From an uncultured Victivallaceae bacterium (GTDB lineage Bacteria; Verrucomicrobiota; Lentisphaeria; Victivallales; Victivallaceae), in contig CALXXL010000005.1 in assembly GCA_944392655.1 (NCBI GenBank), positions 1 through 64,000 of the forward strand: 64,000 bases of DNA. The letters run 5' to 3'. This document shows positions 1-64,000 of the stretch, in pieces. Position 1 is the first letter of the stretch. The number at the start of each line of letters is the position of its first letter. The position numbers were made by a program, and so were the translations under genes. The notes under the pieces are model-generated. The model was not told the DNA's origin, made no database searches, and worked only from the letters and a program-made list of their open reading frames with translations.

Positions 1-43
1 CGTGTCGGGTTGCCGGTAATATCGCCTTGAAGGCGTGGTGCAT

Positions 44-67
44 ACCACCGGCTTAGCCGGTGGTTTT
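44..67 (+). terminator. Palindromic hairpin with short T run
   Basis: A perfect 9-bp stem (ACCACCGGC / GCCGGTGGT) with a 3-nt loop is followed by TTTT. It can act as a terminator for a gene lying left of the window. Hairpins of this shape also occur at IS200/IS605 ends and in REP-like repeats, so a mobile-element scar is possible; one copy cannot decide. Confidence 0.45.
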
Positions 68-83
68 GATTTATGGATAAAAA

Positions 84-116
84 AAATCCGCTCCGGAAAA
101 TATCCTGAGCGGATTT
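84..116 (-). terminator. Rho-independent terminator of the GGGtGRT operon
   Basis: A 10-bp inverted repeat (AAATCCGCTC / GAGCGGATTT) with a 13-nt loop lies 34 bp beyond the stop codon of the minus-strand gene. On the minus strand it is followed by a run of T (plus-strand A run at 79-86). The other side is also T-rich, so it may work in both directions. Confidence 0.75.
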
Positions 117-149
117 AATTTTTCAGTATGTTTTTTTTAAGCGGAAAAC

Positions 150-1151
150 TTACGCTTTCATCGCCTGTTCAACCGCAACGGCCACGTCAACGGAGGCGCC
201 GACCATCGGGTTGTTGCCCATACCGATAAGACCCATCATTTCAACGTGAGCCGGAACGGAGGATGATCCGGCGAACTGAGCGTCGGAGTGCATTCTGCCC
301 ATGGTATCGGTCATGCCGTAAGAGGCAGGGCCGGCGGCCATGTTATCGGGATGGAGGGTACGTCCGGTACCGCCGCCGGAAGCGACGGAGAAGAAGGGTT
401 TACCGGCTTCGATGCGTTCTTTCTTATAAGTACCCATAACCGGATGCTGGAAGCGTGTCGGGTTGGTGGAGTTACCGGTAATCGCGATATCCACGCCTTC
501 CTGCCACATGATAGCAACACCTTCGCGCACGTCGTCGGCGCCGTAGCAGCGGACTTTAGCGCGTTCGCCATCGGAATAAGCCTTTTCCTTGGTGATGGTG
601 AGCTTACCGGTTTTGTAATCGAAACGTGTTTCCACGTGGGTGAATCCGTTGATACGGGAGATAATTTCGGCGGCGTCCTTGCCGAGACCGTTAAGGATCA
701 CGCGGAGGGGTTCCTTGCGGGCCTTGTTGGCGCTGCGTGCGAGACCGATAGCGCCTTCAGCGGCGGCGAAAGATTCGTGACCGGCGCAGAATGCGAAGCA
801 CTTGGTTTCGTCGCGGAGCAGCATGGAAGCGAGGTTACCGTGTCCGAGGCCTACCTTACGGTCATCAGCGACGGAACCGGGGATGCAGAAAGACTGCAAT
901 CCTTCGCCGAGGGTTTTAGCGATTTCGCTGGCGACGGTCTGACCGCGTTTGATAGCGACTGCAGCGCCGACCAGATATGCCCAGCATGCGTTTTCAAAGC
1001 AGATTGGCTGAATGCTTTTTACGCGGGCATAAATATCGAGGCCTTTGGCCTTGGTGATCTGTTCAGCTTCTTCGATAGAAGCGATGCCGTTGTCATTCAA
1101 AAATTTATTAATCTGCGCGATGCGGCGTTCATAACTTTCAAAAAGTGCCAT
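150..1151 (-). CDS. GGGtGRT family protein
   Basis: The 333-aa product carries the diagnostic GGGTGRT motif near residues 258-265 (context ASGGGTGRTLHP) and is full length for this family, which is named after the motif and has no settled function. There is no signal peptide or membrane segment, so it is predicted cytoplasmic. An AGGAGG site sits 8 bp before the ATG. It lies 15 bp downstream of a NifU-like Fe-S scaffold homologue, and this pairing recurs in anaerobes, suggesting a joint role in metal or Fe-S handling. Family call is firm; role is inferred. Confidence 0.85.
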   Translation of the reverse strand: MALFESYERRIAQINKFLNDNGIASIEEAEQITKAKGLDIYARVKSIQPICFENACWAYLVGAAVAIKRGQTVASEIAKTLGEGLQSFCIPGSVADDRKVGLGHGNLASMLLRDETKCFAFCAGHESFAAAEGAIGLARSANKARKEPLRVILNGLGKDAAEIISRINGFTHVETRFDYKTGKLTITKEKAYSDGERAKVRCYGADDVREGVAIMWQEGVDIAITGNSTNPTRFQHPVMGTYKKERIEAGKPFFSVASGGGTGRTLHPDNMAAGPASYGMTDTMGRMHSDAQFAGSSSVPAHVEMMGLIGMGNNPMVGASVDVAVAVEQAMKA

Positions 1152-1166
1152 GATAGCTTCCTCCTG

Positions 1167-1859
1167 TTACTGCTGACGCGGGTTGATAGTTTTGACGGCG
1201 TCGGCGAAGCGGCCGTACGAGCCGGAGAATTTCTTCAGAGCTTCGTTAGCGTCCATGCCCTTGCTGATAGCGTCGAGCATTGGTCCGAGTTTAACGAACT
1301 TGTAACCGATAACCTTGTCTTCGGCGTCGAGGGCGAGTTCGGTGACATAGCCTTCAGCCATTTCGAGGTATCTTACGCCCTTGGCGCTGGTACCGTACAT
1401 GGTACCGGTGATGCTGCGGAGTCCTTTTCCGAGGTCTTCGAGTCCGGCGCCGATGGGGAGACCGCCTTCGGAGAACGCGGTCTGAGTACGTCCGTAAACG
1501 ATCTGGAGGAAGAGTTCGCGCATAGCGGTATTGATAGCGTCGCAAACCAGGTCGGTATTAAGAGCTTCGAGGATGGTTTTTCCCGGAAGGATTTCAGCAG
1601 CCATAGCGGCTGAGTGGGTCATACCGGAGCATCCGATAGTTTCAACGAGAGCTTCCTGGATGATACCGTTTTTGACATTGAGAGTCAGTTTGCATGCGCC
1701 CTGCTGAGGAGCGCACCAGCCCACGCCGTGGGTGAGACCGGAAATTTCGTTGACTTCTTTAACGTGAGTCCAGCCGCCTTCCTGCGGAATGGGAGCGGGC
1801 GGATTCTTCGGCCCTTTGGCCACGCAGACCATCTGCTCGACTTCATGAGTAAATTGCAT
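1167..1859 (-). CDS. Iron-sulfur cluster scaffold-like protein (NifU N-domain related)
   Basis: This 230-aa protein has conserved cysteines in GWCAPQQGAC, IGCSGMT and DLVCDA contexts, as in the NifU/IscU-like proteins that partner GGGtGRT proteins. It is predicted cytoplasmic. The upstream TTG at 1865 is less likely as start than ATG 1859, which has AGGGA about 8 bp before it. It is the first gene of the two-gene operon with the GGGtGRT gene. The family relation is recognised from the Cys pattern and neighbour; whether it really carries a cluster is not shown by the sequence. Confidence 0.75.
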   Translation of the reverse strand: MQFTHEVEQMVCVAKGPKNPPAPIPQEGGWTHVKEVNEISGLTHGVGWCAPQQGACKLTLNVKNGIIQEALVETIGCSGMTHSAAMAAEILPGKTILEALNTDLVCDAINTAMRELFLQIVYGRTQTAFSEGGLPIGAGLEDLGKGLRSITGTMYGTSAKGVRYLEMAEGYVTELALDAEDKVIGYKFVKLGPMLDAISKGMDANEALKKFSGSYGRFADAVKTINPRQQ

Positions 1860-1909
1860 TTTCAATCCCTTTTTTTGTGTGTTTGAAGGTTGCTATCAAT
1901 CAGCCTATT

Positions 1910-1943
1910 AAGATACACTGGTTTTTAAGATATTTCAATATCT
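1910..1943 (-). promoter_or_regulatory. Promoter with overlapping dyad, scaffold/GGGtGRT operon
   Basis: On the minus strand a TTGAAA -35 (1938-1933) and TATCTT -10 (1915-1910) are separated by 17 bp. A near-perfect palindrome, AGATATTTCAATATCT (1928-1943), overlaps the -35 and could be a repressor site. The rest of 1866-2200 holds the promoter for the rightward genes and no recognisable gene. Confidence 0.5.
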
Positions 1944-2043
1944 ATGTCTCCGGTTTTATAAAAATTAATGAAAAGGAAGGCGTATAAAATTCTCTGTGAG
2001 GTTTAATTTACATAAATTAAACAAAAACAATACTGAAAATGAA

Positions 2044-2072
2044 TTGAAATATCCGGCTATGCCGATTATATT
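2044..2072 (+). promoter_or_regulatory. Candidate sigma-70 promoter for the APC/antiporter run
   Basis: TTGAAA (2044-2049) and TATATT (2067-2072) are spaced by 17 bp, giving a 5' leader of about 120 nt before the ATG at 2201. Prediction from consensus only. Confidence 0.5.
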
Positions 2073-2200
2073 TTAAGGAAGTTCCATCAGGATAAAATAA
2101 AAGCTGTTCAGAGTGCGTTATTGCTGTTGTATTGGCTGGTGGCTTATCTTATTGATTGGAGATGTCTGATGGGGATATAACATATTGAGAGGGTATCGTT

Positions 2201-4039
2201 ATGAGTGGAGGAAGTTTACGCAAAACGCTCGGCATGGCGGATGTATTCTGTATTTCTGCGGGGGCGATGATCAGTTCCGGGATTTTTGTTCTGCCGGGTG
2301 TGGCGTATGAGAATATAGGGCCTGCGGTATTTTTGGCTTATGGTTTGGCCGGTATCTGTGCTTTAGTGGGGACGCTGGCGACGATAGAGCTTGCTACGGC
2401 GATGCCTTTGGCCGGGGGAATTTATTATTATACCGGCCGCAGTCTCGGGCCGCTTGCCGGTACGATTTCCGGATTGCTGAACTGGAGTGCGATTGCGTTA
2501 AAGAGTTCGTTTGCGATTTTCGGTATGTCGGAGGTGGTGTATCAGTTTTTTGGTATAAATCCGGTATATTGCGGGATAGGTTTGACGCTGATATTTCTGC
2601 TGGTTAATCTTCTGGGTACAAAATCGGCGGCGTTGGCGCAGGTAATCATGGTTGCTTTGCTGTTTATTTCGTTGGGTGCGTATATCTGTTTAGGTTTTCC
2701 GGAGCTCAAGCCGTCGCGTTTCGAGCCGTTTTTCCAACCTGGCAAAGGTTTTTTAAGTCTGTTTGCGGAGGCGGCGTTTGTATTTGTCTCATTCGGGGGG
2801 CTTTTGGATGTAGCGAGTATTTCGGAGGAGGTAAAGAATCCGCGGCGCAATCTTCCGGTGGGGATGATAGGAGCGACGGTAGCGGTAATGATCACCTATG
2901 TTCTGGTGTTGATAGTTACAGTAGGTGTTCTTGAGCCGTCGGAGTTATCCGGTTCGTTCACGCCACTGGCGGATGCGGCGGAGAAGTATTACGGTACCCC
3001 CGGGATGGTGATAATTACGCTTGGTGCGGTAATGGCGTTTGTAACTACGGCGAATGCCGGGGTAATGGCGGCGGCACGTTTTCCTTATGCGATGGGCAGG
3101 GACAAACTGGTTCCTGAGTTTTTCAGCCGTACATATGGTTCGCGGCATATGCCATTGCCGGCCTTGCTGATAACCGGTGCGTTTATGATATTGGCGCAGC
3201 TGCTGCCGCTTGAGAAGCTGGTTACGGTGGCGTCAACGGTGATCATGCTGTCGTTCATATTGACCAACATATCGGTAATAATATTGCGTGAGAGTGAGAT
3301 CCAGAACTATCGTCCGTCGTTCCGGGTGCCATTTTATCCGGTGGTGCCGATATTGAGTATGGTGATATTCTGTCTTCTGATTATGGAGCTTGGGGTTGGT
3401 TCGGTAAGGATATCGCTCGGGATAATAATTATCGGTATACTTCTGTACTTTGTTTTCGGGCGTAAGGTGAATCTGGAATATGCGTTGATGCACCTGGTTC
3501 GCCGTTTGATGAAGACGACGGTACCTCAGCCGCGTGAATTGGAGCGTGAATTACGTGATATTATTCGTGAGCGTGATCAGATTGTGGAGGATGAATTTGA
3601 CCGTACGGTTGGCGTTGCTGAAGTTATAATAGACGATGCGCCGCGTAAATTCACGGAATTATGCCGGAGTGTCTGCGGTGATGATGAGTTATCGGCGCAG
3701 CTGATTGCGCGTGAGGAGGAATCGAGTACCGTGCTTACGCCCGAGGTGGCGATTCCGCACATAACGATACCCGGGGAGGGGGTTTTAAGGCTGGTAATAG
3801 TCCGGAACATGAGCGGGGTCTATTTCCGTCCGGATGCTGATTCGGTCAAGACGGTGATATTTTTATTTGTCACTGGGGACAAGCGCAATATGTACCTGAA
3901 GTCACTGGCGGCGATAGCGCAGATCATACAGAGTCCTTCATTTGAAAAGCGCTGGGCTCGTGCGAATAATGAAGAAAAGATCCGTGATTTGCTGTTGCTT
4001 TCCAAGCGGCGGCGTTATCATCATCAAGCGAGGGACTGA
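2201..4039 (+). CDS. APC-family amino acid permease with C-terminal PTS EIIA domain
   Basis: Residues 1 to about 430 form a polytopic APC-superfamily transporter starting with GxxISSGIFVLPG (first-helix substrate-binding motif) and continuing through about 12 hydrophobic segments. Residues about 450-600 resemble a fructose/mannitol-type PTS EIIA domain: TVLTPEVAIPH places the phospho-accepting histidine at His520. The fusion suggests that amino-acid or amine transport is modulated by PTS phosphorylation state. Substrate cannot be read from sequence. It is the first gene of a tight plus-strand run; the next gene starts 6 bp after its stop. Confidence 0.85.
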   Translation: MSGGSLRKTLGMADVFCISAGAMISSGIFVLPGVAYENIGPAVFLAYGLAGICALVGTLATIELATAMPLAGGIYYYTGRSLGPLAGTISGLLNWSAIALKSSFAIFGMSEVVYQFFGINPVYCGIGLTLIFLLVNLLGTKSAALAQVIMVALLFISLGAYICLGFPELKPSRFEPFFQPGKGFLSLFAEAAFVFVSFGGLLDVASISEEVKNPRRNLPVGMIGATVAVMITYVLVLIVTVGVLEPSELSGSFTPLADAAEKYYGTPGMVIITLGAVMAFVTTANAGVMAAARFPYAMGRDKLVPEFFSRTYGSRHMPLPALLITGAFMILAQLLPLEKLVTVASTVIMLSFILTNISVIILRESEIQNYRPSFRVPFYPVVPILSMVIFCLLIMELGVGSVRISLGIIIIGILLYFVFGRKVNLEYALMHLVRRLMKTTVPQPRELERELRDIIRERDQIVEDEFDRTVGVAEVIIDDAPRKFTELCRSVCGDDELSAQLIAREEESSTVLTPEVAIPHITIPGEGVLRLVIVRNMSGVYFRPDADSVKTVIFLFVTGDKRNMYLKSLAAIAQIIQSPSFEKRWARANNEEKIRDLLLLSKRRRYHHQARD

Positions 4040-4045
4040 CCGGAG

Positions 4046-5530
4046 ATGTTTGAACTTTCCTATATGCTTACGATACTTGCGGTGCTGTTGCTTGCCGGGG
4101 TATGTTCGAGTAAATTATCAACCTATTTCAATGTGCCGGTACTTCTGGTATTTCTTGGGGTGGGTATGCTTGCCGGGTCGGATGGCATAGGCGACATCTA
4201 TTTTGACAATGCCTATGGAGCCAATATAATTGGTTCGATAGCGATGGCGTTCATACTGTTTGCCGGTGGTATGGATACCAAGTGGAGTAATGTCCGGAGC
4301 GTACTTGGGTATGGCTCGGTATTGTCGAGTGTCGGGGTATTGATAACAGCCTTTCTTGTGGGAGTATTTGTCTGGCAGTTGATGGATGTGCCGTTGGAAT
4401 GGGGTTTACTGCTGGGTGCGATTGTATCGTCAACGGATGCGGCGGCGGTATTTTCCATTCTCCGTTCCCGCAGTGTAAGTTTACGCGGCAAGCTGAGCAA
4501 CATACTTGAATTTGAATCAGGCAGTAACGACCCGATGGCGGCGTTTCTGACGGTTTTCATGGTAGGGGTATTAAGCAATCCCGAGACCTCGTACTGGGTG
4601 ATAATTCCGGAATTTCTCTACCGTATGTTGATTGGGATTTTAGCTGGATTTACGGTGGCGAAGGTGATGATCTGGCTGATCAACCACATAGATCTGGAGT
4701 ATGACGGGCTCTACTATGTACTGGGAGTTGGCGCGGTGCTTTTTGCCTATGGCGGGTGTGAAAGTATTGGCGGCAATGGATTCATGTCGGTCTATGTATG
4801 CGGGATGGTATTGGGCAATCAGCGTTATTTATTCAACAAGGGGCTCAAGCGTTTTCACGATGGTGTGGCGTGGCTGATGCAGGTATTGCTGTTCTGTACG
4901 CTGGGATTGCTGGTGTATCCGAGTCAGCTGCCGTCGATAGCGGGAGTCGGGCTTTTGATTGCGGTGTTTATGATGCTGATAGCGCGTCCGGTGGCGATCT
5001 TTCTGTGTATGCTTGGCAGTTCATTTTCGTGGCGTGAGCGTCTGTTTATCTCGTGGGTAGGGTTGCGTGGTGGAGCGCCTATTATGCTGGCGACAATACC
5101 GATGCTTGCGGGAACGGACCGTTATCAGGATATGTTCAACATTGTATTTTTCATAGTTATAACCTCGGTACTTCTTCAGGGAAAGACGCTGATGCCATTG
5201 GCGCGGCTGTTAAAGCTGGACAGTCCGTTAAGGAGCCGCAAGCGTGTGCCTCTGGAGTTTGAGTACACAGGTATGAGCAATGAAGAGATGCGGGAGTATG
5301 ATTTGCCGGAAGACACTGTATTATCCGGGGTTCGGATAGCCGACATGCAGTTGCCGTCCGGAGCGTTGATACTTCTGATAATACGGGATAATCATCTGGT
5401 AGTACCGCATGGCAATACGGAGTTGGAGAGCAATGATGTGCTGATAGTGCTTGGTGCGCCTCAGGTGATGAAAGAGATGGATGAATATTTCAACAGCCGT
5501 ATGGCTGTTGCCGGTGCGTTGGAGGGATAA
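4046..5530 (+). CDS. Potassium/proton antiporter, CPA1 NhaP2-type
   Basis: The 494-aa protein has an N-terminal Na+/H+-exchanger domain (about 1-390, roughly 12 membrane segments, with STDAAAVFSILRS and FESGSNDPMA as in the NhaP/CvrA branch) and a C-terminal TrkA-C-like cytoplasmic domain (about 400-480, ending NDVLIVLGAP) that binds regulatory ligands. It exchanges K+ or Na+ for H+ across the inner membrane. Its stop overlaps the next start by one base, so translation is probably coupled. Ion preference is inferred from the subfamily. Confidence 0.85.
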   Translation: MFELSYMLTILAVLLLAGVCSSKLSTYFNVPVLLVFLGVGMLAGSDGIGDIYFDNAYGANIIGSIAMAFILFAGGMDTKWSNVRSVLGYGSVLSSVGVLITAFLVGVFVWQLMDVPLEWGLLLGAIVSSTDAAAVFSILRSRSVSLRGKLSNILEFESGSNDPMAAFLTVFMVGVLSNPETSYWVIIPEFLYRMLIGILAGFTVAKVMIWLINHIDLEYDGLYYVLGVGAVLFAYGGCESIGGNGFMSVYVCGMVLGNQRYLFNKGLKRFHDGVAWLMQVLLFCTLGLLVYPSQLPSIAGVGLLIAVFMMLIARPVAIFLCMLGSSFSWRERLFISWVGLRGGAPIMLATIPMLAGTDRYQDMFNIVFFIVITSVLLQGKTLMPLARLLKLDSPLRSRKRVPLEFEYTGMSNEEMREYDLPEDTVLSGVRIADMQLPSGALILLIIRDNHLVVPHGNTELESNDVLIVLGAPQVMKEMDEYFNSRMAVAGALEG

Positions 5531-6042
5531 TGAGTTACCGTAATTGGTTTAAGCGAAAATTGGTCTGGCTTTACCGCAAAATAGTGCATGAGAAAGCGTC
5601 GCCGGAATACATTGCCCGCGGGTGGGCGATCGGGATGTTTTACGGGTGTTTAATTCCATTTGGTTTGCAGCTGGTTTTTTCGATACCCACATCTTTTATA
5701 TTAAAAGGCAGCAAGATAGGAGCCACACTTGGCACACTGATAACCAACCATGTAACGATATTCTTCATATATCCGGTGCAGTGTTTGGTAGGTAACCGTT
5801 TAATAGGTGGTGATTTAAGTATTGATTATATCAAAGGCAGCTTATATAATGTAATGCAGGAGCAGTCGTTATCGATGCTGTTGGATCTGGGGCTTGAGTT
5901 GCTGGAATCATTTTTTATAGGCGGTCTGTTGTTTACGGCGGTAATGACGCCGATTACCTATTTTGTAGTATTAAAAATAGTAAAGAAATACCAGCTTCGC
6001 AGAGAGCGTAAGCGGGCGTTGAAAGGAAAGGCTTGCTGTTAA
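5530..6042 (+). CDS. DUF2062 domain membrane protein
   Basis: The 170-aa protein has the DUF2062 pattern: an amphipathic start (WLYRKIVHEKASPEYIARGW), then ARGWAIGMFYGCLIPFGLQ and three to four membrane segments, ending in a basic tail. Function is unknown; members often sit near glycan or ion-transport genes. Coupled by an overlapping stop/start to the antiporter gene, with GGAGGG as ribosome site inside that gene. Confidence 0.8.
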   Translation: MSYRNWFKRKLVWLYRKIVHEKASPEYIARGWAIGMFYGCLIPFGLQLVFSIPTSFILKGSKIGATLGTLITNHVTIFFIYPVQCLVGNRLIGGDLSIDYIKGSLYNVMQEQSLSMLLDLGLELLESFFIGGLLFTAVMTPITYFVVLKIVKKYQLRRERKRALKGKACC

Positions 6043-6060
6043 AGGCAAGCCGTTTTTATT
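6030..6060 (+). terminator. Intrinsic terminator inside the ion-transport run
   Basis: GGCTTGC / GCAAGCC with an 8-nt loop followed by GTTTTTATT. The stem overlaps the last codons of the DUF2062 gene and should separate or attenuate transcription before the Ca2+-ATPase. Confidence 0.75.
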
Positions 6061-6082
6061 GTAATGGTTGTGGGGAAGAGTT

Positions 6083-8713
6083 ATGAGTAGTTCGGTCAAG
6101 TATAAAGGCCTTACGGATGCGGAGGTCAAATTATCGCGTGAAAAAAACGGTGTAAATCTGCTGAAGAAGGCGGAGCGGACGCCGTGGTGGAAAGAGCTGC
6201 TGGGCAAGTTCAATGATCCGATGATCCGGATATTGATAGTAGCGGCGTTGATTTCGATATTCACCGGTGGCTGGATAGAGGGTGTCGGCATAGCGGTAGC
6301 GGTAATACTTGCGGTAGGGATAGCGTTTCTGAATGAGTTCAAGGCTGGGCGTGAGTTTGACATCTTGAATCAGGTGGATGACCGTATTCCGGTCAAAACC
6401 ATCCGCAATGGAGAATTCATAAATGTACCGCGTCAGGATCTGGTATGTGGAGACATAATATTTGTGGAGACCGGGGAGGAGCTTCCGGCGGACGGGCGCA
6501 TACTTGAGAGTGTCAATCTGCATGTGGATGAGTCGAAATTCACGGGAGAGCCGGAGCCGGTTGCGAAACATGCGGGTGAGGGCGAAGTTACGTCGGGATC
6601 GCCATATCCGGTGAACATGGTTCTGCGTGGTTCTGCGGTATTGGATGGATACGGCTATATAGAGCTTACCGCGGTTGGGGTATCTACCGAGATAGGGAAG
6701 ACGGCTATTTCGGCGACGGAGTCAAGCGATATTCAAACGCCGTTGCAGCGTCAATTGAACAAACTCAGTCACGTCATTGCGGTACTGGCGACCGGGGTTG
6801 CGGTTGCGTTGTTTATAATTCTGGTAGTGCGTGCGTTGCTGACGGGTGAATTCAGTGGATTTAACGCGGATGGGCTGAGATTGCTGCTGGGATTTTTCAT
6901 GGTGGCAGTAACCTTGATAGTGGTGGCGGTGCCAGAGGGGTTGGCGATGAGTGTGACCTTGAGTCTGGCGTACAGTATGCGGCGGATGACTGCTGAGAAC
7001 ACGCTGGTGCGCAAGATGCACGCCTGTGAAACGATTGGCGCGGCTACGGTTATCTGTACTGACAAGACCGGCACGCTGACGATGAACCGCATGACGGTCG
7101 AACAGGCGTTCTTAGGTGGACGTACGGATGAACTTGACACGGAACACGCACTGGCTATTGCCGCCAACTCTACGGCCAATTTGGGTATGGAAGAGGACGG
7201 CACTGTATCGGTGCTTGGGAATCCCACCGAAGGGGCGCTTTTGCTGTTTCTGCGTAAGCACAACATGGATTACAACACATTGCGTGGTGAGTTTGAGATT
7301 GAACGGCAGTGGACGTTCAACACGGGGCGTAAGTTCATGGCTACCATGGGTAAACGCGGTGATGGGAGCCGGGTTCTCTATTTAAAGGGTGCGCCTGAGA
7401 TTGTGCTTGGCCGTTGCGGTTCGATAGAGTTGGAATCTGGCGAAGTGCGTCGGTTGACAGATATGGATCGTGGTGAAATTGCGAATGCGCTTGAAGCGAT
7501 ACAGAACAAGGGGGCGCGCACGCTCGGTTTTGCCCGTTTGGAGAATCCCGGTACGGATGGTGATATTACTGAACTTGCGCGTGACATGATATTCTGCGGT
7601 TATGTAGGGATATCCGACCCGGTCCGTCCGGATGTTCCTGATGCGATTGCATGTTGTCGTACCGCCGGGGTAAAAGTTAAGATCGTTACGGGCGATACCG
7701 CCCGCACCGCGATTGAGATCGGGCGGCAGGTGGGGATGACCAAGCCGGCGGCAGAGGGAGTGATAACCGGCAGTGACTTTGCGCTGCTGGACGAGGCCGA
7801 AACTCACCGTCGTGCGCGGGAATTGGAGGTTATTGCGCGTGCGCGTCCGGATGACAAGCTGAAACTGGTGAAGACGCTACAGGAGCAGGGTGAAGTTGTC
7901 GCGGTTACGGGAGATGGCACGAATGATGCACCGGCGTTGAACTTTGCCGATGTAGGAATATCGATGGGCAAGGCCGGTACCGCGATAGCGCGTGAAGCGT
8001 CGGACATAATTTTGTTAGACGACTCGTTTAAAACGATAGTGAATGCGATTATGTGGGGTCGTTCACTGTACCGTAATCTTCAGCGTTTTATAGTTTTCCA
8101 GTTAACGATCAATGTTGCGGCGGTATCGACTGCGGTTATCGGTCCGTTTCTCGGGGTGGAGATGCCGCTGACGGCGATACAGATGCTGTGGGTGAATATG
8201 ATCATGGACACCTTTGCGGCGCTGGCATTGGCGACGGAGTCGCCAGATCCGGATGTGATGAAGGATTCTCCGCGTGATCCCGGTGCATTTATAGTAACTC
8301 CCCGTATGGCGGTGGATATTTTTGCCACGGCGGGGGTATTTCTGGCGATATTCATCGGTATGTTGCTGCACATGTCCGGCGGGAGCGGGGAGGGCGCGGC
8401 GATCTCCTCTTACGAGCTGTCGGTATTTTTCATGACGTTTGTGATGCTGCAATTCTGGAATTTATTCAATGTCAAATGTTTTGGCAGCACTCATTCAATT
8501 TTCACGCATTTATTCAACAACCGTGTATTTCTGCTGATTGCGTCCGGTATTGTGCTTGGTCAGCTGGCGATCACCTACTGGGGCGGCAAGGTATTCCGTA
8601 CGGAGCCATTAAGTTGGCGTGATGCGCTGTTAATAGTGGTATTGACGTCATTGGTTTTATGGTTTGGCGAGCTTGTGCGGTTGTTCCGGCGTTTACGGAG
8701 CCGCAGAGCTTAG
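6083..8713 (+). CDS. Calcium-translocating P-type ATPase (PMCA-like)
   Basis: This 876-aa protein is a complete P2-type ATPase: N-terminal cation-ATPase segment, TGEP actuator loop, VPEGLAMSVTLSL in the fourth membrane helix (PEGL ion-site motif of the PMCA type), phosphorylated Asp327 in DKTGTLTMNRM, VTGDGTNDAPALNFADVG hinge, and six C-terminal helices. It would export Ca2+ using ATP. The TTG at 6068 is a poorer start than ATG 6083, which has GGGGAAGAG just upstream. It follows an internal terminator, so it may have its own promoter or rely on readthrough. Confidence 0.9.
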   Translation: MSSSVKYKGLTDAEVKLSREKNGVNLLKKAERTPWWKELLGKFNDPMIRILIVAALISIFTGGWIEGVGIAVAVILAVGIAFLNEFKAGREFDILNQVDDRIPVKTIRNGEFINVPRQDLVCGDIIFVETGEELPADGRILESVNLHVDESKFTGEPEPVAKHAGEGEVTSGSPYPVNMVLRGSAVLDGYGYIELTAVGVSTEIGKTAISATESSDIQTPLQRQLNKLSHVIAVLATGVAVALFIILVVRALLTGEFSGFNADGLRLLLGFFMVAVTLIVVAVPEGLAMSVTLSLAYSMRRMTAENTLVRKMHACETIGAATVICTDKTGTLTMNRMTVEQAFLGGRTDELDTEHALAIAANSTANLGMEEDGTVSVLGNPTEGALLLFLRKHNMDYNTLRGEFEIERQWTFNTGRKFMATMGKRGDGSRVLYLKGAPEIVLGRCGSIELESGEVRRLTDMDRGEIANALEAIQNKGARTLGFARLENPGTDGDITELARDMIFCGYVGISDPVRPDVPDAIACCRTAGVKVKIVTGDTARTAIEIGRQVGMTKPAAEGVITGSDFALLDEAETHRRARELEVIARARPDDKLKLVKTLQEQGEVVAVTGDGTNDAPALNFADVGISMGKAGTAIAREASDIILLDDSFKTIVNAIMWGRSLYRNLQRFIVFQLTINVAAVSTAVIGPFLGVEMPLTAIQMLWVNMIMDTFAALALATESPDPDVMKDSPRDPGAFIVTPRMAVDIFATAGVFLAIFIGMLLHMSGGSGEGAAISSYELSVFFMTFVMLQFWNLFNVKCFGSTHSIFTHLFNNRVFLLIASGIVLGQLAITYWGGKVFRTEPLSWRDALLIVVLTSLVLWFGELVRLFRRLRSRRA

Positions 8714-8748
8714 ATATAAAAAAAATCATAATGGGGGGGGTGGGGATA

Positions 8749-10098
8749 ATGGAGACGGTAGAGAAGTATTACGATGTTACGCCGAAGGTATTTTTAGCTG
8801 GAGGAACATCTACATTGACGATCCGGCCGCGTTTCTCGCATGCGGCGTTTCCGGCTGCGGATAAGATCAAGGTAAAACTTCTGCCTCTGGACGGTGTCTA
8901 TGCTGACGGCACCTATGCTGATACGCCGGAGAATCAGCTTCTTGTCGAATGGCGTCTGACGGAGGATGGTGAACTTGCTGTTACAGGTAAATTTCCGTGG
9001 GAGCAGGAGTACAATCTAACGGTGGAGTTGACCGATCCCGGGCGTGCCGACCGGGTGCAGTGGGCGCGGGTTCCGTACCGGAAGCTGCGATTCAATCTGT
9101 ATGCGGTGCGTGAAGATCTCTATAAGCTGCGTCCCTGGAAGGGCGACTTCCACATGCACAGTGATTTTTCTGATGGTCAGGAGAGTCCGGAATATGTTGC
9201 GGCGCGCAACCGTGAGCTTGGCATGGACTTCATAGCGGTAACAGATCATCACCGTTATGACCCATCTATGGTTGCGATTGATTACTGGCGTGACAAGCCG
9301 GTAGACATAAAGCTCTATCCCGGGGAGGAGATACACGCGAACGGCAATCTGGTGCACATAATAAACTTTGGAGGTTCGTTCAGTGTCAATGAGCTGATAC
9401 TGAAGGATGAGGAACGCTATTACCGTGAAGTTGCCGATTATGCCGCCGGACTTCCGCCGCTGGCTCCGGGGCAGGATCCATTCCAGGTAGCGTCGAGCGA
9501 ATGGGTGTTTGACCGTATTCGTGATGGCGGAGGGCTGTCGATATTCTGTCATCCCTATTGGCAGACGGAGAAATATGTAATCAGCGAGGCGGTTACTTCG
9601 GCGATACTTGAGCGGAAGAAGTTTGATGCCTTTGAGCTTATCGGCGGTTTTTATCCTGAGCAGTGGCGTTCGAATAATTTCCAGGTTGCCCGTTATATGG
9701 AAGAGCGTGAAAAGGGGAATATTTTCCCGGTAGTCGGTGTGAGTGATGCGCATGGAACAGATCGTGACTTTGAGCGCAATCAGCTTGCCGGCTGGTATTA
9801 TACAGTTGTTCTGGCGGAGAGTGCCGGATTACCGGCCATACACCATGCCATCCGGAGTAATTTAAGTGTTGCGGTGGAGCAGGTAGGCAGTGGTATTCCG
9901 CGGGTTTACGGTGATTTCCGTCTGGTGAAATACATCAGTTATCTTCTGGAGCGTTATTTTCCCCGTCATAATGAGTTGTGTAAAATAGAGGGCAAACTGA
10001 TGATAGAGCTTCTCGGGGGTAATGAATCTGCCGGAGCGGCGTTGAAGGCGCTGCGTGGACAAACGTCTGGATATATGGAAAGCGTGTTCGGGGAATGA
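8749..10098 (+). CDS. PHP-domain metal-dependent phosphoesterase
   Basis: The 449-aa product has an N-terminal beta-rich region of about 120 residues and then a PHP domain with GDFHMHSDFSDG and VTDHH, the metal-binding histidines of this superfamily, and later SDAHGTDRDF. Members hydrolyse phosphoesters such as histidinol-phosphate or nucleotide substrates; the substrate here is unknown. ATG 8749 is chosen because a G-rich site precedes it; an ATG at 8731 is possible. Its stop overlaps the start of the EamA gene. Confidence 0.75.
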   Translation: METVEKYYDVTPKVFLAGGTSTLTIRPRFSHAAFPAADKIKVKLLPLDGVYADGTYADTPENQLLVEWRLTEDGELAVTGKFPWEQEYNLTVELTDPGRADRVQWARVPYRKLRFNLYAVREDLYKLRPWKGDFHMHSDFSDGQESPEYVAARNRELGMDFIAVTDHHRYDPSMVAIDYWRDKPVDIKLYPGEEIHANGNLVHIINFGGSFSVNELILKDEERYYREVADYAAGLPPLAPGQDPFQVASSEWVFDRIRDGGGLSIFCHPYWQTEKYVISEAVTSAILERKKFDAFELIGGFYPEQWRSNNFQVARYMEEREKGNIFPVVGVSDAHGTDRDFERNQLAGWYYTVVLAESAGLPAIHHAIRSNLSVAVEQVGSGIPRVYGDFRLVKYISYLLERYFPRHNELCKIEGKLMIELLGGNESAGAALKALRGQTSGYMESVFGE

Positions 10099-10991
10099 CA
10101 CTTTTTGCTTTTTGTCTGGTGATGCTGTCGGCCTTGCTGCATGCGTCGTGGAATGTTTTGAGCAAGGGGAGCAAACCCTCGGCGTCCTTTTTCATGCTGG
10201 CGTCGATGACTTCGGTAGTATTATGGTTTCCGGTATTCTGTTATTCGGATCTGCGTCTGCTGGATTTGCCTCTGAAGTTCTGGCTGATAATGGTGGTCAG
10301 CGGAGCCAGTGAAGCGTTATATTTTCTCGGGTTATTCAAGGCCTATAGGAGGAACGATGTATCGCTGGCGTATCCGATGGCCCGTGCGCTGCCGGTTCTA
10401 ATGGTGGCGGTGGTAAGTCTGGTGCTTGGGTTGGGTGCGCGTCCGGGCTGGCTGTCACTGTTTGGTATGCTGGTAGTGACTCTGGGGTGTCTGCTTCTGC
10501 CGCTTGGGAGCTGGAAAAGTTTCAGCTGGCGGGATTACTGGAATCCGGCGCTTTACGCGATATTGATGGCGGCGTTGGGGACGACCGGCTATACAGTGGC
10601 GGACAGTATTGCCATGCCGATACTGCGGTCGCATTCGGTCAATTCCGGGCTGGTGGTCAGTGGAGCCTATCTATTTATGATTGAAATTTTTATAACGGTA
10701 TCGCTGTCGTTCTACGTTCGCCGTCATGCGGAAGAGCGTATGGAGTTCAAGCGTCTGTTTTTAAAGTCGTTCAATCCGGTTATATCGGGTTTATTTGCGT
10801 CGTCGGCCTATATGCTGATACTGATAGCGATGAATCATGTCAGCAATGTAAGTTACATACAGGCGTTCCGACAGGTAAGTCTGCCGATGGGGGTATTTTT
10901 CGGAGTATTTATTTTAAAGGAGAAGTGTACTCCGCCGCGTCTGGCAGGCGTTGCGCTGGTGATTGTTGGGCTGGTGCTGACGGCGATATAG
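10095..10991 (+). CDS. EamA/DMT-family transporter
   Basis: The 298-aa protein consists almost wholly of about ten hydrophobic helices in two repeated EamA halves, with HASWNVLSKGSK in helix one and AYPMARALPVLMV typical of the family. It likely exports a small metabolite; the substrate is not predictable. ATGA overlap with the PHP gene points to one transcript. It converges with hydE, only 10 bp away, with no terminator-like hairpin between. Confidence 0.85.
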   Translation: MTLFAFCLVMLSALLHASWNVLSKGSKPSASFFMLASMTSVVLWFPVFCYSDLRLLDLPLKFWLIMVVSGASEALYFLGLFKAYRRNDVSLAYPMARALPVLMVAVVSLVLGLGARPGWLSLFGMLVVTLGCLLLPLGSWKSFSWRDYWNPALYAILMAALGTTGYTVADSIAMPILRSHSVNSGLVVSGAYLFMIEIFITVSLSFYVRRHAEERMEFKRLFLKSFNPVISGLFASSAYMLILIAMNHVSNVSYIQAFRQVSLPMGVFFGVFILKEKCTPPRLAGVALVIVGLVLTAI

Positions 10992-11001
10992 TTCGTGCAA
11001 C

Positions 11002-12093
11002 TCAGTGTCTGGCGAAATAGTGAGGGGAGTCGCCGCGTTTGTTCCAGTTGATCTCTTCGCCGATGGCGGCGACTTTCCGGGTTAATTCGCGTATGGAGTC
11101 GTCGCTGCTTTCGTTGACAGCCGGTTTATTTTCGTAGAGTTTATAATTTTTACGGTATTCCGGGTCGGTGATATTGGGCATAATCACGTTGGCTCCGGCG
11201 AGGAGTCCCAGTTCCCGTCCATCATTGCGCAGAGCTTCCAGGGCGGTGGTGGATGCGATATTGGTGTTATGGAGTTGCAGTCGTACGGCGGAAATCATTT
11301 TCAAGCCCAGTTCGAGCTGCTGCCGTTTGAAGTTTTCGGAGAAATCGACATTTTTCCCCATAGGAGTATCGTGGTGCGGCAGGAATGGACCCATGCCGAT
11401 CATATCGAGGTCCATTTTTCTGAAGAACTCGATATCGCCGGCGAGTTGGGCGGCCGATTGTCCCGGCAGTCCGATCATCACGCCTGACCCGACCTGATAA
11501 TCGAGTTTTCTCAAAATCTTCAGACACTCAACTCTTCTGGCAAAGGAGTGGTTTTGGGGGTGAATTGCGCGGTAGATCTCTTCTGAAGAGCTCTCGATGC
11601 GGAGCAGATACCGGTGAGCGCCGGCGTTTTTCCATCGTCTCAGAGTCTCTTCAGACTGTTCGCCCAGAGAGAGAGTTATTCCCAGTTCTCCGTTGCACAT
11701 ATTTGTTATATCCCTAAGCAGGGATTCGACGAACGCTGTATGCTCTTCAGACTCCATCTCACCTGACTGCATGACAATGGAGCCGAAGTTATGTTTCCAT
11801 GCCCATCTGCTCATGCGTAGAACCGCCTCCCGATCGAGCTGAAAGCGCTCCACGTTCGGATTGCTTTTGCGGATGCCGCAGTAAAAGCAGTCTTTAGCGC
11901 ATACGTTGCCCATTTCGATCAAACCGCGGATAGAGACCATTTTCCCGGTGTATCTTAGTTTCAGACCGTACGCGGCATGAAACAACTGCTGCATCTCCTT
12001 TTCATCTCTGATTTCGAGGAGAAACATAAGCTCTTCCTGGCTCAATGCGTGCGGTTTTGCGGTCGCTTTATTTAAAATGTCATATAAATTCAT
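11002..12093 (-). CDS. hydE: [FeFe] hydrogenase H-cluster maturase HydE, radical SAM
   Basis: The 363-aa protein has the radical-SAM motif CAKDCFYC (Cys65, Cys69, Cys72) followed by HydE-specific features such as MGMGPFLPHHDTP and the HNTNIASTTALE segment. HydE acts with HydF and HydG to build the diiron subcluster of [FeFe] hydrogenase, using SAM and a 4Fe-4S cluster. No hydrogenase, hydF or hydG lies in this window, so the rest of the pathway is elsewhere. Its presence implies hydrogen metabolism and anaerobiosis. BioB-like relatives such as PylB are alternatives but fit less well. Confidence 0.9.
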   Translation of the reverse strand: MNLYDILNKATAKPHALSQEELMFLLEIRDEKEMQQLFHAAYGLKLRYTGKMVSIRGLIEMGNVCAKDCFYCGIRKSNPNVERFQLDREAVLRMSRWAWKHNFGSIVMQSGEMESEEHTAFVESLLRDITNMCNGELGITLSLGEQSEETLRRWKNAGAHRYLLRIESSSEEIYRAIHPQNHSFARRVECLKILRKLDYQVGSGVMIGLPGQSAAQLAGDIEFFRKMDLDMIGMGPFLPHHDTPMGKNVDFSENFKRQQLELGLKMISAVRLQLHNTNIASTTALEALRNDGRELGLLAGANVIMPNITDPEYRKNYKLYENKPAVNESSDDSIRELTRKVAAIGEEINWNKRGDSPHYFARH

Positions 12094-12138
12094 AATAATA
12101 TCAATTTATCACATTAGCGGTTAAAATCAATTTAAAAT

Positions 12139-12167
12139 TTGCAAAACAGGGTTATAAGGTATATTTT
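12139..12167 (+). promoter_or_regulatory. Candidate promoter of bioB
   Basis: TTGCAA (12139-12144) and TATTTT (12162-12167) with a 17-bp spacer lie in the AT-rich divergent region between hydE and bioB. Consensus-based only. Confidence 0.4.
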
Positions 12168-12222
12168 ATAGTTCGCCGAATTGATTTTTATTGTTGCCGT
12201 CGCAGAGGCGTGGGAGGTAAAA

Positions 12223-13221
12223 ATGAAGATAAACCGTCATATAGAGAACGCCTATAAGGTTCTGGAAGGTGTTGCTCTCAGCGAAGAAGAAGCGCTGAAT
12301 TTAGCAACAGAGGTTCACGGTTGTGACATATTGGATTTGATTTCTCTGGCCAATAAGGTCCGGGACAAATTTGCACCGCCTTTGGAGGCGTGTTCAATTA
12401 TCAATGCCAAATCTGGGGTGTGCAGTCAGCGTTGCCGGTTCTGTGCGCAGGCGGGGAGTTATTCTACGGGTATAGAGACCTATCCACTGCTGACGCGGGA
12501 AGAGATTTTATCCGGAGCGCGTGAGATATATAACAGTGGTATCCGGACTTATGGGATTGTGACCTCCGGCAAGGGTTACAGCGATACGGATCCGGAGTTT
12601 CACGAATTGCTTGACACGATGGATTTTCTGCATAATGAGCTGCCGGACTTAAAGATCTGCGTATCGCTGGGGATTTTGAATGAAGCGGCGGCGCGGTTGC
12701 TGTCGGAGCATCATGTCTGGCGTTACAACATGAATCTGCAGACCAATCCGGAGCGTTACGGTGAATTGATCACCACGGCGCATTCGGTGGAAGATAAGAT
12801 AAAGACGATAAAATACCTGCAAAAGTATGGCATAACCATCTGCTGTGGTGGTATTATCGGGCTGGGCGAGAGCTGGCTGGACCGGGTTCGGCTGGCGGAG
12901 GCAATCCGTGATTTGGATGTAGACGGCATTCCGGTGAATGTTCTGATACCGATAAAGGGTACGCCGTTGGAGAATCTTCCGGTGATGGAGCCTGCGGATG
13001 TGGCGAAGAGTTTTGCGATTTTCCGGTTACTGAATCCCGGGAAGATGATCAAGTTCACGGCTGGGCGTGAGACGCAGCTGAAAGATTTCCAGGCGTTGTT
13101 GATGCTCAGTGGTGCGAGCAGTATGATGACCGGCGGTTATCTGACCACCCGCGGCCGCACCATAGAAGAGGACAAAACCTTTATCGACCGGCTGAACAGT
13201 TTCGGCTGTAAATCCCGGTAA
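12223..13221 (+). CDS. bioB: Biotin synthase, radical SAM
   Basis: The 332-aa enzyme inserts sulfur into dethiobiotin. It has CSQRCRFC (Cys67, Cys71, Cys74) for the SAM-bound 4Fe-4S cluster, followed by the usual AQAGSY context, and GIIGLGESW, NVLIPIKGTPLE and KFTAGRE segments matching BioB. The upstream TTG at 12181 is rejected because ATG 12223 has GGGAGG 6 bp before it. No other biotin gene is adjacent. Confidence 0.9.
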   Translation: MKINRHIENAYKVLEGVALSEEEALNLATEVHGCDILDLISLANKVRDKFAPPLEACSIINAKSGVCSQRCRFCAQAGSYSTGIETYPLLTREEILSGAREIYNSGIRTYGIVTSGKGYSDTDPEFHELLDTMDFLHNELPDLKICVSLGILNEAAARLLSEHHVWRYNMNLQTNPERYGELITTAHSVEDKIKTIKYLQKYGITICCGGIIGLGESWLDRVRLAEAIRDLDVDGIPVNVLIPIKGTPLENLPVMEPADVAKSFAIFRLLNPGKMIKFTAGRETQLKDFQALLMLSGASSMMTGGYLTTRGRTIEEDKTFIDRLNSFGCKSR

Positions 13222-13253
13222 AATTCCATAATTTATACAATTTATTTATTCGC

Positions 13254-13332
13254 CCGGTCGCGAAAAATGGTGAATCATGGTGAAATTCCGTGGCTGTCGC
13301 GCAACCGTATAGTCGGATCCCATTGCGGCCGG
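13254..13332 (+). ncRNA. Cobalamin riboswitch, short (class II-like) aptamer
   Basis: The core reads GGTGAATC, GGTGAAATTCCGTGGCTG, TCGCGCAACCGTA, AGTCGGATCCC, matching the conserved B12-box elements of cobalamin riboswitches in order (compare the btuB leader pattern GGGAATC..GTGCGAATC..GCTGACGCGCA..GGTA). Ends pair as an 8-bp P1 stem: CCGGTCGC (13254-13261) with GCGGCCGG (13325-13332). The short distance between core halves resembles the class II/variant type. Downstream, at 13351-13367, a small hairpin (CGTG/CACG) exposes GCGCG, complementary to CGCGC of the aptamer loop, a potential kissing loop next to the ribosome site AAGGGAG. Controls the gene at 13379. Confidence 0.85.
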
Positions 13333-13378
13333 ATAATATTAACCCTCTTAGCGTGCGCGCAACACGAAGGGAGAGCTT

Positions 13379-14248
13379 ATGGTTCAAAACAATCTGGCGG
13401 GCCGGAAGCGGTGCAGTTTCACACTTATCGAGCTTCTGGTGGTAATTGCGATTATTGCGGTGCTGGCGGGAATGCTTCTGCCGGCGCTTGGAATGGCGAA
13501 GCAGCTGGCGATGTCGATCTCGTGTTCCGGGAATCTGCGGCAGTTGGCGCAGGCCAATCTGCTCTATACTGCGGACAATGATGAATTTTTCGCGCCGTAT
13601 GCGGCCTATTCGGGGCGCAGCAGTTCGCGTCCGGAGGAGTATCCGGTGTGGTGGGGATTAAAGCACACCTCGACGGATCTGGTGGATTTCAATCGTGGCG
13701 GCTATCTATCCGGTTATCTGGCGGAGAACCGTGATATATTAATCTGTCCGAACGAGTCGATGCTGGTAAAGTTTGAAGGCAAGAGTGGCGGCAGTTATGG
13801 CTACAATGCCAACGGTCTCGGGGGGCGTGGTTATCTTGGTGCCTCCCCCGGGGAAAAAAGTTCCACGCCGGAAGAGTTATATGGGTTGCCGGTAAGAACC
13901 GGTATGGTTGCGAGTCACTCTTCGCTTATAATGTTCGGGGACACGATAGAGGCGGGGGGAATGCGTAAAGGCACGGAGCTGAATGCGATAGACCGCATAT
14001 ACGGTCCGGACTCCTACACCTATCTTCATTTCCGTCATAATGGTCGTGTAAACATTGCGTGGGCGGATGGTCATGTAACGGCGGAGTCTTGCAGTTTAGC
14101 TGAGACAGGCAGTAAATACAATTTTGATTTGCTTGGAGACAGTGATATCGGCTACCTGTTTCCCGGCGGTTCGAATCTGGAGAAGGATCACACATTTTAC
14201 GATACGCTTGGCCGTTCGGATCCATTCACCATCAAGAGTACGGAGTAG
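13379..14248 (+). CDS. Pseudopilin-like protein 1 (prepilin N-terminus, H-x9-DG type)
   Basis: The 289-aa protein has a short basic leader, then [18 protein letters not shown], a class III prepilin signal cut before Phe and methylated, with Glu at +5. The rest is a large outer domain with YGYNANG and, near the C-terminus, [19 protein letters not shown], the signature of the abundant PVC pseudopilins. Such proteins are processed by PilD-type peptidase and assembled or anchored through type II secretion-like machinery. Clearly paralogous to the product of 21733-22518. It sits under a cobalamin riboswitch, suggesting a role in corrinoid uptake or use; that role is inferred. Confidence 0.85.
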
Positions 14249-14254
14249 ACTTTT

Positions 14255-14668
14255 ATGCAGAAGAAATATCTGATAATCCTTGTGGTGCTTGTTATAGTGG
14301 GTGGATTTCAATTATACCTTTATTTTTCCGATTCCGTTCCGGCGAGCCGTCAGCGGATTGAGCTGTCCACTTCCGAATTTGCCGCGGAGGGAGAATTTGC
14401 GCTTGATGCGGTAAAGAGCTACTATCATGATTCGCGTAAATTCAGCCGTTGCTGGAATAATTACGGTGATATTTTTCAAAATGCGGTAAAGTTACTGAAA
14501 GAGCGCAAACTCCGTGAGCCGGAGATCCGCCGGATCTACCGTTTCAAATCCTCCTCCAACCGGATCATGGTTGAGTTGGGGGATGGGCATGGGCCGGACA
14601 TTGCGGTAATGGTCTGGCGTGGCAGTGATGGCCGTCTGGCCATATCGGACATAAGCGAACTGGAATAA
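14255..14668 (+). CDS. Small membrane-anchored partner of pseudopilin 1
   Basis: The 137-aa protein has one N-terminal membrane segment (about residues 5-24) and a roughly 110-residue outer domain. No known domain is recognised. It resembles the 142-aa product of 22527-22955 in length, layout and C-terminal segment (VELGDGHGPDIAVMVW here; VYFDGGSGVQIQVVV there), so the two are probably homologues. It starts 6 bp after the pseudopilin gene and should be under the same riboswitch. Confidence 0.65.
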   Translation: MQKKYLIILVVLVIVGGFQLYLYFSDSVPASRQRIELSTSEFAAEGEFALDAVKSYYHDSRKFSRCWNNYGDIFQNAVKLLKERKLREPEIRRIYRFKSSSNRIMVELGDGHGPDIAVMVWRGSDGRLAISDISELE

Positions 14669-14677
14669 AGAGGCATA

Positions 14678-14694
14678 TTAACGCAAAACTAACA
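14678..14694 (+). promoter_or_regulatory. Possible Pho-type direct repeat upstream of pstS
   Basis: TTAACG and CTAACA are spaced 5 bp apart, like the TTAACA-type repeats bound by PhoP/PhoB response regulators. It lies 68 bp before the pstS start. Only one pair is seen, so this is tentative. Confidence 0.3.
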
Positions 14695-14761
14695 TCTCCG
14701 CAACAATTGCATTACACATCGGGTTTACCTTATATGGCGAACACAAGAAGGAGGTGTTGGT

Positions 14762-15760
14762 ATGAAAAAGATATTTGCAATCGGGTTGGCCGGTATTTTA
14801 AGTGCGGCCGGATTATTTGCCGAACAGGTATTGAATGGTGCTGGGGCATCTTTTCCGGCTCCGGTCTACCAGGCGTGGAGTTACGGTTATACGCAGGCTT
14901 CCGGAGGGGTTCGGGTGAATTATCAGAGCATGGGCTCCGGAGCCGGGATCAATCAGATCAAATCTGGAACGGTTGATTTTGCTGGAACCGACAGTCCTTT
15001 AAGCAGTGAAGAGTTGGCGGAAGCTGGTCTTTTGCAGTTTCCGATGCTGATGGGTGGTGTTACGCCGGTAGTGAACATTCCCGGGGTAAAGAGCAATGAA
15101 CTTAAATTGACGCCTGAAGTTCTGGCGGATATATTCATGGGCAAGATATCCCGCTGGAATGCGCCTGAGATTGCGGCATTGAATCCGGGTTTGAAACTTC
15201 CTCCGTTAAAGATCACGGTTGTCCGTCGTGGAGATGCGGCGGGAACGACCTTTATTTTTACCGATTATCTCTGCAAGGCCTCGTCTGAGTGGGCGGAAAA
15301 GATCGGCAGCGGCACGACGGTGGACTGGCCGGTTGGCATTGGTGGTCAGAAGAACCCCGGGGTCTGCAACAATGTGCGCAAGATCCGCGGCAGTATCGGT
15401 TATGCGGAATACACCTATGCGGTAGAGAGCAAACTTGCCACGGTGCAGTTGATGAATCATGACGGGATTTATGTAAAGCCTGATCTGGATAGCTTCAGTG
15501 CGGCGGCGGCGAATGCCGACTGGGCGAATGCTCCGGGGTTGAGTGTCAATTTGAACAACCAGCCGGGGGAAAACTCCTGGCCGATAACCGGAGTCACCTA
15601 CATACTGCTGCGCAAGGATTGTGCTCCTGAAGTATTTGCGGCGCTGAAGGGATATTTTCACTGGTGTTTTGAATCCGGTGCGGTATCGGCATATAAATTG
15701 AATTATGTTGCTTTGCCTGCAAGTGTGGTTGAGATAGTAAATCAGAAGATCTTCAAGTAA
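14762..15760 (+). CDS. pstS: Phosphate ABC transporter substrate-binding protein
   Basis: The 332-aa protein starts with a cleavable signal peptide (about 1-20, no lipobox) and then LNGAGASFPAPVYQAW, the standard PstS opening, with SMGSGAGINQI and DFAGTDSPLS forming phosphate-binding loops. It binds inorganic phosphate in the periplasm and delivers it to PstCA. GGAGG lies just upstream. First gene of a complete pstSCAB-phoU-phoBR cluster. Confidence 0.95.
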   Translation: MKKIFAIGLAGILSAAGLFAEQVLNGAGASFPAPVYQAWSYGYTQASGGVRVNYQSMGSGAGINQIKSGTVDFAGTDSPLSSEELAEAGLLQFPMLMGGVTPVVNIPGVKSNELKLTPEVLADIFMGKISRWNAPEIAALNPGLKLPPLKITVVRRGDAAGTTFIFTDYLCKASSEWAEKIGSGTTVDWPVGIGGQKNPGVCNNVRKIRGSIGYAEYTYAVESKLATVQLMNHDGIYVKPDLDSFSAAAANADWANAPGLSVNLNNQPGENSWPITGVTYILLRKDCAPEVFAALKGYFHWCFESGAVSAYKLNYVALPASVVEIVNQKIFK

Positions 15761-15779
15761 GATATCCGGCGGGTATGGC

Positions 15780-16709
15780 ATGAATAAACTGCGGACAATC
15801 AGTCAGGATAATGCGTTCAGGTTGCTCTGCTTATTAGCGGCCGGCATAGCAGGGGTGCTGATGCTTGGGTTCATGGTGCAGCTGGCGGTGGACTCCTCGG
15901 CGGCGTGGCGTGAATTTGGACTTGGGTTTATCTTTTCGAGTGAATGGGATCCCTGGTCGAACCGCTATGGAGCGCTGCCCAGTATTGTGGGTACGCTGAT
16001 AACGACAGTTATTGCGTTGGTAGTAGCGTTGCCGCTGGCATTTGCTGCGGCGCTGTTTCTGACGGATGCGCCGCCGTGGCTGAGTCAGATTATCGGCAAT
16101 GCGATAGACCTGCTTGCGGCGATTCCGAGTGTAATTTACGGCATGTGGGGATTATTTGTGCTTGCGCCCATCATGCAGGATTATGTACAGCCATTTCTGA
16201 TAGATGATCTGGGTCTTGGCCGGATTCCGTTTGTCGGGGAGTATTACATGGGATTTGGTCTCTTTACGGCGGGTCTGATACTTGCGCTGATGATACTGCC
16301 TTATATGGCGGCGATCATGCGTGATGTTTTTGCGATGACGCCCCAGGTATTGCGTGAAGCCGCCTATGGAATTGGCTGTACCCGGTGGGAGACGGCGAAA
16401 GACATTGTCTTGAAATACGGAATCCGCGGACTGCTTGGCGGGGTATTCATTGGTTTAGGCCGTGCGTTGGGTGAGACGATGGCGGTGCTGTTTGTCGTTG
16501 GCAACATCATGGACATGCCGCAGACGCTGTCGGATGGGGGGACAACGATCGCCTCGACGCTGGCGAACAACTTTTCCGAGGCGGATGGTCTTCAGCGCAG
16601 TGCCTTGATGGCGCTGGGTATAATATTGTTTGCGATGTCGTTTCTGATTCAGATAATTTCGCACTATTACTTAAGCGCCACCAAATCTAAGCGCGGGGAG
16701 GCGAAATGA
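15780..16709 (+). CDS. pstC: Phosphate ABC transporter permease PstC
   Basis: The 309-aa inner-membrane protein has about six helices and the binding-protein-dependent permease EAA loop (REAAYGIGCTRWETAKDIVL). Segments LPLAFAAALFLTDAP and LLAAIPSVIYGMWGLF are typical of PstC. It forms the channel with PstA. Its end overlaps the pstA start by four bases, consistent with coupled synthesis. Confidence 0.95.
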   Translation: MNKLRTISQDNAFRLLCLLAAGIAGVLMLGFMVQLAVDSSAAWREFGLGFIFSSEWDPWSNRYGALPSIVGTLITTVIALVVALPLAFAAALFLTDAPPWLSQIIGNAIDLLAAIPSVIYGMWGLFVLAPIMQDYVQPFLIDDLGLGRIPFVGEYYMGFGLFTAGLILALMILPYMAAIMRDVFAMTPQVLREAAYGIGCTRWETAKDIVLKYGIRGLLGGVFIGLGRALGETMAVLFVVGNIMDMPQTLSDGGTTIASTLANNFSEADGLQRSALMALGIILFAMSFLIQIISHYYLSATKSKRGEAK

Positions 16710-17584
16710 AGCGTTTTGAATCGGTTTATCCGTTGCGTCCGTTGTTTTTCCGGAAGTTGAAGAATCATCTGATCACGCTGTTTTCGTGGAGTGCGGTTGT
16801 TATCGCAGTAGGGGCGATGGTCTGGATACTTGGCACGGTGCTGATAGACGGATTAAAAGTTATAACGCCCGGATTTCTTCTGAATCCCTCCAAGCCTTAC
16901 GGCATACCTGATGCCGGTATTGGCAATGCGATACTTGGCACATTGCTGATAACGGGTGGAGCGGCGCTTCTGGCGGTACCCTGTGGTGTAGCGGCTGGGA
17001 TCTATCTGGCGGAATTCGGTAGTGGTACGCGTCTGGGCAATGGATTGCGGTTCTGTGCGAATGTGCTTATGGGGATGCCGTCGATCCTGGTAGGGTTGCT
17101 GGTCTATTCACTTATGGTGGTACCTATGGGTTCATTTTCCGGGGTTGCCGGTTCGGTGGCATTGGCAGTAATAATGTTTCCGGTGATCATGCGTACAACG
17201 GAAGACATGCTTTTAATGGTTCCCGCCTCGTTGCGTGAAGCGGCTCTGGCGTTGGGCATGACGCGTACGCGTGCGATATTGCGGATAGTCTGCACGAGTG
17301 CGCGCAATGGACTGCTTACAGGGATACTTTTATCGTTATCCCGTGTAAGTGGTGAAACTGCTCCGTTGCTGTTCACGGCGATGTTTGCGGACAGCTGGCC
17401 TAAGGATTACTTTACCGGTCCCACGGCGAACATACCGATGTTGATAACCGAGTACACCACCAACTCTCCGTTTGAAGAGATGCATGCGGCAGGCTGGGGT
17501 GCAGCCTTTGTGGTATCGGCGATAATACTGTTCATAAATATCACAACCAGAATATGTTTCAGGGAGAGACATCATGGCAAATAA
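16706..17584 (+). CDS. pstA: Phosphate ABC transporter permease PstA
   Basis: The 292-aa permease has six predicted helices, the PstA-type [20 protein letters not shown] segment and the EAA loop ([19 protein letters not shown]). It pairs with PstC. The coding region overlaps pstB by 11 bp. Length is normal. Confidence 0.95.
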
Positions 17585-18329
17585 GATATCAGCGAGAAAC
17601 ATCAACTTTTACTATGGTTCGCATCAGGCGTTGTTTGACAATAATCTGGACATTGCCGAACATGCGATCACGGCGGTGATAGGTCCCTCCGGGTGCGGAA
17701 AATCGACACATTTGCGCATATACAACCGTATTTACGAGCTCTACCGGGATCAGCGTGTAACCGGCAGTCTTTTCATTGATGGTGTGGATGTGTTGAATGA
17801 GAAGGTGGACGTGCTTGAGCTACGCCGCAAAGTTGGTATGATATTCCAGAAGCCGACGCCGTTTCCGATGTCGGTATTTGACAATGTAGCATATCCTCTG
17901 CGTCTGCATTACCGTTTAAGCCGGAGTGAAATAGCGGACAAGGTGGAAGAGGCTTTGCGTGGAGCGTCGTTGTGGGAAGAGGTAAAAGACAAGTTAAAAT
18001 CGAGTGGACTGGCGTTATCCGGGGGGCAGCAGCAGCGTTTATGTATAGCGCGTGCGATAGCTGCGAGTCCTGAGGTTCTGTTGATGGATGAGCCGACCAG
18101 TGCGATCGACCCGGTAGCGACTTTAAAGATAGAAGAATTGATGGTGGAGTTGAAAAAACGTTTCACCATAGTTATAGTTACTCATAACATGCAGCAGGCG
18201 GCGCGAATCAGTGATTTCACGGCGTTTTTCTACAAAGGCCGGATTGTTGAATTTGGTGATACGGAAAAGATATTTACGAATCCGGATGAAAAGCAGACGG
18301 AGGAATATATTACGGGTCGTTTTGGATGA
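17574..18329 (+). CDS. pstB: Phosphate ABC transporter ATP-binding protein PstB
   Basis: The 251-aa ATPase has Walker [10 protein letters not shown] (37-45), signature LSGGQQQR (148-155), Walker B LLMDEP (169-174) and the switch His in [12 protein letters not shown]. It powers phosphate import through PstCA. Full length for PstB. Confidence 0.95.
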
Positions 18330-18348
18330 TATAGAAGGGGATCTTACA

Positions 18349-19023
18349 GTGAAAGAGCATTTTATAAAAGCGCTTGACAATCTCAAAGAGATGGTTGCCG
18401 AGTTGGCGGTAAAAGTGGAAGCGGCGCTGGAATCAGCGATCCGTGCGGTGGAGAGCGGCGATGTTGAGCGTGCCGGAGAGATCATCGTGCACGACCGTGA
18501 GATTGACCTGGAAGAGGTGAAGATCGAGGAAGAGTGTCTTAAAATTCTGGCGTTGTATCAGCCGGTTGCAAGTGATCTGCGTGAAGTGATTACGATCTTG
18601 AAGATCAACAATGAGCTTGAGCGGGTAGGAGATCTTTCGTGCAGTATAGCCGATCGTGCGGCTGACATGGCGTCCTACCGTGACAAAGTGGAGGAAAAGT
18701 TTGACTTCAGTGAGATGATGCGTATAGCGCGTGAGATGCTCAAGGAGTCGCTTGATGCGTTGATATACCGTGATTCGGTTACTGCCGGTGAAGTGATATT
18801 GACGGATGATGCCATGGACAATATACACCGTCGCAGTTACGACATAGTAAAAGCCATGATACTCAAATATCCGGAATTGATCAATTACTATCTTGATTGC
18901 CTTACGGTATCGCGTTGTCTTGAGCGTGTGGCTGATTCAGCCACGAACATTTGCGAAGACATAATTTATCTTGAACACGGGCGTATAATACGTCACACCA
19001 AGAACACTCAAACACAGGAATAA
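18349..19023 (+). CDS. phoU: Phosphate signalling regulator PhoU
   Basis: The 224-aa all-helical protein has the two PhoU repeats with E/DxxxD metal-binding motifs (VHDREIDLEEVKIEEECLKI, ILTDDAMDNIHRRSY). PhoU links the Pst transporter to the PhoR kinase and represses the Pho response when phosphate is plentiful. The open frame extends back into pstB, but GTG 18349 has AGAAGGGG about 8 bp upstream and gives the normal PhoU length, so it is chosen. Confidence 0.9.
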   Translation: MKEHFIKALDNLKEMVAELAVKVEAALESAIRAVESGDVERAGEIIVHDREIDLEEVKIEEECLKILALYQPVASDLREVITILKINNELERVGDLSCSIADRAADMASYRDKVEEKFDFSEMMRIAREMLKESLDALIYRDSVTAGEVILTDDAMDNIHRRSYDIVKAMILKYPELINYYLDCLTVSRCLERVADSATNICEDIIYLEHGRIIRHTKNTQTQE

Positions 19024-19027
19024 AGCG

Positions 19028-19723
19028 ATGAGCAGTGAAAAGATATTGATAATCGAGGACGAAGAGCCGATCAGTGAACTTATAAAGCTGACGCTTGAGA
19101 GTGGTGGTTTTTCCAATATAATCACCGCGTTTGACGGAGAAACAGGTTTGGCTGCGGCGCGGGCTCAGTTGCCTGATCTTATTCTGCTGGATCTTATGCT
19201 TCCGGGGATAGATGGTTTGAGTGTCTGCCGCCGTCTTAAGCATGATGATACAACGAAGAACATTCCGGTAATCATGCTTACCGCCAAGAGTGAAGAGTCG
19301 GACATAGTAGTTGGGCTTGAGCTCGGGGCGTCGGATTATATTGTAAAACCCTTCAGCCGCAGTATTCTGATAGCGCGTATTCGTGCTCAGTTGCGGAAGT
19401 TCACCGAGAGCGGCAATTCGGATGAGATCCGTTATAATGAGCTTCTCATCAACCGTGAGTTGCATCTGGTAAGGCTTGGTGAGGAGCATCTGGAGCTGAC
19501 CTTTACGGAATTTGAGATACTTGCGTTATTTGCATCGCATCCCGGCCGGGTATACACGCGCAATCAGATCGTGAGCAAGATCAAGGGTGATGACTATCCT
19601 GTAACAGATCGTGCGATCGATGTGCAGATAGTTAATCTGCGCCGCAAGCTTGGTGTATTTGGGGCGAACATTGAAACGGTTCGCGGAGTTGGCTACCGGA
19701 TGCGTCAGCAGGCGGAATATTGA
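19028..19723 (+). CDS. phoB: Phosphate regulon response regulator PhoB-like
   Basis: This 231-aa OmpR-family regulator has a receiver domain with acidic pocket Glu10-Asp11-Glu12, phospho-acceptor Asp55 (LLDLMLPG) and Lys in KPFS, and a C-terminal winged-helix DNA-binding domain (GRVYTRNQIVSKI, VTDRAIDVQIVNLRRKL, VRGVGYRM). Position in the pst cluster supports the Pho role. Its stop overlaps the phoR start region. Confidence 0.9.
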   Translation: MSSEKILIIEDEEPISELIKLTLESGGFSNIITAFDGETGLAAARAQLPDLILLDLMLPGIDGLSVCRRLKHDDTTKNIPVIMLTAKSEESDIVVGLELGASDYIVKPFSRSILIARIRAQLRKFTESGNSDEIRYNELLINRELHLVRLGEEHLELTFTEFEILALFASHPGRVYTRNQIVSKIKGDDYPVTDRAIDVQIVNLRRKLGVFGANIETVRGVGYRMRQQAEY

Positions 19724-19725
19724 AG

Positions 19726-21492
19726 ATGAAGAACCGTGACAGAATTCTTTTTTCCCTGCCATTGGCGCTGGGTTTAATAATAGCGTTGGTAAGTTGGATA
19801 CTCTACTCGCAGATCTCGCGTTTTGAAGCGATGTATCTTGAAGAGATAAAGTCCGACATAAAAACGCAGACCGAGCTCTGTGCGGAGGTTCTGACTCCGC
19901 TGCTGGAGTCCGGCCGTCTTTCAGAGGCGGAAAAACTTATTTCCCGCTGGGTGGATTACGGCACCCGTATTACTTTGATAGACCGTACCGGCCGGGTTGC
20001 GGTTGATTCCGGGGAACAGCGTGAAATAATGGACAATCATGCTGAGCGTCCGGAGGTAAAATCGGCCTTTGCCGGGGAGAATGGCGGAGCGATCCGTTAC
20101 AGTTCAAGTTCCCGGTGCTGGATGATCTATTATGCGGTAAAGATAGCGACGCTGGATGGTGATTATGTATTGCGTACAGCGGTAGCGGAAGAGCGTGTAA
20201 GTACGATGGTTCGTCTGGCGGAATCGGGGATATTTATTGCGGTACTGTTAGGTGCAGCGGTGGTATTTTTCCTTCTGACCTACATAATGCGTACTATTCG
20301 CCGTCCTTTAATGGAGTTGCAGACCAGTGCGGCGGCGATTGCCAACGGCAATTTAGCTACGCGCATAGCGATTCCTTCGGACGGTTTGGTGCGTGAACTG
20401 GCGCTGGATATTTCCAAGATGGCGGAGCAGCTGAAAAAGCAGCTGGTCAAAGTGGACACGGAGCGCAGTGAGAAAGAGAAGATACTGAATGCGATCAACG
20501 AAGGTGTGCTTCTGGTGGATGAGCATGGCGATGTTATCCGTTACAACACGGCGGCATTGGCGATTTTTCCGATAGATCCGGTTCGTCCATTTAACCTGAG
20601 CCGTTCGGGGATTCCTGATTTGATAGGAGTTGTGCACAACACATTCAAAACGGGCAATGATTTTGACCGTGAATTTGAGCTTGATCGTACAGGCGGCAAT
20701 CTGACATTGTGGATCCGTGGTGGTATTCTGATGGTCAATGACCGTCGTTGTTTATGGTTGGCGGCGGCGGATATAACCAGGATGAAGAAGCTGGAGAGTT
20801 ACCGCAGTGATTTTGTTGCGAATGTCTCGCACGAGATCAAGACGCCTTTGACGAGCATAATTGGTGCGGCGGAAGCGCTTGAAGGGTTTGAGGATGGCGC
20901 GGAAGATTCGCCGCGGCGCAAACTTCTTGATATTCTGATAAATCAATCCCGGCGGTTGAATCTTCTGGTGCAGGACATTTTAAGTCTGGCTTCGCTGGAG
21001 ACGCGTCAGATGGCGCCGGCGCGTGATTTTGAACTGCTGGAGCTTGATTCGGTAATAATAAATGCGGTTAATATGTCATTAGCCCGTTCCGGAGGGAATT
21101 GCGGCATAGAGATAAAAGTCACTGCCGATGCGGCATTAAAGGTGAACGGTGACTCGCAGTTGCTGGAGCAGGCGGTGGTAAATCTGATAGACAATGCGGT
21201 CAAATACAGTGCGGCCTCCGGGATAGAAGTATCCTTGAAAGAGGAGGATGGTTATGCGGTAATCGGGGTACTGGATAATGGAGTAGGAATACCTCCGGAA
21301 CATCAGCGCCGTATATTTGAGCGTTTCTACCGGGTGCACAAAGAGCGCAGCCGTCAAAGTGGCGGTACAGGTCTTGGTCTGGCTATTGTGAAACACATTG
21401 CGCAGCTGCACAATGGATTTGTCCGTCTGGTCAGTACGCCGGGGCATGGCTGTGGATTTTATATTCACATTCCGCTGCAAAAACAGGCATAG
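19726..21492 (+). CDS. phoR: Phosphate regulon sensor histidine kinase PhoR-like
   Basis: The 588-aa kinase has TM1 (about 8-28), a periplasmic sensor of about 130 residues, TM2 (about 165-188), a HAMP linker, a PAS-like segment, the HisKA dimerisation domain with phospho-His369 (NVSHEIKTPLTS) and a HATPase domain with N box (DNAVKYS), DNGVGIPPEH and GTGLGLAIVKH. A TTG six bases earlier is possible; ATG 19726 is preferred. The large periplasmic domain is commoner in PhoR of Firmicutes than in E. coli. A terminator follows. Confidence 0.9.
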   Translation: MKNRDRILFSLPLALGLIIALVSWILYSQISRFEAMYLEEIKSDIKTQTELCAEVLTPLLESGRLSEAEKLISRWVDYGTRITLIDRTGRVAVDSGEQREIMDNHAERPEVKSAFAGENGGAIRYSSSSRCWMIYYAVKIATLDGDYVLRTAVAEERVSTMVRLAESGIFIAVLLGAAVVFFLLTYIMRTIRRPLMELQTSAAAIANGNLATRIAIPSDGLVRELALDISKMAEQLKKQLVKVDTERSEKEKILNAINEGVLLVDEHGDVIRYNTAALAIFPIDPVRPFNLSRSGIPDLIGVVHNTFKTGNDFDREFELDRTGGNLTLWIRGGILMVNDRRCLWLAAADITRMKKLESYRSDFVANVSHEIKTPLTSIIGAAEALEGFEDGAEDSPRRKLLDILINQSRRLNLLVQDILSLASLETRQMAPARDFELLELDSVIINAVNMSLARSGGNCGIEIKVTADAALKVNGDSQLLEQAVVNLIDNAVKYSAASGIEVSLKEEDGYAVIGVLDNGVGIPPEHQRRIFERFYRVHKERSRQSGGTGLGLAIVKHIAQLHNGFVRLVSTPGHGCGFYIHIPLQKQA

Positions 21493-21504
21493 TATTTTTC
21501 ATTG

Positions 21505-21533
21505 AAGAACGGAAATATGCCGTTCTTTTTTTT
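21505..21533 (+). terminator. Terminator of the pst-pho operon
   Basis: AAGAACGG / CCGTTCTT with a 7-nt loop followed by an uninterrupted T run, 13 bp after the phoR stop. Confidence 0.85.
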
Positions 21534-21556
21534 ATGCTTTTCTATAAAAGAAATAT

Positions 21557-21578
21557 AAAATTAGATTATTCTAATTTT
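21557..21578. promoter_or_regulatory. Perfect palindromic operator candidate (site 1)
   Basis: A perfect dyad with 9-bp arms, AAAATTAGA and TCTAATTTT, around TTAT. It lies 6 bp upstream of a TTGACT -35 box (21585) and recurs in near-identical form at 21691. AT-rich dyads of the TTAGA..TCTAA type are typical of Fur/PerR-family metal repressors; the regulator itself is not in the window. Confidence 0.55.
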
Positions 21579-21584
21579 TTTATA

Positions 21585-21612
21585 TTGACTTTTTGATTTT
21601 TTATAGTATTTT
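21585..21612 (+). promoter_or_regulatory. Candidate promoter of the CobN-like operon
   Basis: TTGACT (21585-21590) and TATTTT (21607-21612) spaced by 16 bp, flanked by the palindromic site 1 and followed by a 120-nt leader that contains site 2. Confidence 0.45.
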
Positions 21613-21690
21613 AAAATATCTCAACATTTAACACATCTATTACAGGAGGATTGTCAGAGCATTGTTCGGTTATATTTTTTTAAATCTATT

Positions 21691-21706
21691 ATTAGTCTAT
21701 TCTAAT
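21691..21706. promoter_or_regulatory. Palindromic operator candidate (site 2)
   Basis: ATTAGTCTATTCTAAT differs from the core of site 1 at two positions and keeps the ATTAG/CTAAT arms. It lies 27 bp before the ATG at 21733, where bound protein would block transcription elongation. Confidence 0.45.
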
Positions 21707-21732
21707 TATTAAAAAGGAAAAATGGAAAAAAG

Positions 21733-22518
21733 ATGAAAAACAAATTCACATTGGTTGAACTTTTAGTAGTGATAGCGATTATTGCGATACTGTCGAGTAT
21801 GCTGATGCCGACGCTGGGCAAAGCGCGCAGTGTAGCGCGTAATGTTTCCTGTGTAAGCAATCTGCGTCAGATAGCTCAGGCGAACATGCTGTATGCGAGT
21901 GACAACGATGAATTTTCGGTGCCGTACAACACCGTGTCAGGCATGGGGGCGGCGGGAGACATGTGGATGGGCGAGAGTCTTGGGGATGGCACTTACGACT
22001 TGACGCGCAACAATCTTCTGGGACCATATCTCGGGGATGAATATGGAGTAATGATCTGTCCGGATGTGATACTTGACGGGACACCGGAAGCGGTAGACGG
22101 CGGTGGTGGCGGCTATGGTTATAACGCCAACTGGTTTGGTTCTTATAACGACATGAAGTCGGTAAAACTTGCCGCGGTAAAACGTCCGAGTAAAACGATC
22201 ATATTTGGAGACAATGCCCGTACGTCTATGGGGCCTTTCACTTATGATCCGCCGCAGTATGTTCCATTAATGAACTGCAAGAAGAAGCCGGATGGGACCG
22301 AATACACCACAGGAACGACGCATTTCCGTCATTCGGAAAAGGCGAATATCGCGTGGGTTGACGGACATGTTACCAGCGAGCATGTCGGAGAGCTTAATAC
22401 TGACGACATCTCGCAGGAGAATCTGATTGGTTTTGTCGGGGTTGATGATCAGGACTTCTATCATGGCCGCAATGCCCAGATCCATGCGGATGAGAATTAT
22501 GCGGATAACCGCGACTGA
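21733..22518 (+). CDS. Pseudopilin-like protein 2 heading the CobN-like operon
   Basis: The 261-aa protein has the class III prepilin signal ([18 protein letters not shown] after a 4-residue basic leader) and [19 protein letters not shown] near the C-terminus. It shares long stretches with pseudopilin 1 ([20 protein letters not shown] against [27 protein letters not shown]), so they are paralogues. It is followed within 8 bp by a small membrane-anchored partner, the same two-gene layout. Operon position ties it to the CobN-like machinery; its exact job is unknown. Confidence 0.85.
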
Positions 22519-22526
22519 GGTGAGTC

Positions 22527-22955
22527 ATGAATATAAAGGTAATTATATCGATAGTACTGCTGATTGCGGCGGCCGGAATATTCTATTGGGTCTATGGAAT
22601 TGACCGGGTACCGGAGGCGGCGCAGCGTGGTCAGGTTGAGACATTTGAGCGTGATCGTGCGATTGAGTGTGCCCGGAGGGTAATTGAAGTCAGCCGGAAG
22701 GGTTCGGTTTCTGAATTTCTCAAACTGTGCCTCAATCCTAAAGATGAATCCATCCGGGAGTTCTATGATTTTCTGAAGAATTCATCCGTCATGCCGGATC
22801 AGGTTCTGGATGTTGGCCGCCGCAAGAACGATCCGGAGAAGCTGAGCGTATATTTTGACGGAGGCTCCGGTGTTCAGATTCAGGTAGTCGTTGCGCCGGA
22901 TGATACCGGTGAATTGCGTTTCTGGGGTGCTTATCAGATCAACCGGTCGCGATAA
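22527..22955 (+). CDS. Small membrane-anchored partner of pseudopilin 2
   Basis: The 142-aa product has one N-terminal membrane segment (about 4-23) and a charged outer domain. It appears homologous to the 137-aa product of 14255-14668 in layout and C-terminal pattern. No family is recognised. It lies between pseudopilin 2 and the polytopic gene at 22979 and is probably cotranscribed with both. Confidence 0.65.
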   Translation: MNIKVIISIVLLIAAAGIFYWVYGIDRVPEAAQRGQVETFERDRAIECARRVIEVSRKGSVSEFLKLCLNPKDESIREFYDFLKNSSVMPDQVLDVGRRKNDPEKLSVYFDGGSGVQIQVVVAPDDTGELRFWGAYQINRSR

Positions 22956-22978
22956 GGGTTGTTAGCAGGAGTTGCAGG

Positions 22979-23680
22979 ATGGGAATTTTCATTGCGCTTC
23001 TGTTGGTCAGCGCCTGGATACAGAGTATGTGGAAGCTGACCTTTTACCCCCGTCTTCTACGGTTGGCGGTGTTGGGTGGATTATCGCTCTTTATAATTTT
23101 CGCCTCGGAGCGTCTTTCCGGTTATAATCTGCATGACATTGCCGTGCTGCTGGAGAGCAAGGAGCGGCTGGACACGCTGTGTGCGTTGGTGGTTATGCAG
23201 GAATTTGTTGCGCTGTTTTTCGGGCTGACGCTGCTGCATGCGGTTGAATTGGGTGAACGGGCAAAGTGGTGGATGTTTGGAGCATTGCTGCCGTCGTTTC
23301 TGCTGTTGCCCGGCGGGGCATATCTGCTGATTTTCGTATTCAACAATACGGTTGACGCGGATTTTGCATCGACAGCCCGATTTACTGCGTTGGGGGTATT
23401 TTTATCCGGGGCGTTGTTAAGCGAACTGTTCGGATTATGGCGTAAGAGACGCATAGACCGTGCCGGATCGGCGTTATCTGCTACTGTTCTGTTATTATTG
23501 CTGGCGGTTTTTCTGCCGATAATCGGGGCGGAGAAGATATTTTATGTTGAAACGGAGCCGGTGTTAAGCTGGAGTTCTGCATGTGCGTGGTCAGTGCTGT
23601 TGATTACGGCATTGCTTGGGGTGTTAATCAAATACATATGGGATGGAATAAAGATAAAGAGGAATCATGCAGTCGATTAA
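22979..23680 (+). CDS. Polytopic membrane protein of the CobN-like operon (HmuT-position)
   Basis: The 233-aa protein has about six hydrophobic segments and little soluble sequence. No named domain is recognised. It starts at an ATG with AGGAG upstream and overlaps the ExbB-like gene by 14 bp. In hmu-type operons of Bacteroidota an uncharacterised membrane gene occupies a comparable position next to the ExbB/TolQ-like gene, so it may be the functional equivalent; this rests on gene order only. Confidence 0.6.
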   Translation: MGIFIALLLVSAWIQSMWKLTFYPRLLRLAVLGGLSLFIIFASERLSGYNLHDIAVLLESKERLDTLCALVVMQEFVALFFGLTLLHAVELGERAKWWMFGALLPSFLLLPGGAYLLIFVFNNTVDADFASTARFTALGVFLSGALLSELFGLWRKRRIDRAGSALSATVLLLLLAVFLPIIGAEKIFYVETEPVLSWSSACAWSVLLITALLGVLIKYIWDGIKIKRNHAVD

Positions 23681-24257
23681 TACAATTCTTAACTGGATAT
23701 CGAACAGTCTGATGTTGCCGGTGGTGGTACTGTTGCTGGCGGGGATGATCTATTCGCTACTGATGCTGGGTGGATTTTGTGCGATTTACCTGAGGCTGCT
23801 TCAGGAGCGCGGTAAATTGCAAAAGATCATGAATGGTATCTGCGGGGCAGATGGTCTGATACTGGACAATCTTGGCAATGGTTCATTTGCGCGTAAGGTG
23901 CGTGAATTAGATGCTCTTGGCTGGGATGATCTGCGCTGTGAAAAGCAGATAGCCGATTACGAATCGAAATTTGAGCAGGAGCTTGAGCGTGCGAAACTGC
24001 TGATGAAGTTCGGTCCGATGCTGGGGTTGATGGGTACATTAATTCCCATGGGTCCGGCGCTGGCTGGTCTGGCGCAGGGTGACATTGGTTCGATGGCTTA
24101 CAATATGCAGATAGCGTTTGCCACGACGGTCGTCGGGCTAGTTATAGCTATGATTGGCACGATGGTTTACGCGGTGAAGCGTCACTGGTATGGGGATGAG
24201 ATCAGCAGTCTGCGTTTTATATTGGATATGCAGCTGCGCAGCCGTGGAGGGGAGTAG
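23667..24257 (+). CDS. MotA/TolQ/ExbB proton-channel family protein
   Basis: The 196-aa protein has TM1 (about 15-40), a cytoplasmic segment and a TM2-TM3 pair. KFGPMLGLMGTLIPMGPAL and AFATTVVGLVIAMIGTMVY match the conserved ExbB/TolQ core. These proteins form pentameric channels that convert proton or sodium flow into mechanical work with an ExbD-type partner. Here the partner is probably the DUF2149 protein encoded 2 bp downstream, and the driven machine is likely the CobN-like protein. HmuU-like by position. Confidence 0.85.
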   Translation: MQSINTILNWISNSLMLPVVVLLLAGMIYSLLMLGGFCAIYLRLLQERGKLQKIMNGICGADGLILDNLGNGSFARKVRELDALGWDDLRCEKQIADYESKFEQELERAKLLMKFGPMLGLMGTLIPMGPALAGLAQGDIGSMAYNMQIAFATTVVGLVIAMIGTMVYAVKRHWYGDEISSLRFILDMQLRSRGGE

Positions 24258-24259
24258 AG

Positions 24260-24607
24260 ATGCGTCGGAGGCGATACTTGTCCAGGCTGGGGAGTGAGGA
24301 TGTGGATCCGATGGGAGCTTTATCGAATCTGTTTGACGTGGCGATGGTGTTTGCGGTAGCGTTGATGGTTGCGGTTGCCATCCGGGCAAAGATGACGGAG
24401 TTTCTTACGCAGGAAGACGTTACCTATGTCAAGAATGCCGGTCGTGACGATATGGAGATAATAGTAAAGAAGGACAATATAATAAAGCGTTATAAGGCTG
24501 ACTCCACCGAAGGCAGCGGCAAAGGCCGCCGGATAGGCAGTGCCTGGCAGCTGGAGAGTGGCGAGATAGTCTATATGCCGGAAGGAGATGCGTTAAGTGA
24601 GAAATAA
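24260..24607 (+). CDS. DUF2149 protein, ExbD-like partner
   Basis: The 115-aa protein has the DUF2149 layout: a basic N-terminus, NLFDVAMVFAVALMVAVA as a single membrane helix with an embedded Asp, and a short outer domain. The helix resembles the Asp-bearing helix of ExbD/MotB, whose carboxylate is protonated as ions flow. Proteins of this family recur beside MotA/ExbB-like and CobN-like genes (HmuV in hmu operons). Its end overlaps the CobN-like start. Confidence 0.8.
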   Translation: MRRRRYLSRLGSEDVDPMGALSNLFDVAMVFAVALMVAVAIRAKMTEFLTQEDVTYVKNAGRDDMEIIVKKDNIIKRYKADSTEGSGKGRRIGSAWQLESGEIVYMPEGDALSEK

Positions 24608-27600
24608 GTTGCTGATTGCGCTGGCGGCAATTGTTGTCGCGGTTGCGGGCTGGATGGGTGCATATCATCTGTGGGGCAGTCCTACCAGGATAGCCTTTGT
24701 CAATTATCCTGAATATATTCTTGCGCCGCTTCTGGACTTTGACACCGGCAAATCGATTGAGGTTGATGCGGTGGAGTGGCAGGATGCCACGCCGGTGGAC
24801 ATTTTAAGAGAGTACGATGCGATTTTCTTCTTTGGCATGGGTTTGAAGTTCAATGAGTCTCAGCAAGCCGGAGTGTCTGAGCTGATGAAGGAGATTCCGG
24901 TTTACGTTACCGCTTCGACCCGTCAGGAGACGGCGTTGAGTTCATTGACGGACGAACAGTATCAAATGATCAGCGGATACCTGGGGGAGGGTGGTAAAGA
25001 GAACTTCCGCCGGTTGTTGAACTATGTCCGTTACGAACTGGATGGCAAGCGGCTGTTTGCTCATGCTCCCGAGCCTCCGGAAAAGGTTCCGCGTTATCGT
25101 TTTTTCCATGCGGGTGAGCGTGGTTTTGAGACGCTGAAGCAGTATATGGATTACTATCGTGGTCTGCCGACCTACCGGGAGGACAACCCGTGGGTACTGC
25201 TTTTTTCCGGTAATGGCGGCGGAGCATTGGAGATACTGGTGGAGGCGCTGGAAAATCGCGGTGTCAATGTAGTTGCGGCGAACGGGATGTTTGGTGCGGC
25301 GGAGATGATTCGCGAGGTTGATCCTGATGCGGTTGTCTACTCTCCGCACGGCCGTCTTCCCGGGAATGAACCGGACGAGATTGTAAATTTGCTGAAAGAG
25401 AAGAACATTCCGTTATTCTGTCCGATCAAGGCTGGTCAGCTGTACGAAGAGTTCTTAAAAGATCAGCGTGGTATGACTGGCGGTATGCTCAGCCAGAGTA
25501 TCACCATGCCGGAATTGGATGGCGGTGTTGCGCCGTTTGTTCTGTCGGCATTGTATGAAAACGAGCGTGGTTTACAGGAGTTCCGGGTTATTCCCGGCCG
25601 TGCGGAACGCTATGCCGAGCTGATCAGGAAGACGCTGGAACTTCAGCGCAAGCCGAATTCGGAAAAAAAGATAGCGATCATCTACTATAAGGGTGCCGGC
25701 AAGAGCGAACTTGCTGCGGGGGCGCTGGAGGTGGGTGATTCTCTGCTGAACACCTTGCGAACATTGCGCGATGCCGGCTACAATACGGGTGAGCTGCCGG
25801 AGAATACGGATGAATTATTGCAGCAGATACAGGATAATGCGGCGGTTTTCGGCACTTATGCCAAAGGTGCGATGGCGGATTTTCTGTCCAGGGCCAAGGT
25901 TGAGCTGATCTCTCCGGAAGAGTATATAACCTGGGTGCGCAAAGCGATGCCGGCTGATCTGTATGCGGAGGTGGAGAAGGCTTCCGGTCCGGCGCCTGGC
26001 AACTACTTCAATACGGTGAAAGACGGTAAGCCTTATCTTGCTCTTGGCATGCTGAAGTTCGGGAATGTGGTGATACTGCCGCAGACGCTTCCCGGCATTG
26101 GTGATGATGACAATGCGGTGATACACGGGGTCAAGCAGGCCCCGCCGCACAGTTATTTAGCGACCTACTTATGGATCCGTTACGGTTTTGAAGCGGATGC
26201 GATGATGCACTTCGGGACGCACGGCAGTCTGGAGTTCACTCCGTGGAAAGACGTAGCGCTGTCGGATTACGACTGGCCGGATGTGCTGGTAGGTGAGATG
26301 CCGCACTATTATTTATATGTAATCAACAATATTGGGGAAGCGCTTCTGGCGAAGCGCCGCAGTTATGCGACGATGGTGAGTCATCTTACGCCGCCCTTTA
26401 TGAGTTCGGATCTGTACGGTCCGCTGGAAGAGCTGGACGACAAGATTCACGACTGGGAGAACGCCGAAGACCCGTTGTTGAAAGCGGAGTATGTCAAGAC
26501 GATCATAAAGTTGATCAAGCAGGAAAAATTTGATGAAGAGCTCCGTTTCTCTCCGGATTTTGCGGAGGGTAAACTGACGGAAGAGGACATAGTTCTGCTG
26601 CACAATCACCTGCATGAGATAGACACGAGCAAAGTCAATCGTGGACTCTATGTGATAGCGCGTCCGTATACTGCGGCGGAAGCGGATGAGACAGCGGTAT
26701 TGATGACGGTTGATCATCTGGCGTCCGGCCGTTTTGATGCGGATGTCAAATCCGGCAAAGTTTCGCGTGATCTGCGTAAAAACCAGTTGGAGTTTGACAA
26801 ACTTTATACCGAGCCCGCCCGGGCCGACCTTATTGCGGCGTTGAGTGCCCCTGCTTCAACGGAGTCACAGGATACAGATATAGTTCTTGCTGCCCGTCAG
26901 GCGCTGCTTGATTCGACGCAGGCGGAGTTGGATGGTATTTTGAACGGATTCAACGGTGGTTATCTTGCTCCGTCTCCTGGTGGTGATCCGGTGGGCAATC
27001 CCGATACCGTGCCGACCGGGCGCAATCTTTACGGGATCGATCCTGAGCGTACGCCGACGCGGGAGAGTTACGCGGTGGGCTGTACTTTGGGCGAAGAGCT
27101 GATTCGGAGTAAACTTGAAACCACCGGGAATTATCCGAAAAAGGTAGCCTTCACGCTGTGGGGTGGTGAATTTATCCGTACGCAGGGGACGAATATCGGC
27201 GAGATATTCTTTCTTTTGGGGGTTGAGCCGATCTGGGATTCCCGGGGCAAGGTGGTGGATGTCCGTTTGATTCCGCAGGAGGAACTCAAACGTCCGCGAA
27301 TAGATGTGGTTGTACAGACCTCGGGGCAGTTCCGTGGAGCGGGTTCCAGCCGTCTGGTATTGATCGACAAAGCGATCCGTCTTGCGGCGGCCGATCCGGC
27401 TGATGAATGGGACAACTATGTCAAAGAGGGTTCGGATGCGGCGGTACGGGTGATGCTGGAAAAGGGTCTGTCGCCCAGGGAGGCGCGGGAATTGGCGAAC
27501 GTGCGTATTTTCGGTGGAGTAAACGGCAATTTTGGAACCGGCATCACTGGAATGGTGGAAGCCGGGGACAAGTGGGAGGATTCAAGCGTTATTGCTGAAC

Positions 27601-28541
27601 GTTATTTAAATAACATGGGTGCGATTTACACTGGTGAAAAGTGGGGTGAATTTGTGCCCGGGGTATTTGAAGCGGCGTTGCAGAATACGGACACGGTGGT
27701 GCATTCGCGTTCCAGCAACAGCTATGGACCGTTGTCGCTCGACCACATTTATGAATTCATGGGCGGGATAAATCTTACGATTAAGAATGTGACCGGCAAC
27801 GAGCCGGACGCCTATTTCAATGATCTGCGCACGCCCGGCCGGGCTAAGGTGCAGGATGCGGCGCAGGCGGTGATGGTGGAGGCGCGCACGTCGTTATTGA
27901 ATCCGAAATATATCAGGGAGATGATGGAGGAGGGCCCGACAGCGGCCGGAAGTTTTGCCGAAGCCTTCCGGAACACCTATGGTTGGGAGGTAATGAAGCC
28001 TGATCTGGTCAAAGATCACTTATGGGAGGAGTATAAACGGGTCTACATAGACGATGAGCTTGAGCTGGGCATGCGGGAGTATTTTGAGGAGAAGAACCCC
28101 TATGCTCTGCAGGAGATGACGGCGGTCATGCTGGAGACGGTCCGCAAGGGCATGTGGAATGCTGATGCGGAGACGGTGAAAGAGCTGGCGGAGCTTCATG
28201 CGGAGCTGGTTGATGAGTTTGGTGCCGGTTGTACAGGCTTTGTCTGCAACAACGCAAAGCTGAACGAACTGATCAAAGAGAACATCTCAGCTGCTGAGCT
28301 GAAGGAAAAATATTCGCAGGCGATAGCGTCAATCCGCAATGCTCCGGCCGAAGAAGCCGTGGAAAAGAGTGAAGAAGTCAAGGGAATGAAGCTTAAGGAG
28401 GAAAAGATAGAGGAAGAGCCGACTATTACGGATTTGCTGAAAAACAACCGCAATGCGTTGTTGCTGATAGGTGGATTAATAGTTTTGGCGCTGACGGCGT
28501 TCATTGCCGGTAGTATACGCCGCAAAAGGATGAGTGATTAA
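24597..28541 (+). CDS. Membrane-anchored CobN-like (HmuS-type) chelatase/dechelatase
   Basis: The 1314-aa protein belongs to the CobN/magnesium-chelatase H family; MMHFGTHGSLEFTPWKD (about 534-550) is the family core motif. Unlike cytoplasmic CobN it has an N-terminal membrane helix (about 5-25) and a C-terminal one (LLLIGGLIVLALTAFIAGS) ending RRKRMSD, which would place the bulk in the periplasm, as in HmuS proteins. No CobS/CobT ATPases are nearby; instead ExbB-like and DUF2149 genes precede it, so ion-motive force may replace ATP. The substrate could be haem, a corrinoid or another tetrapyrrole. GTG 24597 is the start, with AAGGAG upstream. Confidence 0.8.
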   Translation: MRNKLLIALAAIVVAVAGWMGAYHLWGSPTRIAFVNYPEYILAPLLDFDTGKSIEVDAVEWQDATPVDILREYDAIFFFGMGLKFNESQQAGVSELMKEIPVYVTASTRQETALSSLTDEQYQMISGYLGEGGKENFRRLLNYVRYELDGKRLFAHAPEPPEKVPRYRFFHAGERGFETLKQYMDYYRGLPTYREDNPWVLLFSGNGGGALEILVEALENRGVNVVAANGMFGAAEMIREVDPDAVVYSPHGRLPGNEPDEIVNLLKEKNIPLFCPIKAGQLYEEFLKDQRGMTGGMLSQSITMPELDGGVAPFVLSALYENERGLQEFRVIPGRAERYAELIRKTLELQRKPNSEKKIAIIYYKGAGKSELAAGALEVGDSLLNTLRTLRDAGYNTGELPENTDELLQQIQDNAAVFGTYAKGAMADFLSRAKVELISPEEYITWVRKAMPADLYAEVEKASGPAPGNYFNTVKDGKPYLALGMLKFGNVVILPQTLPGIGDDDNAVIHGVKQAPPHSYLATYLWIRYGFEADAMMHFGTHGSLEFTPWKDVALSDYDWPDVLVGEMPHYYLYVINNIGEALLAKRRSYATMVSHLTPPFMSSDLYGPLEELDDKIHDWENAEDPLLKAEYVKTIIKLIKQEKFDEELRFSPDFAEGKLTEEDIVLLHNHLHEIDTSKVNRGLYVIARPYTAAEADETAVLMTVDHLASGRFDADVKSGKVSRDLRKNQLEFDKLYTEPARADLIAALSAPASTESQDTDIVLAARQALLDSTQAELDGILNGFNGGYLAPSPGGDPVGNPDTVPTGRNLYGIDPERTPTRESYAVGCTLGEELIRSKLETTGNYPKKVAFTLWGGEFIRTQGTNIGEIFFLLGVEPIWDSRGKVVDVRLIPQEELKRPRIDVVVQTSGQFRGAGSSRLVLIDKAIRLAAADPADEWDNYVKEGSDAAVRVMLEKGLSPREARELANVRIFGGVNGNFGTGITGMVEAGDKWEDSSVIAERYLNNMGAIYTGEKWGEFVPGVFEAALQNTDTVVHSRSSNSYGPLSLDHIYEFMGGINLTIKNVTGNEPDAYFNDLRTPGRAKVQDAAQAVMVEARTSLLNPKYIREMMEEGPTAAGSFAEAFRNTYGWEVMKPDLVKDHLWEEYKRVYIDDELELGMREYFEEKNPYALQEMTAVMLETVRKGMWNADAETVKELAELHAELVDEFGAGCTGFVCNNAKLNELIKENISAAELKEKYSQAIASIRNAPAEEAVEKSEEVKGMKLKEEKIEEEPTITDLLKNNRNALLLIGGLIVLALTAFIAGSIRRKRMSD

Positions 28542-28565
28542 TCGCGTCCTTTCTTATTCTGGCCG

Positions 28566-28600
28566 CCGGGGAATACACTGTTATTTCCCGGTGTTTTTTT
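28566..28600 (+). terminator. Terminator of the CobN-like operon
   Basis: CCGGGGAAT / ATTTCCCGG stem (one G-T pair) followed by seven T, 25 bp after the stop codon. The remaining stretch to 28794 is AT-rich with no recognisable gene. Confidence 0.8.
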
Positions 28601-28794
28601 CTCAGGACATACTGCTTCTGATGCCTGAAAAATGAAATTATTTTATATACCGCCCCAAAATAGTAAAAATTTTTTCAAAAAAGTTCATTTTACAATTTGT
28701 ATAACAACTGATGGTATGCTAGATTTGCAGAGTAATGACAGCAGATATTGCTGATGATAATTATTCCTGAACATTTAGTTTAAAAGAGGATATC

Positions 28795-29592
28795 ATGAGA
28801 AGATCGTTTACGCTGATTGAGTTGTTGGTGGTTATTGCGATTATTGCGATTTTGGCAGCGATACTGCTGCCGGCATTAGGTCGGGCTAAAGAATTGGCAA
28901 AGAAAGCCCAGTGTACCGGCAATTTAAAGCAGGGTATTCAAGCGTGTTTGTTATATGGAGCGAATAACAACAACTGGATTACAACTGAGGATGGCAATTA
29001 TCAGGGATGGTGGCGGTTCTGTAAAGAGATGCATGAACATCTTGGTTTAAGCATGACTGAACAGGAAGGTGGATTAAGTGGCTGGGTATATTATTGGGAT
29101 TGTCCTCCGGAACGTCGTAGAGTAACGATGTGTCCTTCTGCTGTCTGGTCAGACATGGTATGGGGAGGCGGTACGAGTTATGGAGCTCCGACGTTGCTGC
29201 CGACCAGTGACTATGAAGATTACAAGTGTGAATTTATCTGGACTGGTATGCCGGGCAACCGCGGTGAGGTTAATATGGTAAAGATGGACATGGTTCCGGC
29301 GACTTCCAACTATGTATTGATTTCCGACTCGTGTTATACGGAGAACTTCAATGCTGAAGATGAATACCGTAGAATAGGAGGTCCGGTGCACATATTTGAC
29401 CGTAACTGGTCGACTGCCGGTGGAGCACCGTCCTTTGCGGTATCCGCGCGCCACAATGGTTTAGCCAACATGGCATTTGTTGATGGTCATGTGGATGACT
29501 CCAAAGACACGACCCGGTTGTGGGAAAACTCGAAGATCGGTTTCATTTATGATGGAGCAGGTTATCTTCTGGATGATCCGTGTGAAAACTGA
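28795..29592 (+). CDS. Pseudopilin-like protein 3 (single gene)
   Basis: The 265-aa protein has the prepilin N-terminus [18 protein letters not shown] after a 3-residue leader and [19 protein letters not shown] near the C-terminus. Between them lies a Trp-rich outer domain with the usual CPSAVW segment. It is less like the other two than they are like each other, has no small partner gene, and is followed by its own terminator. It probably belongs to the large, individually regulated pseudopilin repertoire of this lineage. Confidence 0.85.
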
Positions 29593-29620
29593 TATTGAAT
29601 TGAATTGAATTATTGAATAC

Positions 29621-29657
29621 AATCCCTCCTGTGCATAAAAATTCCCCGGAGGGATTT
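29621..29657 (+). terminator. Terminator after pseudopilin 3
   Basis: AATCCCTCC / GGAGGGATT with an 18-nt loop followed by TTTTTG. Confidence 0.8.
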
Positions 29658-29771
29658 TTGTTATAAGATAAATCGAAGAAAAATTACTTGATAATGCTTG
29701 ACTTTTATCAAGGTTGCATATAACCTGAATAACAGACAGCGATTGCATGATCAATTGAAAGGGGCATAAAG

Positions 29772-30332
29772 ATGCGCAAAAACTTTGGAGTGCAAACCTG
29801 GCTTTACCCGATGCCGGTATTGATTATCGGGACTTATAACGATGATGGTTCGCCGAATGTCATGAATGCGGCCTGGGGCGGCATACATGACACGAATCAG
29901 GTTGGGGTCTGTATTGACGTTGGTCATAAAACCTCCAGGAACATTCTGGTGCGTAAGTGTTTCACGGTCAACGTGGGTGATGCGGCGCATGTGGTTGCGT
30001 GCGACTATGTGGGGATTGTATCGGGGAACAATGATGCGGGTAAGTTTGAAAAATCCGGTTTTCATGCGGTTATGTCGGAAGTGGTGGATGCTCCGGTTAT
30101 TGAAGAGTTGCCGTTATGCCTGGAGTGCCGTTTGGTTTCGCATGATCCCTCCTCGGGTTATACGGTGGGAGAGATTGTGAATGTAAGTGCACCTGAGCGT
30201 GTGCTGGATGAAAACGGGAATATTGATCCGGCGAAGGTGGAAGCGATCACTTTTGACCCGGTACACCATAAATATCTCAAGTTGGGTGAAGTTGCCGGCA
30301 CGGCGTTCAAAGATGGCAATGCGCTGAAATAG
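29772..30332 (+). CDS. Flavin reductase family protein (FMN-binding)
   Basis: The 186-aa protein matches the flavin-reductase-like split-barrel fold: PMPVLIIGTYNDDGSPNVMNAAWGG, SRNILVRKCFTVNVG and an acidic C-terminal half. Members bind FMN and reduce flavins or act as small electron carriers in anaerobes. GAAAGGGG precedes the ATG. Partner enzymes are not evident. Confidence 0.85.
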   Translation: MRKNFGVQTWLYPMPVLIIGTYNDDGSPNVMNAAWGGIHDTNQVGVCIDVGHKTSRNILVRKCFTVNVGDAAHVVACDYVGIVSGNNDAGKFEKSGFHAVMSEVVDAPVIEELPLCLECRLVSHDPSSGYTVGEIVNVSAPERVLDENGNIDPAKVEAITFDPVHHKYLKLGEVAGTAFKDGNALK

Positions 30333-30352
30333 AGAGATACTGATTTAGCGTT

Positions 30353-30388
30353 GGGCGTATTCAGCACTCTGTTGAATACGCCCATTTT
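30353..30388. terminator. Bidirectional terminator
   Basis: GGGCGTATTCA / TGAATACGCCC, with ATTTTTGG on the plus side, between the convergent flavin reductase and PNPOx-like genes. Confidence 0.75.
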
Positions 30389-30397
30389 TGGTATTTA

Positions 30398-30871
30398 TCA
30401 GGCAAGATGTTGTTTGCAGGAGATCGTTTTCACCTCCATTTTAAACACTGCCACTGCATCTATTGCGTGCGGCGGGAAATCCCACTCTTTTTTGCCGGTA
30501 ATTGTGTTCATCAATTCAGTAAGCGCATTTTTTTTGCATTCAAAATCGGTTATTTCGCTGATAATGCCCGTGCCGATAACGCTCTGATACATTGCGGAGA
30601 AGGCGCATGGGGTCTCTGCTTCAATCAGTTTATATGCGGTATCCAGTTCGAATCCGACCTCGGGTTTATGCCGGATTAATTCAAACTTTCTGCCCTCTTT
30701 GGCGCCATGGAAATAAAAAATTCTCTTATTTCCGGAATGGACGAAGCCGAAATTCAGCGGCACAATATATACCTCTCCATTATCATAAAATCCCACCCGG
30801 CATATTTTGCATTTTCTTATAATTCCATCAATTTGGACATCATCAATGACTTCTCTCTCTTTCCGTCTCAT
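30398..30871 (-). CDS. Pyridoxamine 5'-phosphate oxidase family protein (NimA-like)
   Basis: The 157-aa protein opens with MRRKEREVID and continues with CRVGFYDNGEVYIVPLNFGF, FYFHGAKEGRKFELI and SVIGTGIISEI, the pattern of the NimA/PNPOx-like FMN-binding split barrel. Related proteins reduce nitro compounds or protect against oxidants. AGGTGA precedes the start. Function in this organism is unknown. Confidence 0.8.
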   Translation of the reverse strand: MRRKEREVIDDVQIDGIIRKCKICRVGFYDNGEVYIVPLNFGFVHSGNKRIFYFHGAKEGRKFELIRHKPEVGFELDTAYKLIEAETPCAFSAMYQSVIGTGIISEITDFECKKNALTELMNTITGKKEWDFPPHAIDAVAVFKMEVKTISCKQHLA

Positions 30872-31138
30872 ATTGTCACCTGATTTTTTTGAATTCCGTA
30901 CAAATTCCGCTGATATTTTACAATTAAATAAAAAACGGCATAGTATTTAATTACCGTCTTTATTTTCAAACCTCAACGCTTTTATATTTAACCGGTTTCC
31001 ATTATAAAGATATATCGTATACCGGGAAATATCAAATATATTTTTTATCTCTTTTGGGGGGCTGTACTCTTGCAGTGTTGCGCAGATGTGCTAATTTATC
31101 CGGTAAAACTGGCTATGGATTATGAAAGGGACAGCATA

Positions 31139-32851
31139 GTGACTCCGGATTTAAATAGTTTGAAAACGATAATTGCTCAGGCGCATGGCAGGAACAGAGC
31201 CGACGCCGTGATAAAGAACGTTACGATCTTCAATCTGATTTCGGGGGATATGCAATCCGGTGATATTGCTGTTTGCGGGGATCGTATTGTTGGTGTGGGA
31301 GAGCGTTATGATGGTGAGTGCGAGATAGATGGTTCCGGGCTGACCGCCGTCCCCGGTTTTATAGATGCCCATGTGCATGTGGAGTCGACCATGGTTACGC
31401 CGTTTGAATTTGAGCGGTGTGTCATGCCGCATGGAGTGACGGCGGCAGTGTGCGACCCGCACGAGCTTGCCAACACATCGGGAACCGCCGCCATTGATTT
31501 TTTTCTTGAGTCTGCGCGTCGGATGTGCATGGACTTATTTGTTCAAATCAGCTCCTGTGTGCCGGCGACAGACTTGGAGACGTCGGGAGCGTCGATTTCG
31601 GCTGAAGATATAAAAAAATATATTGATGAACCGTATTCGCTGGGGCTGGCAGAACTTATGAATGTGCCCGGGGTAGTTGGCTGTTCTGATGCTGTGCTGG
31701 AGAAGTTAGTTCCGTTTTACGGCAGGATAGACGGTCACGCTCCACTGCTTTCCGGCATGGAATTGAACGCCTACCTGGCAGCGGGGGTGCGCAATTGTCA
31801 CGAATGCAGTTGTCTGGATGAAGCGTATGAGAAGCTCTCAAAAGGGATGCATATTTTTATCCGCGAAGGCTCAGTTGCGCGAGATCTTGATCATCTTATG
31901 CCGTTAATCAACCTTAAGAATGCTCAATTTCTCTGTTTCTGTTCCGATGACCGCAATCCGCTGGATATCAGTGAAGCCGGTCATCTGGATAAGATGATTG
32001 CCCGGGCGATTGCGGGAGGAGCGGATCCTCTGGCGGTTTACCGGATTGCCTGTCTTTCGCCGGCGGTGCATTTTGGCATGAAGGGGCGCGGACTTCTGGC
32101 GCCGGGCTATAAAGCGGACATTGTGCTTTTGAGTGATTTCAATCGTTGTGAAGTGGCAAAAGTCTTTAAAAACGGGCGTGAAGTAACGGCTGAATTGTTC
32201 AAATTGCGTAGCGATCCGCCGTCATTTGCGCAATTTACGAATTCCATGCGTCGCGATTTGGTTACGGCGGCAGACTTCAGCTATCGCTCAGCCGGAGAGA
32301 TTACGCCGGTAATCGGGATTCAGGAGTTTTCGCTAATAACGGAGCATTTGGAGTTGGCTTTGCCGTGCGTTGACGGCATGAAAGTAGCATGCTCCGATAT
32401 GGATATCGCCAAAGTGGCGGTGCTGGAGCGATACGGGAAGAACGGTAATATCGGGCGTGCTTTTGTAAAAGGCTTTGGATTGAAGCAGGGTGCGATTGCC
32501 TCCAGTGTCGGGCATGACAGTCACAATCTCTGCGTTGTCGGGGTATCGGATGAAGATATGGCGGTGGCGGTCAATGCCTTAATTGCGTCCGGCGGAGGCT
32601 TTGCCGTTGCGTGTAATGGCGGGCTGACCGACATAGTTCCATTGCCGGTAGGTGGAATAATGTCGGATATAAAGTTTGAAGATTTGACGTTGGCTTTGCG
32701 CCGGATACACGATTCGGTTAAGCTCACCGGTTGCAAACTTGAGTCGCCGTTTCTGCAACTTGCCTTTCTGCCGTTGCCGGTTATTCCCTTTCTCCGGATT
32801 ACCGACCGTGGAATTGTCGATGTGGCGGAATTCCGCATTATAAATGGCTGA
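31139..32851 (+). CDS. ade: Adenine deaminase
   Basis: The product matches the Ade family of the amidohydrolase superfamily: PGFIDAHVHVEST metal-binding motif, VCDPHELAN, GHAPLLSG, FCSDDRNP and SVGHDSHNL. It converts adenine to hypoxanthine and ammonia for purine salvage. The start is uncertain: GTG 31139 follows GAAAGGG at the best distance (570 aa); ATG 31115 and TTG 31070 (with GGGGGG 8 bp upstream) are alternatives giving 578 or 593 aa. The 198-bp upstream region is AT-rich; I see no purine riboswitch. Confidence 0.85.
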   Translation: MTPDLNSLKTIIAQAHGRNRADAVIKNVTIFNLISGDMQSGDIAVCGDRIVGVGERYDGECEIDGSGLTAVPGFIDAHVHVESTMVTPFEFERCVMPHGVTAAVCDPHELANTSGTAAIDFFLESARRMCMDLFVQISSCVPATDLETSGASISAEDIKKYIDEPYSLGLAELMNVPGVVGCSDAVLEKLVPFYGRIDGHAPLLSGMELNAYLAAGVRNCHECSCLDEAYEKLSKGMHIFIREGSVARDLDHLMPLINLKNAQFLCFCSDDRNPLDISEAGHLDKMIARAIAGGADPLAVYRIACLSPAVHFGMKGRGLLAPGYKADIVLLSDFNRCEVAKVFKNGREVTAELFKLRSDPPSFAQFTNSMRRDLVTAADFSYRSAGEITPVIGIQEFSLITEHLELALPCVDGMKVACSDMDIAKVAVLERYGKNGNIGRAFVKGFGLKQGAIASSVGHDSHNLCVVGVSDEDMAVAVNALIASGGGFAVACNGGLTDIVPLPVGGIMSDIKFEDLTLALRRIHDSVKLTGCKLESPFLQLAFLPLPVIPFLRITDRGIVDVAEFRIING

Positions 32852-32865
32852 AAATGTCTGATTCA

Positions 32866-32892
32866 ATCCGGCGTTAATTTTGCACGCCGGAT
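32866..32892. terminator. Hairpin between convergent genes
   Basis: AATCCGGCGT and ACGCCGGAT pair across a 9-nt loop. Neither side has a good T run, so termination is probable but weaker than elsewhere. Confidence 0.45.
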
Positions 32893-32899
32893 AAAAAGT

Positions 32900-33514
32900 T
32901 TAATTGTTCAGATTTTGCGCCATATACTCCCGGTACACATATTTAGCCGAGTAGATCAATGCCAGAGGCAGTATTGCGGATTTGCACTTTGGCCTGTAGA
33001 TAACATCGAGCCGGTTCTGTTGTTCCTTAGCATCAAAAATATCAAAAAAGTGCTGAATTATCCGGCCATTGACCAGAGCTTTCAATTCATCCGTGTTGCC
33101 GTCTTCTGTTTCGGTGTGTAAAAGGACATGATAAAAAATCTGCCCGTTGCACCGCATCGGCAGGGTTCTGATTCCGGTGATTCTGGCTGTGCCGATCCTG
33201 CCGTTGCATAAAATGCTGCGCCATTTTCTGAACCGCAGTAATCCCCAGATTAGCAGGACGAGACCGATCGCCGTCATCAGCACTATTGTAAACATTGAGT
33301 CCGTGGATTTTGTTACGATGTTGAGGATGATAAAGATGGCAATCCCCACAACCAGTAAAATCAGTCCGACAAAGACCAGTGGATTTACAGGTATAAGTTT
33401 TTTCAGAAGTACCGGCATATTCCGCCGCGGCGGCTCCTGGGCAAAGAACTCTTTCAGTTGGGTCGCTGCAATATTGGCCACTCTGCTTTCAAATTCCGGT
33501 AAATGTTTCAACAT
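32900..33514 (-). CDS. DUF3592-like membrane protein
   Basis: The 204-aa protein has a soluble N-terminus of about 40 residues, two membrane helices (about 45-68 and 76-95) and a C-terminal domain with GTARITGIR and YRPKCKSAI segments, as in DUF3592-type proteins. AAGGAGGTGG precedes the start. Function unknown. It marks the edge of the AT-rich island but has near-normal composition. Confidence 0.55.
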   Translation of the reverse strand: MLKHLPEFESRVANIAATQLKEFFAQEPPRRNMPVLLKKLIPVNPLVFVGLILLVVGIAIFIILNIVTKSTDSMFTIVLMTAIGLVLLIWGLLRFRKWRSILCNGRIGTARITGIRTLPMRCNGQIFYHVLLHTETEDGNTDELKALVNGRIIQHFFDIFDAKEQQNRLDVIYRPKCKSAILPLALIYSAKYVYREYMAQNLNN

Positions 33515-33633
33515 TTTCCACCTCCTTTTTAGGAATTACCAGTCAGAATATATTTCCTGTTTAGCAGAATGTAAATATAATATCTACCATAAAATTCTGC
33601 AACAAGGTATCATCAAACAAATTTCCTGTTTTA

Positions 33634-34065
33634 TCAGTTCTTCTGCATTAATATTTTTGTAGAATAATCTATGGCGTTAAATTGATTCTTATTGCCCAGA
33701 TAAATTAAAAATAATTTTTTTTCTGTTGCACCTACCCAGCCTAAATTAGCAGATGTTTTGAATGCTTGCTTATCCGGATTAAAAAAAGTAATTTCGACCA
33801 TGGTCATTGGAGATTTATACGACGGATGTTTTTGTATATATCCGAAAGCGTAAAGACGGTCATCGTTAAATTTAGCCTCCGAACTGTCCTCCGGTTCGGA
33901 CTCGCCATATAGCTCCAGGACCTGATTTGCGGTTAAAACCTTATAAGTGACGATAAAGTTCTGTTCTTCAATATCACCTCCGGTACAGGTTAATAATGCT
34001 CCTCCGGATATCATCACCCCCAATATAACCAATAGACACCAGAATTTATGTTGCAATATTCTCAT
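33634..34065 (-). CDS. Exported island protein, hypothetical
   Basis: The 143-aa product has a long hydrophobic signal (about 9-26) ending LLTC, an imperfect lipobox with Cys27, then an acidic outer domain (VLELYGESEPEDSSEA). No family is recognised. AGGAGG lies 8 bp before the ATG. It is AT-rich and part of the minus-strand series of short exported proteins. Its upstream sequence shares a 17-bp stretch with that of the next gene (34094-34110 and 34578-34594). Confidence 0.6.
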   Translation of the reverse strand: MRILQHKFWCLLVILGVMISGGALLTCTGGDIEEQNFIVTYKVLTANQVLELYGESEPEDSSEAKFNDDRLYAFGYIQKHPSYKSPMTMVEITFFNPDKQAFKTSANLGWVGATEKKLFLIYLGNKNQFNAIDYSTKILMQKN

Positions 34066-34101
34066 AAAAACCTCCTTGGTTTTGTGGTAAAACTTCTGCT
34101 G

Positions 34102-34149
34102 GAAGCTATCAAAGAAATTTTAAATTGTTCTTTTCCGGCATAATATAAG
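34102..34149. repeat. Dispersed 48-bp repeat, copy 1 (noncoding)
   Basis: Forty-seven of 48 bases match 35594-35641, which is inside the lipoprotein gene 35413-35859. Here the copy lies between genes, so it is a fragment of such a gene left by recombination. Confidence 0.8.
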
Positions 34150-34190
34150 CGTTTTCATATAACCTCATTTGGTCGAAAATAGTATTAAAA

Positions 34191-34547
34191 CTACATCGCT
34201 TCCGGTCTCGTCCACAATATTCTGTCATTAATTTTCACAATATCAACATCCGGCGGAACATTGACACTGTACTCAAATGCTCCTTTGCCTTCAGATACCA
34301 GTGTTCCGGTTAGAACAATGGTATTTTTGATAATTTCATGGTTGATTTCTTTTATACCCCATGCGCTTTCGGCATAGTCACCCTGTATTTTTAACGTCAA
34401 TACGTTAGGATTATCATCTTGGCTTACAATTGCAATATCATTGATAATAAGATAGTTTTCATCAATGCTTCTGGTTGTTTCGCATCCGCAGAGTATCATT
34501 GCCAATACTCCAATTACATAATAGCAGAGATTATTTTTTAACATCAT
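34191..34547 (-). CDS. Small lipoprotein, hypothetical
   Basis: The 118-aa product has a signal peptide with lipobox LCGC (Cys22) followed by ETTRSIDENYL, so it is likely lipidated and outside the inner membrane. The mature part of about 96 residues ends in VNVPPDVDIVKINDRILW; no family is recognised. GGAGG precedes the start. Two adjacent ATG codons are both usable. Fits the pattern of periplasmic immunity-type lipoproteins but without direct proof. Confidence 0.65.
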   Translation of the reverse strand: MMLKNNLCYYVIGVLAMILCGCETTRSIDENYLIINDIAIVSQDDNPNVLTLKIQGDYAESAWGIKEINHEIIKNTIVLTGTLVSEGKGAFEYSVNVPPDVDIVKINDRILWTRPEAM

Positions 34548-34743
34548 ATAAACCTCCTTTTTTGGGTGGTTAAATATTTCTGCTGGAAGCTATCTGAAAT
34601 TTTATTATATTACAATTATTCCGGTATCTGCCTTAACGGTGTTCAAGGTTTATCCAAACCTTAAAAAAATTACAACATAAAAAGAACAAAGTCAAATTAT
34701 AAAATCTATAATCTTTTTCGAATGACACTAGTTTTTATTCGTT

Positions 34744-35169
34744 TCACTCTTTCATACTTAACTTTTTTCTCAAAGTATCAAGCTTTTCCGGCTTTGCCCA
34801 TTGTCCTTGCAAATCTTGAAAAGTCACAAAATCCCGATAATCAAAGTTGATTTTGTATTTTTTACGGATAGAATCAAAATCCTTATGATATTCTATATTC
34901 CCTGTTTTTATATCAATAACAAAGTATATGGTTGTTGGATCTTGTAGAACACAATCTCCAACAATGTATGGATACTCTCCCCACAAGGAAATATTATAAG
35001 GTCCTATAATCTTTTTATTTCTTAACAATAGAGTGCTGCTACTGCTTTTCCCACCATGATATTGCCATTTTATATCCCCCAGAACAACTGATTGCTGAAA
35101 AAGAGAATATCCCACTGGAATAGCGAGAAGAATAATGATAAAAATAACATAAATAATAATGTTTTTCAC
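34744..35169 (-). CDS. Exported/anchored island protein, hypothetical
   Basis: The 141-aa product has one N-terminal hydrophobic helix (about 3-21) and a periplasmic-type remainder with WQYHGGKSSSSTLLLRNKK. The start is GTG with GGAGTG 8 bp before it. The start-less frame at 35174-35290 ends only 4 bp upstream, suggesting that an upstream gene body has been lost while its downstream gene remains. Confidence 0.6.
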   Translation of the reverse strand: MKNIIIYVIFIIILLAIPVGYSLFQQSVVLGDIKWQYHGGKSSSSTLLLRNKKIIGPYNISLWGEYPYIVGDCVLQDPTTIYFVIDIKTGNIEYHKDFDSIRKKYKINFDYRDFVTFQDLQGQWAKPEKLDTLRKKLSMKE

Positions 35170-35173
35170 TTAA

Positions 35174-35290
35174 TCACTCCAGCTTGATAGTTCCGTAACC
35201 ATTATGAGTTATGTTATTCCATGTGCAGCTGTACTCATAAGTTTTTTCAAGCTCAATTCCAATATCCAAAGAATCTATAAAGATATCACG
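35174..35290 (-). pseudogene. C-terminal coding fragment before the gene at 34744-35169
   Basis: An open frame of 38 codons without a start encodes RDIFIDSLDIGIELEKTYEY and ends TIKLE, four bases before the next start. Its amino-acid make-up looks like real protein, not random AT-rich sequence. I read it as the surviving tail of a deleted gene. The short length means chance cannot be excluded. Confidence 0.4.
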
Positions 35291-35412
35291 CTAATAGACT
35301 GCCATATTTGCAAATTATATGAACTGAATAAATTATGCGTTAAGTACAAAAAGATCAAATTTAAAGGGGACAGTTAAGTGTTATTGCTCAGATAATTAAG
35401 ATTGCTTGCAAT

Positions 35413-35859
35413 TTATTGGGTTTCTGGCAGAGGCGTGATAACACTAGTCGAAGTAAAATAATTTATCTCAAATGGAGTAAGTGTTGCTCCTGATAGATAT
35501 TGGCGTGGAACACCGATGCTTTTTGATACAATAGTATTATCAGGAAAAGCTTGAGTTTCATTATAAATTGTAATATCCACTTGCTTTTCGGCCGAAGCTA
35601 TCAAAGAAATTTTATATTGTTCTTTTCCGGCATAATATAAGACGTTTCCATGATAAGGAATAATTACTTGTCCTTTGTCATCGGAATAGAAAATGCCCTT
35701 TGGGTTTGGGTAAAGCATATTGGATTTAACCGCAAGAACCATACATTGTTTAACCGCTTCACCTTGGGAATCTCTTATATAAATTGTCTTGGAAGAGTTT
35801 AGACAACCTGTCAATGTAAAAAAGATTATCAATATATTTAAAACAAATATTGCTTTCAT
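35413..35859 (-). CDS. Small lipoprotein, hypothetical
   Basis: The 148-aa product starts MKAIFVLNILIIFFTLTGC, a signal peptide with lipobox LTGC (Cys19). The open frame continues upstream, but M at 35859 has AAGGA/GAGGAC ahead and gives the clean signal. The upstream part of the frame encodes the shared stem module (repeat B), fused in frame by the rearrangement. The mature domain contains VKQCMVLAVKSNMLYPNPKG and a C-terminal ATLTPFEINYF; a carboxypeptidase-regulatory-like beta fold is possible but unproven. Confidence 0.65.
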   Translation of the reverse strand: MKAIFVLNILIIFFTLTGCLNSSKTIYIRDSQGEAVKQCMVLAVKSNMLYPNPKGIFYSDDKGQVIIPYHGNVLYYAGKEQYKISLIASAEKQVDITIYNETQAFPDNTIVSKSIGVPRQYLSGATLTPFEINYFTSTSVITPLPETQ

Positions 35860-35894
35860 TCTAGTAATCCTTGTCCTCTTAAATAATTCAGCAT

Positions 35895-35973
35895 TCAGTT
35901 TGTCAATATCCCGTGTAGTATCATGAGTCGCATTTTTCAAGTATAATCCATTCTGTTTCGCAAAATAAACCGA
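35895..35973. repeat. Shared stem repeat B, copy 3
   Basis: On the minus strand this encodes AKQNGLYLKNATHDTTRDID. It is nearly identical to 37412-37480 and related to 39412-39459. It precedes the lipoprotein gene 35413-35859 in the same frame. Confidence 0.75.
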
Positions 35974-36063
35974 AGGCCTATTTCTTCCAATGAACTATGG
36001 TTTTTTTAGTTGAAACAGCAGCATTTTATTTGAGGAAAAACGCAATAGTTGATTTTATATAGT

Positions 36064-36693
36064 TTACTTCTGTTGTTCCAAAGTTTTCATAAGAATTTCC
36101 CAATCGTCAGAATTCAAATTCATATCATAGTCGTTATCACAATCTTGGAATCCTAAAACAGCTGGAGCGCGCATCCCATTAATAATTGTATGTGGTAAAT
36201 CAATTCTTGGCACTTTATCTTTTTCATATATGGCAAAGATACAAACATCAGCTTTATTATCAAGTGACATGACATCTCTTCTATTGAATCCAATGACAAT
36301 AATATATGTCATTCCATACAACTTCTCCAGTGTCAATTCTCCTGCTTTTTTTATTGAAATATCGTTCATTTCCCCAATATATATCACTTGGGATTTATCC
36401 GGCAGGAATTTTTTCTTCAACTGTAACAAGGTTCCAATGAAAGAAACTGAACCTTTGCATTTATTGTATAGTTGCATTGTATTTAATGATAACAATCGAT
36501 TCTCTAGATAAAGACCTAAAACTCCTCCATTCATCCCCAAAAATTTTTGTTCATCTTGTATTGTGAATTTATGCTCGCTATGAATTTTTGTTAAAAAATC
36601 AATAACAAACGATAGATTGCCATTCGTACTGGAATCTTGAGCATGGCAAAACATAGCAAAACACACCAAAAAAACAACACTCCATTTTTTCAT
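36064..36693 (-). CDS. Exported island protein, hypothetical (intact parent of a decayed copy)
   Basis: The 209-aa product has a cleavable signal peptide (MKKWSVVFLVCFAMFCHA) and an acidic C-terminal half (FQDCDNDYDMNLNSDDWEI). A decayed copy of its first 55 residues lies at 38963-39236. Its ATG overlaps the stop of an upstream coding tail (ATGA), indicating former translational coupling as in toxin-immunity pairs. No family is recognised. Confidence 0.65.
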   Translation of the reverse strand: MKKWSVVFLVCFAMFCHAQDSSTNGNLSFVIDFLTKIHSEHKFTIQDEQKFLGMNGGVLGLYLENRLLSLNTMQLYNKCKGSVSFIGTLLQLKKKFLPDKSQVIYIGEMNDISIKKAGELTLEKLYGMTYIIVIGFNRRDVMSLDNKADVCIFAIYEKDKVPRIDLPHTIINGMRAPAVLGFQDCDNDYDMNLNSDDWEILMKTLEQQK

Positions 36694-36840
36694 TCTGTAT
36701 AACCTTTCTGAATTTTCTTAAGAATTTTGGTCAAGTCGCGAGCCGAACCCAATGCGATATCTTCCGTATTTGCAGCCGAAAGTACTGCGATGTATTGAGC
36801 CAATCTTTTTGAAATTGGCTCATATATCAAAGCATTCCAT
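36523..36840. repeat. Dispersed repeat A, copy 1 (318 bp)
   Basis: It matches 39065-39383 at roughly 93% by eye. It contains the 5' part of gene 36064-36693 and the 3' tail of the gene that once preceded it (on the minus strand ...AQYIAVLSAANTEDIALG..., stop overlapping the ATG). The match stops abruptly at 36840, where unrelated sequence begins. Confidence 0.85.
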
Positions 36841-37231
36841 CCTCCGCGATAAAGAAAAGCATTTTCTGTTTCTCAGTAAAATAAATAATTACAGGTAACC
36901 TGCCATCAATCTTAAAACCTCTTCCAATAGCATATAGCACAGGAAAAGATGTATCTCCAAAGAAATCATTGCCAATAGCAACACCATTGGAATAAAAATA
37001 ACATTTCTTTTCCAAGATTTTCCAATTAGGATAACAATGATTTATTGTAGATTTGAGAGAAGCAAACTCTTGCTTAGATAAAGTACATTCATATCCCTGA
37101 ATATTGATCAACTTACTTGAGCGTTTATGCAAATCTTGACCAAAAGGAAATATGTGGTAAAAATTATACTCTGAACAACCAGAGATAATCAATAAAAAAG
37201 CAAATCCCACAATAATCAATATTTTATTCAT
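36827..37231 (-). CDS. Small lipoprotein, hypothetical
   Basis: The 134-aa product begins MNKILIIVGFAFLLIISGC, a lipoprotein signal with lipobox ISGC (Cys19). The mature part contains SKQEFASLKSTINHCYPNW and LPVIIYFTEKQKMLFFIAED. No family is recognised. Its ATG overlaps an upstream coding tail that ends GLSVKQYE. The 3' end abuts repeat A. I see no strong ribosome site, consistent with coupling to a lost upstream gene. Confidence 0.6.
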   Translation of the reverse strand: MNKILIIVGFAFLLIISGCSEYNFYHIFPFGQDLHKRSSKLINIQGYECTLSKQEFASLKSTINHCYPNWKILEKKCYFYSNGVAIGNDFFGDTSFPVLYAIGRGFKIDGRLPVIIYFTEKQKMLFFIAEDGML

Positions 37232-37497
37232 ATTGCTTTACCGACAACCCATACGAAGCTGAAGTAGAAAAGGTAATAGTGAAAAGGTTAGGACTTTCAC
37301 GTGCCCCCTGCAATCCAGCCAGGTATTAATTCCCTTGTAATATTTTGCCAAAGATTATAAGAAGCATTCCATTCAAAATTCCAAAAACTGACAGAATCTA
37401 AAGTTATCAGTTTGTCAATAGCCCGTGTAGTATCATGAGCCGCATTTTTCAAGTATAATCCATACTGCTTAGCAAATAAGTTTGAATTCTTGCTTCC
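37224..37497 (-). pseudogene. Frameshifted stem-plus-tail gene remnant
   Basis: This otherwise gene-free stretch (37232-37594) holds two overlapping start-less frames. The first (37497-37297, 66 codons) encodes the shared stem AKQYGLYLKNAAHDTTRAID, then LITLDSVSFWNFEWNA and a unique end. The second (37325-37224) encodes ARESPNLFTITFSTSASYG and ends KQYE across the next gene's ATG. They look like one gene body broken by a frameshift, directly before lipoprotein gene 36827-37231. Confidence 0.6.
37363..37480. repeat. Shared stem repeat B, copy 2
   Basis: It matches 39375-39459 and, in its upstream half, 35895-35973. On the minus strand it encodes the conserved stem (HDTTRAIDKLITLDSVSFW). Sequences on the tail side differ between copies, so the stem is constant and the tip is variable. 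Confidence 0.8.
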
Positions 37498-37594
37498 TCA
37501 GCTGGCACAACCCTACCTTATTTCATCAAACCCACCATTATTTACTTGAAACTTAAGTTTCCTCCATTATCGATAGCAAAAGTATTTAAATTAA

Positions 37595-38431
37595 TTATTT
37601 CAAGATAATTCCTACAGAGAACTTATTGACAGGCTCAGCCAATTCGGGAATTGAAAATGAAAACCATAAACAGGAATCTTTGATTGCGGTAGCATCCAAT
37701 TTGAATGTATTAAAACCTTCAGAATATGTTTCGCTGATTTCAACTTTACCGCTGGCTGGGTTAACTTTGCCTTTTAATAAAAATGTCAATGGTTCAGTCA
37801 AAACAACATCATCAGTATTGGTCTTGAAAGGAATAAGAAAAACCTTTAATTCAAAATGGTATCCCTTTGCAAGGAAATAAGGTCTCAAATGATAATCTTG
37901 AAGAGTACTTGATGAATTAAAAATTTCGACAGGTTCATTACCTTCAGCAAAAAAAATGACATTAGATCTCGAAGTATCATGGATAATATTTCCATCGAAA
38001 TCCCAACATTTTTTCTGTTTGGGTATTGTTGAATAGCTATTGGCTGCAAATCGATAAGTTCCTTTTGTTTGAGATTGGATCATCCCATCTGGATAGTAGT
38101 TTTTTTCATCATATTTACCGTCACTAAAATATGTTACAATACATGAAGGTAATTTGTTATAAGAATGATAATCTTTCCAGATACCAACAGGAATCCCATT
38201 CTTATATGCCCCTTCCATAATTATGTTTCCATTGTAATCAAATTGCTGCCAATACCCGGTGAATTGTTTTTCTTTTCCCGGAAGTTCACCATTTGAATAT
38301 TTTCCTATTTTTCCGCAAATTCCGATATAATTTGATGGTGGGTAAAAGTTGTTGCTACTGTTTTGGCACCCGAAACTTAGGAAGACCAAACAACCTATAA
38401 TGATAAAATAACATTTAAAACAAAAATTCAT
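37595..38431 (-). CDS. Lipoprotein with MORN/YwqK-like repeats
   Basis: The 278-aa product has a signal peptide ending LSFGC (Cys22) and then several MORN-2-like repeats (GYWQQFDYNGNIIMEGAYKN, GIPVGIWKDYHS, VTYFSDGKYDEKNYYPDG), the pattern annotated as YwqK-type antitoxin in other bacteria. The C-terminal 130 residues are unassigned. YwqK neutralises the LXG-type toxin YwqJ in Bacillus, so an immunity role is plausible; being a lipoprotein it would act outside the cytoplasm. GAGGATAA precedes the start. Confidence 0.65.
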   Translation of the reverse strand: MNFCFKCYFIIIGCLVFLSFGCQNSSNNFYPPSNYIGICGKIGKYSNGELPGKEKQFTGYWQQFDYNGNIIMEGAYKNGIPVGIWKDYHSYNKLPSCIVTYFSDGKYDEKNYYPDGMIQSQTKGTYRFAANSYSTIPKQKKCWDFDGNIIHDTSRSNVIFFAEGNEPVEIFNSSSTLQDYHLRPYFLAKGYHFELKVFLIPFKTNTDDVVLTEPLTFLLKGKVNPASGKVEISETYSEGFNTFKLDATAIKDSCLWFSFSIPELAEPVNKFSVGIILK

Positions 38432-38440
38432 TTTTATCCT

Positions 38441-38554
38441 CTATTCGCATTGCGTCGTTCTTGCACTATTTTCCCATTCATAATGTTCTTGCTGGGTAAT
38501 ATATTGTTCTCCGCATGTCCTTTCAGGTTTTGTTAGTACAACCCAAGTATTAAC
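38441..38554 (-). pseudogene. C-terminal coding fragment before the MORN lipoprotein
   Basis: A 37-codon start-less frame encodes VNTWVVLTKPERTCGEQYIT and ends SARTTQCE, ten bases before the lipoprotein ATG. It fits the tail-then-lipoprotein pattern of the island. Short enough to need independent support. Confidence 0.4.
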
Positions 38555-38562
38555 CTAATGTT

Positions 38563-38955
38563 TTACTGATTTTTGACCACATTTTGCTCATGCATAGTAG
38601 GAATATCTCCTACTTTTATATATAATAGTTGTGTGCCGAATTCTGAAAAAGGTTGATTTTTTAATACAATTTTATCCATACTGGGCATAAAAGCGCTAAA
38701 TTTACCCGTCGCATCTTCAAAAAATAAATTATCACCAATTTGTTTCCACTTACCATTATTCTTTGTCGTATCGTTTTTTTCAATAGCAGTACAAACAAAT
38801 TCTCCATTCTCATAAATATTCATTTGAACGTGGGGTGTAAGCCTTTCCAAAATATTATTTTGTTGAGCATACAAATCCCATTGTCCAACAGGAGAAAAAG
38901 TGGAACTACAACTAGTACATAACATAATTATACAGCAACACAATATTAATTTCAT
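38563..38955 (-). CDS. Small lipoprotein, hypothetical
   Basis: The 130-aa product starts MKLILCCCIIMLCTSC, a short lipoprotein signal with Cys16 as likely lipidation site. The mature domain (SPVGQWDLYAQQNNILERL, then NGEFVCTAIEKNDTTKNNGKW) resembles a small beta-barrel lipocalin-like or META-type fold, which is a guess. ATG 38955 is preferred over an upstream start because GAGG precedes it and the signal then begins correctly. Confidence 0.6.
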   Translation of the reverse strand: MKLILCCCIIMLCTSCSSTFSPVGQWDLYAQQNNILERLTPHVQMNIYENGEFVCTAIEKNDTTKNNGKWKQIGDNLFFEDATGKFSAFMPSMDKIVLKNQPFSEFGTQLLYIKVGDIPTMHEQNVVKNQ

Positions 38956-39064
38956 AAAAACCTCACTCAAATAAATATATAGGAACAGGTTTATCTGAAC
39001 CAGGCTGTACACCTGGAAGCGAACTCACTAAGTTTGAGCCATCATATCCCATCGCATTCAAAAT

Positions 39065-39383
39065 TCCTCCATTCATTCCCAAAAATTTTTGTTCATCTTG
39101 TATTGTGAATTTATGCGCGCTATGAATTTTTGTTAAAAAATCAATAACAAACGGTAGATTGCCATTCGTACTGGAATCTTTAGCATGGCAAAACATAGCA
39201 AAACACGCCCCAAAAAACAACACTCCATTTTTTCATTCTGTACAACCTTTCTGAATTTTCTTAAGAATTTTGGTCAAGTCGCGAACCGTACCCAATGCGA
39301 TATCTTCCGTATTTGCTGTCGAAAGTACTGCGATGTATTGAGTCAATCTTTTTGAATTTGGCTCATATATCAAAGCATTCCAT
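39065..39383. repeat. Dispersed repeat A, copy 2 (319 bp)
   Basis: It matches 36523-36840 with scattered substitutions and one extra base. It is continuous with repeat B on its right side, which copy 1 lacks, so copy 2 keeps the older arrangement. Confidence 0.85.
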
Positions 39384-39459
39384 TCAAAATTCCAAAAACT
39401 GACAGAATCTAAAGTTATCAGTTTGTTAATAGCCCGAGTAGTATCACGATCCGCATTTT
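39375..39459. repeat. Shared stem repeat B, copy 1
   Basis: This is the stem module adjoining repeat A. It shares about 85 bp with 37364-37449. Confidence 0.8.
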
Positions 39460-39521
39460 CCGCAGGGGCTCCTTTATAATATGTTTAAGTGGTATGGTAG
39501 CTAGTGTAAAGTATAGAGCCT

Positions 39522-40100
39522 TTACTTGCAGATTATTTTGCCAAACAAGAACAAGCTCCAGCCAATAACTTTATCTCTGGCTACTTTACCATTCTCGAAA
39601 TATAACTCTACCTCTATCTCGTATTGCTGCATGGTTTTAGATCTCTTCCGGACATTAACCCGCCATATTTCAGCCGTCATCAGTTTTTCATCATTAACAG
39701 CTTCATTCAAGTTTTTATAACAATAATTGCTATATGTTTGTTGGGTGGTAGCGGTCATAATATTTAAGCCACCATCACTTAAGACGGATGATTCTTTAAA
39801 TACGATTTCAAGCACTTCTGGCTTGGTTTTGCCTGAAAACATATTGTGCGCCATATTCTGGACGTTAAATACGTTATGTACTTGCATTGCCCAATAGAAA
39901 GCCATAGATAAAATTATGGCACATAACAGAGATAAAATAAAAATAATTGATACAATTATGTCAAAATTCTGTTGAAACAGGATCGCCAATATTTTTACAA
40001 TTAATCCATTCTTAGCCAGAATTAGAATCAATTCCAGCCACATTATCAATATACAAAAACCGATAATGAAAACTGCCAGTGCCTGTTTAATGTTTTTCAT
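39522..40100 (-). CDS. Membrane protein, hypothetical
   Basis: The 192-aa product has two hydrophobic segments (about 8-30 and 45-70) followed by a soluble domain with LEIVFKESSVLSDGG and QQYEIEVELYFENGKVARDK. No family is recognised. AGGTAAG precedes the ATG. AT-rich like the rest of the island. The C-terminal beta-rich portion could be a DUF-type sensor, but nothing decides this. Confidence 0.6.
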   Translation of the reverse strand: MKNIKQALAVFIIGFCILIMWLELILILAKNGLIVKILAILFQQNFDIIVSIIFILSLLCAIILSMAFYWAMQVHNVFNVQNMAHNMFSGKTKPEVLEIVFKESSVLSDGGLNIMTATTQQTYSNYCYKNLNEAVNDEKLMTAEIWRVNVRKRSKTMQQYEIEVELYFENGKVARDKVIGWSLFLFGKIICK

Positions 40101-40200
40101 TGCACTTACCTTTCCAATTGGACAATTTTCTATTGAACGATTGGCGTAAACTCCTTTGAGTTACTATATTCTGTTGTTTTCCGATTGCAAGTACGGATGG

Positions 40201-40803
40201 TTATTTATGTGATAATTGTGCGACATCTTCTAAAAATCTTTTCTCCATTTCCGGATTCAGAATTTTCCCTTCCGGAGAAATTTCCAGCAGCTCCGGCAAT
40301 GGGGTATTATTGATTTGAATTTTTTCAACATATAACGCTCCGGTAATCAATGTAGTCGGGAATAATATATTTTCAGATGCCACTCCGCGTTTAGGGCTTT
40401 CTGATACAACCCTCACATATGGTATGGTATGAAAATTGGGCGGTGTTTCCGAGTAGATCTGTGCAATAATAATATGATAATCACTCTTCAACAGGGAAAA
40501 AATCTCCTTTTTGTATTGCAACAGCAACCCCACCAGTGAATATTCAAAATCATCGGGAATGTTGTATTGCCGGTGGATATTTGCACTTATGCTGTCAGTA
40601 GCACCGTTAAAAAGATATATACATGAATTCATCTCCTCTTTTAACGGGGGCGAATCTGAAAAAATGGTTTCCTGAAAAAGAAGAATATTATTTTCTACGG
40701 ATCGTGCTGCACTGTCCAAATCACGGGAAGGAGAGCCTGGTAACATAGAAAAGATTACCACTCCAAGAAGTAAAATTATGATGGCAAAATAGATAATCTT
40801 CAT
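40201..40803 (-). CDS. Tandem paralogue 2 of an anchored island protein
   Basis: The 200-aa product has an N-terminal membrane helix (MKIIYFAIIILLLGVVIFSM) and an outer domain ending ISPEGKILNPEMEKRFLEDV. It is about 70% identical by eye to the product of 40835-41437, with equal length. ATG 40803 is preferred because AGGG lies 8 bp upstream; the in-frame ATG at 40809 is too close to it. The duplication includes about 20 bp upstream of the start. No family is recognised. Confidence 0.7.
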   Translation of the reverse strand: MKIIYFAIIILLLGVVIFSMLPGSPSRDLDSAARSVENNILLFQETIFSDSPPLKEEMNSCIYLFNGATDSISANIHRQYNIPDDFEYSLVGLLLQYKKEIFSLLKSDYHIIIAQIYSETPPNFHTIPYVRVVSESPKRGVASENILFPTTLITGALYVEKIQINNTPLPELLEISPEGKILNPEMEKRFLEDVAQLSHK

Positions 40804-40834
40804 AGCCATAACCCTATTCTGTAAGCGTTTCCCG

Positions 40835-41437
40835 TTATTTATGAGACAATTTTGCGACATCTTCTAAAAATCTTTTTTCGATTTCCGGATTCAGAATTTT
40901 CCCTTCCGGAGAAATCTCCAGCAGTTCCGGCAATGGGGTATTATTGATTTGAATATCTTCAACATATAATGTTTCCCAAATCGATGTAGTCGGGAATAAT
41001 ATATTTTCAGATGATATTCCGTGCCAGGAATCTTCTGGTACAACTCTTACATATGATATGGTGTGAAAATTTGTTGGTATTTTCGTGTATCGCTTTGCAA
41101 TAATAATATGATAATTACTTTTCAACAGGGAAAAAATCTCCTTTTTGTACTGTAACAGCATTCCGACCAGCGAATACTCAAAATCATGGGGAATGTTATA
41201 CTGCCGGCGGATACTTTCACTGATTTTATCATTAGATTGGTAATAAAGATATATGCATAAATTCATTTCCTCTTTCAGCGGTGGTGCATCTGAAAAAATA
41301 ATTTCTTGAAAAAGAAGAATATTCTTTTTGGCGGTACGTGCTGCGCTGTTCAAATCACGGGAATGATAACCTGGTAATATTAAGGCAATTATAACTCCGG
41401 TAAATAAAATTATGATAGCAAAATAGATAATTTTCAT
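40835..41437 (-). CDS. Tandem paralogue 1 of an anchored island protein
   Basis: The 200-aa product has one N-terminal helix (MKIIYFAIIILFTGVIIALI) and a soluble domain (PPLKEEMNLCIYLYYQSNDK, YHIIIAKRY, NTPLPELLEISPEGKILNPE). It duplicates the next gene. ATG 41437 follows AATAGGG by 7 bp. Paralogous immunity genes kept in tandem are common beside polymorphic toxins; here that is only an analogy. Confidence 0.7.
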   Translation of the reverse strand: MKIIYFAIIILFTGVIIALILPGYHSRDLNSAARTAKKNILLFQEIIFSDAPPLKEEMNLCIYLYYQSNDKISESIRRQYNIPHDFEYSLVGMLLQYKKEIFSLLKSNYHIIIAKRYTKIPTNFHTISYVRVVPEDSWHGISSENILFPTTSIWETLYVEDIQINNTPLPELLEISPEGKILNPEIEKRFLEDVAKLSHK

Positions 41438-41446
41438 GGTCATACC

Positions 41447-41614
41447 CTATTCTGTGAGAGTTTCCCATTTTTTCTGAAACTCGTCTGTGAGAACGTTCAG
41501 GCATATCTTTGCGCGAGAGAAGCTCCGGGGTAATAATAATTCTGTGAGAAATACCAGAACCGTCTGCCTTACTCTCATAGTACCGCTCCTCCGGGGTGTT
41601 GACGCGAAAAATCT
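41447..41614 (-). pseudogene. Possible C-terminal coding fragment before the tandem paralogues
   Basis: A 55-codon start-less frame ends LTDEFQKKWETLTE ten bases before the ATG at 41437. A second frame across the same bases (from 41645, overlapping the gene) is also open, so the true reading frame is uncertain. The remainder of this 437-bp gene-free stretch (41615-41880) holds one more short open tail, about 41784-41880, and nothing else I recognise. Confidence 0.35.
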
Positions 41615-41880
41615 CTATAATAAATACTACAATACAGAGCCGCAAAAATCAAACATAAAACTCCGGAAATATAAAAAATATTCATGAATTATCAGAAATT
41701 TATCTCTCATGCAGAATAACTGTCACAATTTGCGTAAATACTTAATTAAAATTGATATTATAACCGTGGTTAATTGTGCTGGCATTAATCTATTGCATAC
41801 TGCCCTGTATTTTTGCCGCTTTCATTGACCTGAACTTTTGTAGAAAGCTCATAGCTGATAGAGCAGGATGGATCAATCTG

Positions 41881-42192
41881 TTAGTGTATCGGAATTGAAT
41901 ATTTCTTGCATTCTTCTAAAAAGCGCTTATATCTTCCTGTCCAGAAAACAATAAACTCCGGAATATGATTTAACTGATGCTTTATTAATATCCCCCGGCA
42001 GACAATTCCCTTTTTCAAAGAGACACCAGTTATTGCATAATATGGAAGAAAATACCTTTTCTTCAGAAAAAAGACACCAATTGAAAGTTGTAATGCATTC
42101 TCTGTAAAAACTACTTTGGTAAAAGGATAGGAGTAGTTAATTGCATTGCAGGATGAATCGCCGATTCGAATTCCTCCTAGAAACTCATGCAT
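41881..42192 (-). CDS. Small PH-like domain protein, hypothetical
   Basis: The 103-aa product has no signal peptide. Its strand-rich pattern (VVFTENALQLSIGVFFLKKR, YFLPYYAITGVSL, IPEFIVFWTGRYKRFLEECK) resembles bacterial PH-like domains with a C-terminal helix. GGAGTAATG precedes the start by 8 bp. Unlike its neighbours it would be cytoplasmic or peripheral. Low-GC island composition. Confidence 0.5.
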   Translation of the reverse strand: MHEFLGGIRIGDSSCNAINYSYPFTKVVFTENALQLSIGVFFLKKRYFLPYYAITGVSLKKGIVCRGILIKHQLNHIPEFIVFWTGRYKRFLEECKKYSIPIH

Positions 42193-42197
42193 TTACA

Positions 42198-42332
42198 TTA
42201 CTCCTTCATAGAAGTTACAGCCACACCATTACCTATGACTTGTTGTATAAAAGTCTGAGAGACACAGGTAGGTATTTCAACAGGAGTCCCTGCTCGAAAA
42301 TAAAGGTGCCCCCGTGCACAAACATCACTCAC
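42198..42332 (-). pseudogene. C-terminal coding fragment before the PH-like gene
   Basis: A 44-codon frame encodes CARGHLYFRAGTPVEIP and ends VTSMKE, six bases before the ATG of 41881-42192. It starts at a GTG after a stop and may be a gene tail or a tiny gene. The rest of 42193-42712 is AT-rich with no other recognisable feature until the tRNA terminator. Confidence 0.35.
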
Positions 42333-42664
42333 TTATAGCCCCACCCGGCAAGTGAGGAATCATTTAATTATTATCATTAAAACAGGAAAAATCAAACGGT
42401 TATGAGAAAAATTACGATATTTTTGATTGTCTGCCTTTGCCATGAGAGGCGATGTTATTGTTTTTGGTGGAAATAACGGTTACGAGCGGCAGAAAAAACT
42501 TTGTTAAGGGGTGAAGATAGAGGTTGATTGATATATCAATGAAAAAATGTTAAGACGGCTTTAAATTTTTATTGCCATTTTTTGCCATTTTGAGGCGCGA
42601 AATTGCCATCTTTGACGATTTTTATGCAAACAGGAAAAACAGCCAAATTCGATATTTTTTAGCG

Positions 42665-42700
42665 TAAAAAGGCCGGGTCACAACTTTTTGCAACCCGGCC
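42665..42700 (-). terminator. Terminator of the tRNA-Arg transcript
   Basis: GGCCGGGT / ACCCGGCC with a 14-nt loop; on the minus strand it is followed by TTTTT, 13 nt past the tRNA 3' end. Confidence 0.85.
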
Positions 42701-42712
42701 GCAAACCGCTAT

Positions 42713-42788
<76 letters not shown>

Positions 42789-42825
42789 AGATTATTTAAT
42801 AATATATCATATTGAGTTCTGATTT

Positions 42826-44214
42826 TCAAAGTTTCAGGCTGAATTTCTTCTTTTTGCACAATACGGCGGCAAGGCATATAACCACAGTTACTGCGAGGCT
42901 GCATATAAGAGAAATCCACATGTTGGATTTTTCCGGATCAACCGAAAATACCAGCGCTCTGGTTCCGAATATTACCGAGAAGAAGAAGATCTGGAAAATA
43001 TAAGCAGTTAATGGTACACTCCCGAGTTCGCGGAAGAATCTGAGAATAAAATTATCTCTTTTCCAGATATCGCAGATAATGTAAAATACCATCCATAATG
43101 CTGCTCCGATCACGCCGGTAGTGAAGAGCCATCCCAATGTACTTTCATTTTTATTAAGGCCGAACAGGAACCGGTAAATTGAGCCGTACCACAAATCCTC
43201 TGCCTCCGCGCCGTTTGCTCCCAGGCCTGCCAATGGTGTGGTCAGGGCAGAGAGGAGTAGACACATAATAAGGAACTTTCCCATCATGGACAACATGGCT
43301 TTGTGGTTGCCGGATGAGCGCAGCAACATGGTTCCGGCGCCAACGCCGAGAGTGACAATGAATGAATATGTTCCGATTCTCTGAGCATATCTGCTGAGCC
43401 ACTCATAACCTTCAAACCGTCCATACATGCCTGACAGCGCGACGATAAGGAAGAATGTCATAACCAGATATAATAATTCCGGGAATTTCCGGACGAACAA
43501 ATATGCCAGACTTGCGCCCAGATATCCCCATCCTATCAAACCGATAATCTCCCACCATCCTCCGCGCAGCCAGTTGCCCTGGTCAAAAAAGACGCATCGC
43601 CATGCCCGATACCACAATGGTTTTTCCTGTAACTCCAAAGGTATATTCTGGGTATATTGTGGTACAAATACAATCATGTAATAGATAAGTATGCCCCAGC
43701 CGACGGCTCTGAGGGCCAGAGAAATCCTGCGCCACCTGTAATCGTCGGCGGTGGTCTGGTTGAATGCGAGAATTATTCCGGCAGTCATCAAAGCCCGCCA
43801 TGCGCATGTGGCGACCCATGTATAATTTTCCGCGCCGGTCCAATCCCAGAAGCCGTGCAGGAAGCTCCAGTCGCCCATTTTTTCCAGGTTTGGCTGATTA
43901 ATCAGCAATAGTCCGATGAACAGCAAAGAAGCGCTTCTTATGATAACATGCGCAATTGCCTTCAGATTGTCCTTGAAAGAGTCGCCATATTTTTTGAACG
44001 CCAATGGTATTGATATCCCGACCAGCAGCAGGAACATGGAAAAAATATAATCCACATAAGTTGCCGCGCTGAATGCCCGGTAATCATAGTGTCGCATGAA
44101 CCATGGAGAGTCCATAAAACCGAAGTTGGCAAAAATCATAACAAAGATGGTGATTCCGCGCAGAATATCCACTGAAATCACGCGAGTGGTTTTAGCGGGA
44201 GTGATATTATTCAT
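42826..44214 (-). CDS. DUF5009 / heparan-alpha-glucosaminide acetyltransferase-like membrane protein
   Basis: The 462-aa protein has about ten to twelve membrane helices. SVDILRGITIFVMIFANFG, an early aspartate-arginine motif, is typical of DUF5009/COG4299 proteins related to lysosomal HGSNAT, which pass acetyl groups across a membrane to sugars. ATG 44214 with GAGGA upstream is chosen over the TTG at 44220. It is divergent from a glycoside-hydrolase-like gene, in line with glycan processing, although acetyl transfer here is inferred. Confidence 0.75.
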   Translation of the reverse strand: MNNITPAKTTRVISVDILRGITIFVMIFANFGFMDSPWFMRHYDYRAFSAATYVDYIFSMFLLLVGISIPLAFKKYGDSFKDNLKAIAHVIIRSASLLFIGLLLINQPNLEKMGDWSFLHGFWDWTGAENYTWVATCAWRALMTAGIILAFNQTTADDYRWRRISLALRAVGWGILIYYMIVFVPQYTQNIPLELQEKPLWYRAWRCVFFDQGNWLRGGWWEIIGLIGWGYLGASLAYLFVRKFPELLYLVMTFFLIVALSGMYGRFEGYEWLSRYAQRIGTYSFIVTLGVGAGTMLLRSSGNHKAMLSMMGKFLIMCLLLSALTTPLAGLGANGAEAEDLWYGSIYRFLFGLNKNESTLGWLFTTGVIGAALWMVFYIICDIWKRDNFILRFFRELGSVPLTAYIFQIFFFSVIFGTRALVFSVDPEKSNMWISLICSLAVTVVICLAAVLCKKKKFSLKL

Positions 44215-44414
44215 AAGCAATCCTCAAAAAAGTTATTTCCCGTCAAACGGAGCAAAAATATTTTTGTTTTAGAATATATAGTTTTTTTTCTGTCAAACAA
44301 GCATCTGTTTATATTTTTTTATAAAATATGCGGATGGGGAAAATTGTATTTGTTCAGGTCGCGGTTATATTAACCGGCGAACCGTAACAGTGTTGTAATT
44401 AAGGAGACAAAATC

Positions 44415-46448
44415 ATGTCCAACAATCAGTTTGAGACTCGTCCGGATCATGCGCAGTGGGGGTTCCTGTGGTATAAGGAGCAGGAGATTTTTCATGCCAC
44501 AGATGCGGACATTGCAAAGATCGCCAATGATTTCAAGGCGGCTGGAATCACGCATGTAATGACCTTTTCCTCCACGCATTTCCGGTGGAACTTCCGCAGT
44601 TATTTCAAGGAGATCAACCGTACAATCAAGCGTGTGGTTGATGCCTGTCATGCGGTTGGCATATATGTAGTTGAGCACCACTCGTGCAATCTGTTCAATG
44701 GTTATAAGGACCGCAGTGACCGGGTTAATGCCTTTGTCCGTGCCAAACCGGAAGATTATCCGAAACTTGAGGCCGACATGTCGCTTGAGTGTGATGTTGA
44801 CGGGGTTAAATTAAAAGACCTGGTGCAGTATTCCGGATTAACCGGGGAGCCGCTGTGGGTGGATCTCTATCATGCGTGGGCTATGTGTACCAACAATCCG
44901 GATTACCGTAAACGCTACTTCAATTATCTGGAGGATGTCTACCGTCAGGGTGTTGATGGTATAATGACCGACGATGTAGAGTTTTACGCGCTGGACTCCT
45001 GTGCCTGTCCGCACTGCCGTCGTCTCTTCCGCGAACGTTACGGCAAAGAGCTGCCTGAAGCCGGGGATAAAGCCGGTTGGGAAGCGATGCTGGCGGATCA
45101 GGAGGGAGAGCTGTTTCTTACCTGGAAAAACTTCCGTTATGAATCCAGTGTAAACTTCCATCAGGCGGTGGTTGATCACTATACGTCACTTGGGCTGAAG
45201 ATGCTTCGTCCGAACTACATTGCCACCAGTATGAGCTGGGCAAATCCGTGGGCGTATGTATTTGATGATCTGCCCCGTCTGGACTGGGGATTTCAGGAGT
45301 GCTGCTGCGGCGCGATTCGTTATTCATGGCCGGAATATGTGCTTGAAGCCTATCACCGTTCGGCGGTATGCCACCGCTACAATGTTCCGGTGATGTCGCT
45401 GTACTATCCGCCTACAAAGAATATCCAGTTGTTTGCCTGGGCGTTGTCGATGTATTGCGGGCACAAATATCTGGGTACAGATCACACGAACAACATTGCG
45501 GCTGAAGGTCCTCTGCGTGCATTTGAGGCGCGTCACTTTGATCTTTTGAATCATCTTACTGTGAATGGTCGTGTAGGTATTTACGACTCGGCCAGAAGCC
45601 GTGAGCTGGATGGCAAATATTCGGATGAAACTTATAAGATGATCTGCGGGGTAGGGCAGGCGTGTATATTCAACAACATTCCGTTTGCGATAGTCAGTTA
45701 CCGTGACTGGAAGGAGTACAACAATTATAAAGTTATAATTGTGCCGAGTGCCCGTTTCATGGCAGATTCTGAAATAGTTCAGCTTGGTGACTTCATGCGT
45801 GCCGGCGGCACGTTGATCTGGTGTGAAGAGTGTGGCATGGGCGACTGCATTACCGGTGCAATGCGTACCCGGGAAAAAGTGTTCAAGCTGCTGGGTTGTT
45901 CCGGCAATGGGAAACTGCTGGTAATGAGTGCCGAAGAGTTGGGAGTACCGTCATACAAACGGGCCTTTACTTATGGAACCGACATTGACGGCAAGCCGCG
46001 CCGTCTGCCCAGTGATGGGGCGTGGCAGCCGTTTACGGATGCGGAGAACCAGCGGCGCGATGCTTTGGCTGACCGCATAATCGCTGAGCTTGGCGAAGCT
46101 GATATTGAGACGGAGTGTGCTCCAGACTGCACGCTGGTATCCAGTTATTACAGTAAGACCGGCACTCTGACCACGCATCTGGTCAATGCGACGGATACTT
46201 TGAAAGAGGACGAACCCGGTACCGGATTTGGTCATAACGATCCGGTTCCGTTCAAACCTAATGCGCAGCCGATCCGTGTACGTGTCCGCAAGCCGGATGC
46301 GTTGAAGGATTTCTGTTACAGCAAGGCCAATCTGTATACTCTGTATGGAGACGATACGGTTGACGCAGTGGATGACGGAGCTTATGTGGAATATGAGATT
46401 CCGCAGGGCGGTCTGACGGATTATCTGCTGGTTGAGCTGGTAAAATAA
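44415..46448 (+). CDS. Glycoside hydrolase-like protein with beta-galactosidase trimerisation-type domain
   Basis: The 677-aa protein has an N-terminal TIM-barrel-like region (about 1-330) with AAGITHVMTFSS, GVDGIMTDDVEFY and the CACPHCRRLFRERYG segment seen in uncharacterised GH clans of this lineage. The middle part (about 380-480) resembles the GH42 A4 trimerisation domain, and a C-terminal beta domain follows. Asp/Glu in TDDVEF are candidates for the active site. There is no signal peptide, so it would act in the cytoplasm. GGAG precedes the ATG. Substrate unknown. Confidence 0.65.
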   Translation: MSNNQFETRPDHAQWGFLWYKEQEIFHATDADIAKIANDFKAAGITHVMTFSSTHFRWNFRSYFKEINRTIKRVVDACHAVGIYVVEHHSCNLFNGYKDRSDRVNAFVRAKPEDYPKLEADMSLECDVDGVKLKDLVQYSGLTGEPLWVDLYHAWAMCTNNPDYRKRYFNYLEDVYRQGVDGIMTDDVEFYALDSCACPHCRRLFRERYGKELPEAGDKAGWEAMLADQEGELFLTWKNFRYESSVNFHQAVVDHYTSLGLKMLRPNYIATSMSWANPWAYVFDDLPRLDWGFQECCCGAIRYSWPEYVLEAYHRSAVCHRYNVPVMSLYYPPTKNIQLFAWALSMYCGHKYLGTDHTNNIAAEGPLRAFEARHFDLLNHLTVNGRVGIYDSARSRELDGKYSDETYKMICGVGQACIFNNIPFAIVSYRDWKEYNNYKVIIVPSARFMADSEIVQLGDFMRAGGTLIWCEECGMGDCITGAMRTREKVFKLLGCSGNGKLLVMSAEELGVPSYKRAFTYGTDIDGKPRRLPSDGAWQPFTDAENQRRDALADRIIAELGEADIETECAPDCTLVSSYYSKTGTLTTHLVNATDTLKEDEPGTGFGHNDPVPFKPNAQPIRVRVRKPDALKDFCYSKANLYTLYGDDTVDAVDDGAYVEYEIPQGGLTDYLLVELVK

Positions 46449-46464
46449 TATTTGAATTGTAAAA

Positions 46465-46503
46465 AAACACCCGGCTGAATTGATATTCAGTCGGGTGTTT
46501 TTA
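46465..46503. terminator. Bidirectional terminator
   Basis: AAACACCCGGCTGAAT pairs with ATTCAGTCGGGTGTTT around a 4-nt loop, with A and T runs on both sides, between the convergent glycoside hydrolase-like and ferritin genes. Confidence 0.9.
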
Positions 46504-46522
46504 TTATTGGCTGAAGCAGTTA

Positions 46523-47032
46523 TTATCCGATAACCGGAGCGACGAATGTGCGGGTAGCCAGATCTTTATCCAGCATCAGCAAGGCTTTTTTGTCATCGCC
46601 GATCAATTTCAGAGTAGCGATGATTTTGCGGACATTATCCTCTTCCTCAACCTGTTCTTTGATATACCAGTCCAGGAATGATACAGCGGCGCGGTCGCGG
46701 TCTTCATCCGCGGTGTCGGTAAGGGCGTTGATTCTTGAAGTTACGAACTCTTCGTGTGCGAGAGTCTGTTCGAATACCGACAATGGGCATGTGCCGGTTA
46801 CCACCGGTTTATCGATTGCTTCAAAAGTGACTTTACCGCCGCGCTGCAAGAGATAGCTGTAGAGTCCCATGGCATGGGCGCGTTCTTCCTGCATCTGAAC
46901 ATCGAACCAGTTGACGAACCCCGGCAGATTAAGTTCTTCAAAGAAGTTTTTCATGGCCAGATAGAGGTATTCCGAGAAAAGCTCCTTGTTAATCTGTTCA
47001 TTGAAAGCCTGTTGTAATTTTTCACTTATCAT
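46523..47032 (-). CDS. Ferritin, nonhaem iron storage
   Basis: The 169-aa four-helix protein has NKELFSEYLYLAMKNFFEEL, QEERAHAMGLY and YIKEQVEEEDNVRK, supplying the ferroxidase-site Glu and His residues of FtnA-type ferritins. It stores iron as a 24-mer cage and detoxifies Fe2+. The open frame extends upstream, but ATG 47032 has AAGGAG 9 bp before it and gives normal length. Immediately downstream of the OYE-family gene on the same strand. Confidence 0.95.
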   Translation of the reverse strand: MISEKLQQAFNEQINKELFSEYLYLAMKNFFEELNLPGFVNWFDVQMQEERAHAMGLYSYLLQRGGKVTFEAIDKPVVTGTCPLSVFEQTLAHEEFVTSRINALTDTADEDRDRAAVSFLDWYIKEQVEEEDNVRKIIATLKLIGDDKKALLMLDKDLATRTFVAPVIG

Positions 47033-47058
47033 AATACATACTCCTTGAAAAATTTTGG

Positions 47059-48147
47059 TTAGTGCAATTGATTTTTTATCGGGCAGCAGTAATCTCTGCC
47101 GGTTATCAGCGGTCGCAGACAGCGGTTGCAACTGATGCATGCGGCTCGGGTTGGATCCTCCTGCCACCGTGCAATCAACTCCGGTTCGCGGATCAGCGGG
47201 CGGCACAGTGAGACCATATCGCAGACATTTTCCGAGATCATTCTCTCCGCCTGTTCGCGGTAACGGATACCGCCGACCACGATTACCGGGATATGCAGTT
47301 GAGTTTTTAATATTTTCGCCTGTTCCTCATAATATGCCGGAGCGTTGGGCTTTATATCGCCGGGGCGTATCGTCATAAATTGCGGTGGGGATACCGGCAG
47401 TGCGCCGGAGAGTTCAACCGCATCCAGTCCCCGTTTCTCCATTCCGGCCATAATTCCGGGGAGGGCGGCAAAGCATCCATCGTCAATAAAATTTTCGGCG
47501 TTAATCTTCACCATTACCGGAAAGTCCGGCGACACTGCGGCTCTGACAGCTTCAAGAGTCTCAAAGAGAAAGCGTGCGCGGTTGTCCGCGTCGCCGTTGT
47601 ATTCGTCCTGACGTTTATTGTAATACGGGGATAGAAATTCGCTTAAGAGATAACCGTGTGCTGCGTGCAATTGAACTCCGTCAAATCCGCACTCTTCTGC
47701 CCGGCGTGCGGCATTGGCAAAGCATGAAACTGCATGGGCGATTTCACTCTTTGTCATTTCCCGGCACGGCTTGCGTCCATCGCGGGCGATAAAAGAGGAG
47801 GGGCCTACGGCATTGTCGGCGTCTTTGGCATAGCCACCTGCATGGGCGAGCTGGAGAACAACTTTCCCGCCGTATTTATGAATCTGATCAACCGTCTCCC
47901 GGAAAGAGTTTACCGCGTCAAAAGATGCTGCGCTCTGCTGTAAATTACCGGCCCGTCCCTCCGGTGATACAAAGGCGTGTCCGGTAATTATCATACCGAG
48001 TTCATTTTTCGCCAGCTCAACCAGAACATTGGTCAGGCGTTCGGATGCGAATCCTTCCGGAGTAGCCAGACTCTCCTGAGTTGCTGAGCGAACAAAACGG
48101 TTTTTAACCACCATTCCGTTTATTTTTATCGGAGTAAATATATTCAT
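47059..48147 (-). CDS. NADH:flavin oxidoreductase, OYE family, with Fe-S cysteine cluster
   Basis: The 362-aa TIM-barrel enzyme starts IFTPIKINGMVVKNRFVRSA and has QLAHAGGYA, GVQLHAAHGYLLSEFLSP, KINAEN and VVGGIR, the FMN-binding OYE pattern. It ends with CISCNRC and a later CC, as in the 4Fe-4S linker of 2,4-dienoyl-CoA reductase-like members, but lacks their C-terminal FAD/NADH domains, so it must take electrons from another protein or directly. Substrate unknown. Confidence 0.85.
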   Translation of the reverse strand: MNIFTPIKINGMVVKNRFVRSATQESLATPEGFASERLTNVLVELAKNELGMIITGHAFVSPEGRAGNLQQSAASFDAVNSFRETVDQIHKYGGKVVLQLAHAGGYAKDADNAVGPSSFIARDGRKPCREMTKSEIAHAVSCFANAARRAEECGFDGVQLHAAHGYLLSEFLSPYYNKRQDEYNGDADNRARFLFETLEAVRAAVSPDFPVMVKINAENFIDDGCFAALPGIMAGMEKRGLDAVELSGALPVSPPQFMTIRPGDIKPNAPAYYEEQAKILKTQLHIPVIVVGGIRYREQAERMISENVCDMVSLCRPLIREPELIARWQEDPTRAACISCNRCLRPLITGRDYCCPIKNQLH

Positions 48148-48159
48148 AAATTATTTACC

Positions 48160-48759
48160 TCAAAAGAAGTCGAGCGGTCTGAATATGCGGTTGAGCCGGT
48201 TGCGTCCGTCGTCGCAAACCACGACTTCAGCGACTGAACCGCGTTCAACCCACAAATGAAATTGATTATTGCGCGGCAGTCCGATCATGTCAGCCAGAAG
48301 CCCCATAATAACTCCGCCATGAGAGAAAATGACGACTTTTTCCGCCGGAGATGCACATATATCGGCCAATGCACCGCGTGTTCTGGCCATAAAGTCGCCC
48401 ATGCACTCGCCGCCGGGGAAGCGGTAGTCCGGATTGCCGACCTCCCAGGTATCCGGAGGCGCTTCGGTTACCGGCCGCAGACTCCAGTCGCCGAAATCCA
48501 TTTCGTTAAGTCTGGGATCGGTGATAATGTTTGGCGGCAGATTTTCTGCTATGGAATATACCAGCTCCCGGGTTTCGACCACACGGGCCAGATTTCCCGA
48601 ATATGCGGCGTCAAAACTTCTGTTTTTAAGATATCTTCCGACCGCCAGAGCTTCTTCCCTGCCGGTTTCGCTCAAAGGTACATCGCAATGCCCCACCATT
48701 GTGTTAGCCACCTCGGCGGGGAGAGAGCCGTGGCGGACAAAAGTAATAAATTTTTTCAT
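48160..48759 (-). CDS. Histidine phosphatase family protein
   Basis: The 199-aa protein has the FVRHG catalytic motif (Arg9-His10-Gly11), LSETGREEA, EMDFGDW and VIFSHGGVIMGLL, matching the phosphoglycerate-mutase-like/CobC phosphatase branch. CobC removes phosphate from alpha-ribazole phosphate in cobalamin assembly, but many relatives have other substrates and no cobalamin synthesis gene is adjacent, so only the family is called. Confidence 0.85.
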   Translation of the reverse strand: MKKFITFVRHGSLPAEVANTMVGHCDVPLSETGREEALAVGRYLKNRSFDAAYSGNLARVVETRELVYSIAENLPPNIITDPRLNEMDFGDWSLRPVTEAPPDTWEVGNPDYRFPGGECMGDFMARTRGALADICASPAEKVVIFSHGGVIMGLLADMIGLPRNNQFHLWVERGSVAEVVVCDDGRNRLNRIFRPLDFF

Positions 48760-48807
48760 AATACAACACCATCAAGAATTACGTTGTTTAAGAAACAACG
48801 GTTAATT

Positions 48808-49314
48808 TTAAATTTCCGCTTTCATATATATTGCGTCCCGGCCGTACGAGCGCAGTTTCTGCATTATTTTCCCGTCTTCCGGAAGAATTTCAGCAAACCC
48901 CATTTTCCGCCAGAATCCGCTGCTCTGCTGAATCGAAACGAGAAATATCTGCTGAAAGCCATGCTTTGCAGCAATATATTTCACCGCATTTACCAGCAGT
49001 GCAGCCGCACCGGTTCCACGCAGTCCGCATTCAAGCGCAAGATCGTGCAGATACCACGAGTCAGCGTTTGGCGGCAGTTGCTCCAGCGGTTTACCCAATG
49101 GCGGAATCTCACCGGCGATGAACGGATGACTTAAAATATACCCCATGAGCATACCGTTCTGTTTGGCGGTAAAACATCCTTCTGGCGCCAGTTTTATCCG
49201 GCTTGCCATTGTTTCCCGGTTTTCCGGAGTGATAGCGGAATAGGCGTTATTCTGAACCGCCATTATTGCATCAATATCTTCCGGAAGTGCCGGTGCAATT
49301 ATAATGTCAGACAT
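48808..49314 (-). CDS. GNAT family N-acetyltransferase
   Basis: The 168-aa protein has the GNAT fold pattern, with [20 protein letters not shown] as motif A for acetyl-CoA and [10 protein letters not shown] as motif B. It transfers acetyl groups to an amine; the substrate is unknown. The start overlaps the end of the UDP-glucose dehydrogenase gene by 8 bp, suggesting coexpression. Confidence 0.8.
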
Positions 49315-50677
49315 GGACGAGAGATTTTTTTCCTATGGGATATACGTTGAATCCCAATTCATACAGATACTGGTGATCGACAATATTGCGTCCGTCGAAG
49401 ATAAAAGCCGGTTTCTCCATATTGTCAAAAATTCTCTGATAATCGAGCTCTTTAAACTCATTCCATTCGGTCATTATCGCGATAGCATGCGCTCCTTTTG
49501 CCGCCTCATATGGCGAAGTGCAGTAGTTGATTCTGCCCTGAGCGTTGGCGAGGTCGATTTTAGCATTTTCCAGTGCTTTGGGGTCATAAATCGACAGTTC
49601 AGCGCGTTCTTCGAGCAGCTGATGACATACAGCGCACGCGGGGGATTCGCGTGTATCTCCGGTATTGGCTTTAAATGCGAATCCGAAGATGGCGATCTTC
49701 TTGGCTGATACGGTATTGAACATTGCGCCAATCATATTCTGAACAAATCTTCTGGCCTGGAAGTCATTCATTTTCACCACCTGTTCCCAGTAAGCGGCGA
49801 CCTCAGGCAAGCCGTAATATTCGCAGAGATAAACCAGGTTGAGGATATCTTTTTTGAAACATGATCCGCCGAATCCGATGCTGGCATGGAGGAATTTCGG
49901 TCCTATACGGCTGTCGCGTCCTGCGGCGGCTGCGACCTCATATACATTCGCTTCAGTTTTTTCGCACAGGGCAGAAATACTGTTTATCGACGATATCCGC
50001 TGTGCCAGAAGAGCGTTTGCCACCAGCTTACTCAATTCACTGCTCCAGAGGTTGGTGGTAATGATGCGTTCTCTCGGAACCCACTGGGCGTATAATTCAA
50101 CCAGTTCATTCAACGCCGCCTGTCCCTCCGGTGTCTCCATACCGCCTATAAGAACGCGGTCGGGATTTTCGAGGTCTGATATGGCGGTACCTTCGGCGAG
50201 AAACTCCGGATTGGAGAGTACCGGGAAGTTCAGATTCTTGGTATTGGATTGCAGAATCCGGCTCATTGCCTGAGCGGTTCTCACGGGGAGGGTGCTTTTT
50301 TCCACCACAATTTTATCGCTGTCGGCATATTCGACAATACTGCGGGCGGTTTTTTCAAGGTATTGCAAATCCGCTGCCTTGCCCGCGCCCGCTCCGAATG
50401 TTTTAGTTGGGGTATTTACAGAAACGAAGATAATATCCGCCGCCTTGATTCCTCCGGCGATATCGGTAGAGTAAAAGAGGTTTTTCCCTCTCCGGCGTTT
50501 CACCACCTCATCCAATCCCGGTTCAAAAATGGGCAGATTATCCGAATTCCAGGCTGCAATGCGTTCGCTGTTGATGTCGACTACGGTAACCTTGCAATCC
50601 GGACAGCGGTCGGCGATCACCGCCATTGTCGGTCCGCCGACATAACCTGCGCCAATACAGAGAATATTTTTCTTCAT
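49307..50677 (-). CDS. ugd: UDP-glucose 6-dehydrogenase
   Basis: The 456-aa enzyme oxidises UDP-glucose to UDP-glucuronate. It has an NAD-binding start ([13 protein letters not shown]), [23 protein letters not shown] and catalytic Cys273 in [10 protein letters not shown], and the C-terminal NAD-dependent domain ([17 protein letters not shown]). The long motif spacing resembles the animal/plant-type branch. UDP-glucuronate would feed surface polysaccharide synthesis. Confidence 0.92.
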
Positions 50678-50707
50678 TAATAAAGACCTCGCATATTAAA
50701 AATGGGA

Positions 50708-51634
50708 TTATAATTTTTTACGCCACATATAAAGCCACACTATAACCGATACAACAATTGCTCCTCCCATAACGATAGGGAAGCCGTATTCACTTTCTGC
50801 GAATGGCAGACGTACGTTCATTCCGTATATACTGGTAATCAGAGTAGGCACCATCAGGAGTACGCTGATATAGGTCAAAGTACGCATTACCACGTTCAGG
50901 TTGTTGGAGATGATGGAGGCGAATGCATCCATAGTTCCGTTAAGAATATTGTTATATACCGTAGCCATTTCCAACGCCTGGCGGTACTCAACGATCACAT
51001 CGGCAAAAAGCTCTTCGTCATCTTCTGCCACCTTGAACTGTTTGATAGTTGAGAGCCGTCCGATCATGATTTCGTTAGCTTTCAAACTGGTGGTGAAGTA
51101 TACTAAACTTTTACCCAGCAGCTGTAAATTGATCAACTTATGATTACTTACTGCAGTCTGCAGTTCACGTTCGATGTTTTCCGTGCGGATATTGATCTCT
51201 TTCAAATAGTTCAAATACAGAAGCGCTGCCCGGTTGAGAATCTGGAAGATAAATCGTTCCCGGTTGACCGTGATAAAATTCCGTACCAGACCGTTGGCAA
51301 AGTCGTTCATAATATTGGCATGCCGGCTCGCCACGGTGATTACAAAGTCGCCGGAATAGATAATCCCCAGCGGGGCGGTATTAAAAGGTACGTCGGCGTC
51401 GCTGGTAAAATATGGCACACGCAGCAGGATAAGCAGGGTATCATCTTCAATTTCGATACGGGCGCGTTCATCCTTGTCCAACGGGTCGGTAAGCATGGAC
51501 TGGGGGATATTGAGCCGCCGGGATATATCTTCTACTTCGGCCGGAGTCGGTGTGGTTATATTGATCCAGCAACCCGGTTCGAGTTCGGCAATTTCCCGTA
51601 AATTATAACTGGCCTTATGAAACATCTGAATCAT
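50708..51634 (-). CDS. corA: CorA family magnesium transporter
   Basis: The 308-aa protein has a large N-terminal cytoplasmic domain, two C-terminal helices and the signature YGMNV at the end of TM1 (context LITSIYGMNV), followed by LPFAESEYGF. It forms a pentameric Mg2+ (or Co2+/Ni2+) channel. Its ATG overlaps the stop of a 20-codon upstream ORF, and a further short proline-rich ORF lies ahead of that; both may be regulatory leaders. Confidence 0.9.
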   Translation of the reverse strand: MIQMFHKASYNLREIAELEPGCWINITTPTPAEVEDISRRLNIPQSMLTDPLDKDERARIEIEDDTLLILLRVPYFTSDADVPFNTAPLGIIYSGDFVITVASRHANIMNDFANGLVRNFITVNRERFIFQILNRAALLYLNYLKEINIRTENIERELQTAVSNHKLINLQLLGKSLVYFTTSLKANEIMIGRLSTIKQFKVAEDDEELFADVIVEYRQALEMATVYNNILNGTMDAFASIISNNLNVVMRTLTYISVLLMVPTLITSIYGMNVRLPFAESEYGFPIVMGGAIVVSVIVWLYMWRKKL

Positions 51635-51693
51635 AATACCACCTCATTTCTCAAAGCCGCGCCATTTGCGGGCAATGTAACAATTATCTGCAT
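51631..51693 (-). CDS. Possible 20-aa leader peptide overlapping corA
   Basis: ATG 51693 follows AAAAGGA by 7 bp and encodes MQIIVTLPANGAALRNEVVL; its stop TGA overlaps the corA ATG, so ribosomes finishing it could restart on corA. It is too short to judge by coding statistics. A role as attenuating leader is inference. Confidence 0.35.
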   Translation of the reverse strand: MQIIVTLPANGAALRNEVVL

Positions 51694-51749
51694 AAATCAT
51701 TCCTTTTTTCCGTTGTTGAAGATCTATGCGACAGGGTGCTGTACGGAAA

Positions 51750-51851
51750 TCAAATCTGCTCAAAGCTGAAGACGGCCGTACTTTCACCTCTGCCGTAGAT
51801 TCTAGACGGAGGTTCGTTTTCAGCGGGTGGAGTTAACGTTTCTGTACTCAT
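51750..51851 (-). CDS. Possible 33-aa proline-rich upstream ORF
   Basis: ATG 51851, with GAGG 6 bp upstream, encodes a peptide starting MSTETLTPPAENEPPSRIYG and ending VFSFEQI. The two Pro-Pro pairs recall Mg2+-sensing leader peptides such as MgtL, where translation of proline codons slows in low Mg2+ or low proline. Alternatively it is a small gene or a chance frame. Confidence 0.4.
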   Translation of the reverse strand: MSTETLTPPAENEPPSRIYGRGESTAVFSFEQI

Positions 51852-51972
51852 ACCATCCTCAGATTTAAGTTAATATTATGCCGAAAAGCATCTGCTCTCC
51901 GGCTTGCCGTATTTTTATAAGATAATCAAAAACAGTGAATTTTCAAGCCGCAGTCGGATTAAAATGGCGATT

Positions 51973-53094
51973 TTAGCCGAGTTGCTCATCATCTCTGACA
52001 TTGGCGGCGCTCAGTGCAATACCGATCATGATCATGGTACTGATCAGCGAGCTTCCGCCATAGCTGATAAACGGCAGCGTCAACCCCGATGGCGGCAGCA
52101 ACGTAACATTTACGCTGATATGCAGCAGCGCCTGCACTCCGATCATAAAAGCGGTTGCGGCAATAAACATTTTCCGGCATGAATCGTTGCATTTCCAAGC
52201 CAACTTCAGCATGAGATAGATCAATGCACCCATCATAATAAGCAGAGGCAATGTTCCCAGTAACCCAAGAATTTCGGCCATGGCGGCAAAGATGGAGTCA
52301 TTGTGCGCCAGAGGTAGATAATTCTCTGTCCAAATAGAATTGCCCTGTTTCGCGCCGGTCCATCCGCCGCGTGATATCGCCAGCTGGAACAGTTTGACAT
52401 GCCAGCCGTTGCCGAATAAGTCTCCGCTGCCAAGCGCGTCTATTCTCCGGCAGATCAGCTCCCACCGCCATGCTGCCGCAGCACCGACCGCTGCGGCAAA
52501 AATGATAAAACTGATGATCAGTTCCCGGATTTTTGCTCCGGAAATAAACAGGAAGATCACCATAGTGGTCAAAAAAATCGCCGCTGAACCGTAATCCGGT
52601 TCTAAGGCGACCGGAACGGCGAAGAGCATTCCGGCAACGATTGTCGGCAATACCGCCTTCCAGCTGCCGCCTGCGGCAAGTTTACGCCACAAAAGATAGA
52701 GGGCGAGCAGATAAAACGGTTTTGCCAGTTCAGACGGCTGTATCCGGAAAGCCGGAAAAGGTTCAAACCATCCCGCCATGCCATTAATTTTGGTGCCGAA
52801 AAAGAGTACCGCGATCACCGCAGCCAGAGCCAGAATCCCCATTATCCAGCCGAATTTCTGATAAAAGCTGAATGGTATTTTCCAGCATCCTACCATGATC
52901 GGCAATCCGATAACCAGGAAGATAATCTGCCGGCCGAGAAAGCCCCAGTCATTCAGAGCGACAATCTGAGTGCTGTATATGGCCAGGCATCCCCATAAGC
53001 CAAGAAGTGCGCATAGCGCGGCTATGGTCCAGGATAACGATGAACGCTCCCAGATTATATTTATATCGCCGCTGTTTTTCGCTTGGTTTGTCAT
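51973..53094 (-). CDS. rodA: RodA/FtsW-family peptidoglycan glycosyltransferase
   Basis: The 373-aa membrane protein has about ten helices and SEDS motifs (RIQPSELAKP, ALEPDYGSAA, GLTLPFISYGGSSLIS). SEDS proteins polymerise lipid II into glycan strands with a partner class B penicillin-binding protein. RodA is preferred over FtsW because of the preceding PBP2-like gene, whose end overlaps its start by four bases. The partner here lacks a transpeptidase domain. Confidence 0.88.
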   Translation of the reverse strand: MTNQAKNSGDINIIWERSSLSWTIAALCALLGLWGCLAIYSTQIVALNDWGFLGRQIIFLVIGLPIMVGCWKIPFSFYQKFGWIMGILALAAVIAVLFFGTKINGMAGWFEPFPAFRIQPSELAKPFYLLALYLLWRKLAAGGSWKAVLPTIVAGMLFAVPVALEPDYGSAAIFLTTMVIFLFISGAKIRELIISFIIFAAAVGAAAAWRWELICRRIDALGSGDLFGNGWHVKLFQLAISRGGWTGAKQGNSIWTENYLPLAHNDSIFAAMAEILGLLGTLPLLIMMGALIYLMLKLAWKCNDSCRKMFIAATAFMIGVQALLHISVNVTLLPPSGLTLPFISYGGSSLISTMIMIGIALSAANVRDDEQLG

Positions 53095-53828
53095 TTTTTA
53101 TCCGCCTCCGTTGCCGTATCCGGCATATTGGCTTTGATTATATCATCCACGGTAAACTGCAGAATTACATCCTTGCCGGGAACCGGGTATTGCAGGATTT
53201 TACGGGTGGAAAGTATCGGCTTCCCGAACCGGTCGACAATGATTTCAAATATTTCCGCCGTGCCGGTCAGAACCTTGTCATATTTTTTTTCCAGCCCGCT
53301 TATTCCGGTCAGGCAGTTCTCATTGTTGGCCACCGTGCCGAGCAGTTTGCGTACTGCCGGGTCGTCGTATACCGCGCGGTCAACCCGCGGCCTTACTGCC
53401 AATACCGGGAACTCTTCCACCAGTGGAATAAGCTGGGGCAGCTGTTCCGGAGTCAGATCCTGGTATATCGGCACAATTCCCTCGTCACCATCATTGGTGC
53501 AGGTGGTGGAAAATTCCGGAATCACCGTAATCAGCCGGTCAAAAATTTTCTGCCTTGTTTCCGGTGTACACGAGGAGTAGTCCATGGTGAGATCATAATA
53601 GACGGTCGACCACGCCAGCGGCGTCTGATTTTTATCCAGAATCGTACCGCGCATCGGGTGGATGAAGAATTGTCTGACCGCAATGCTGTTGCCCGGATCC
53701 TGATATCTGTCCCGCTGAATCACGCCAATCCTGAACAGCATGACCAGTATCGCGGCCAGCCATATTGCAAACAGCACAAGAACTATTTTTATTCGCAGAT
53801 TTATTCCAGCTTGCAGTTTTTCCGCCAT
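53091..53828 (-). CDS. PBP2-like protein lacking the transpeptidase domain
   Basis: The 245-aa protein has an N-terminal membrane helix (about 12-34) and then the class B PBP pedestal/dimerisation region: FIHPMRGTILDKNQTPLAWS, a middle insert, LTGISGLEKKYDKVLTG and PVPGKDVILQFTVDDIIKAN. Normal PBP2/FtsI continues with about 330 residues carrying SxxK, SxN and KTG; here it stops just where that would start and rodA begins at once. ATG 53828 has GGAGG 7 bp upstream. It may activate RodA without crosslinking, or be a truncated relic. Confidence 0.75.
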   Translation of the reverse strand: MAEKLQAGINLRIKIVLVLFAIWLAAILVMLFRIGVIQRDRYQDPGNSIAVRQFFIHPMRGTILDKNQTPLAWSTVYYDLTMDYSSCTPETRQKIFDRLITVIPEFSTTCTNDGDEGIVPIYQDLTPEQLPQLIPLVEEFPVLAVRPRVDRAVYDDPAVRKLLGTVANNENCLTGISGLEKKYDKVLTGTAEIFEIIVDRFGKPILSTRKILQYPVPGKDVILQFTVDDIIKANMPDTATEADKK

Positions 53829-54037
53829 CAGCGCCTCCATAGAGATGTTTGAAATAAAAATAGACCGTTTGCGCTAAAAAGCAAATAAGAGGTATAAAAA
53901 AATACCCGCATTCATGAATATTATATCGTCAAACTATTGAAAAAGTTTGAAAAAAACTGAAATCAAGATATAATATATAGTTAAAAATCACCGGATTAAG
54001 ACAATTTCCCGGCATAATGATTTTTTATTTTTTTAAG

Positions 54038-54065
54038 TTGACAACTGGATAAATATTATAATAAT
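54038..54065 (+). promoter_or_regulatory. Candidate promoter of cstA
   Basis: TTGACA (54038-54043) and AATAAT (54060-54065), 16-bp spacer, 24 bp before the ATG. The rest of the 53829-54088 gap is AT-rich with no other feature. Confidence 0.5.
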
Positions 54066-54088
54066 CTTTTTCAAAACGGAGATGGAAA

Positions 54089-55576
54089 ATGCTTAGTTTC
54101 ATATTTGGTATCCTGCTTCTGGTGGCCGGATATCATTACTACGGCGGAATCATTGAACGGATTCTGGAACCGGACGACCGCGAAACACCGGCAAAAAAGT
54201 GCGCCGACGGGGTGGATTATGTTGTCCTGCCGCACTGGAAAAACATGCTTATTCAACTGCTGAATATCGCCGGCATCGGCCCGGTTATAGGGGTGATACT
54301 CGGGATCAGATTCGGCGCTATTGTATTTCTTATCATACCTTTAGGTAATATTATCGGCGGGGCGACTCATGACTTTATTGCCGGAATGATGTCGTTGCGT
54401 AAAAACGGCGCCAATCTGCCTGAGCTTATACGCGGAAATCTGGGGGAATGCTATTACTGGCTGTTCTCGATTTTCATGACCGTGCTGCTGTTGCTGGTGG
54501 TGGCGGTGTTCATCAACGTTCCGGCGCAGCTTTTCGGCGGAATGCTGAACGATCCATCCTGGTTCTGGTATGCGGTGGTGATTATCTTTATATATTATAT
54601 CGCCGCGACACTTTTCCCGGTGGACAAGATTATCGGCAAAATTTATCCGCTTTTCGGCCTGATGCTGCTGTTGGGCACTATCGCCATCTTCGGCGCGATT
54701 ATATTTGAATGCGACATGGTTCCGGATGCCAATCTGCTCAGCGAATCGCTCGCTTTCAAGGAAAATATGTGGACCGCAGCTAATAATAAACCGGTTATCC
54801 CGCTGCTTTTTGTAACTATTGCATGCGGAATTATCTCCGGATTTCACGCTACCCAGTCGCCGATTATCGCCCGCACCATGGAAACAGAACGGCAGGCGCG
54901 CAGTTCATTTTACGGTATGATGGTGGTTGAAGGGCTGATCGCAATGATCTGGGCCGCGGCCGGTATGGCGATTTACAATCTTTTCCCGGAACTTATGACC
55001 GCAAATCCCAACAATGTGCTGGTCAAAATAACCACCCATTTCCTCGGTTCCGGATGGGGCGGCGTTACAGTTATCGCCGTGATAATTCTGGCAGTTACTT
55101 CAGGAGATACCGCTATGCGCAGTCTGCGGCTCAGTCTGGCAGAGATTTTTAAACTCGACCAGAAGAGCTTCTTCAACCGCATGATTATTGTTATTCCTCT
55201 GATTGTTATCGTTGTCGGGCTGCTTTTATGGAGCAACAAGGACGCCAATTCGTTCAATCAATTGTGGAACTATTTCTCATGGGCAAATCAGGTGCTGGCC
55301 GCATCCACTTTGATGGCGGCTACTGTATGGCTGATGCGCCGTAAGAAAAACGGTCTGGTAGCGTGGATCCCGGGGATATTTATGACCTTTATCGTCGTAT
55401 GTTACATCCTGTGGATATCCAAGGAACATGGCGGTCCGCTCGGTTTCGGTATGGAGCTGCATGACGCATACTGGACGGCAGGAGCCATTACCGCAGTTAT
55501 CGCTGTTGCAGTGTGGGTGCGCGGGCTGTTCCTGCGCCGCCGGGAAAATTCAATTCCACAGGCCGACGGAAATTAA
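54089..55576 (+). CDS. cstA: CstA family peptide/pyruvate transporter
   Basis: The 495-aa protein has about 14 hydrophobic segments and CstA family segments: the short N-terminal FIFGILLLVAGYHYYGGIIE, DGVDYVVLPHWKN, NIAGIGPVIGVILGIRFG, GATHDFIAGMMSLR and FHATQSPIIART. CstA proteins import peptides or pyruvate during carbon limitation. It is shorter than the 700-aa E. coli protein, as in many anaerobes. GGAG precedes the ATG. Confidence 0.88.
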   Translation: MLSFIFGILLLVAGYHYYGGIIERILEPDDRETPAKKCADGVDYVVLPHWKNMLIQLLNIAGIGPVIGVILGIRFGAIVFLIIPLGNIIGGATHDFIAGMMSLRKNGANLPELIRGNLGECYYWLFSIFMTVLLLLVVAVFINVPAQLFGGMLNDPSWFWYAVVIIFIYYIAATLFPVDKIIGKIYPLFGLMLLLGTIAIFGAIIFECDMVPDANLLSESLAFKENMWTAANNKPVIPLLFVTIACGIISGFHATQSPIIARTMETERQARSSFYGMMVVEGLIAMIWAAAGMAIYNLFPELMTANPNNVLVKITTHFLGSGWGGVTVIAVIILAVTSGDTAMRSLRLSLAEIFKLDQKSFFNRMIIVIPLIVIVVGLLLWSNKDANSFNQLWNYFSWANQVLAASTLMAATVWLMRRKKNGLVAWIPGIFMTFIVVCYILWISKEHGGPLGFGMELHDAYWTAGAITAVIAVAVWVRGLFLRRRENSIPQADGN

Positions 55577-55590
55577 TCAACGGCAAATAA

Positions 55591-55631
55591 AAAACCGCTG
55601 TCCGGGAATCAATCCTGACAGCGGTTTTTTT
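55591..55631. terminator. Bidirectional terminator
   Basis: AAAACCGCTGTC / GACAGCGGTTTT with T runs on both strands, between convergent cstA and dnaA. Confidence 0.9.
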
Positions 55632-55663
55632 ATATCGCAAATCCGCAGTTTAAATAAACTGAT

Positions 55664-57085
55664 CTATTTCTTCTGCTTCAACTGCCGTTCCAGAAGTTGT
55701 ACTGAGTGACGCAGCGATTCGCTGGTTTTGCAGAGCTCAGGAATCTTCTTCATCGCATTCATCACAGTGGCATGATTTTTGCCGAATGCCGCACCGATCT
55801 CCGGAAATGAGCCGCCGGTCAGAGTACGGCACAGATACATCGCCACCATACGCGGTTCGGCAATGTTGCGCGGACGGCGGTTGGAGAGAATGTCGCTGAT
55901 GCGCAGCCCGAAGTGGGCGGCAACTTTGGACTGAATCTCTTCAAAGGAGACGGATTTTGCACTGTTTTCGTCTTCAAGCAGTTCATGCAGAACAGTTTCA
56001 GCAAACGGAACCGTTATCCGGTTGCCCGTGGCCGAGGCCGAGCATACCACCCGCAGCAGCGCACCTTTGAGCCGGCGGACACTGCTCGAAATATTGACCG
56101 CCAGAAAATCAAGCACTTCCGGATCAATCTTTGAACACATGTATTCATCCGCCGTCTGCCGCAGAATAGCCAGGCGTATCTCATAACCCGGAGGCGTTAT
56201 CTCCGTAGTCACGCCCGATTCAAAACGGGAGATCAGGCGTTTTTCCAACCCCTGAATTTCACACGGCTGTTTGTCACTGGTCAGAATAATCTGTTTGTTC
56301 TGACGGTATAAGTCGTTGAACGTGTTGAAGAACTGCTCCTGCAGCTGCTCTTTGTTGGCCAATGCGTGAACGTCATCTACCAGAAGCGCATCAATATCCC
56401 GCAGTGAAGAGCGGAATTTGCTGTATTTTTCCCTTTGATGGAGCGAGTCGACAAAATCATTCAATATCTCTTCGCACGAGGCGTAGCGCACCCGCATGTC
56501 AGGGTTCAACGCCAGCATCTCGTTGCGTACCGCCTGAATAAGATGGGTCTTCCCAATTCCGGTGTCGCCGTAAATATAGAGCGGATTGTAACTGCCGGGC
56601 GAATGTGCCACCATCTCCGCCGCGGCAAAGGCGTAGCGGTTCTCTTCCCCGACCACAAAATTGTCAAATGTATGACGGACTACTCCATGATGGATTGTCG
56701 CCGGACGGGAGGTGCGGGCAGTGCGCTGCTGGATCGCTACTTGAAGCGGAACAGGTTCATCCCCAACGACTTCAGCCTTCGGCTCCGGTTTGGCGGCAGG
56801 CGGTTCTTCCTTTACATGAACCGGTTCAAAACCGGTGCGGAGAGAGAAGGTGTAACTGTTGCCGTCAATATCATTCAGCGCCTTGCTGAGTATATCTCCA
56901 AAATTGTTGGTGAACCAGTCGGCGAAAAATTCATCGGATACTCCGAGGATAATATCACTGCCATCCATATCCACTATAACTATATTATCAAACCACTGCG
57001 CCATCGTATCTTTATGCAGAATATGACGCAGTTTGGCCTTGGCGGCCTGCCATATCTCCGCCGCCCGGCTCTTGTCCGATGTCAT
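55664..57085 (-). CDS. dnaA: Chromosomal replication initiator DnaA
   Basis: The 473-aa protein has domain I (about 1-85), a short linker, the AAA+ domain with Walker A GDTGIGKT (173-180) and Walker B LLVDDVHAL, and a C-terminal DNA-binding domain (GLRISDILSNRRPRNIAEPR, RMVAMYLCRTLTGGSFPEIG, FGKNHATVMNA). It binds DnaA boxes and opens the origin. Neither dnaN, recF, gyrB nor rpmH adjoins it. AGAGAGG precedes the start. Confidence 0.95.
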   Translation of the reverse strand: MTSDKSRAAEIWQAAKAKLRHILHKDTMAQWFDNIVIVDMDGSDIILGVSDEFFADWFTNNFGDILSKALNDIDGNSYTFSLRTGFEPVHVKEEPPAAKPEPKAEVVGDEPVPLQVAIQQRTARTSRPATIHHGVVRHTFDNFVVGEENRYAFAAAEMVAHSPGSYNPLYIYGDTGIGKTHLIQAVRNEMLALNPDMRVRYASCEEILNDFVDSLHQREKYSKFRSSLRDIDALLVDDVHALANKEQLQEQFFNTFNDLYRQNKQIILTSDKQPCEIQGLEKRLISRFESGVTTEITPPGYEIRLAILRQTADEYMCSKIDPEVLDFLAVNISSSVRRLKGALLRVVCSASATGNRITVPFAETVLHELLEDENSAKSVSFEEIQSKVAAHFGLRISDILSNRRPRNIAEPRMVAMYLCRTLTGGSFPEIGAAFGKNHATVMNAMKKIPELCKTSESLRHSVQLLERQLKQKK

Positions 57086-57563
57086 TTAAACCGCCTCTCT
57101 CTTTCCTTTTTTCACCAACCAACCAATTCAATTTCAAGCCCGACAATAATTATTACGACGTCTTGCCGGCCTCATGCCGCGTTCTGCCGCCATCATGCCG
57201 GCGCTTTTTGACGCATCCGGAAGAATTTTATTAAGTTTTTTGTTAATGCCGGATGCAGCTCTGCCTCTTATGCTGTCATACCGGTTGCATTAAAAACAAC
57301 TATCCAAAATATTCCCCGTATCACTCCCGGAAAATAACCGGCGGCATTCCATATTCATTAAAAAAGAATGCCCGGATTTTGATCCGGGATGATATAAGCA
57401 GTCTTTACTATCCTGGCTCCGCGATTCATGGAAAATGAACCACAGAGCGGTAAACGGAATAATATAACCGCTTTTTTATCCATACCCAAGGTTGTCTGTT
57501 AAAAAATTGTCAACCTTTTTCCGCCCGGCACGAACACCGGAACCTTTGCAACAGAGTTATTAC

Positions 57564-57681
57564 CCCCAGCCAGAGCTTTCCCCCAACCGGAACTTCGCAC
57601 CAGAAACATCATCCCCAGCCAGAGCTTTCCCCCAACCGGAACTTCGCACCAGAAACATCACCCCCAGCCAGAGCTTTCACG
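57564..57681. repeat. 49-bp tandem repeat, 2.4 copies
   Basis: Two complete 49-bp units (57564-57612, 57613-57661), differing at one or two positions, plus 20 bp of a third. The unit contains CCAGCCAGAGCTTTC and CCAACCGGAACTTCGC. No spacers, so it is a minisatellite and not CRISPR. Confidence 0.9.
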
Positions 57682-58017
57682 CCAGGCTGATAGCGGCCAC
57701 CCTGTCGGAATTTCCGCACCGGAGTGATACGGAAATTATACCGTAAGGCCTTTCCAGATAGGTTTTCTTTACTGCTGAAACCGCTCTTGTTATCAATAAT
57801 ATTAACAGGAGGCTAAACGCCATCTCCACCGGAGCAGGGCTGTAATGACCTTACTGGCAACACATTGGCCGGAATAACCTCAATTCCCCCGGCGGCAATG
57901 CATTTTTTGACCTCATAACCACCCGCAACAGATAAAACATGAAGCGGTTGTTTCCGCAAAAGTCTTAACTCTCTGCAAATAAGCTCAAATAACAGAACTT
58001 ATGAAAATTCAGAAAAG

Positions 58018-58039
58018 TTATTAACAACTTATTAACAAC
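58018..58039. repeat. Tandem 11-mers resembling DnaA boxes
   Basis: TTATTAACAAC occurs twice head to tail. TTATTAACA differs from the DnaA box TTATNCACA at one position. In-phase 11-bp spacing would put both sites on one helix face. Confidence 0.45.
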
Positions 58040-58349
58040 CTCGCCCGGCTCTGCCGGACGGACAACGTTCTCAATTTACAGCCGATTGTCAAGAATGCAA
58101 TAGAAAAAAGTGTAAAAAACAGAATAAATAATGGAAAAATTTTTATGATTATTGATGCTTAACAAAGTAGTGCAAAAATAAAAAATCAGACGCTAGCACA
58201 ATACCATGCAGTTACACAATTGCCAACTTTTATAACTCTGTTTGATTGCGCAACCGGGAGATAAAAAAAGAAAAAACAATAACCATATTTGCAAAAAAAT
58301 AATTATCTTTTACATTAATGTTGAAGCAAAACAGTTGGAAAGTGATGTT

Positions 58350-59570
58350 ATGAAAAGAAAACGCCGACTATTTATAACCGATTATGCGCTTACTCCGTAT
58401 AAAAGAATAGAGAGCTGCGGCATCCTTTGTGAAAATGACCGGATTATCGCTATCGGCGGAGTCTCCGGTTTTTCCCTCGACGAACCGGAACTGGAGGTAT
58501 ATGAGATAAAAAATGCGTACGCTACCCCGGGATTCGTCGACTCGCATATTCACGGAGCTCGCGGTTTCGACGCATCAACGCCGCTTGAGAATGATGCAAC
58601 GATTAACGATATGAGCCTGTGTCTGGCCGGACGCGGCGTGACCAGCTTCGTGCCTACCATTGTCGCCGCTGAACCGGATGTGATGATTAAAAATCTCGCC
58701 GATCTCGCCGCAATTATGGCAACTCCATGCTCCGGCGCCGAGGCGGTGGGGATTCATATCGAAGGACCGTTTATCAATCCAAGACGGCTCGGTTCCCAGG
58801 TCTACTCCTGCCCCATCGATCTCGGTTTCATGCGCGAAATGCTCGCCGCTGGAAACGGACTCGTTAAACGCATGACCTTCGCCCCAGAACTGCCCGGCGC
58901 TCTCGACCTTATAGAGGTGCTGGTTACCGCAGGAGTCAGCCCCTCCATGGGACACTCCGAGGCCGATGAACGCGAAACTTTGAAGGCAATCGACGCCGGC
59001 GCAAGATGCTGTACCCATTTGTTTAACGCCATGGCTTCGCTTAAACAACGCGAAATATCTCTCATCTCGGTGGCGCTGACCGACAACCGCGTCGCAACAG
59101 AGCTGATTATCGATGGCAGGCATATCCATCCCAGAATGATCGACCTTACCTGCCGGTGCAAACCTCTCGACAAGGTTATCGCAATCAGCAATGCAACCAT
59201 GGCCGCAGGGCAGCCAAACGGCAAGTACCATATCGGCGGAACCAATATCAGAGTCGAAAACGGGTTCTCCCATACGCTTGACGGCGTCCTCGCAGGAACC
59301 ACTACTTTGCTGGATACCGGTTGGCATTCGTTTATGTCTTATGCCGGAACTTCGGAGATGGACGCGGCCCGAACGGTAACCGTTAATCCGGCACGTTCTC
59401 TCGCACTCTTCGACCGCGGTGAACTCGCTCCGCGGATGCAGGCTGATATCGCTGTTTTCGACCGGATTACCAACCGGCCGCTGATGACAATATGCCGGGG
59501 GAATCTCGTTTTCAGCGAGAAGAATTTTAAAGTTAAAGCGGCTCAGGAAAGTGCAGATAATGAAGATTGA
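58350..59570 (+). CDS. nagA: N-acetylglucosamine-6-phosphate deacetylase
   Basis: The 406-aa amidohydrolase has the metal motif DSHIHGARGFD (His66, His68), GIHIEGPFINP, MGHSEADERE, THLFNAM and the substrate segment IIDGRHIHP. It removes acetate from GlcNAc-6-phosphate in amino-sugar catabolism and murein recycling. The long upstream frame starting TTG at 58242 is rejected: ATG 58350 has GGAAAG upstream and aligns with the family start. Overlaps the next gene by 11 bp. No nagB nearby. Confidence 0.92.
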   Translation: MKRKRRLFITDYALTPYKRIESCGILCENDRIIAIGGVSGFSLDEPELEVYEIKNAYATPGFVDSHIHGARGFDASTPLENDATINDMSLCLAGRGVTSFVPTIVAAEPDVMIKNLADLAAIMATPCSGAEAVGIHIEGPFINPRRLGSQVYSCPIDLGFMREMLAAGNGLVKRMTFAPELPGALDLIEVLVTAGVSPSMGHSEADERETLKAIDAGARCCTHLFNAMASLKQREISLISVALTDNRVATELIIDGRHIHPRMIDLTCRCKPLDKVIAISNATMAAGQPNGKYHIGGTNIRVENGFSHTLDGVLAGTTTLLDTGWHSFMSYAGTSEMDAARTVTVNPARSLALFDRGELAPRMQADIAVFDRITNRPLMTICRGNLVFSEKNFKVKAAQESADNED

Positions 59571-60402
59571 AGAATATAAACTGCTCGACAGCGGAATGTG
59601 CCGTAAACTCGAGCAGGTCGGACCGTTCCGGATTATAAGACCGGCATTGAACGCTTTCTGGCAGCCGCAGCTGCCGGAAAAAGAGTGGCTCCGCGCCGAT
59701 GCAGTTCTCACCAGAGACAGCCGCGGCAACGGACACTGGGAGTTTAAAAGAGAACTCCCGGAAAAGTGGCAGGTGAGATACGCCGGATTCAACCTCGCGG
59801 TCAAGGCAACCGCTTTCGGACATCTCGGATTCTTTGCCGAACAGTACCGCAACTGGAAAAGTTTTGAAACTGGTATCGCAAGCATGGGAAAAGAGGTGAG
59901 GGCGCTTAATCTGTTCGCTTACTCCGGTATCGGCTCCATGGCTATGGCCAGAGGCGGCGCAATGGTTACTCACCTGGACGCCGCAAGAGGTATGGTGGAG
60001 TGGGCTCAGGAAAACCTCTCTCTCAATCCGGATATACCGGCAAATATACGGTGGATCGTTGACGACGTGACCAAGTTTTGCCAGAGAGAGGTGCGTCGGG
60101 GATCCAAATATCAGCTCATCGCCATGGACCCGCCAACCTTCGGCCGCGGCAGCAAAGCCCAGGTGTGGAAGATCGAGGACGATCTGGTCAACCTCCTGAA
60201 GCTGTGCCGCCAGATGACCGACGACAATAAGCCATTCCGGATGGTTTTGAGTTCGCACTCCCCGGGATTCTCGGTGCGGGTGTTAAGCAATATGATTGAA
60301 GATGTTTTCGGCCGCGGAAATACCGAAGGCGAGGAGATGACTGTGATGGACTCCACCGGAAGATGGCTGCCGGCCGGAGTCACCGTCAGTTATTCACGAT
60401 GA
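59560..60402 (+). CDS. Class I SAM-dependent methyltransferase, RlmI/RlmK-related
   Basis: The 280-aa protein has an N-terminal region, then VRALNLFAYSGIGSMAMARGG (SAM motif I), THLDAARGMVEWAQENL and IAMDPPTFGRG, the DPP(T/S)FG motif of the COG1092-type rRNA methyltransferases, though it is shorter and lacks the PUA domain. Probably a 23S rRNA cytosine/guanine methyltransferase relative; target unknown. ATG 59560 has AGGAAAG 8 bp upstream; the GTG at 59551 is less likely. Confidence 0.8.
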   Translation: MKIEEYKLLDSGMCRKLEQVGPFRIIRPALNAFWQPQLPEKEWLRADAVLTRDSRGNGHWEFKRELPEKWQVRYAGFNLAVKATAFGHLGFFAEQYRNWKSFETGIASMGKEVRALNLFAYSGIGSMAMARGGAMVTHLDAARGMVEWAQENLSLNPDIPANIRWIVDDVTKFCQREVRRGSKYQLIAMDPPTFGRGSKAQVWKIEDDLVNLLKLCRQMTDDNKPFRMVLSSHSPGFSVRVLSNMIEDVFGRGNTEGEEMTVMDSTGRWLPAGVTVSYSR

Positions 60403-60435
60403 CATCAACAGAACTATATCTATGGAGAGAATATT

Positions 60436-61635
60436 ATGAAAAGATTTTTCGCAATAATTACCGCTCTGGTTATGCTCGCCGGTATCGCCGTTGCCGGTCC
60501 AATCGATTTCGAATTCGAAAGCTCGTATGACGGCTCTCAACAGCCGGCTGCCGGATTTGTGCCGGATGACCTGGAACAGAACCCCGCTCCACGCCCGCTG
60601 CTCGTTGTGGCGCACTTTATGGGCGGCGACCGCTATACCGCTCAGAAACAGGGGTATTACGAAGAGGCTGCTAAACGCGGATGGCTCGTAGTTTCTCCCG
60701 AACTGCACGGGAAAAATTCCAAGGGCGGCAAAATAAGCTGCGCATCGCTCGAGGCTCAGCACGATATCCTTGACTCTATCGCCTATATGAGAAAAAATTA
60801 TCCCGTCGATACACGGCGCATATATATCGCAGGAAGATCCATGGGCGGCATGATGACCCAGATCATGATCGCTAAATATCCCGACCTCTTCGCCGCAGGT
60901 GTCGCCGGGCAGGGATGCAGCGATATTACCAGACTAGACGAATTCAGCGCCGCTGTAGCCAAAGCCATCCCGCAGGAGTGCGGCGACGATCCTTTCGAAT
61001 ATCAGAGAAGATCATCCATATATTACGCCAGAAACTTCGCATACGCTCCACTCATTATCTGGCACGGTACCAACGACGGACTCGTCGATGCGGCTCAGTC
61101 CAAACGGCTCTATGACGCGATCGTCTCATATCAGCCGTACGCGATACCGGTCTTCTGGCTTCCCAACGGCTCGCACCTCGAGGAGAATTATATGCCGGAA
61201 TGGATATGCGATCAGCTCGAAAATTACCGCACCAGCTGCGACTGGCCGGATATGCCGTTCAGATGGTTCCCCGAACTCGACCTTATTACCGATGAATCAA
61301 AGGCGTTCTTTTATCTCGATGTCAAACTCGCCGACGAAAACCGCTTCGGCACAATTAAAACATCTCTCGCCCCAAAAGAAGGAGAATTCGACCGCTCTAT
61401 GATTATGGCCGGATGCAACAGCGAAGAGATGAAACCTGTGGTTATGACGATCAACGTCAGTAACATCGCCGAAGTAACCGTCAACTTCGATAATATGCCC
61501 GAACCTCTCCGCCCCGCCGAAGTTATTCTGGTGGCGGATAAGGATTCCCAGGTCGCTCTTTATCGCGTTATCAACGGCAGCAAAGAACCTATGCCGGCTG
61601 AACGCATAACACGCACCGCACCAATGAATGATTGA
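60436..61635 (+). CDS. Secreted alpha/beta hydrolase (esterase/depolymerase-like)
   Basis: The 399-aa protein has a signal peptide (about 1-20, cleavage after AVA) and an alpha/beta hydrolase domain with the nucleophile elbow GRSMGG (Ser135), PLIIWHGTNDGLV giving the acid and WLPNGSHLEE the likely catalytic His. It resembles prolyl-oligopeptidase or polyhydroxybutyrate-depolymerase-type esterases. The C-terminal 120 residues are a separate beta-rich domain. Acts outside the cytoplasm; substrate unknown. Confidence 0.75.
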   Translation: MKRFFAIITALVMLAGIAVAGPIDFEFESSYDGSQQPAAGFVPDDLEQNPAPRPLLVVAHFMGGDRYTAQKQGYYEEAAKRGWLVVSPELHGKNSKGGKISCASLEAQHDILDSIAYMRKNYPVDTRRIYIAGRSMGGMMTQIMIAKYPDLFAAGVAGQGCSDITRLDEFSAAVAKAIPQECGDDPFEYQRRSSIYYARNFAYAPLIIWHGTNDGLVDAAQSKRLYDAIVSYQPYAIPVFWLPNGSHLEENYMPEWICDQLENYRTSCDWPDMPFRWFPELDLITDESKAFFYLDVKLADENRFGTIKTSLAPKEGEFDRSMIMAGCNSEEMKPVVMTINVSNIAEVTVNFDNMPEPLRPAEVILVADKDSQVALYRVINGSKEPMPAERITRTAPMND

Positions 61636-61686
61636 CCGGATAATAAATAAATATATTTTTTGACGTTATTTAGAAGTCAGACGGAC

Positions 61687-61716
61687 TTGAAAAAAATCGG
61701 TTTTGCCTTATATTAT
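61687..61716 (+). promoter_or_regulatory. Candidate promoter of tig
   Basis: TTGAAA (61687-61692) and TATTAT (61711-61716) with an 18-bp spacer, 76 bp before the tig ATG. Confidence 0.4.
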
Positions 61717-61791
61717 TTATTTACTGTTTGAAAATGGTTCATAAGTTGATTTAATTATAAGGCAACAGGTTGGAAAGGATTTTACAAGACC

Positions 61792-63093
61792 ATGGCTGTG
61801 AAAGAGTTGAAAATGGAGGTCCGCAACAGCGGCGCTACTTTTAAGGAATTCGCTTTCTCCGTTAGCGCGGATGAACTTAAACAGGTGACCAACAGCGTCG
61901 CCGCTGAACTGGCTAACTACGTCTCCATCCCCGGGTTCCGCAAGGGCAAGGCTCCCGCGGCAATGGTGATCAAAAAATATAACAGCGACGTTAAGAACGA
62001 AGTGATGCGCAAACTCATCGCTCTCGCTTTCTCCCAGATCGAAGCGGATAAGAACCTCGATATCCTTAACTGCTCCCTCGCGGAACCACCGCAGGAGTTC
62101 GAACTCGATAAGGATTTCCAGTTCGTCCTTAAAGCACAGATCGCTCCGGAAATTTCCCTCCCGGATTATAAGGAAATCAAGGTAGACGTCGCCGCTGCCG
62201 CCGTTACCGACGAAGAGGTCAACGAAAAGGTCGAATATTACCGCAATATGTACGGTACTTACGCCGAAGTCGAAGGCCCAGCCGTCGCCGACGATATGCT
62301 CAAGGTTTCATATACCTCCGACTTCGTTCTGCCGGAAAATCCGCCCCAGGGCCTCGCAAGAACCGTCGCCAGCGATGATAACTATCTCTGGCTTAATGAA
62401 CCCGAACTTATCCCCGGATCCATTAAGGCGCTTACCGGCGCGGAAGTCGGCAAGGAGTACTCCTTCGCCGCTGAATTCCCCGCTGACTGGCGCGACGCTG
62501 ACCTCGCCGGAAAAACCGTTAACTACAACGTTAAAGTTCACGGCATCCAGCGCCGCAGCCCAGTCAGCGAAGAGGAACTCTGCAAGAGAATGCAGGCCGA
62601 AAATATGGACGCCCTTAAGGATATGTTCCGCACCGTAAGCCTCAGAGAGGCCGAAAGCAAACGCCATAACGAAATCGTCGAAAAGGTTTATAACGAACTC
62701 GACAGCAAGGTTCCGGAATTCGAACTCCCCGAAGAGATCCTCGAAGGCGAAACCGATAAGGAGCTCCGCCAGTTAATCAATCAGACCGTTAAGAGCGAAG
62801 CCGACGCTGAAGAGTTCAAAAAGGATATGGAAAATCATCGTGCCAAGGCTAAAGAACTCGCCAAAATTAAACTGCGCAAGATGCTTATCCTCCGCAATAT
62901 TGCCAAACTCGAAGATATCAGCGTGGCTAACGAAGAACTCGAAGCCCAGATCTCTGTCATGAGCCGCTACTACGGCTACAAGGAAGATGAATTCAAACGC
63001 ATGATCGAACAGAACGGCTCACTCGAAGATTTGCGCGGCGATATGCTGATGAGCAAAGTCCTCGATAAACTCGCCCAGTATGCCGATAAGTAA
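61792..63093 (+). CDS. tig: Trigger factor
   Basis: The 433-aa ribosome-associated chaperone has the N-terminal ribosome-binding signature VSIPGFRKGKAP, a central region resembling the FKBP-type prolyl isomerase position (about 150-245) and a long helical C-domain with MSRYYGYKEDEFKRMI. It protects nascent chains and lies upstream of clpP-clpX, the classic order. Codons are C-rich, as expected for a strongly expressed gene here. Confidence 0.93.
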   Translation: MAVKELKMEVRNSGATFKEFAFSVSADELKQVTNSVAAELANYVSIPGFRKGKAPAAMVIKKYNSDVKNEVMRKLIALAFSQIEADKNLDILNCSLAEPPQEFELDKDFQFVLKAQIAPEISLPDYKEIKVDVAAAAVTDEEVNEKVEYYRNMYGTYAEVEGPAVADDMLKVSYTSDFVLPENPPQGLARTVASDDNYLWLNEPELIPGSIKALTGAEVGKEYSFAAEFPADWRDADLAGKTVNYNVKVHGIQRRSPVSEEELCKRMQAENMDALKDMFRTVSLREAESKRHNEIVEKVYNELDSKVPEFELPEEILEGETDKELRQLINQTVKSEADAEEFKKDMENHRAKAKELAKIKLRKMLILRNIAKLEDISVANEELEAQISVMSRYYGYKEDEFKRMIEQNGSLEDLRGDMLMSKVLDKLAQYADK

Positions 63094-63157
63094 TTACTCC
63101 GCTCAGGCGGTCTGCCGCGCTTAAGCGGCGGTTGTAAGAAAATTGTATATCCAGAAT

Positions 63158-63191
63158 AACAGAGCCGCCCACTCAAAAGGACGGCTCTGTT
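63158..63191 (+). terminator. Hairpin between tig and clpP
   Basis: AACAGAGCCG / CGGCTCTGTT with a 14-nt loop. No T run follows, so it may be a processing or partial termination site rather than a full terminator. Confidence 0.45.
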
Positions 63192-63314
63192 GCGCTGTAA
63201 ACTGTATGGCGGATGACAATAATAACACGCCAATACTATCCCCCAGGAAAAAATACCCGGGTTGACAGATCATATCAGTTTACAGGTGCGGAATAATAGC
63301 TAAGGAGTTGGAAT

Positions 63315-63914
63315 ATGAAAACAAAAAATGTACTCGTGCCAATGGTTGTGGAACAGACCGGAACCGGAGAACGCGGATATGATATATATTCAAGACTGCT
63401 GAAGGACAGAATCGTCCTCCTCGGTACACCGATCGATGACGACGTGGCAAATCTGATTGTCGCCCAGCTGCTCTTCCTGCAGGCAGAAGACCCCAAAAAG
63501 GATATCGATCTCTATATCAACAGCCCCGGTGGATCATGCACCGCAGGACTCGCTATCTACGATACCATCCAGTCCCTTTCATGCGACGTTAAAACATACT
63601 GCATCGGACAGTGCGCCAGCATGGGCGCAGTTCTGCTCTGCGCCGGCGCTGAAGGCAAAAGATACGCCCTGCCTAACTCCAGAATCATGATCCATCAGCC
63701 ATGGGGAGGCGCTCAGGGTACCGCCGCCGATATCGATATTCAGGCTAAGGAAATTCTGCGCCTGCGCTCAATGCTTAACAAAATTATCGCCACTCATACC
63801 AAACAGTCGCTTAAGAAAATCGAACGCGATACCGAACGCGACTTCTTCCTCTCCGCCGATGAGGCCAAGGCTTATGGCCTCGTTGACCATGTGGTGGAAT
63901 CCAAAAGAAAGTAA
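63315..63914 (+). CDS. clpP: ATP-dependent Clp protease proteolytic subunit
   Basis: The 199-aa serine protease has the catalytic Ser102 ([11 protein letters not shown]), His127 ([10 protein letters not shown]) and a later Asp in the [10 protein letters not shown] region, with [10 protein letters not shown] forming the oxyanion region. It forms a tetradecameric chamber that degrades proteins fed by ClpX or ClpA. TAAGGAG lies 8 bp before the ATG. clpX starts 9 bp downstream. Confidence 0.95.
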
Positions 63915-63923
63915 AATACTTTT

Positions 63924-64000
63924 ATGAGCAACAATAATAACAATATCCCGAGATGCTCTTTCTGCGGACGGCCGATTAACGACGGCTCCGTAAAGGTCAT
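63924..64000 (+). CDS. clpX: ClpX, N-terminal fragment cut by the window end
   Basis: The first 25 codons are visible: MSNNNNN, then PRCSFCGRPINDGSVKV, the start of the ClpX C4 zinc-binding domain (CxxCGR). It is the unfoldase partner of ClpP. The frame is open to the last base. Confidence 0.85.
   Translation, partial: MSNNNNNIPRCSFCGRPINDGSVKV

Follow-up and report, generated by a model that had tools for sequence, protein, structure and literature searches.

SEDS polymerases are known to act together with a complete class B PBP. In the window, which is the whole stretch of 64,000 nucleotides analyzed here from an uncultured Victivallaceae bacterium, a SEDS-family gene lies directly behind a gene for a class B PBP pedestal that stops where the transpeptidase would begin. 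Is this short gene a damaged PBP, or is it a working partner of the polymerase next to it? A sequence-only reading had identified the polymerase as RodA and considered that the pedestal alone could activate it, which would uncouple glycan synthesis from crosslinking.

The pedestal protein and its SEDS partner

The positions of both genes are given in Table 1. The pedestal reading frame encodes 249 aa from its first ATG; a start at the second ATG (53828), which is preceded by GGAGG 5 bases upstream, gives 245 aa. In Pfam, its sole match is PBP_dimer (PF03717, 5e-15) at residues 60–210 (53211–53663), and the transpeptidase domain PF00905 with its SxxK and KTG motifs gave no match in this protein. 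The C-terminus lies about 15 residues past the opening motif of the transpeptidase domain, here GKDVILQFTVDD; in the full PBP2 and FtsI of the same genome this motif reads NNVVLTIDS and NIYLTIDE, respectively. The protein of 245 residues noted earlier is therefore real, and its end does fall at the boundary of the catalytic domain. It has the TM helix and PBP_dimer domain of a class B PBP and lacks the transpeptidase.

Table 1. Features of the pedestal/SEDS3 locus in the window.
Feature	Position	Strand	Evidence
SEDS3, third SEDS-family polymerase, 373 aa	51973..53094	(-)	PF01098 3.7e-61, tree, AF2 model
SEDS3 Asp266 codon	52297..52299	(-)	Aligned with Asp255 of T. thermophilus RodA, mutated in 6bas
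Pedestal-only class B PBP homologue	53091..53840	(-)	N-terminal TM helix and PBP_dimer, without transpeptidase
ATGA, pedestal TGA overlapping SEDS3 ATG, 4 bp	53091..53094	(-)	Sequence

The AF2 model of the pedestal protein (pLDDT 94.3) consists of a helix at residues 2–41 and a pedestal fold. Foldseek matched it to PBP2 (6xv5, 7e-12) and FtsI (8bh1_B, 8.8e-12), and comparison with the class B PBP pedestals in the PDB gave VIA Z-scores of up to 12.9. The motifs of class B PBP pedestals are retained in stand-alone pedestals, with R155 and E184 invariant.

The ATGA overlap may couple the translation of the two genes, and it leaves no room for a transpeptidase remnant. All PF00905 matches of the genome are on other contigs (C3, C13 and C4), so that no hidden transpeptidase lies near the pedestal, as the sequence-only reading had stated.

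The identification of the partner as RodA did not hold. SEDS3 scored 174 bits against the NCBIfam RodA model TIGR02210 (cut-off 336.7) and 218 bits against the FtsW model TIGR02614 (cut-off 337.5), below the cut-off in both cases. In an unrooted SEDS tree of 112 rows, from which 5 of an initial 117 had been removed as fragments or repeats, 51 SEDS3 sequences formed one clade with SH-aLRT support of 100, apart from the FtsW clade (99) and the RodA clade (98), both of which include sequences from other classes. Together, score and clade rule out SEDS3 as RodA and, equally, as FtsW. The SEDS3 model (pLDDT 91.4) is closest to the FtsW entry 8p1u_A (Z 39.5, 2.3 Å over 336 residues); its Z-score against RodA is 34.0, and FtsW and RodA structures overall gave 32–39.5. 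The catalytic Asp is present in 58 of the 60 SEDS3 sequences that cover the site. By family profile, fold and catalytic Asp, SEDS3 is a SEDS protein with putative lipid II glycosyltransferase activity.

A corresponding tree was built for the pedestals (91 rows, unrooted). The 64 stand-alone pedestals formed one clade (100/99), separate from PBP2 (14 rows, 99/98) and FtsI (13 rows, 100/99). The earlier label "PBP2-like" thus stands weakly on the profile score, which is slightly nearer to PBP2 than to FtsI pedestals, and fails on the tree, where these pedestals have their own clade apart from PBP2. On these trees stand-alone pedestals and SEDS3 are each of single origin. An origin of SEDS3 by duplication of FtsW was considered and is unsupported: the tree is unrooted and the signals conflict, with the fold on the FtsW side and the pedestal profile on the PBP2 side.

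Conservation and joint loss in relatives

We compared 61 genomes, namely that of the window and 60 relatives. A stand-alone pedestal was found in 53 of them, 52 by protein search and the 53rd (G030) by profile; in G030 it overlaps SEDS3 by 4 bp. The pedestal is short in every genome that has it, and full-length PBP2 at this place, which would have spoken for a recent deletion, was found in none of the 53. Open frames at the 52 loci span 159–352 aa. With chosen starts, the median is 231 aa and 46 loci fall within 200–260 aa (51 loci; one contig-end fragment was left out). The recurrence of the pedestal-only frame in 53 of 61 genomes excludes chance.

SEDS3 is the next gene on the strand in 46 of the 52 loci by frame search, mostly with an overlap of a few bases. 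The conservation of the short form and of its SEDS overlap, which the sequence-only reading had proposed to check, is thereby borne out. Of the six non-adjacent cases, four have SEDS3 elsewhere in the genome (G012, G016, G028 and G041). In G048 both SEDS3 and the pedestal are at contig ends, and in G035, a genome 78% complete, SEDS3 was not found. Overall, SEDS3 is present in 51 of 61 genomes, plus a contig-end fragment in G004. Both genes occur in 52 genomes, the pedestal only in 1, SEDS3 only in 0 and neither in 8 (Fisher p 3e-9, not corrected for relatedness). The genomes without the pair are G007, G018, G033, G034, G040, G043, G050 and G055; these losses are spread over genera g7, g15 and g18 and families f5 and f8, and each of these groups except f8 also includes a pair-bearing genome. 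NG86 dN/dS of the pedestal was 0.10–0.21 in five pairs with dS < 1 (pairs with dS > 1 or undefined were disregarded), which indicates purifying selection.

The pedestal alignment (A1) contains 44 sequences, the window and 43 of the 52 loci L004–L055. L004 is the window itself; L011, L014, L026, L031, L038, L040, L047 and L049, which are fragments, near-copies or have doubtful starts, were left out. The SEDS3 alignment (A2) likewise contains 44 sequences, the window and 43 of 46 neighbours (L004, L011 and L040 left out).

A profile of the 44 pedestals was searched against 387 genomes over the phylum, and at least 79 have a clear short-frame pedestal (rows G343, G346, G364 and G379 are fragments or doubtful). 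Among the matches listed, all short-frame pedestals are in the class of the window, Lentisphaeria, and those in other classes of the phylum fall in long frames of full PBPs. Two SEDS3 peptides searched against 84,980 named species gave 35 loci, assigned to Victivallales, Victivallaceae, Lentisphaeria, Lentisphaerae/-ota or uncultured bacterium. Victivallis vadensis DSM 14823 (L100) is among them; as a type strain in culture that carries the pair, it makes the system accessible to experiment.

Two families depart from the common form. In f9 (L111 in G090, L112 in G164, L120 in G331) the pedestal has no adjoining SEDS3, and the only SEDS gene of G090 is of RodA type. In f13 the frames of SEDS3 are intact and Phe or Gly replaces the catalytic Asp; these two genomes (L113 in G214 and L118 in G322) account for both SEDS3 sequences without this residue. 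For the order, the comparative tests (adjacency, joint loss, single origin and selection) point to a pair that acts as a single functional unit, and the two exceptional families, f9 and f13, lie beyond the order.

Gene surroundings and other wall genes

In deeper relatives, 31 loci from 30 genomes have an MraZ gene upstream of the pedestal at a distance of at most 1 kb; the one checked, at L041, matched PF02381 at 6.9e-13. At 28 of these 31 loci, the gap between this mraZ2 and the pedestal holds an ORF of 69–105 aa with a single, strong hydrophobic helix. The resulting order, mraZ2 – small single-TM gene – pedestal – SEDS3, copies the front of a dcw cluster (mraZ – ftsL position – ftsI-like – ftsW-like). 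We liken the small protein to FtsL by its position and single TM helix. One member was scanned and gave no Pfam match; the protein at the canonical FtsL position of the window's genome likewise matched no FtsL family. Ten loci with an unlinked mraZ2 were inspected, and the small gene follows or overlaps mraZ2 in 8 of 8 pedestal genomes. It was not seen beside mraZ2 in G043 and G055, both without pedestal and SEDS3. The window's genome carries mraZ2 (141–632) and the small gene (646–927, 93 aa, single TM) together on contig C21 (L225:141–927), unlinked to the pedestal pair.

Several other neighbours were observed. At the f9 loci L112 and L120, the pedestal is preceded by mraZ2 and the small TM gene. 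In the congener G001 (L074/L063) the pedestal pair lies about 3–5 kb upstream of the canonical dcw mraZ. A membrane histidine kinase that includes a receiver domain, by weak Pfam matches, is encoded directly upstream of the pedestal in Victivallis vadensis and genomes like it (L100:3403–5142, L098:276–1838); this cluster of proteins occurs at 12 of 51 loci, some of which represent the same genome twice. In some genomes of family f1 a conserved gene of about 220–290 aa is found upstream of the pedestal (L078:4269–5012 and relatives); its product has a signal-peptide-like start and gave no Pfam match over the cut-off.

The genome of the window (2.34 Mb, 37 contigs) has three SEDS, three PBP_dimer and three PF00905 genes. 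The canonical sets are complete elsewhere: ftsW–murG, rodA, mraZ–rsmH–ftsL-position gene–FtsI and mreC–mreD–PBP2 (names not from Pfam were read from translations). Since RodA/PBP2 and FtsW/FtsI are intact elsewhere, the pedestal and SEDS3 are a third, extra pair, and the pairing with RodA proposed earlier was not confirmed.

The search of this genome for stand-alone transpeptidases, which had also been proposed, gave PF00905 on C3, C13 and C4 and one weak LD-transpeptidase match. The third PF00905 gene (C4:114486–115277; L060:4487–5278) encodes a stand-alone protein of 263 aa with a lipoprotein-like start, which is perhaps a class D beta-lactamase and not a crosslinker. Short PF00905 genes akin to it occur in several relatives.

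No class A PBP (PF00912) was found in the window's genome, and PF00912 is absent from 59 of the 61 genomes. In Lentisphaeria its distribution is patchy, with occurrences noted for G048, G024 and genus g40. All seven sampled genomes of g40 (G117, G141, G144, G149, G161, G200 and G319) have PF00912 and lack the short pedestal. We considered the module as a replacement of class A PBPs. As a simple rule this is not supported, because several other Lentisphaeria hold PF00912 and the module together (e.g. G124, G220, G245, G283 and G300), and 8 module-less genomes also lack PF00912.

Function of the pair and comparison with known systems

We favour, with moderate confidence, the reading that the pedestal and SEDS3 form a dedicated glycan polymerase with a pedestal-only activator and no crosslinker of its own. 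It builds on conservation, joint retention and loss, single origin, the catalytic Asp and the predicted fold. The earlier idea that a pedestal alone serves as the partner of a SEDS polymerase is upheld: the form is ancient and conserved, under purifying selection, overlapping, and nearly always kept or lost jointly with its partner. The ancestor would have had a paralogous mini-dcw operon, mraZ2 – small TM gene – pedestal – SEDS3, from which mraZ2 and the small gene were relocated in the family of the window. The pedestal, its transpeptidase permanently lost, would hold and switch on the FtsW-like SEDS3; it would bind through its TM helix and touch extracytoplasmic loop 4, so that the polymerase is kept active, and the small TM protein perhaps acts as FtsL does on FtsWI. 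SEDS3 would make glycan strands, with lipid II as the most likely substrate. Either PBP2, FtsI or an LD-transpeptidase would supply the crosslinks in trans, or crosslinks may be unneeded.

Contact between the pedestal and extracytoplasmic loop 4 is reported to activate SEDS proteins (PMC8078798), and a pedestal variant of PBP2 is reported to activate RodA (PMC6207328). From these mutants the pedestal would be the carrier of the activation signal, and a conserved polymerase site with a partner cut down to the activating domain fits known SEDS activation as these papers describe it. Two other reports count against this reading. In S. aureus, PBP1 cut before the transpeptidase is described as undetectable (PMC9426605), so an isolated pedestal can be unstable; in E. 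coli, when the FtsI transpeptidase is inhibited, FtsW strands are described as entering a futile cycle (PMC8078798). Both suggest that crosslinks are supplied in trans or that the product is not ordinary wall.

The fixed substitutions of SEDS3, the Asp loss in f13 and the f9 pedestal without adjoining SEDS3 also count against the favoured reading. At positions 90% conserved in FtsW and RodA, SEDS3 retains 25 of 35, Asp266 included. Ser replaces F267 and His replaces N325 in 50 of 50 SEDS3 sequences (four further fragments and the long-branch L156 were left out), residues otherwise universal in FtsW and RodA, and the second Glu of an EE pair is absent. These SEDS3-specific changes neighbour the catalytic Asp or lie in a TM helix, so the chemistry or the substrate may differ, and the remodelled pocket leaves room for a product other than ordinary wall. 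A change of substrate is indeed the main rival: SEDS3 would polymerize or transfer a lipid-linked glycan other than lipid II, the pedestal would be a regulator only, and the transpeptidase would have been lost because the product has no stem peptides. Besides the fixed changes, it can draw on the SEDS fold being common to the O-antigen ligase WaaL (Z 14.4) and on the 8 of 61 genomes that have lost the pair with nothing evident in its place. We nevertheless rate it as unlikely, since SEDS3 retains most of the SEDS-conserved positions, its fold is far nearer to FtsW, and its context in deeper relatives is a mini-dcw operon and not a polysaccharide locus.

A regulatory pseudo-complex is more doubtful. 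SEDS3 and the pedestal would bind lipid II or divisome proteins and modulate the canonical pairs without making glycan. Every stand-alone pedestal examined lacks the transpeptidase, the catalytic Asp is lost in f13 (2 of the 60 sequences covering the site) and the f9 pedestal persists without adjoining SEDS3, all of which would fit; retention of the Asp in the other 58 speaks against it. We give very little credence to a transpeptidase in trans, in which the pedestal would bring SEDS3 together with the PBP2 or FtsI transpeptidase domain, crosslinking being shared, not uncoupled. All 61 genomes have at least one PF00905 gene and most have two full class B PBPs, but the sequences hold no sign of such a contact. 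A recent truncation, pseudogene or assembly error is practically inconceivable, as the short form occurs in 53 of 61 genomes and in other families of the class, its dN/dS is well below 1 and the SEDS3 overlap leaves no space for a remnant.

We return to the pair as a dedicated glycan polymerase with a pedestal-only activator. A wider version is held more tentatively: a class-wide, ancient third SEDS system in which the class B PBP has become a pure allosteric activator, the remodelled SEDS site serves a separate glycan job (uncrosslinked peptidoglycan or another lipid-linked glycan), and the system has its own MraZ and FtsL-like activator. The locus is a natural experiment on the pedestal alone, which is retained over a bacterial class and which the 61 genomes show lost only together with the polymerase. 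It suggests that, in nature, synthesis of wall strands need not be coupled to their crosslinking, provides structural and biochemical studies with a minimal activator, and raises the question of how strands without a dedicated crosslinker get used. SEDS3 may be a third wall polymerase where most genomes lack class A PBPs, and a synthase of this kind would itself offer beta-lactams no target.

Among the titles and abstracts listed in searches of open-licence literature, none described a class B PBP without transpeptidase or a third SEDS protein in Lentisphaerae; an earlier description may exist elsewhere. RagB (YrrS) of B. subtilis is likewise a protein without transpeptidase proposed as a SEDS stimulator, but it is not a PBP and acts on ordinary RodA, and the excerpted text states no link to a class B PBP pedestal (PMC12457691). 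The dcw-encoded peptidoglycan synthases of C. difficile resemble the pair as a dcw-type SEDS–class B PBP system in a specialized role, sporulation, whereas transpeptidase loss is not mentioned in the excerpt of that report (PMC10693644). With RodA–PBP2 (and MreC) the module shares a SEDS protein paired with a class B PBP pedestal whose profile is slightly nearer to PBP2; in contrast, SEDS3 is not in the RodA clade, no mreC or mreD adjoins it, and mreC–mreD–PBP2 and RodA are found elsewhere. FtsW–FtsI (with FtsL) is matched by the nearest fold of SEDS3, by the pedestal fold and, in deeper relatives, by the upstream mraZ and the single-TM gene at the ftsL position. Unlike FtsW–FtsI, the SEDS3 pair has no transpeptidase; SEDS3 lies outside the FtsW clade, the small TM protein scanned matched no Pfam family, and canonical FtsW and FtsI coexist with it. 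Against these systems, the surprise lies in how old and widespread a SEDS–class B PBP form without transpeptidase is, and in its having a mini-dcw operon of its own.
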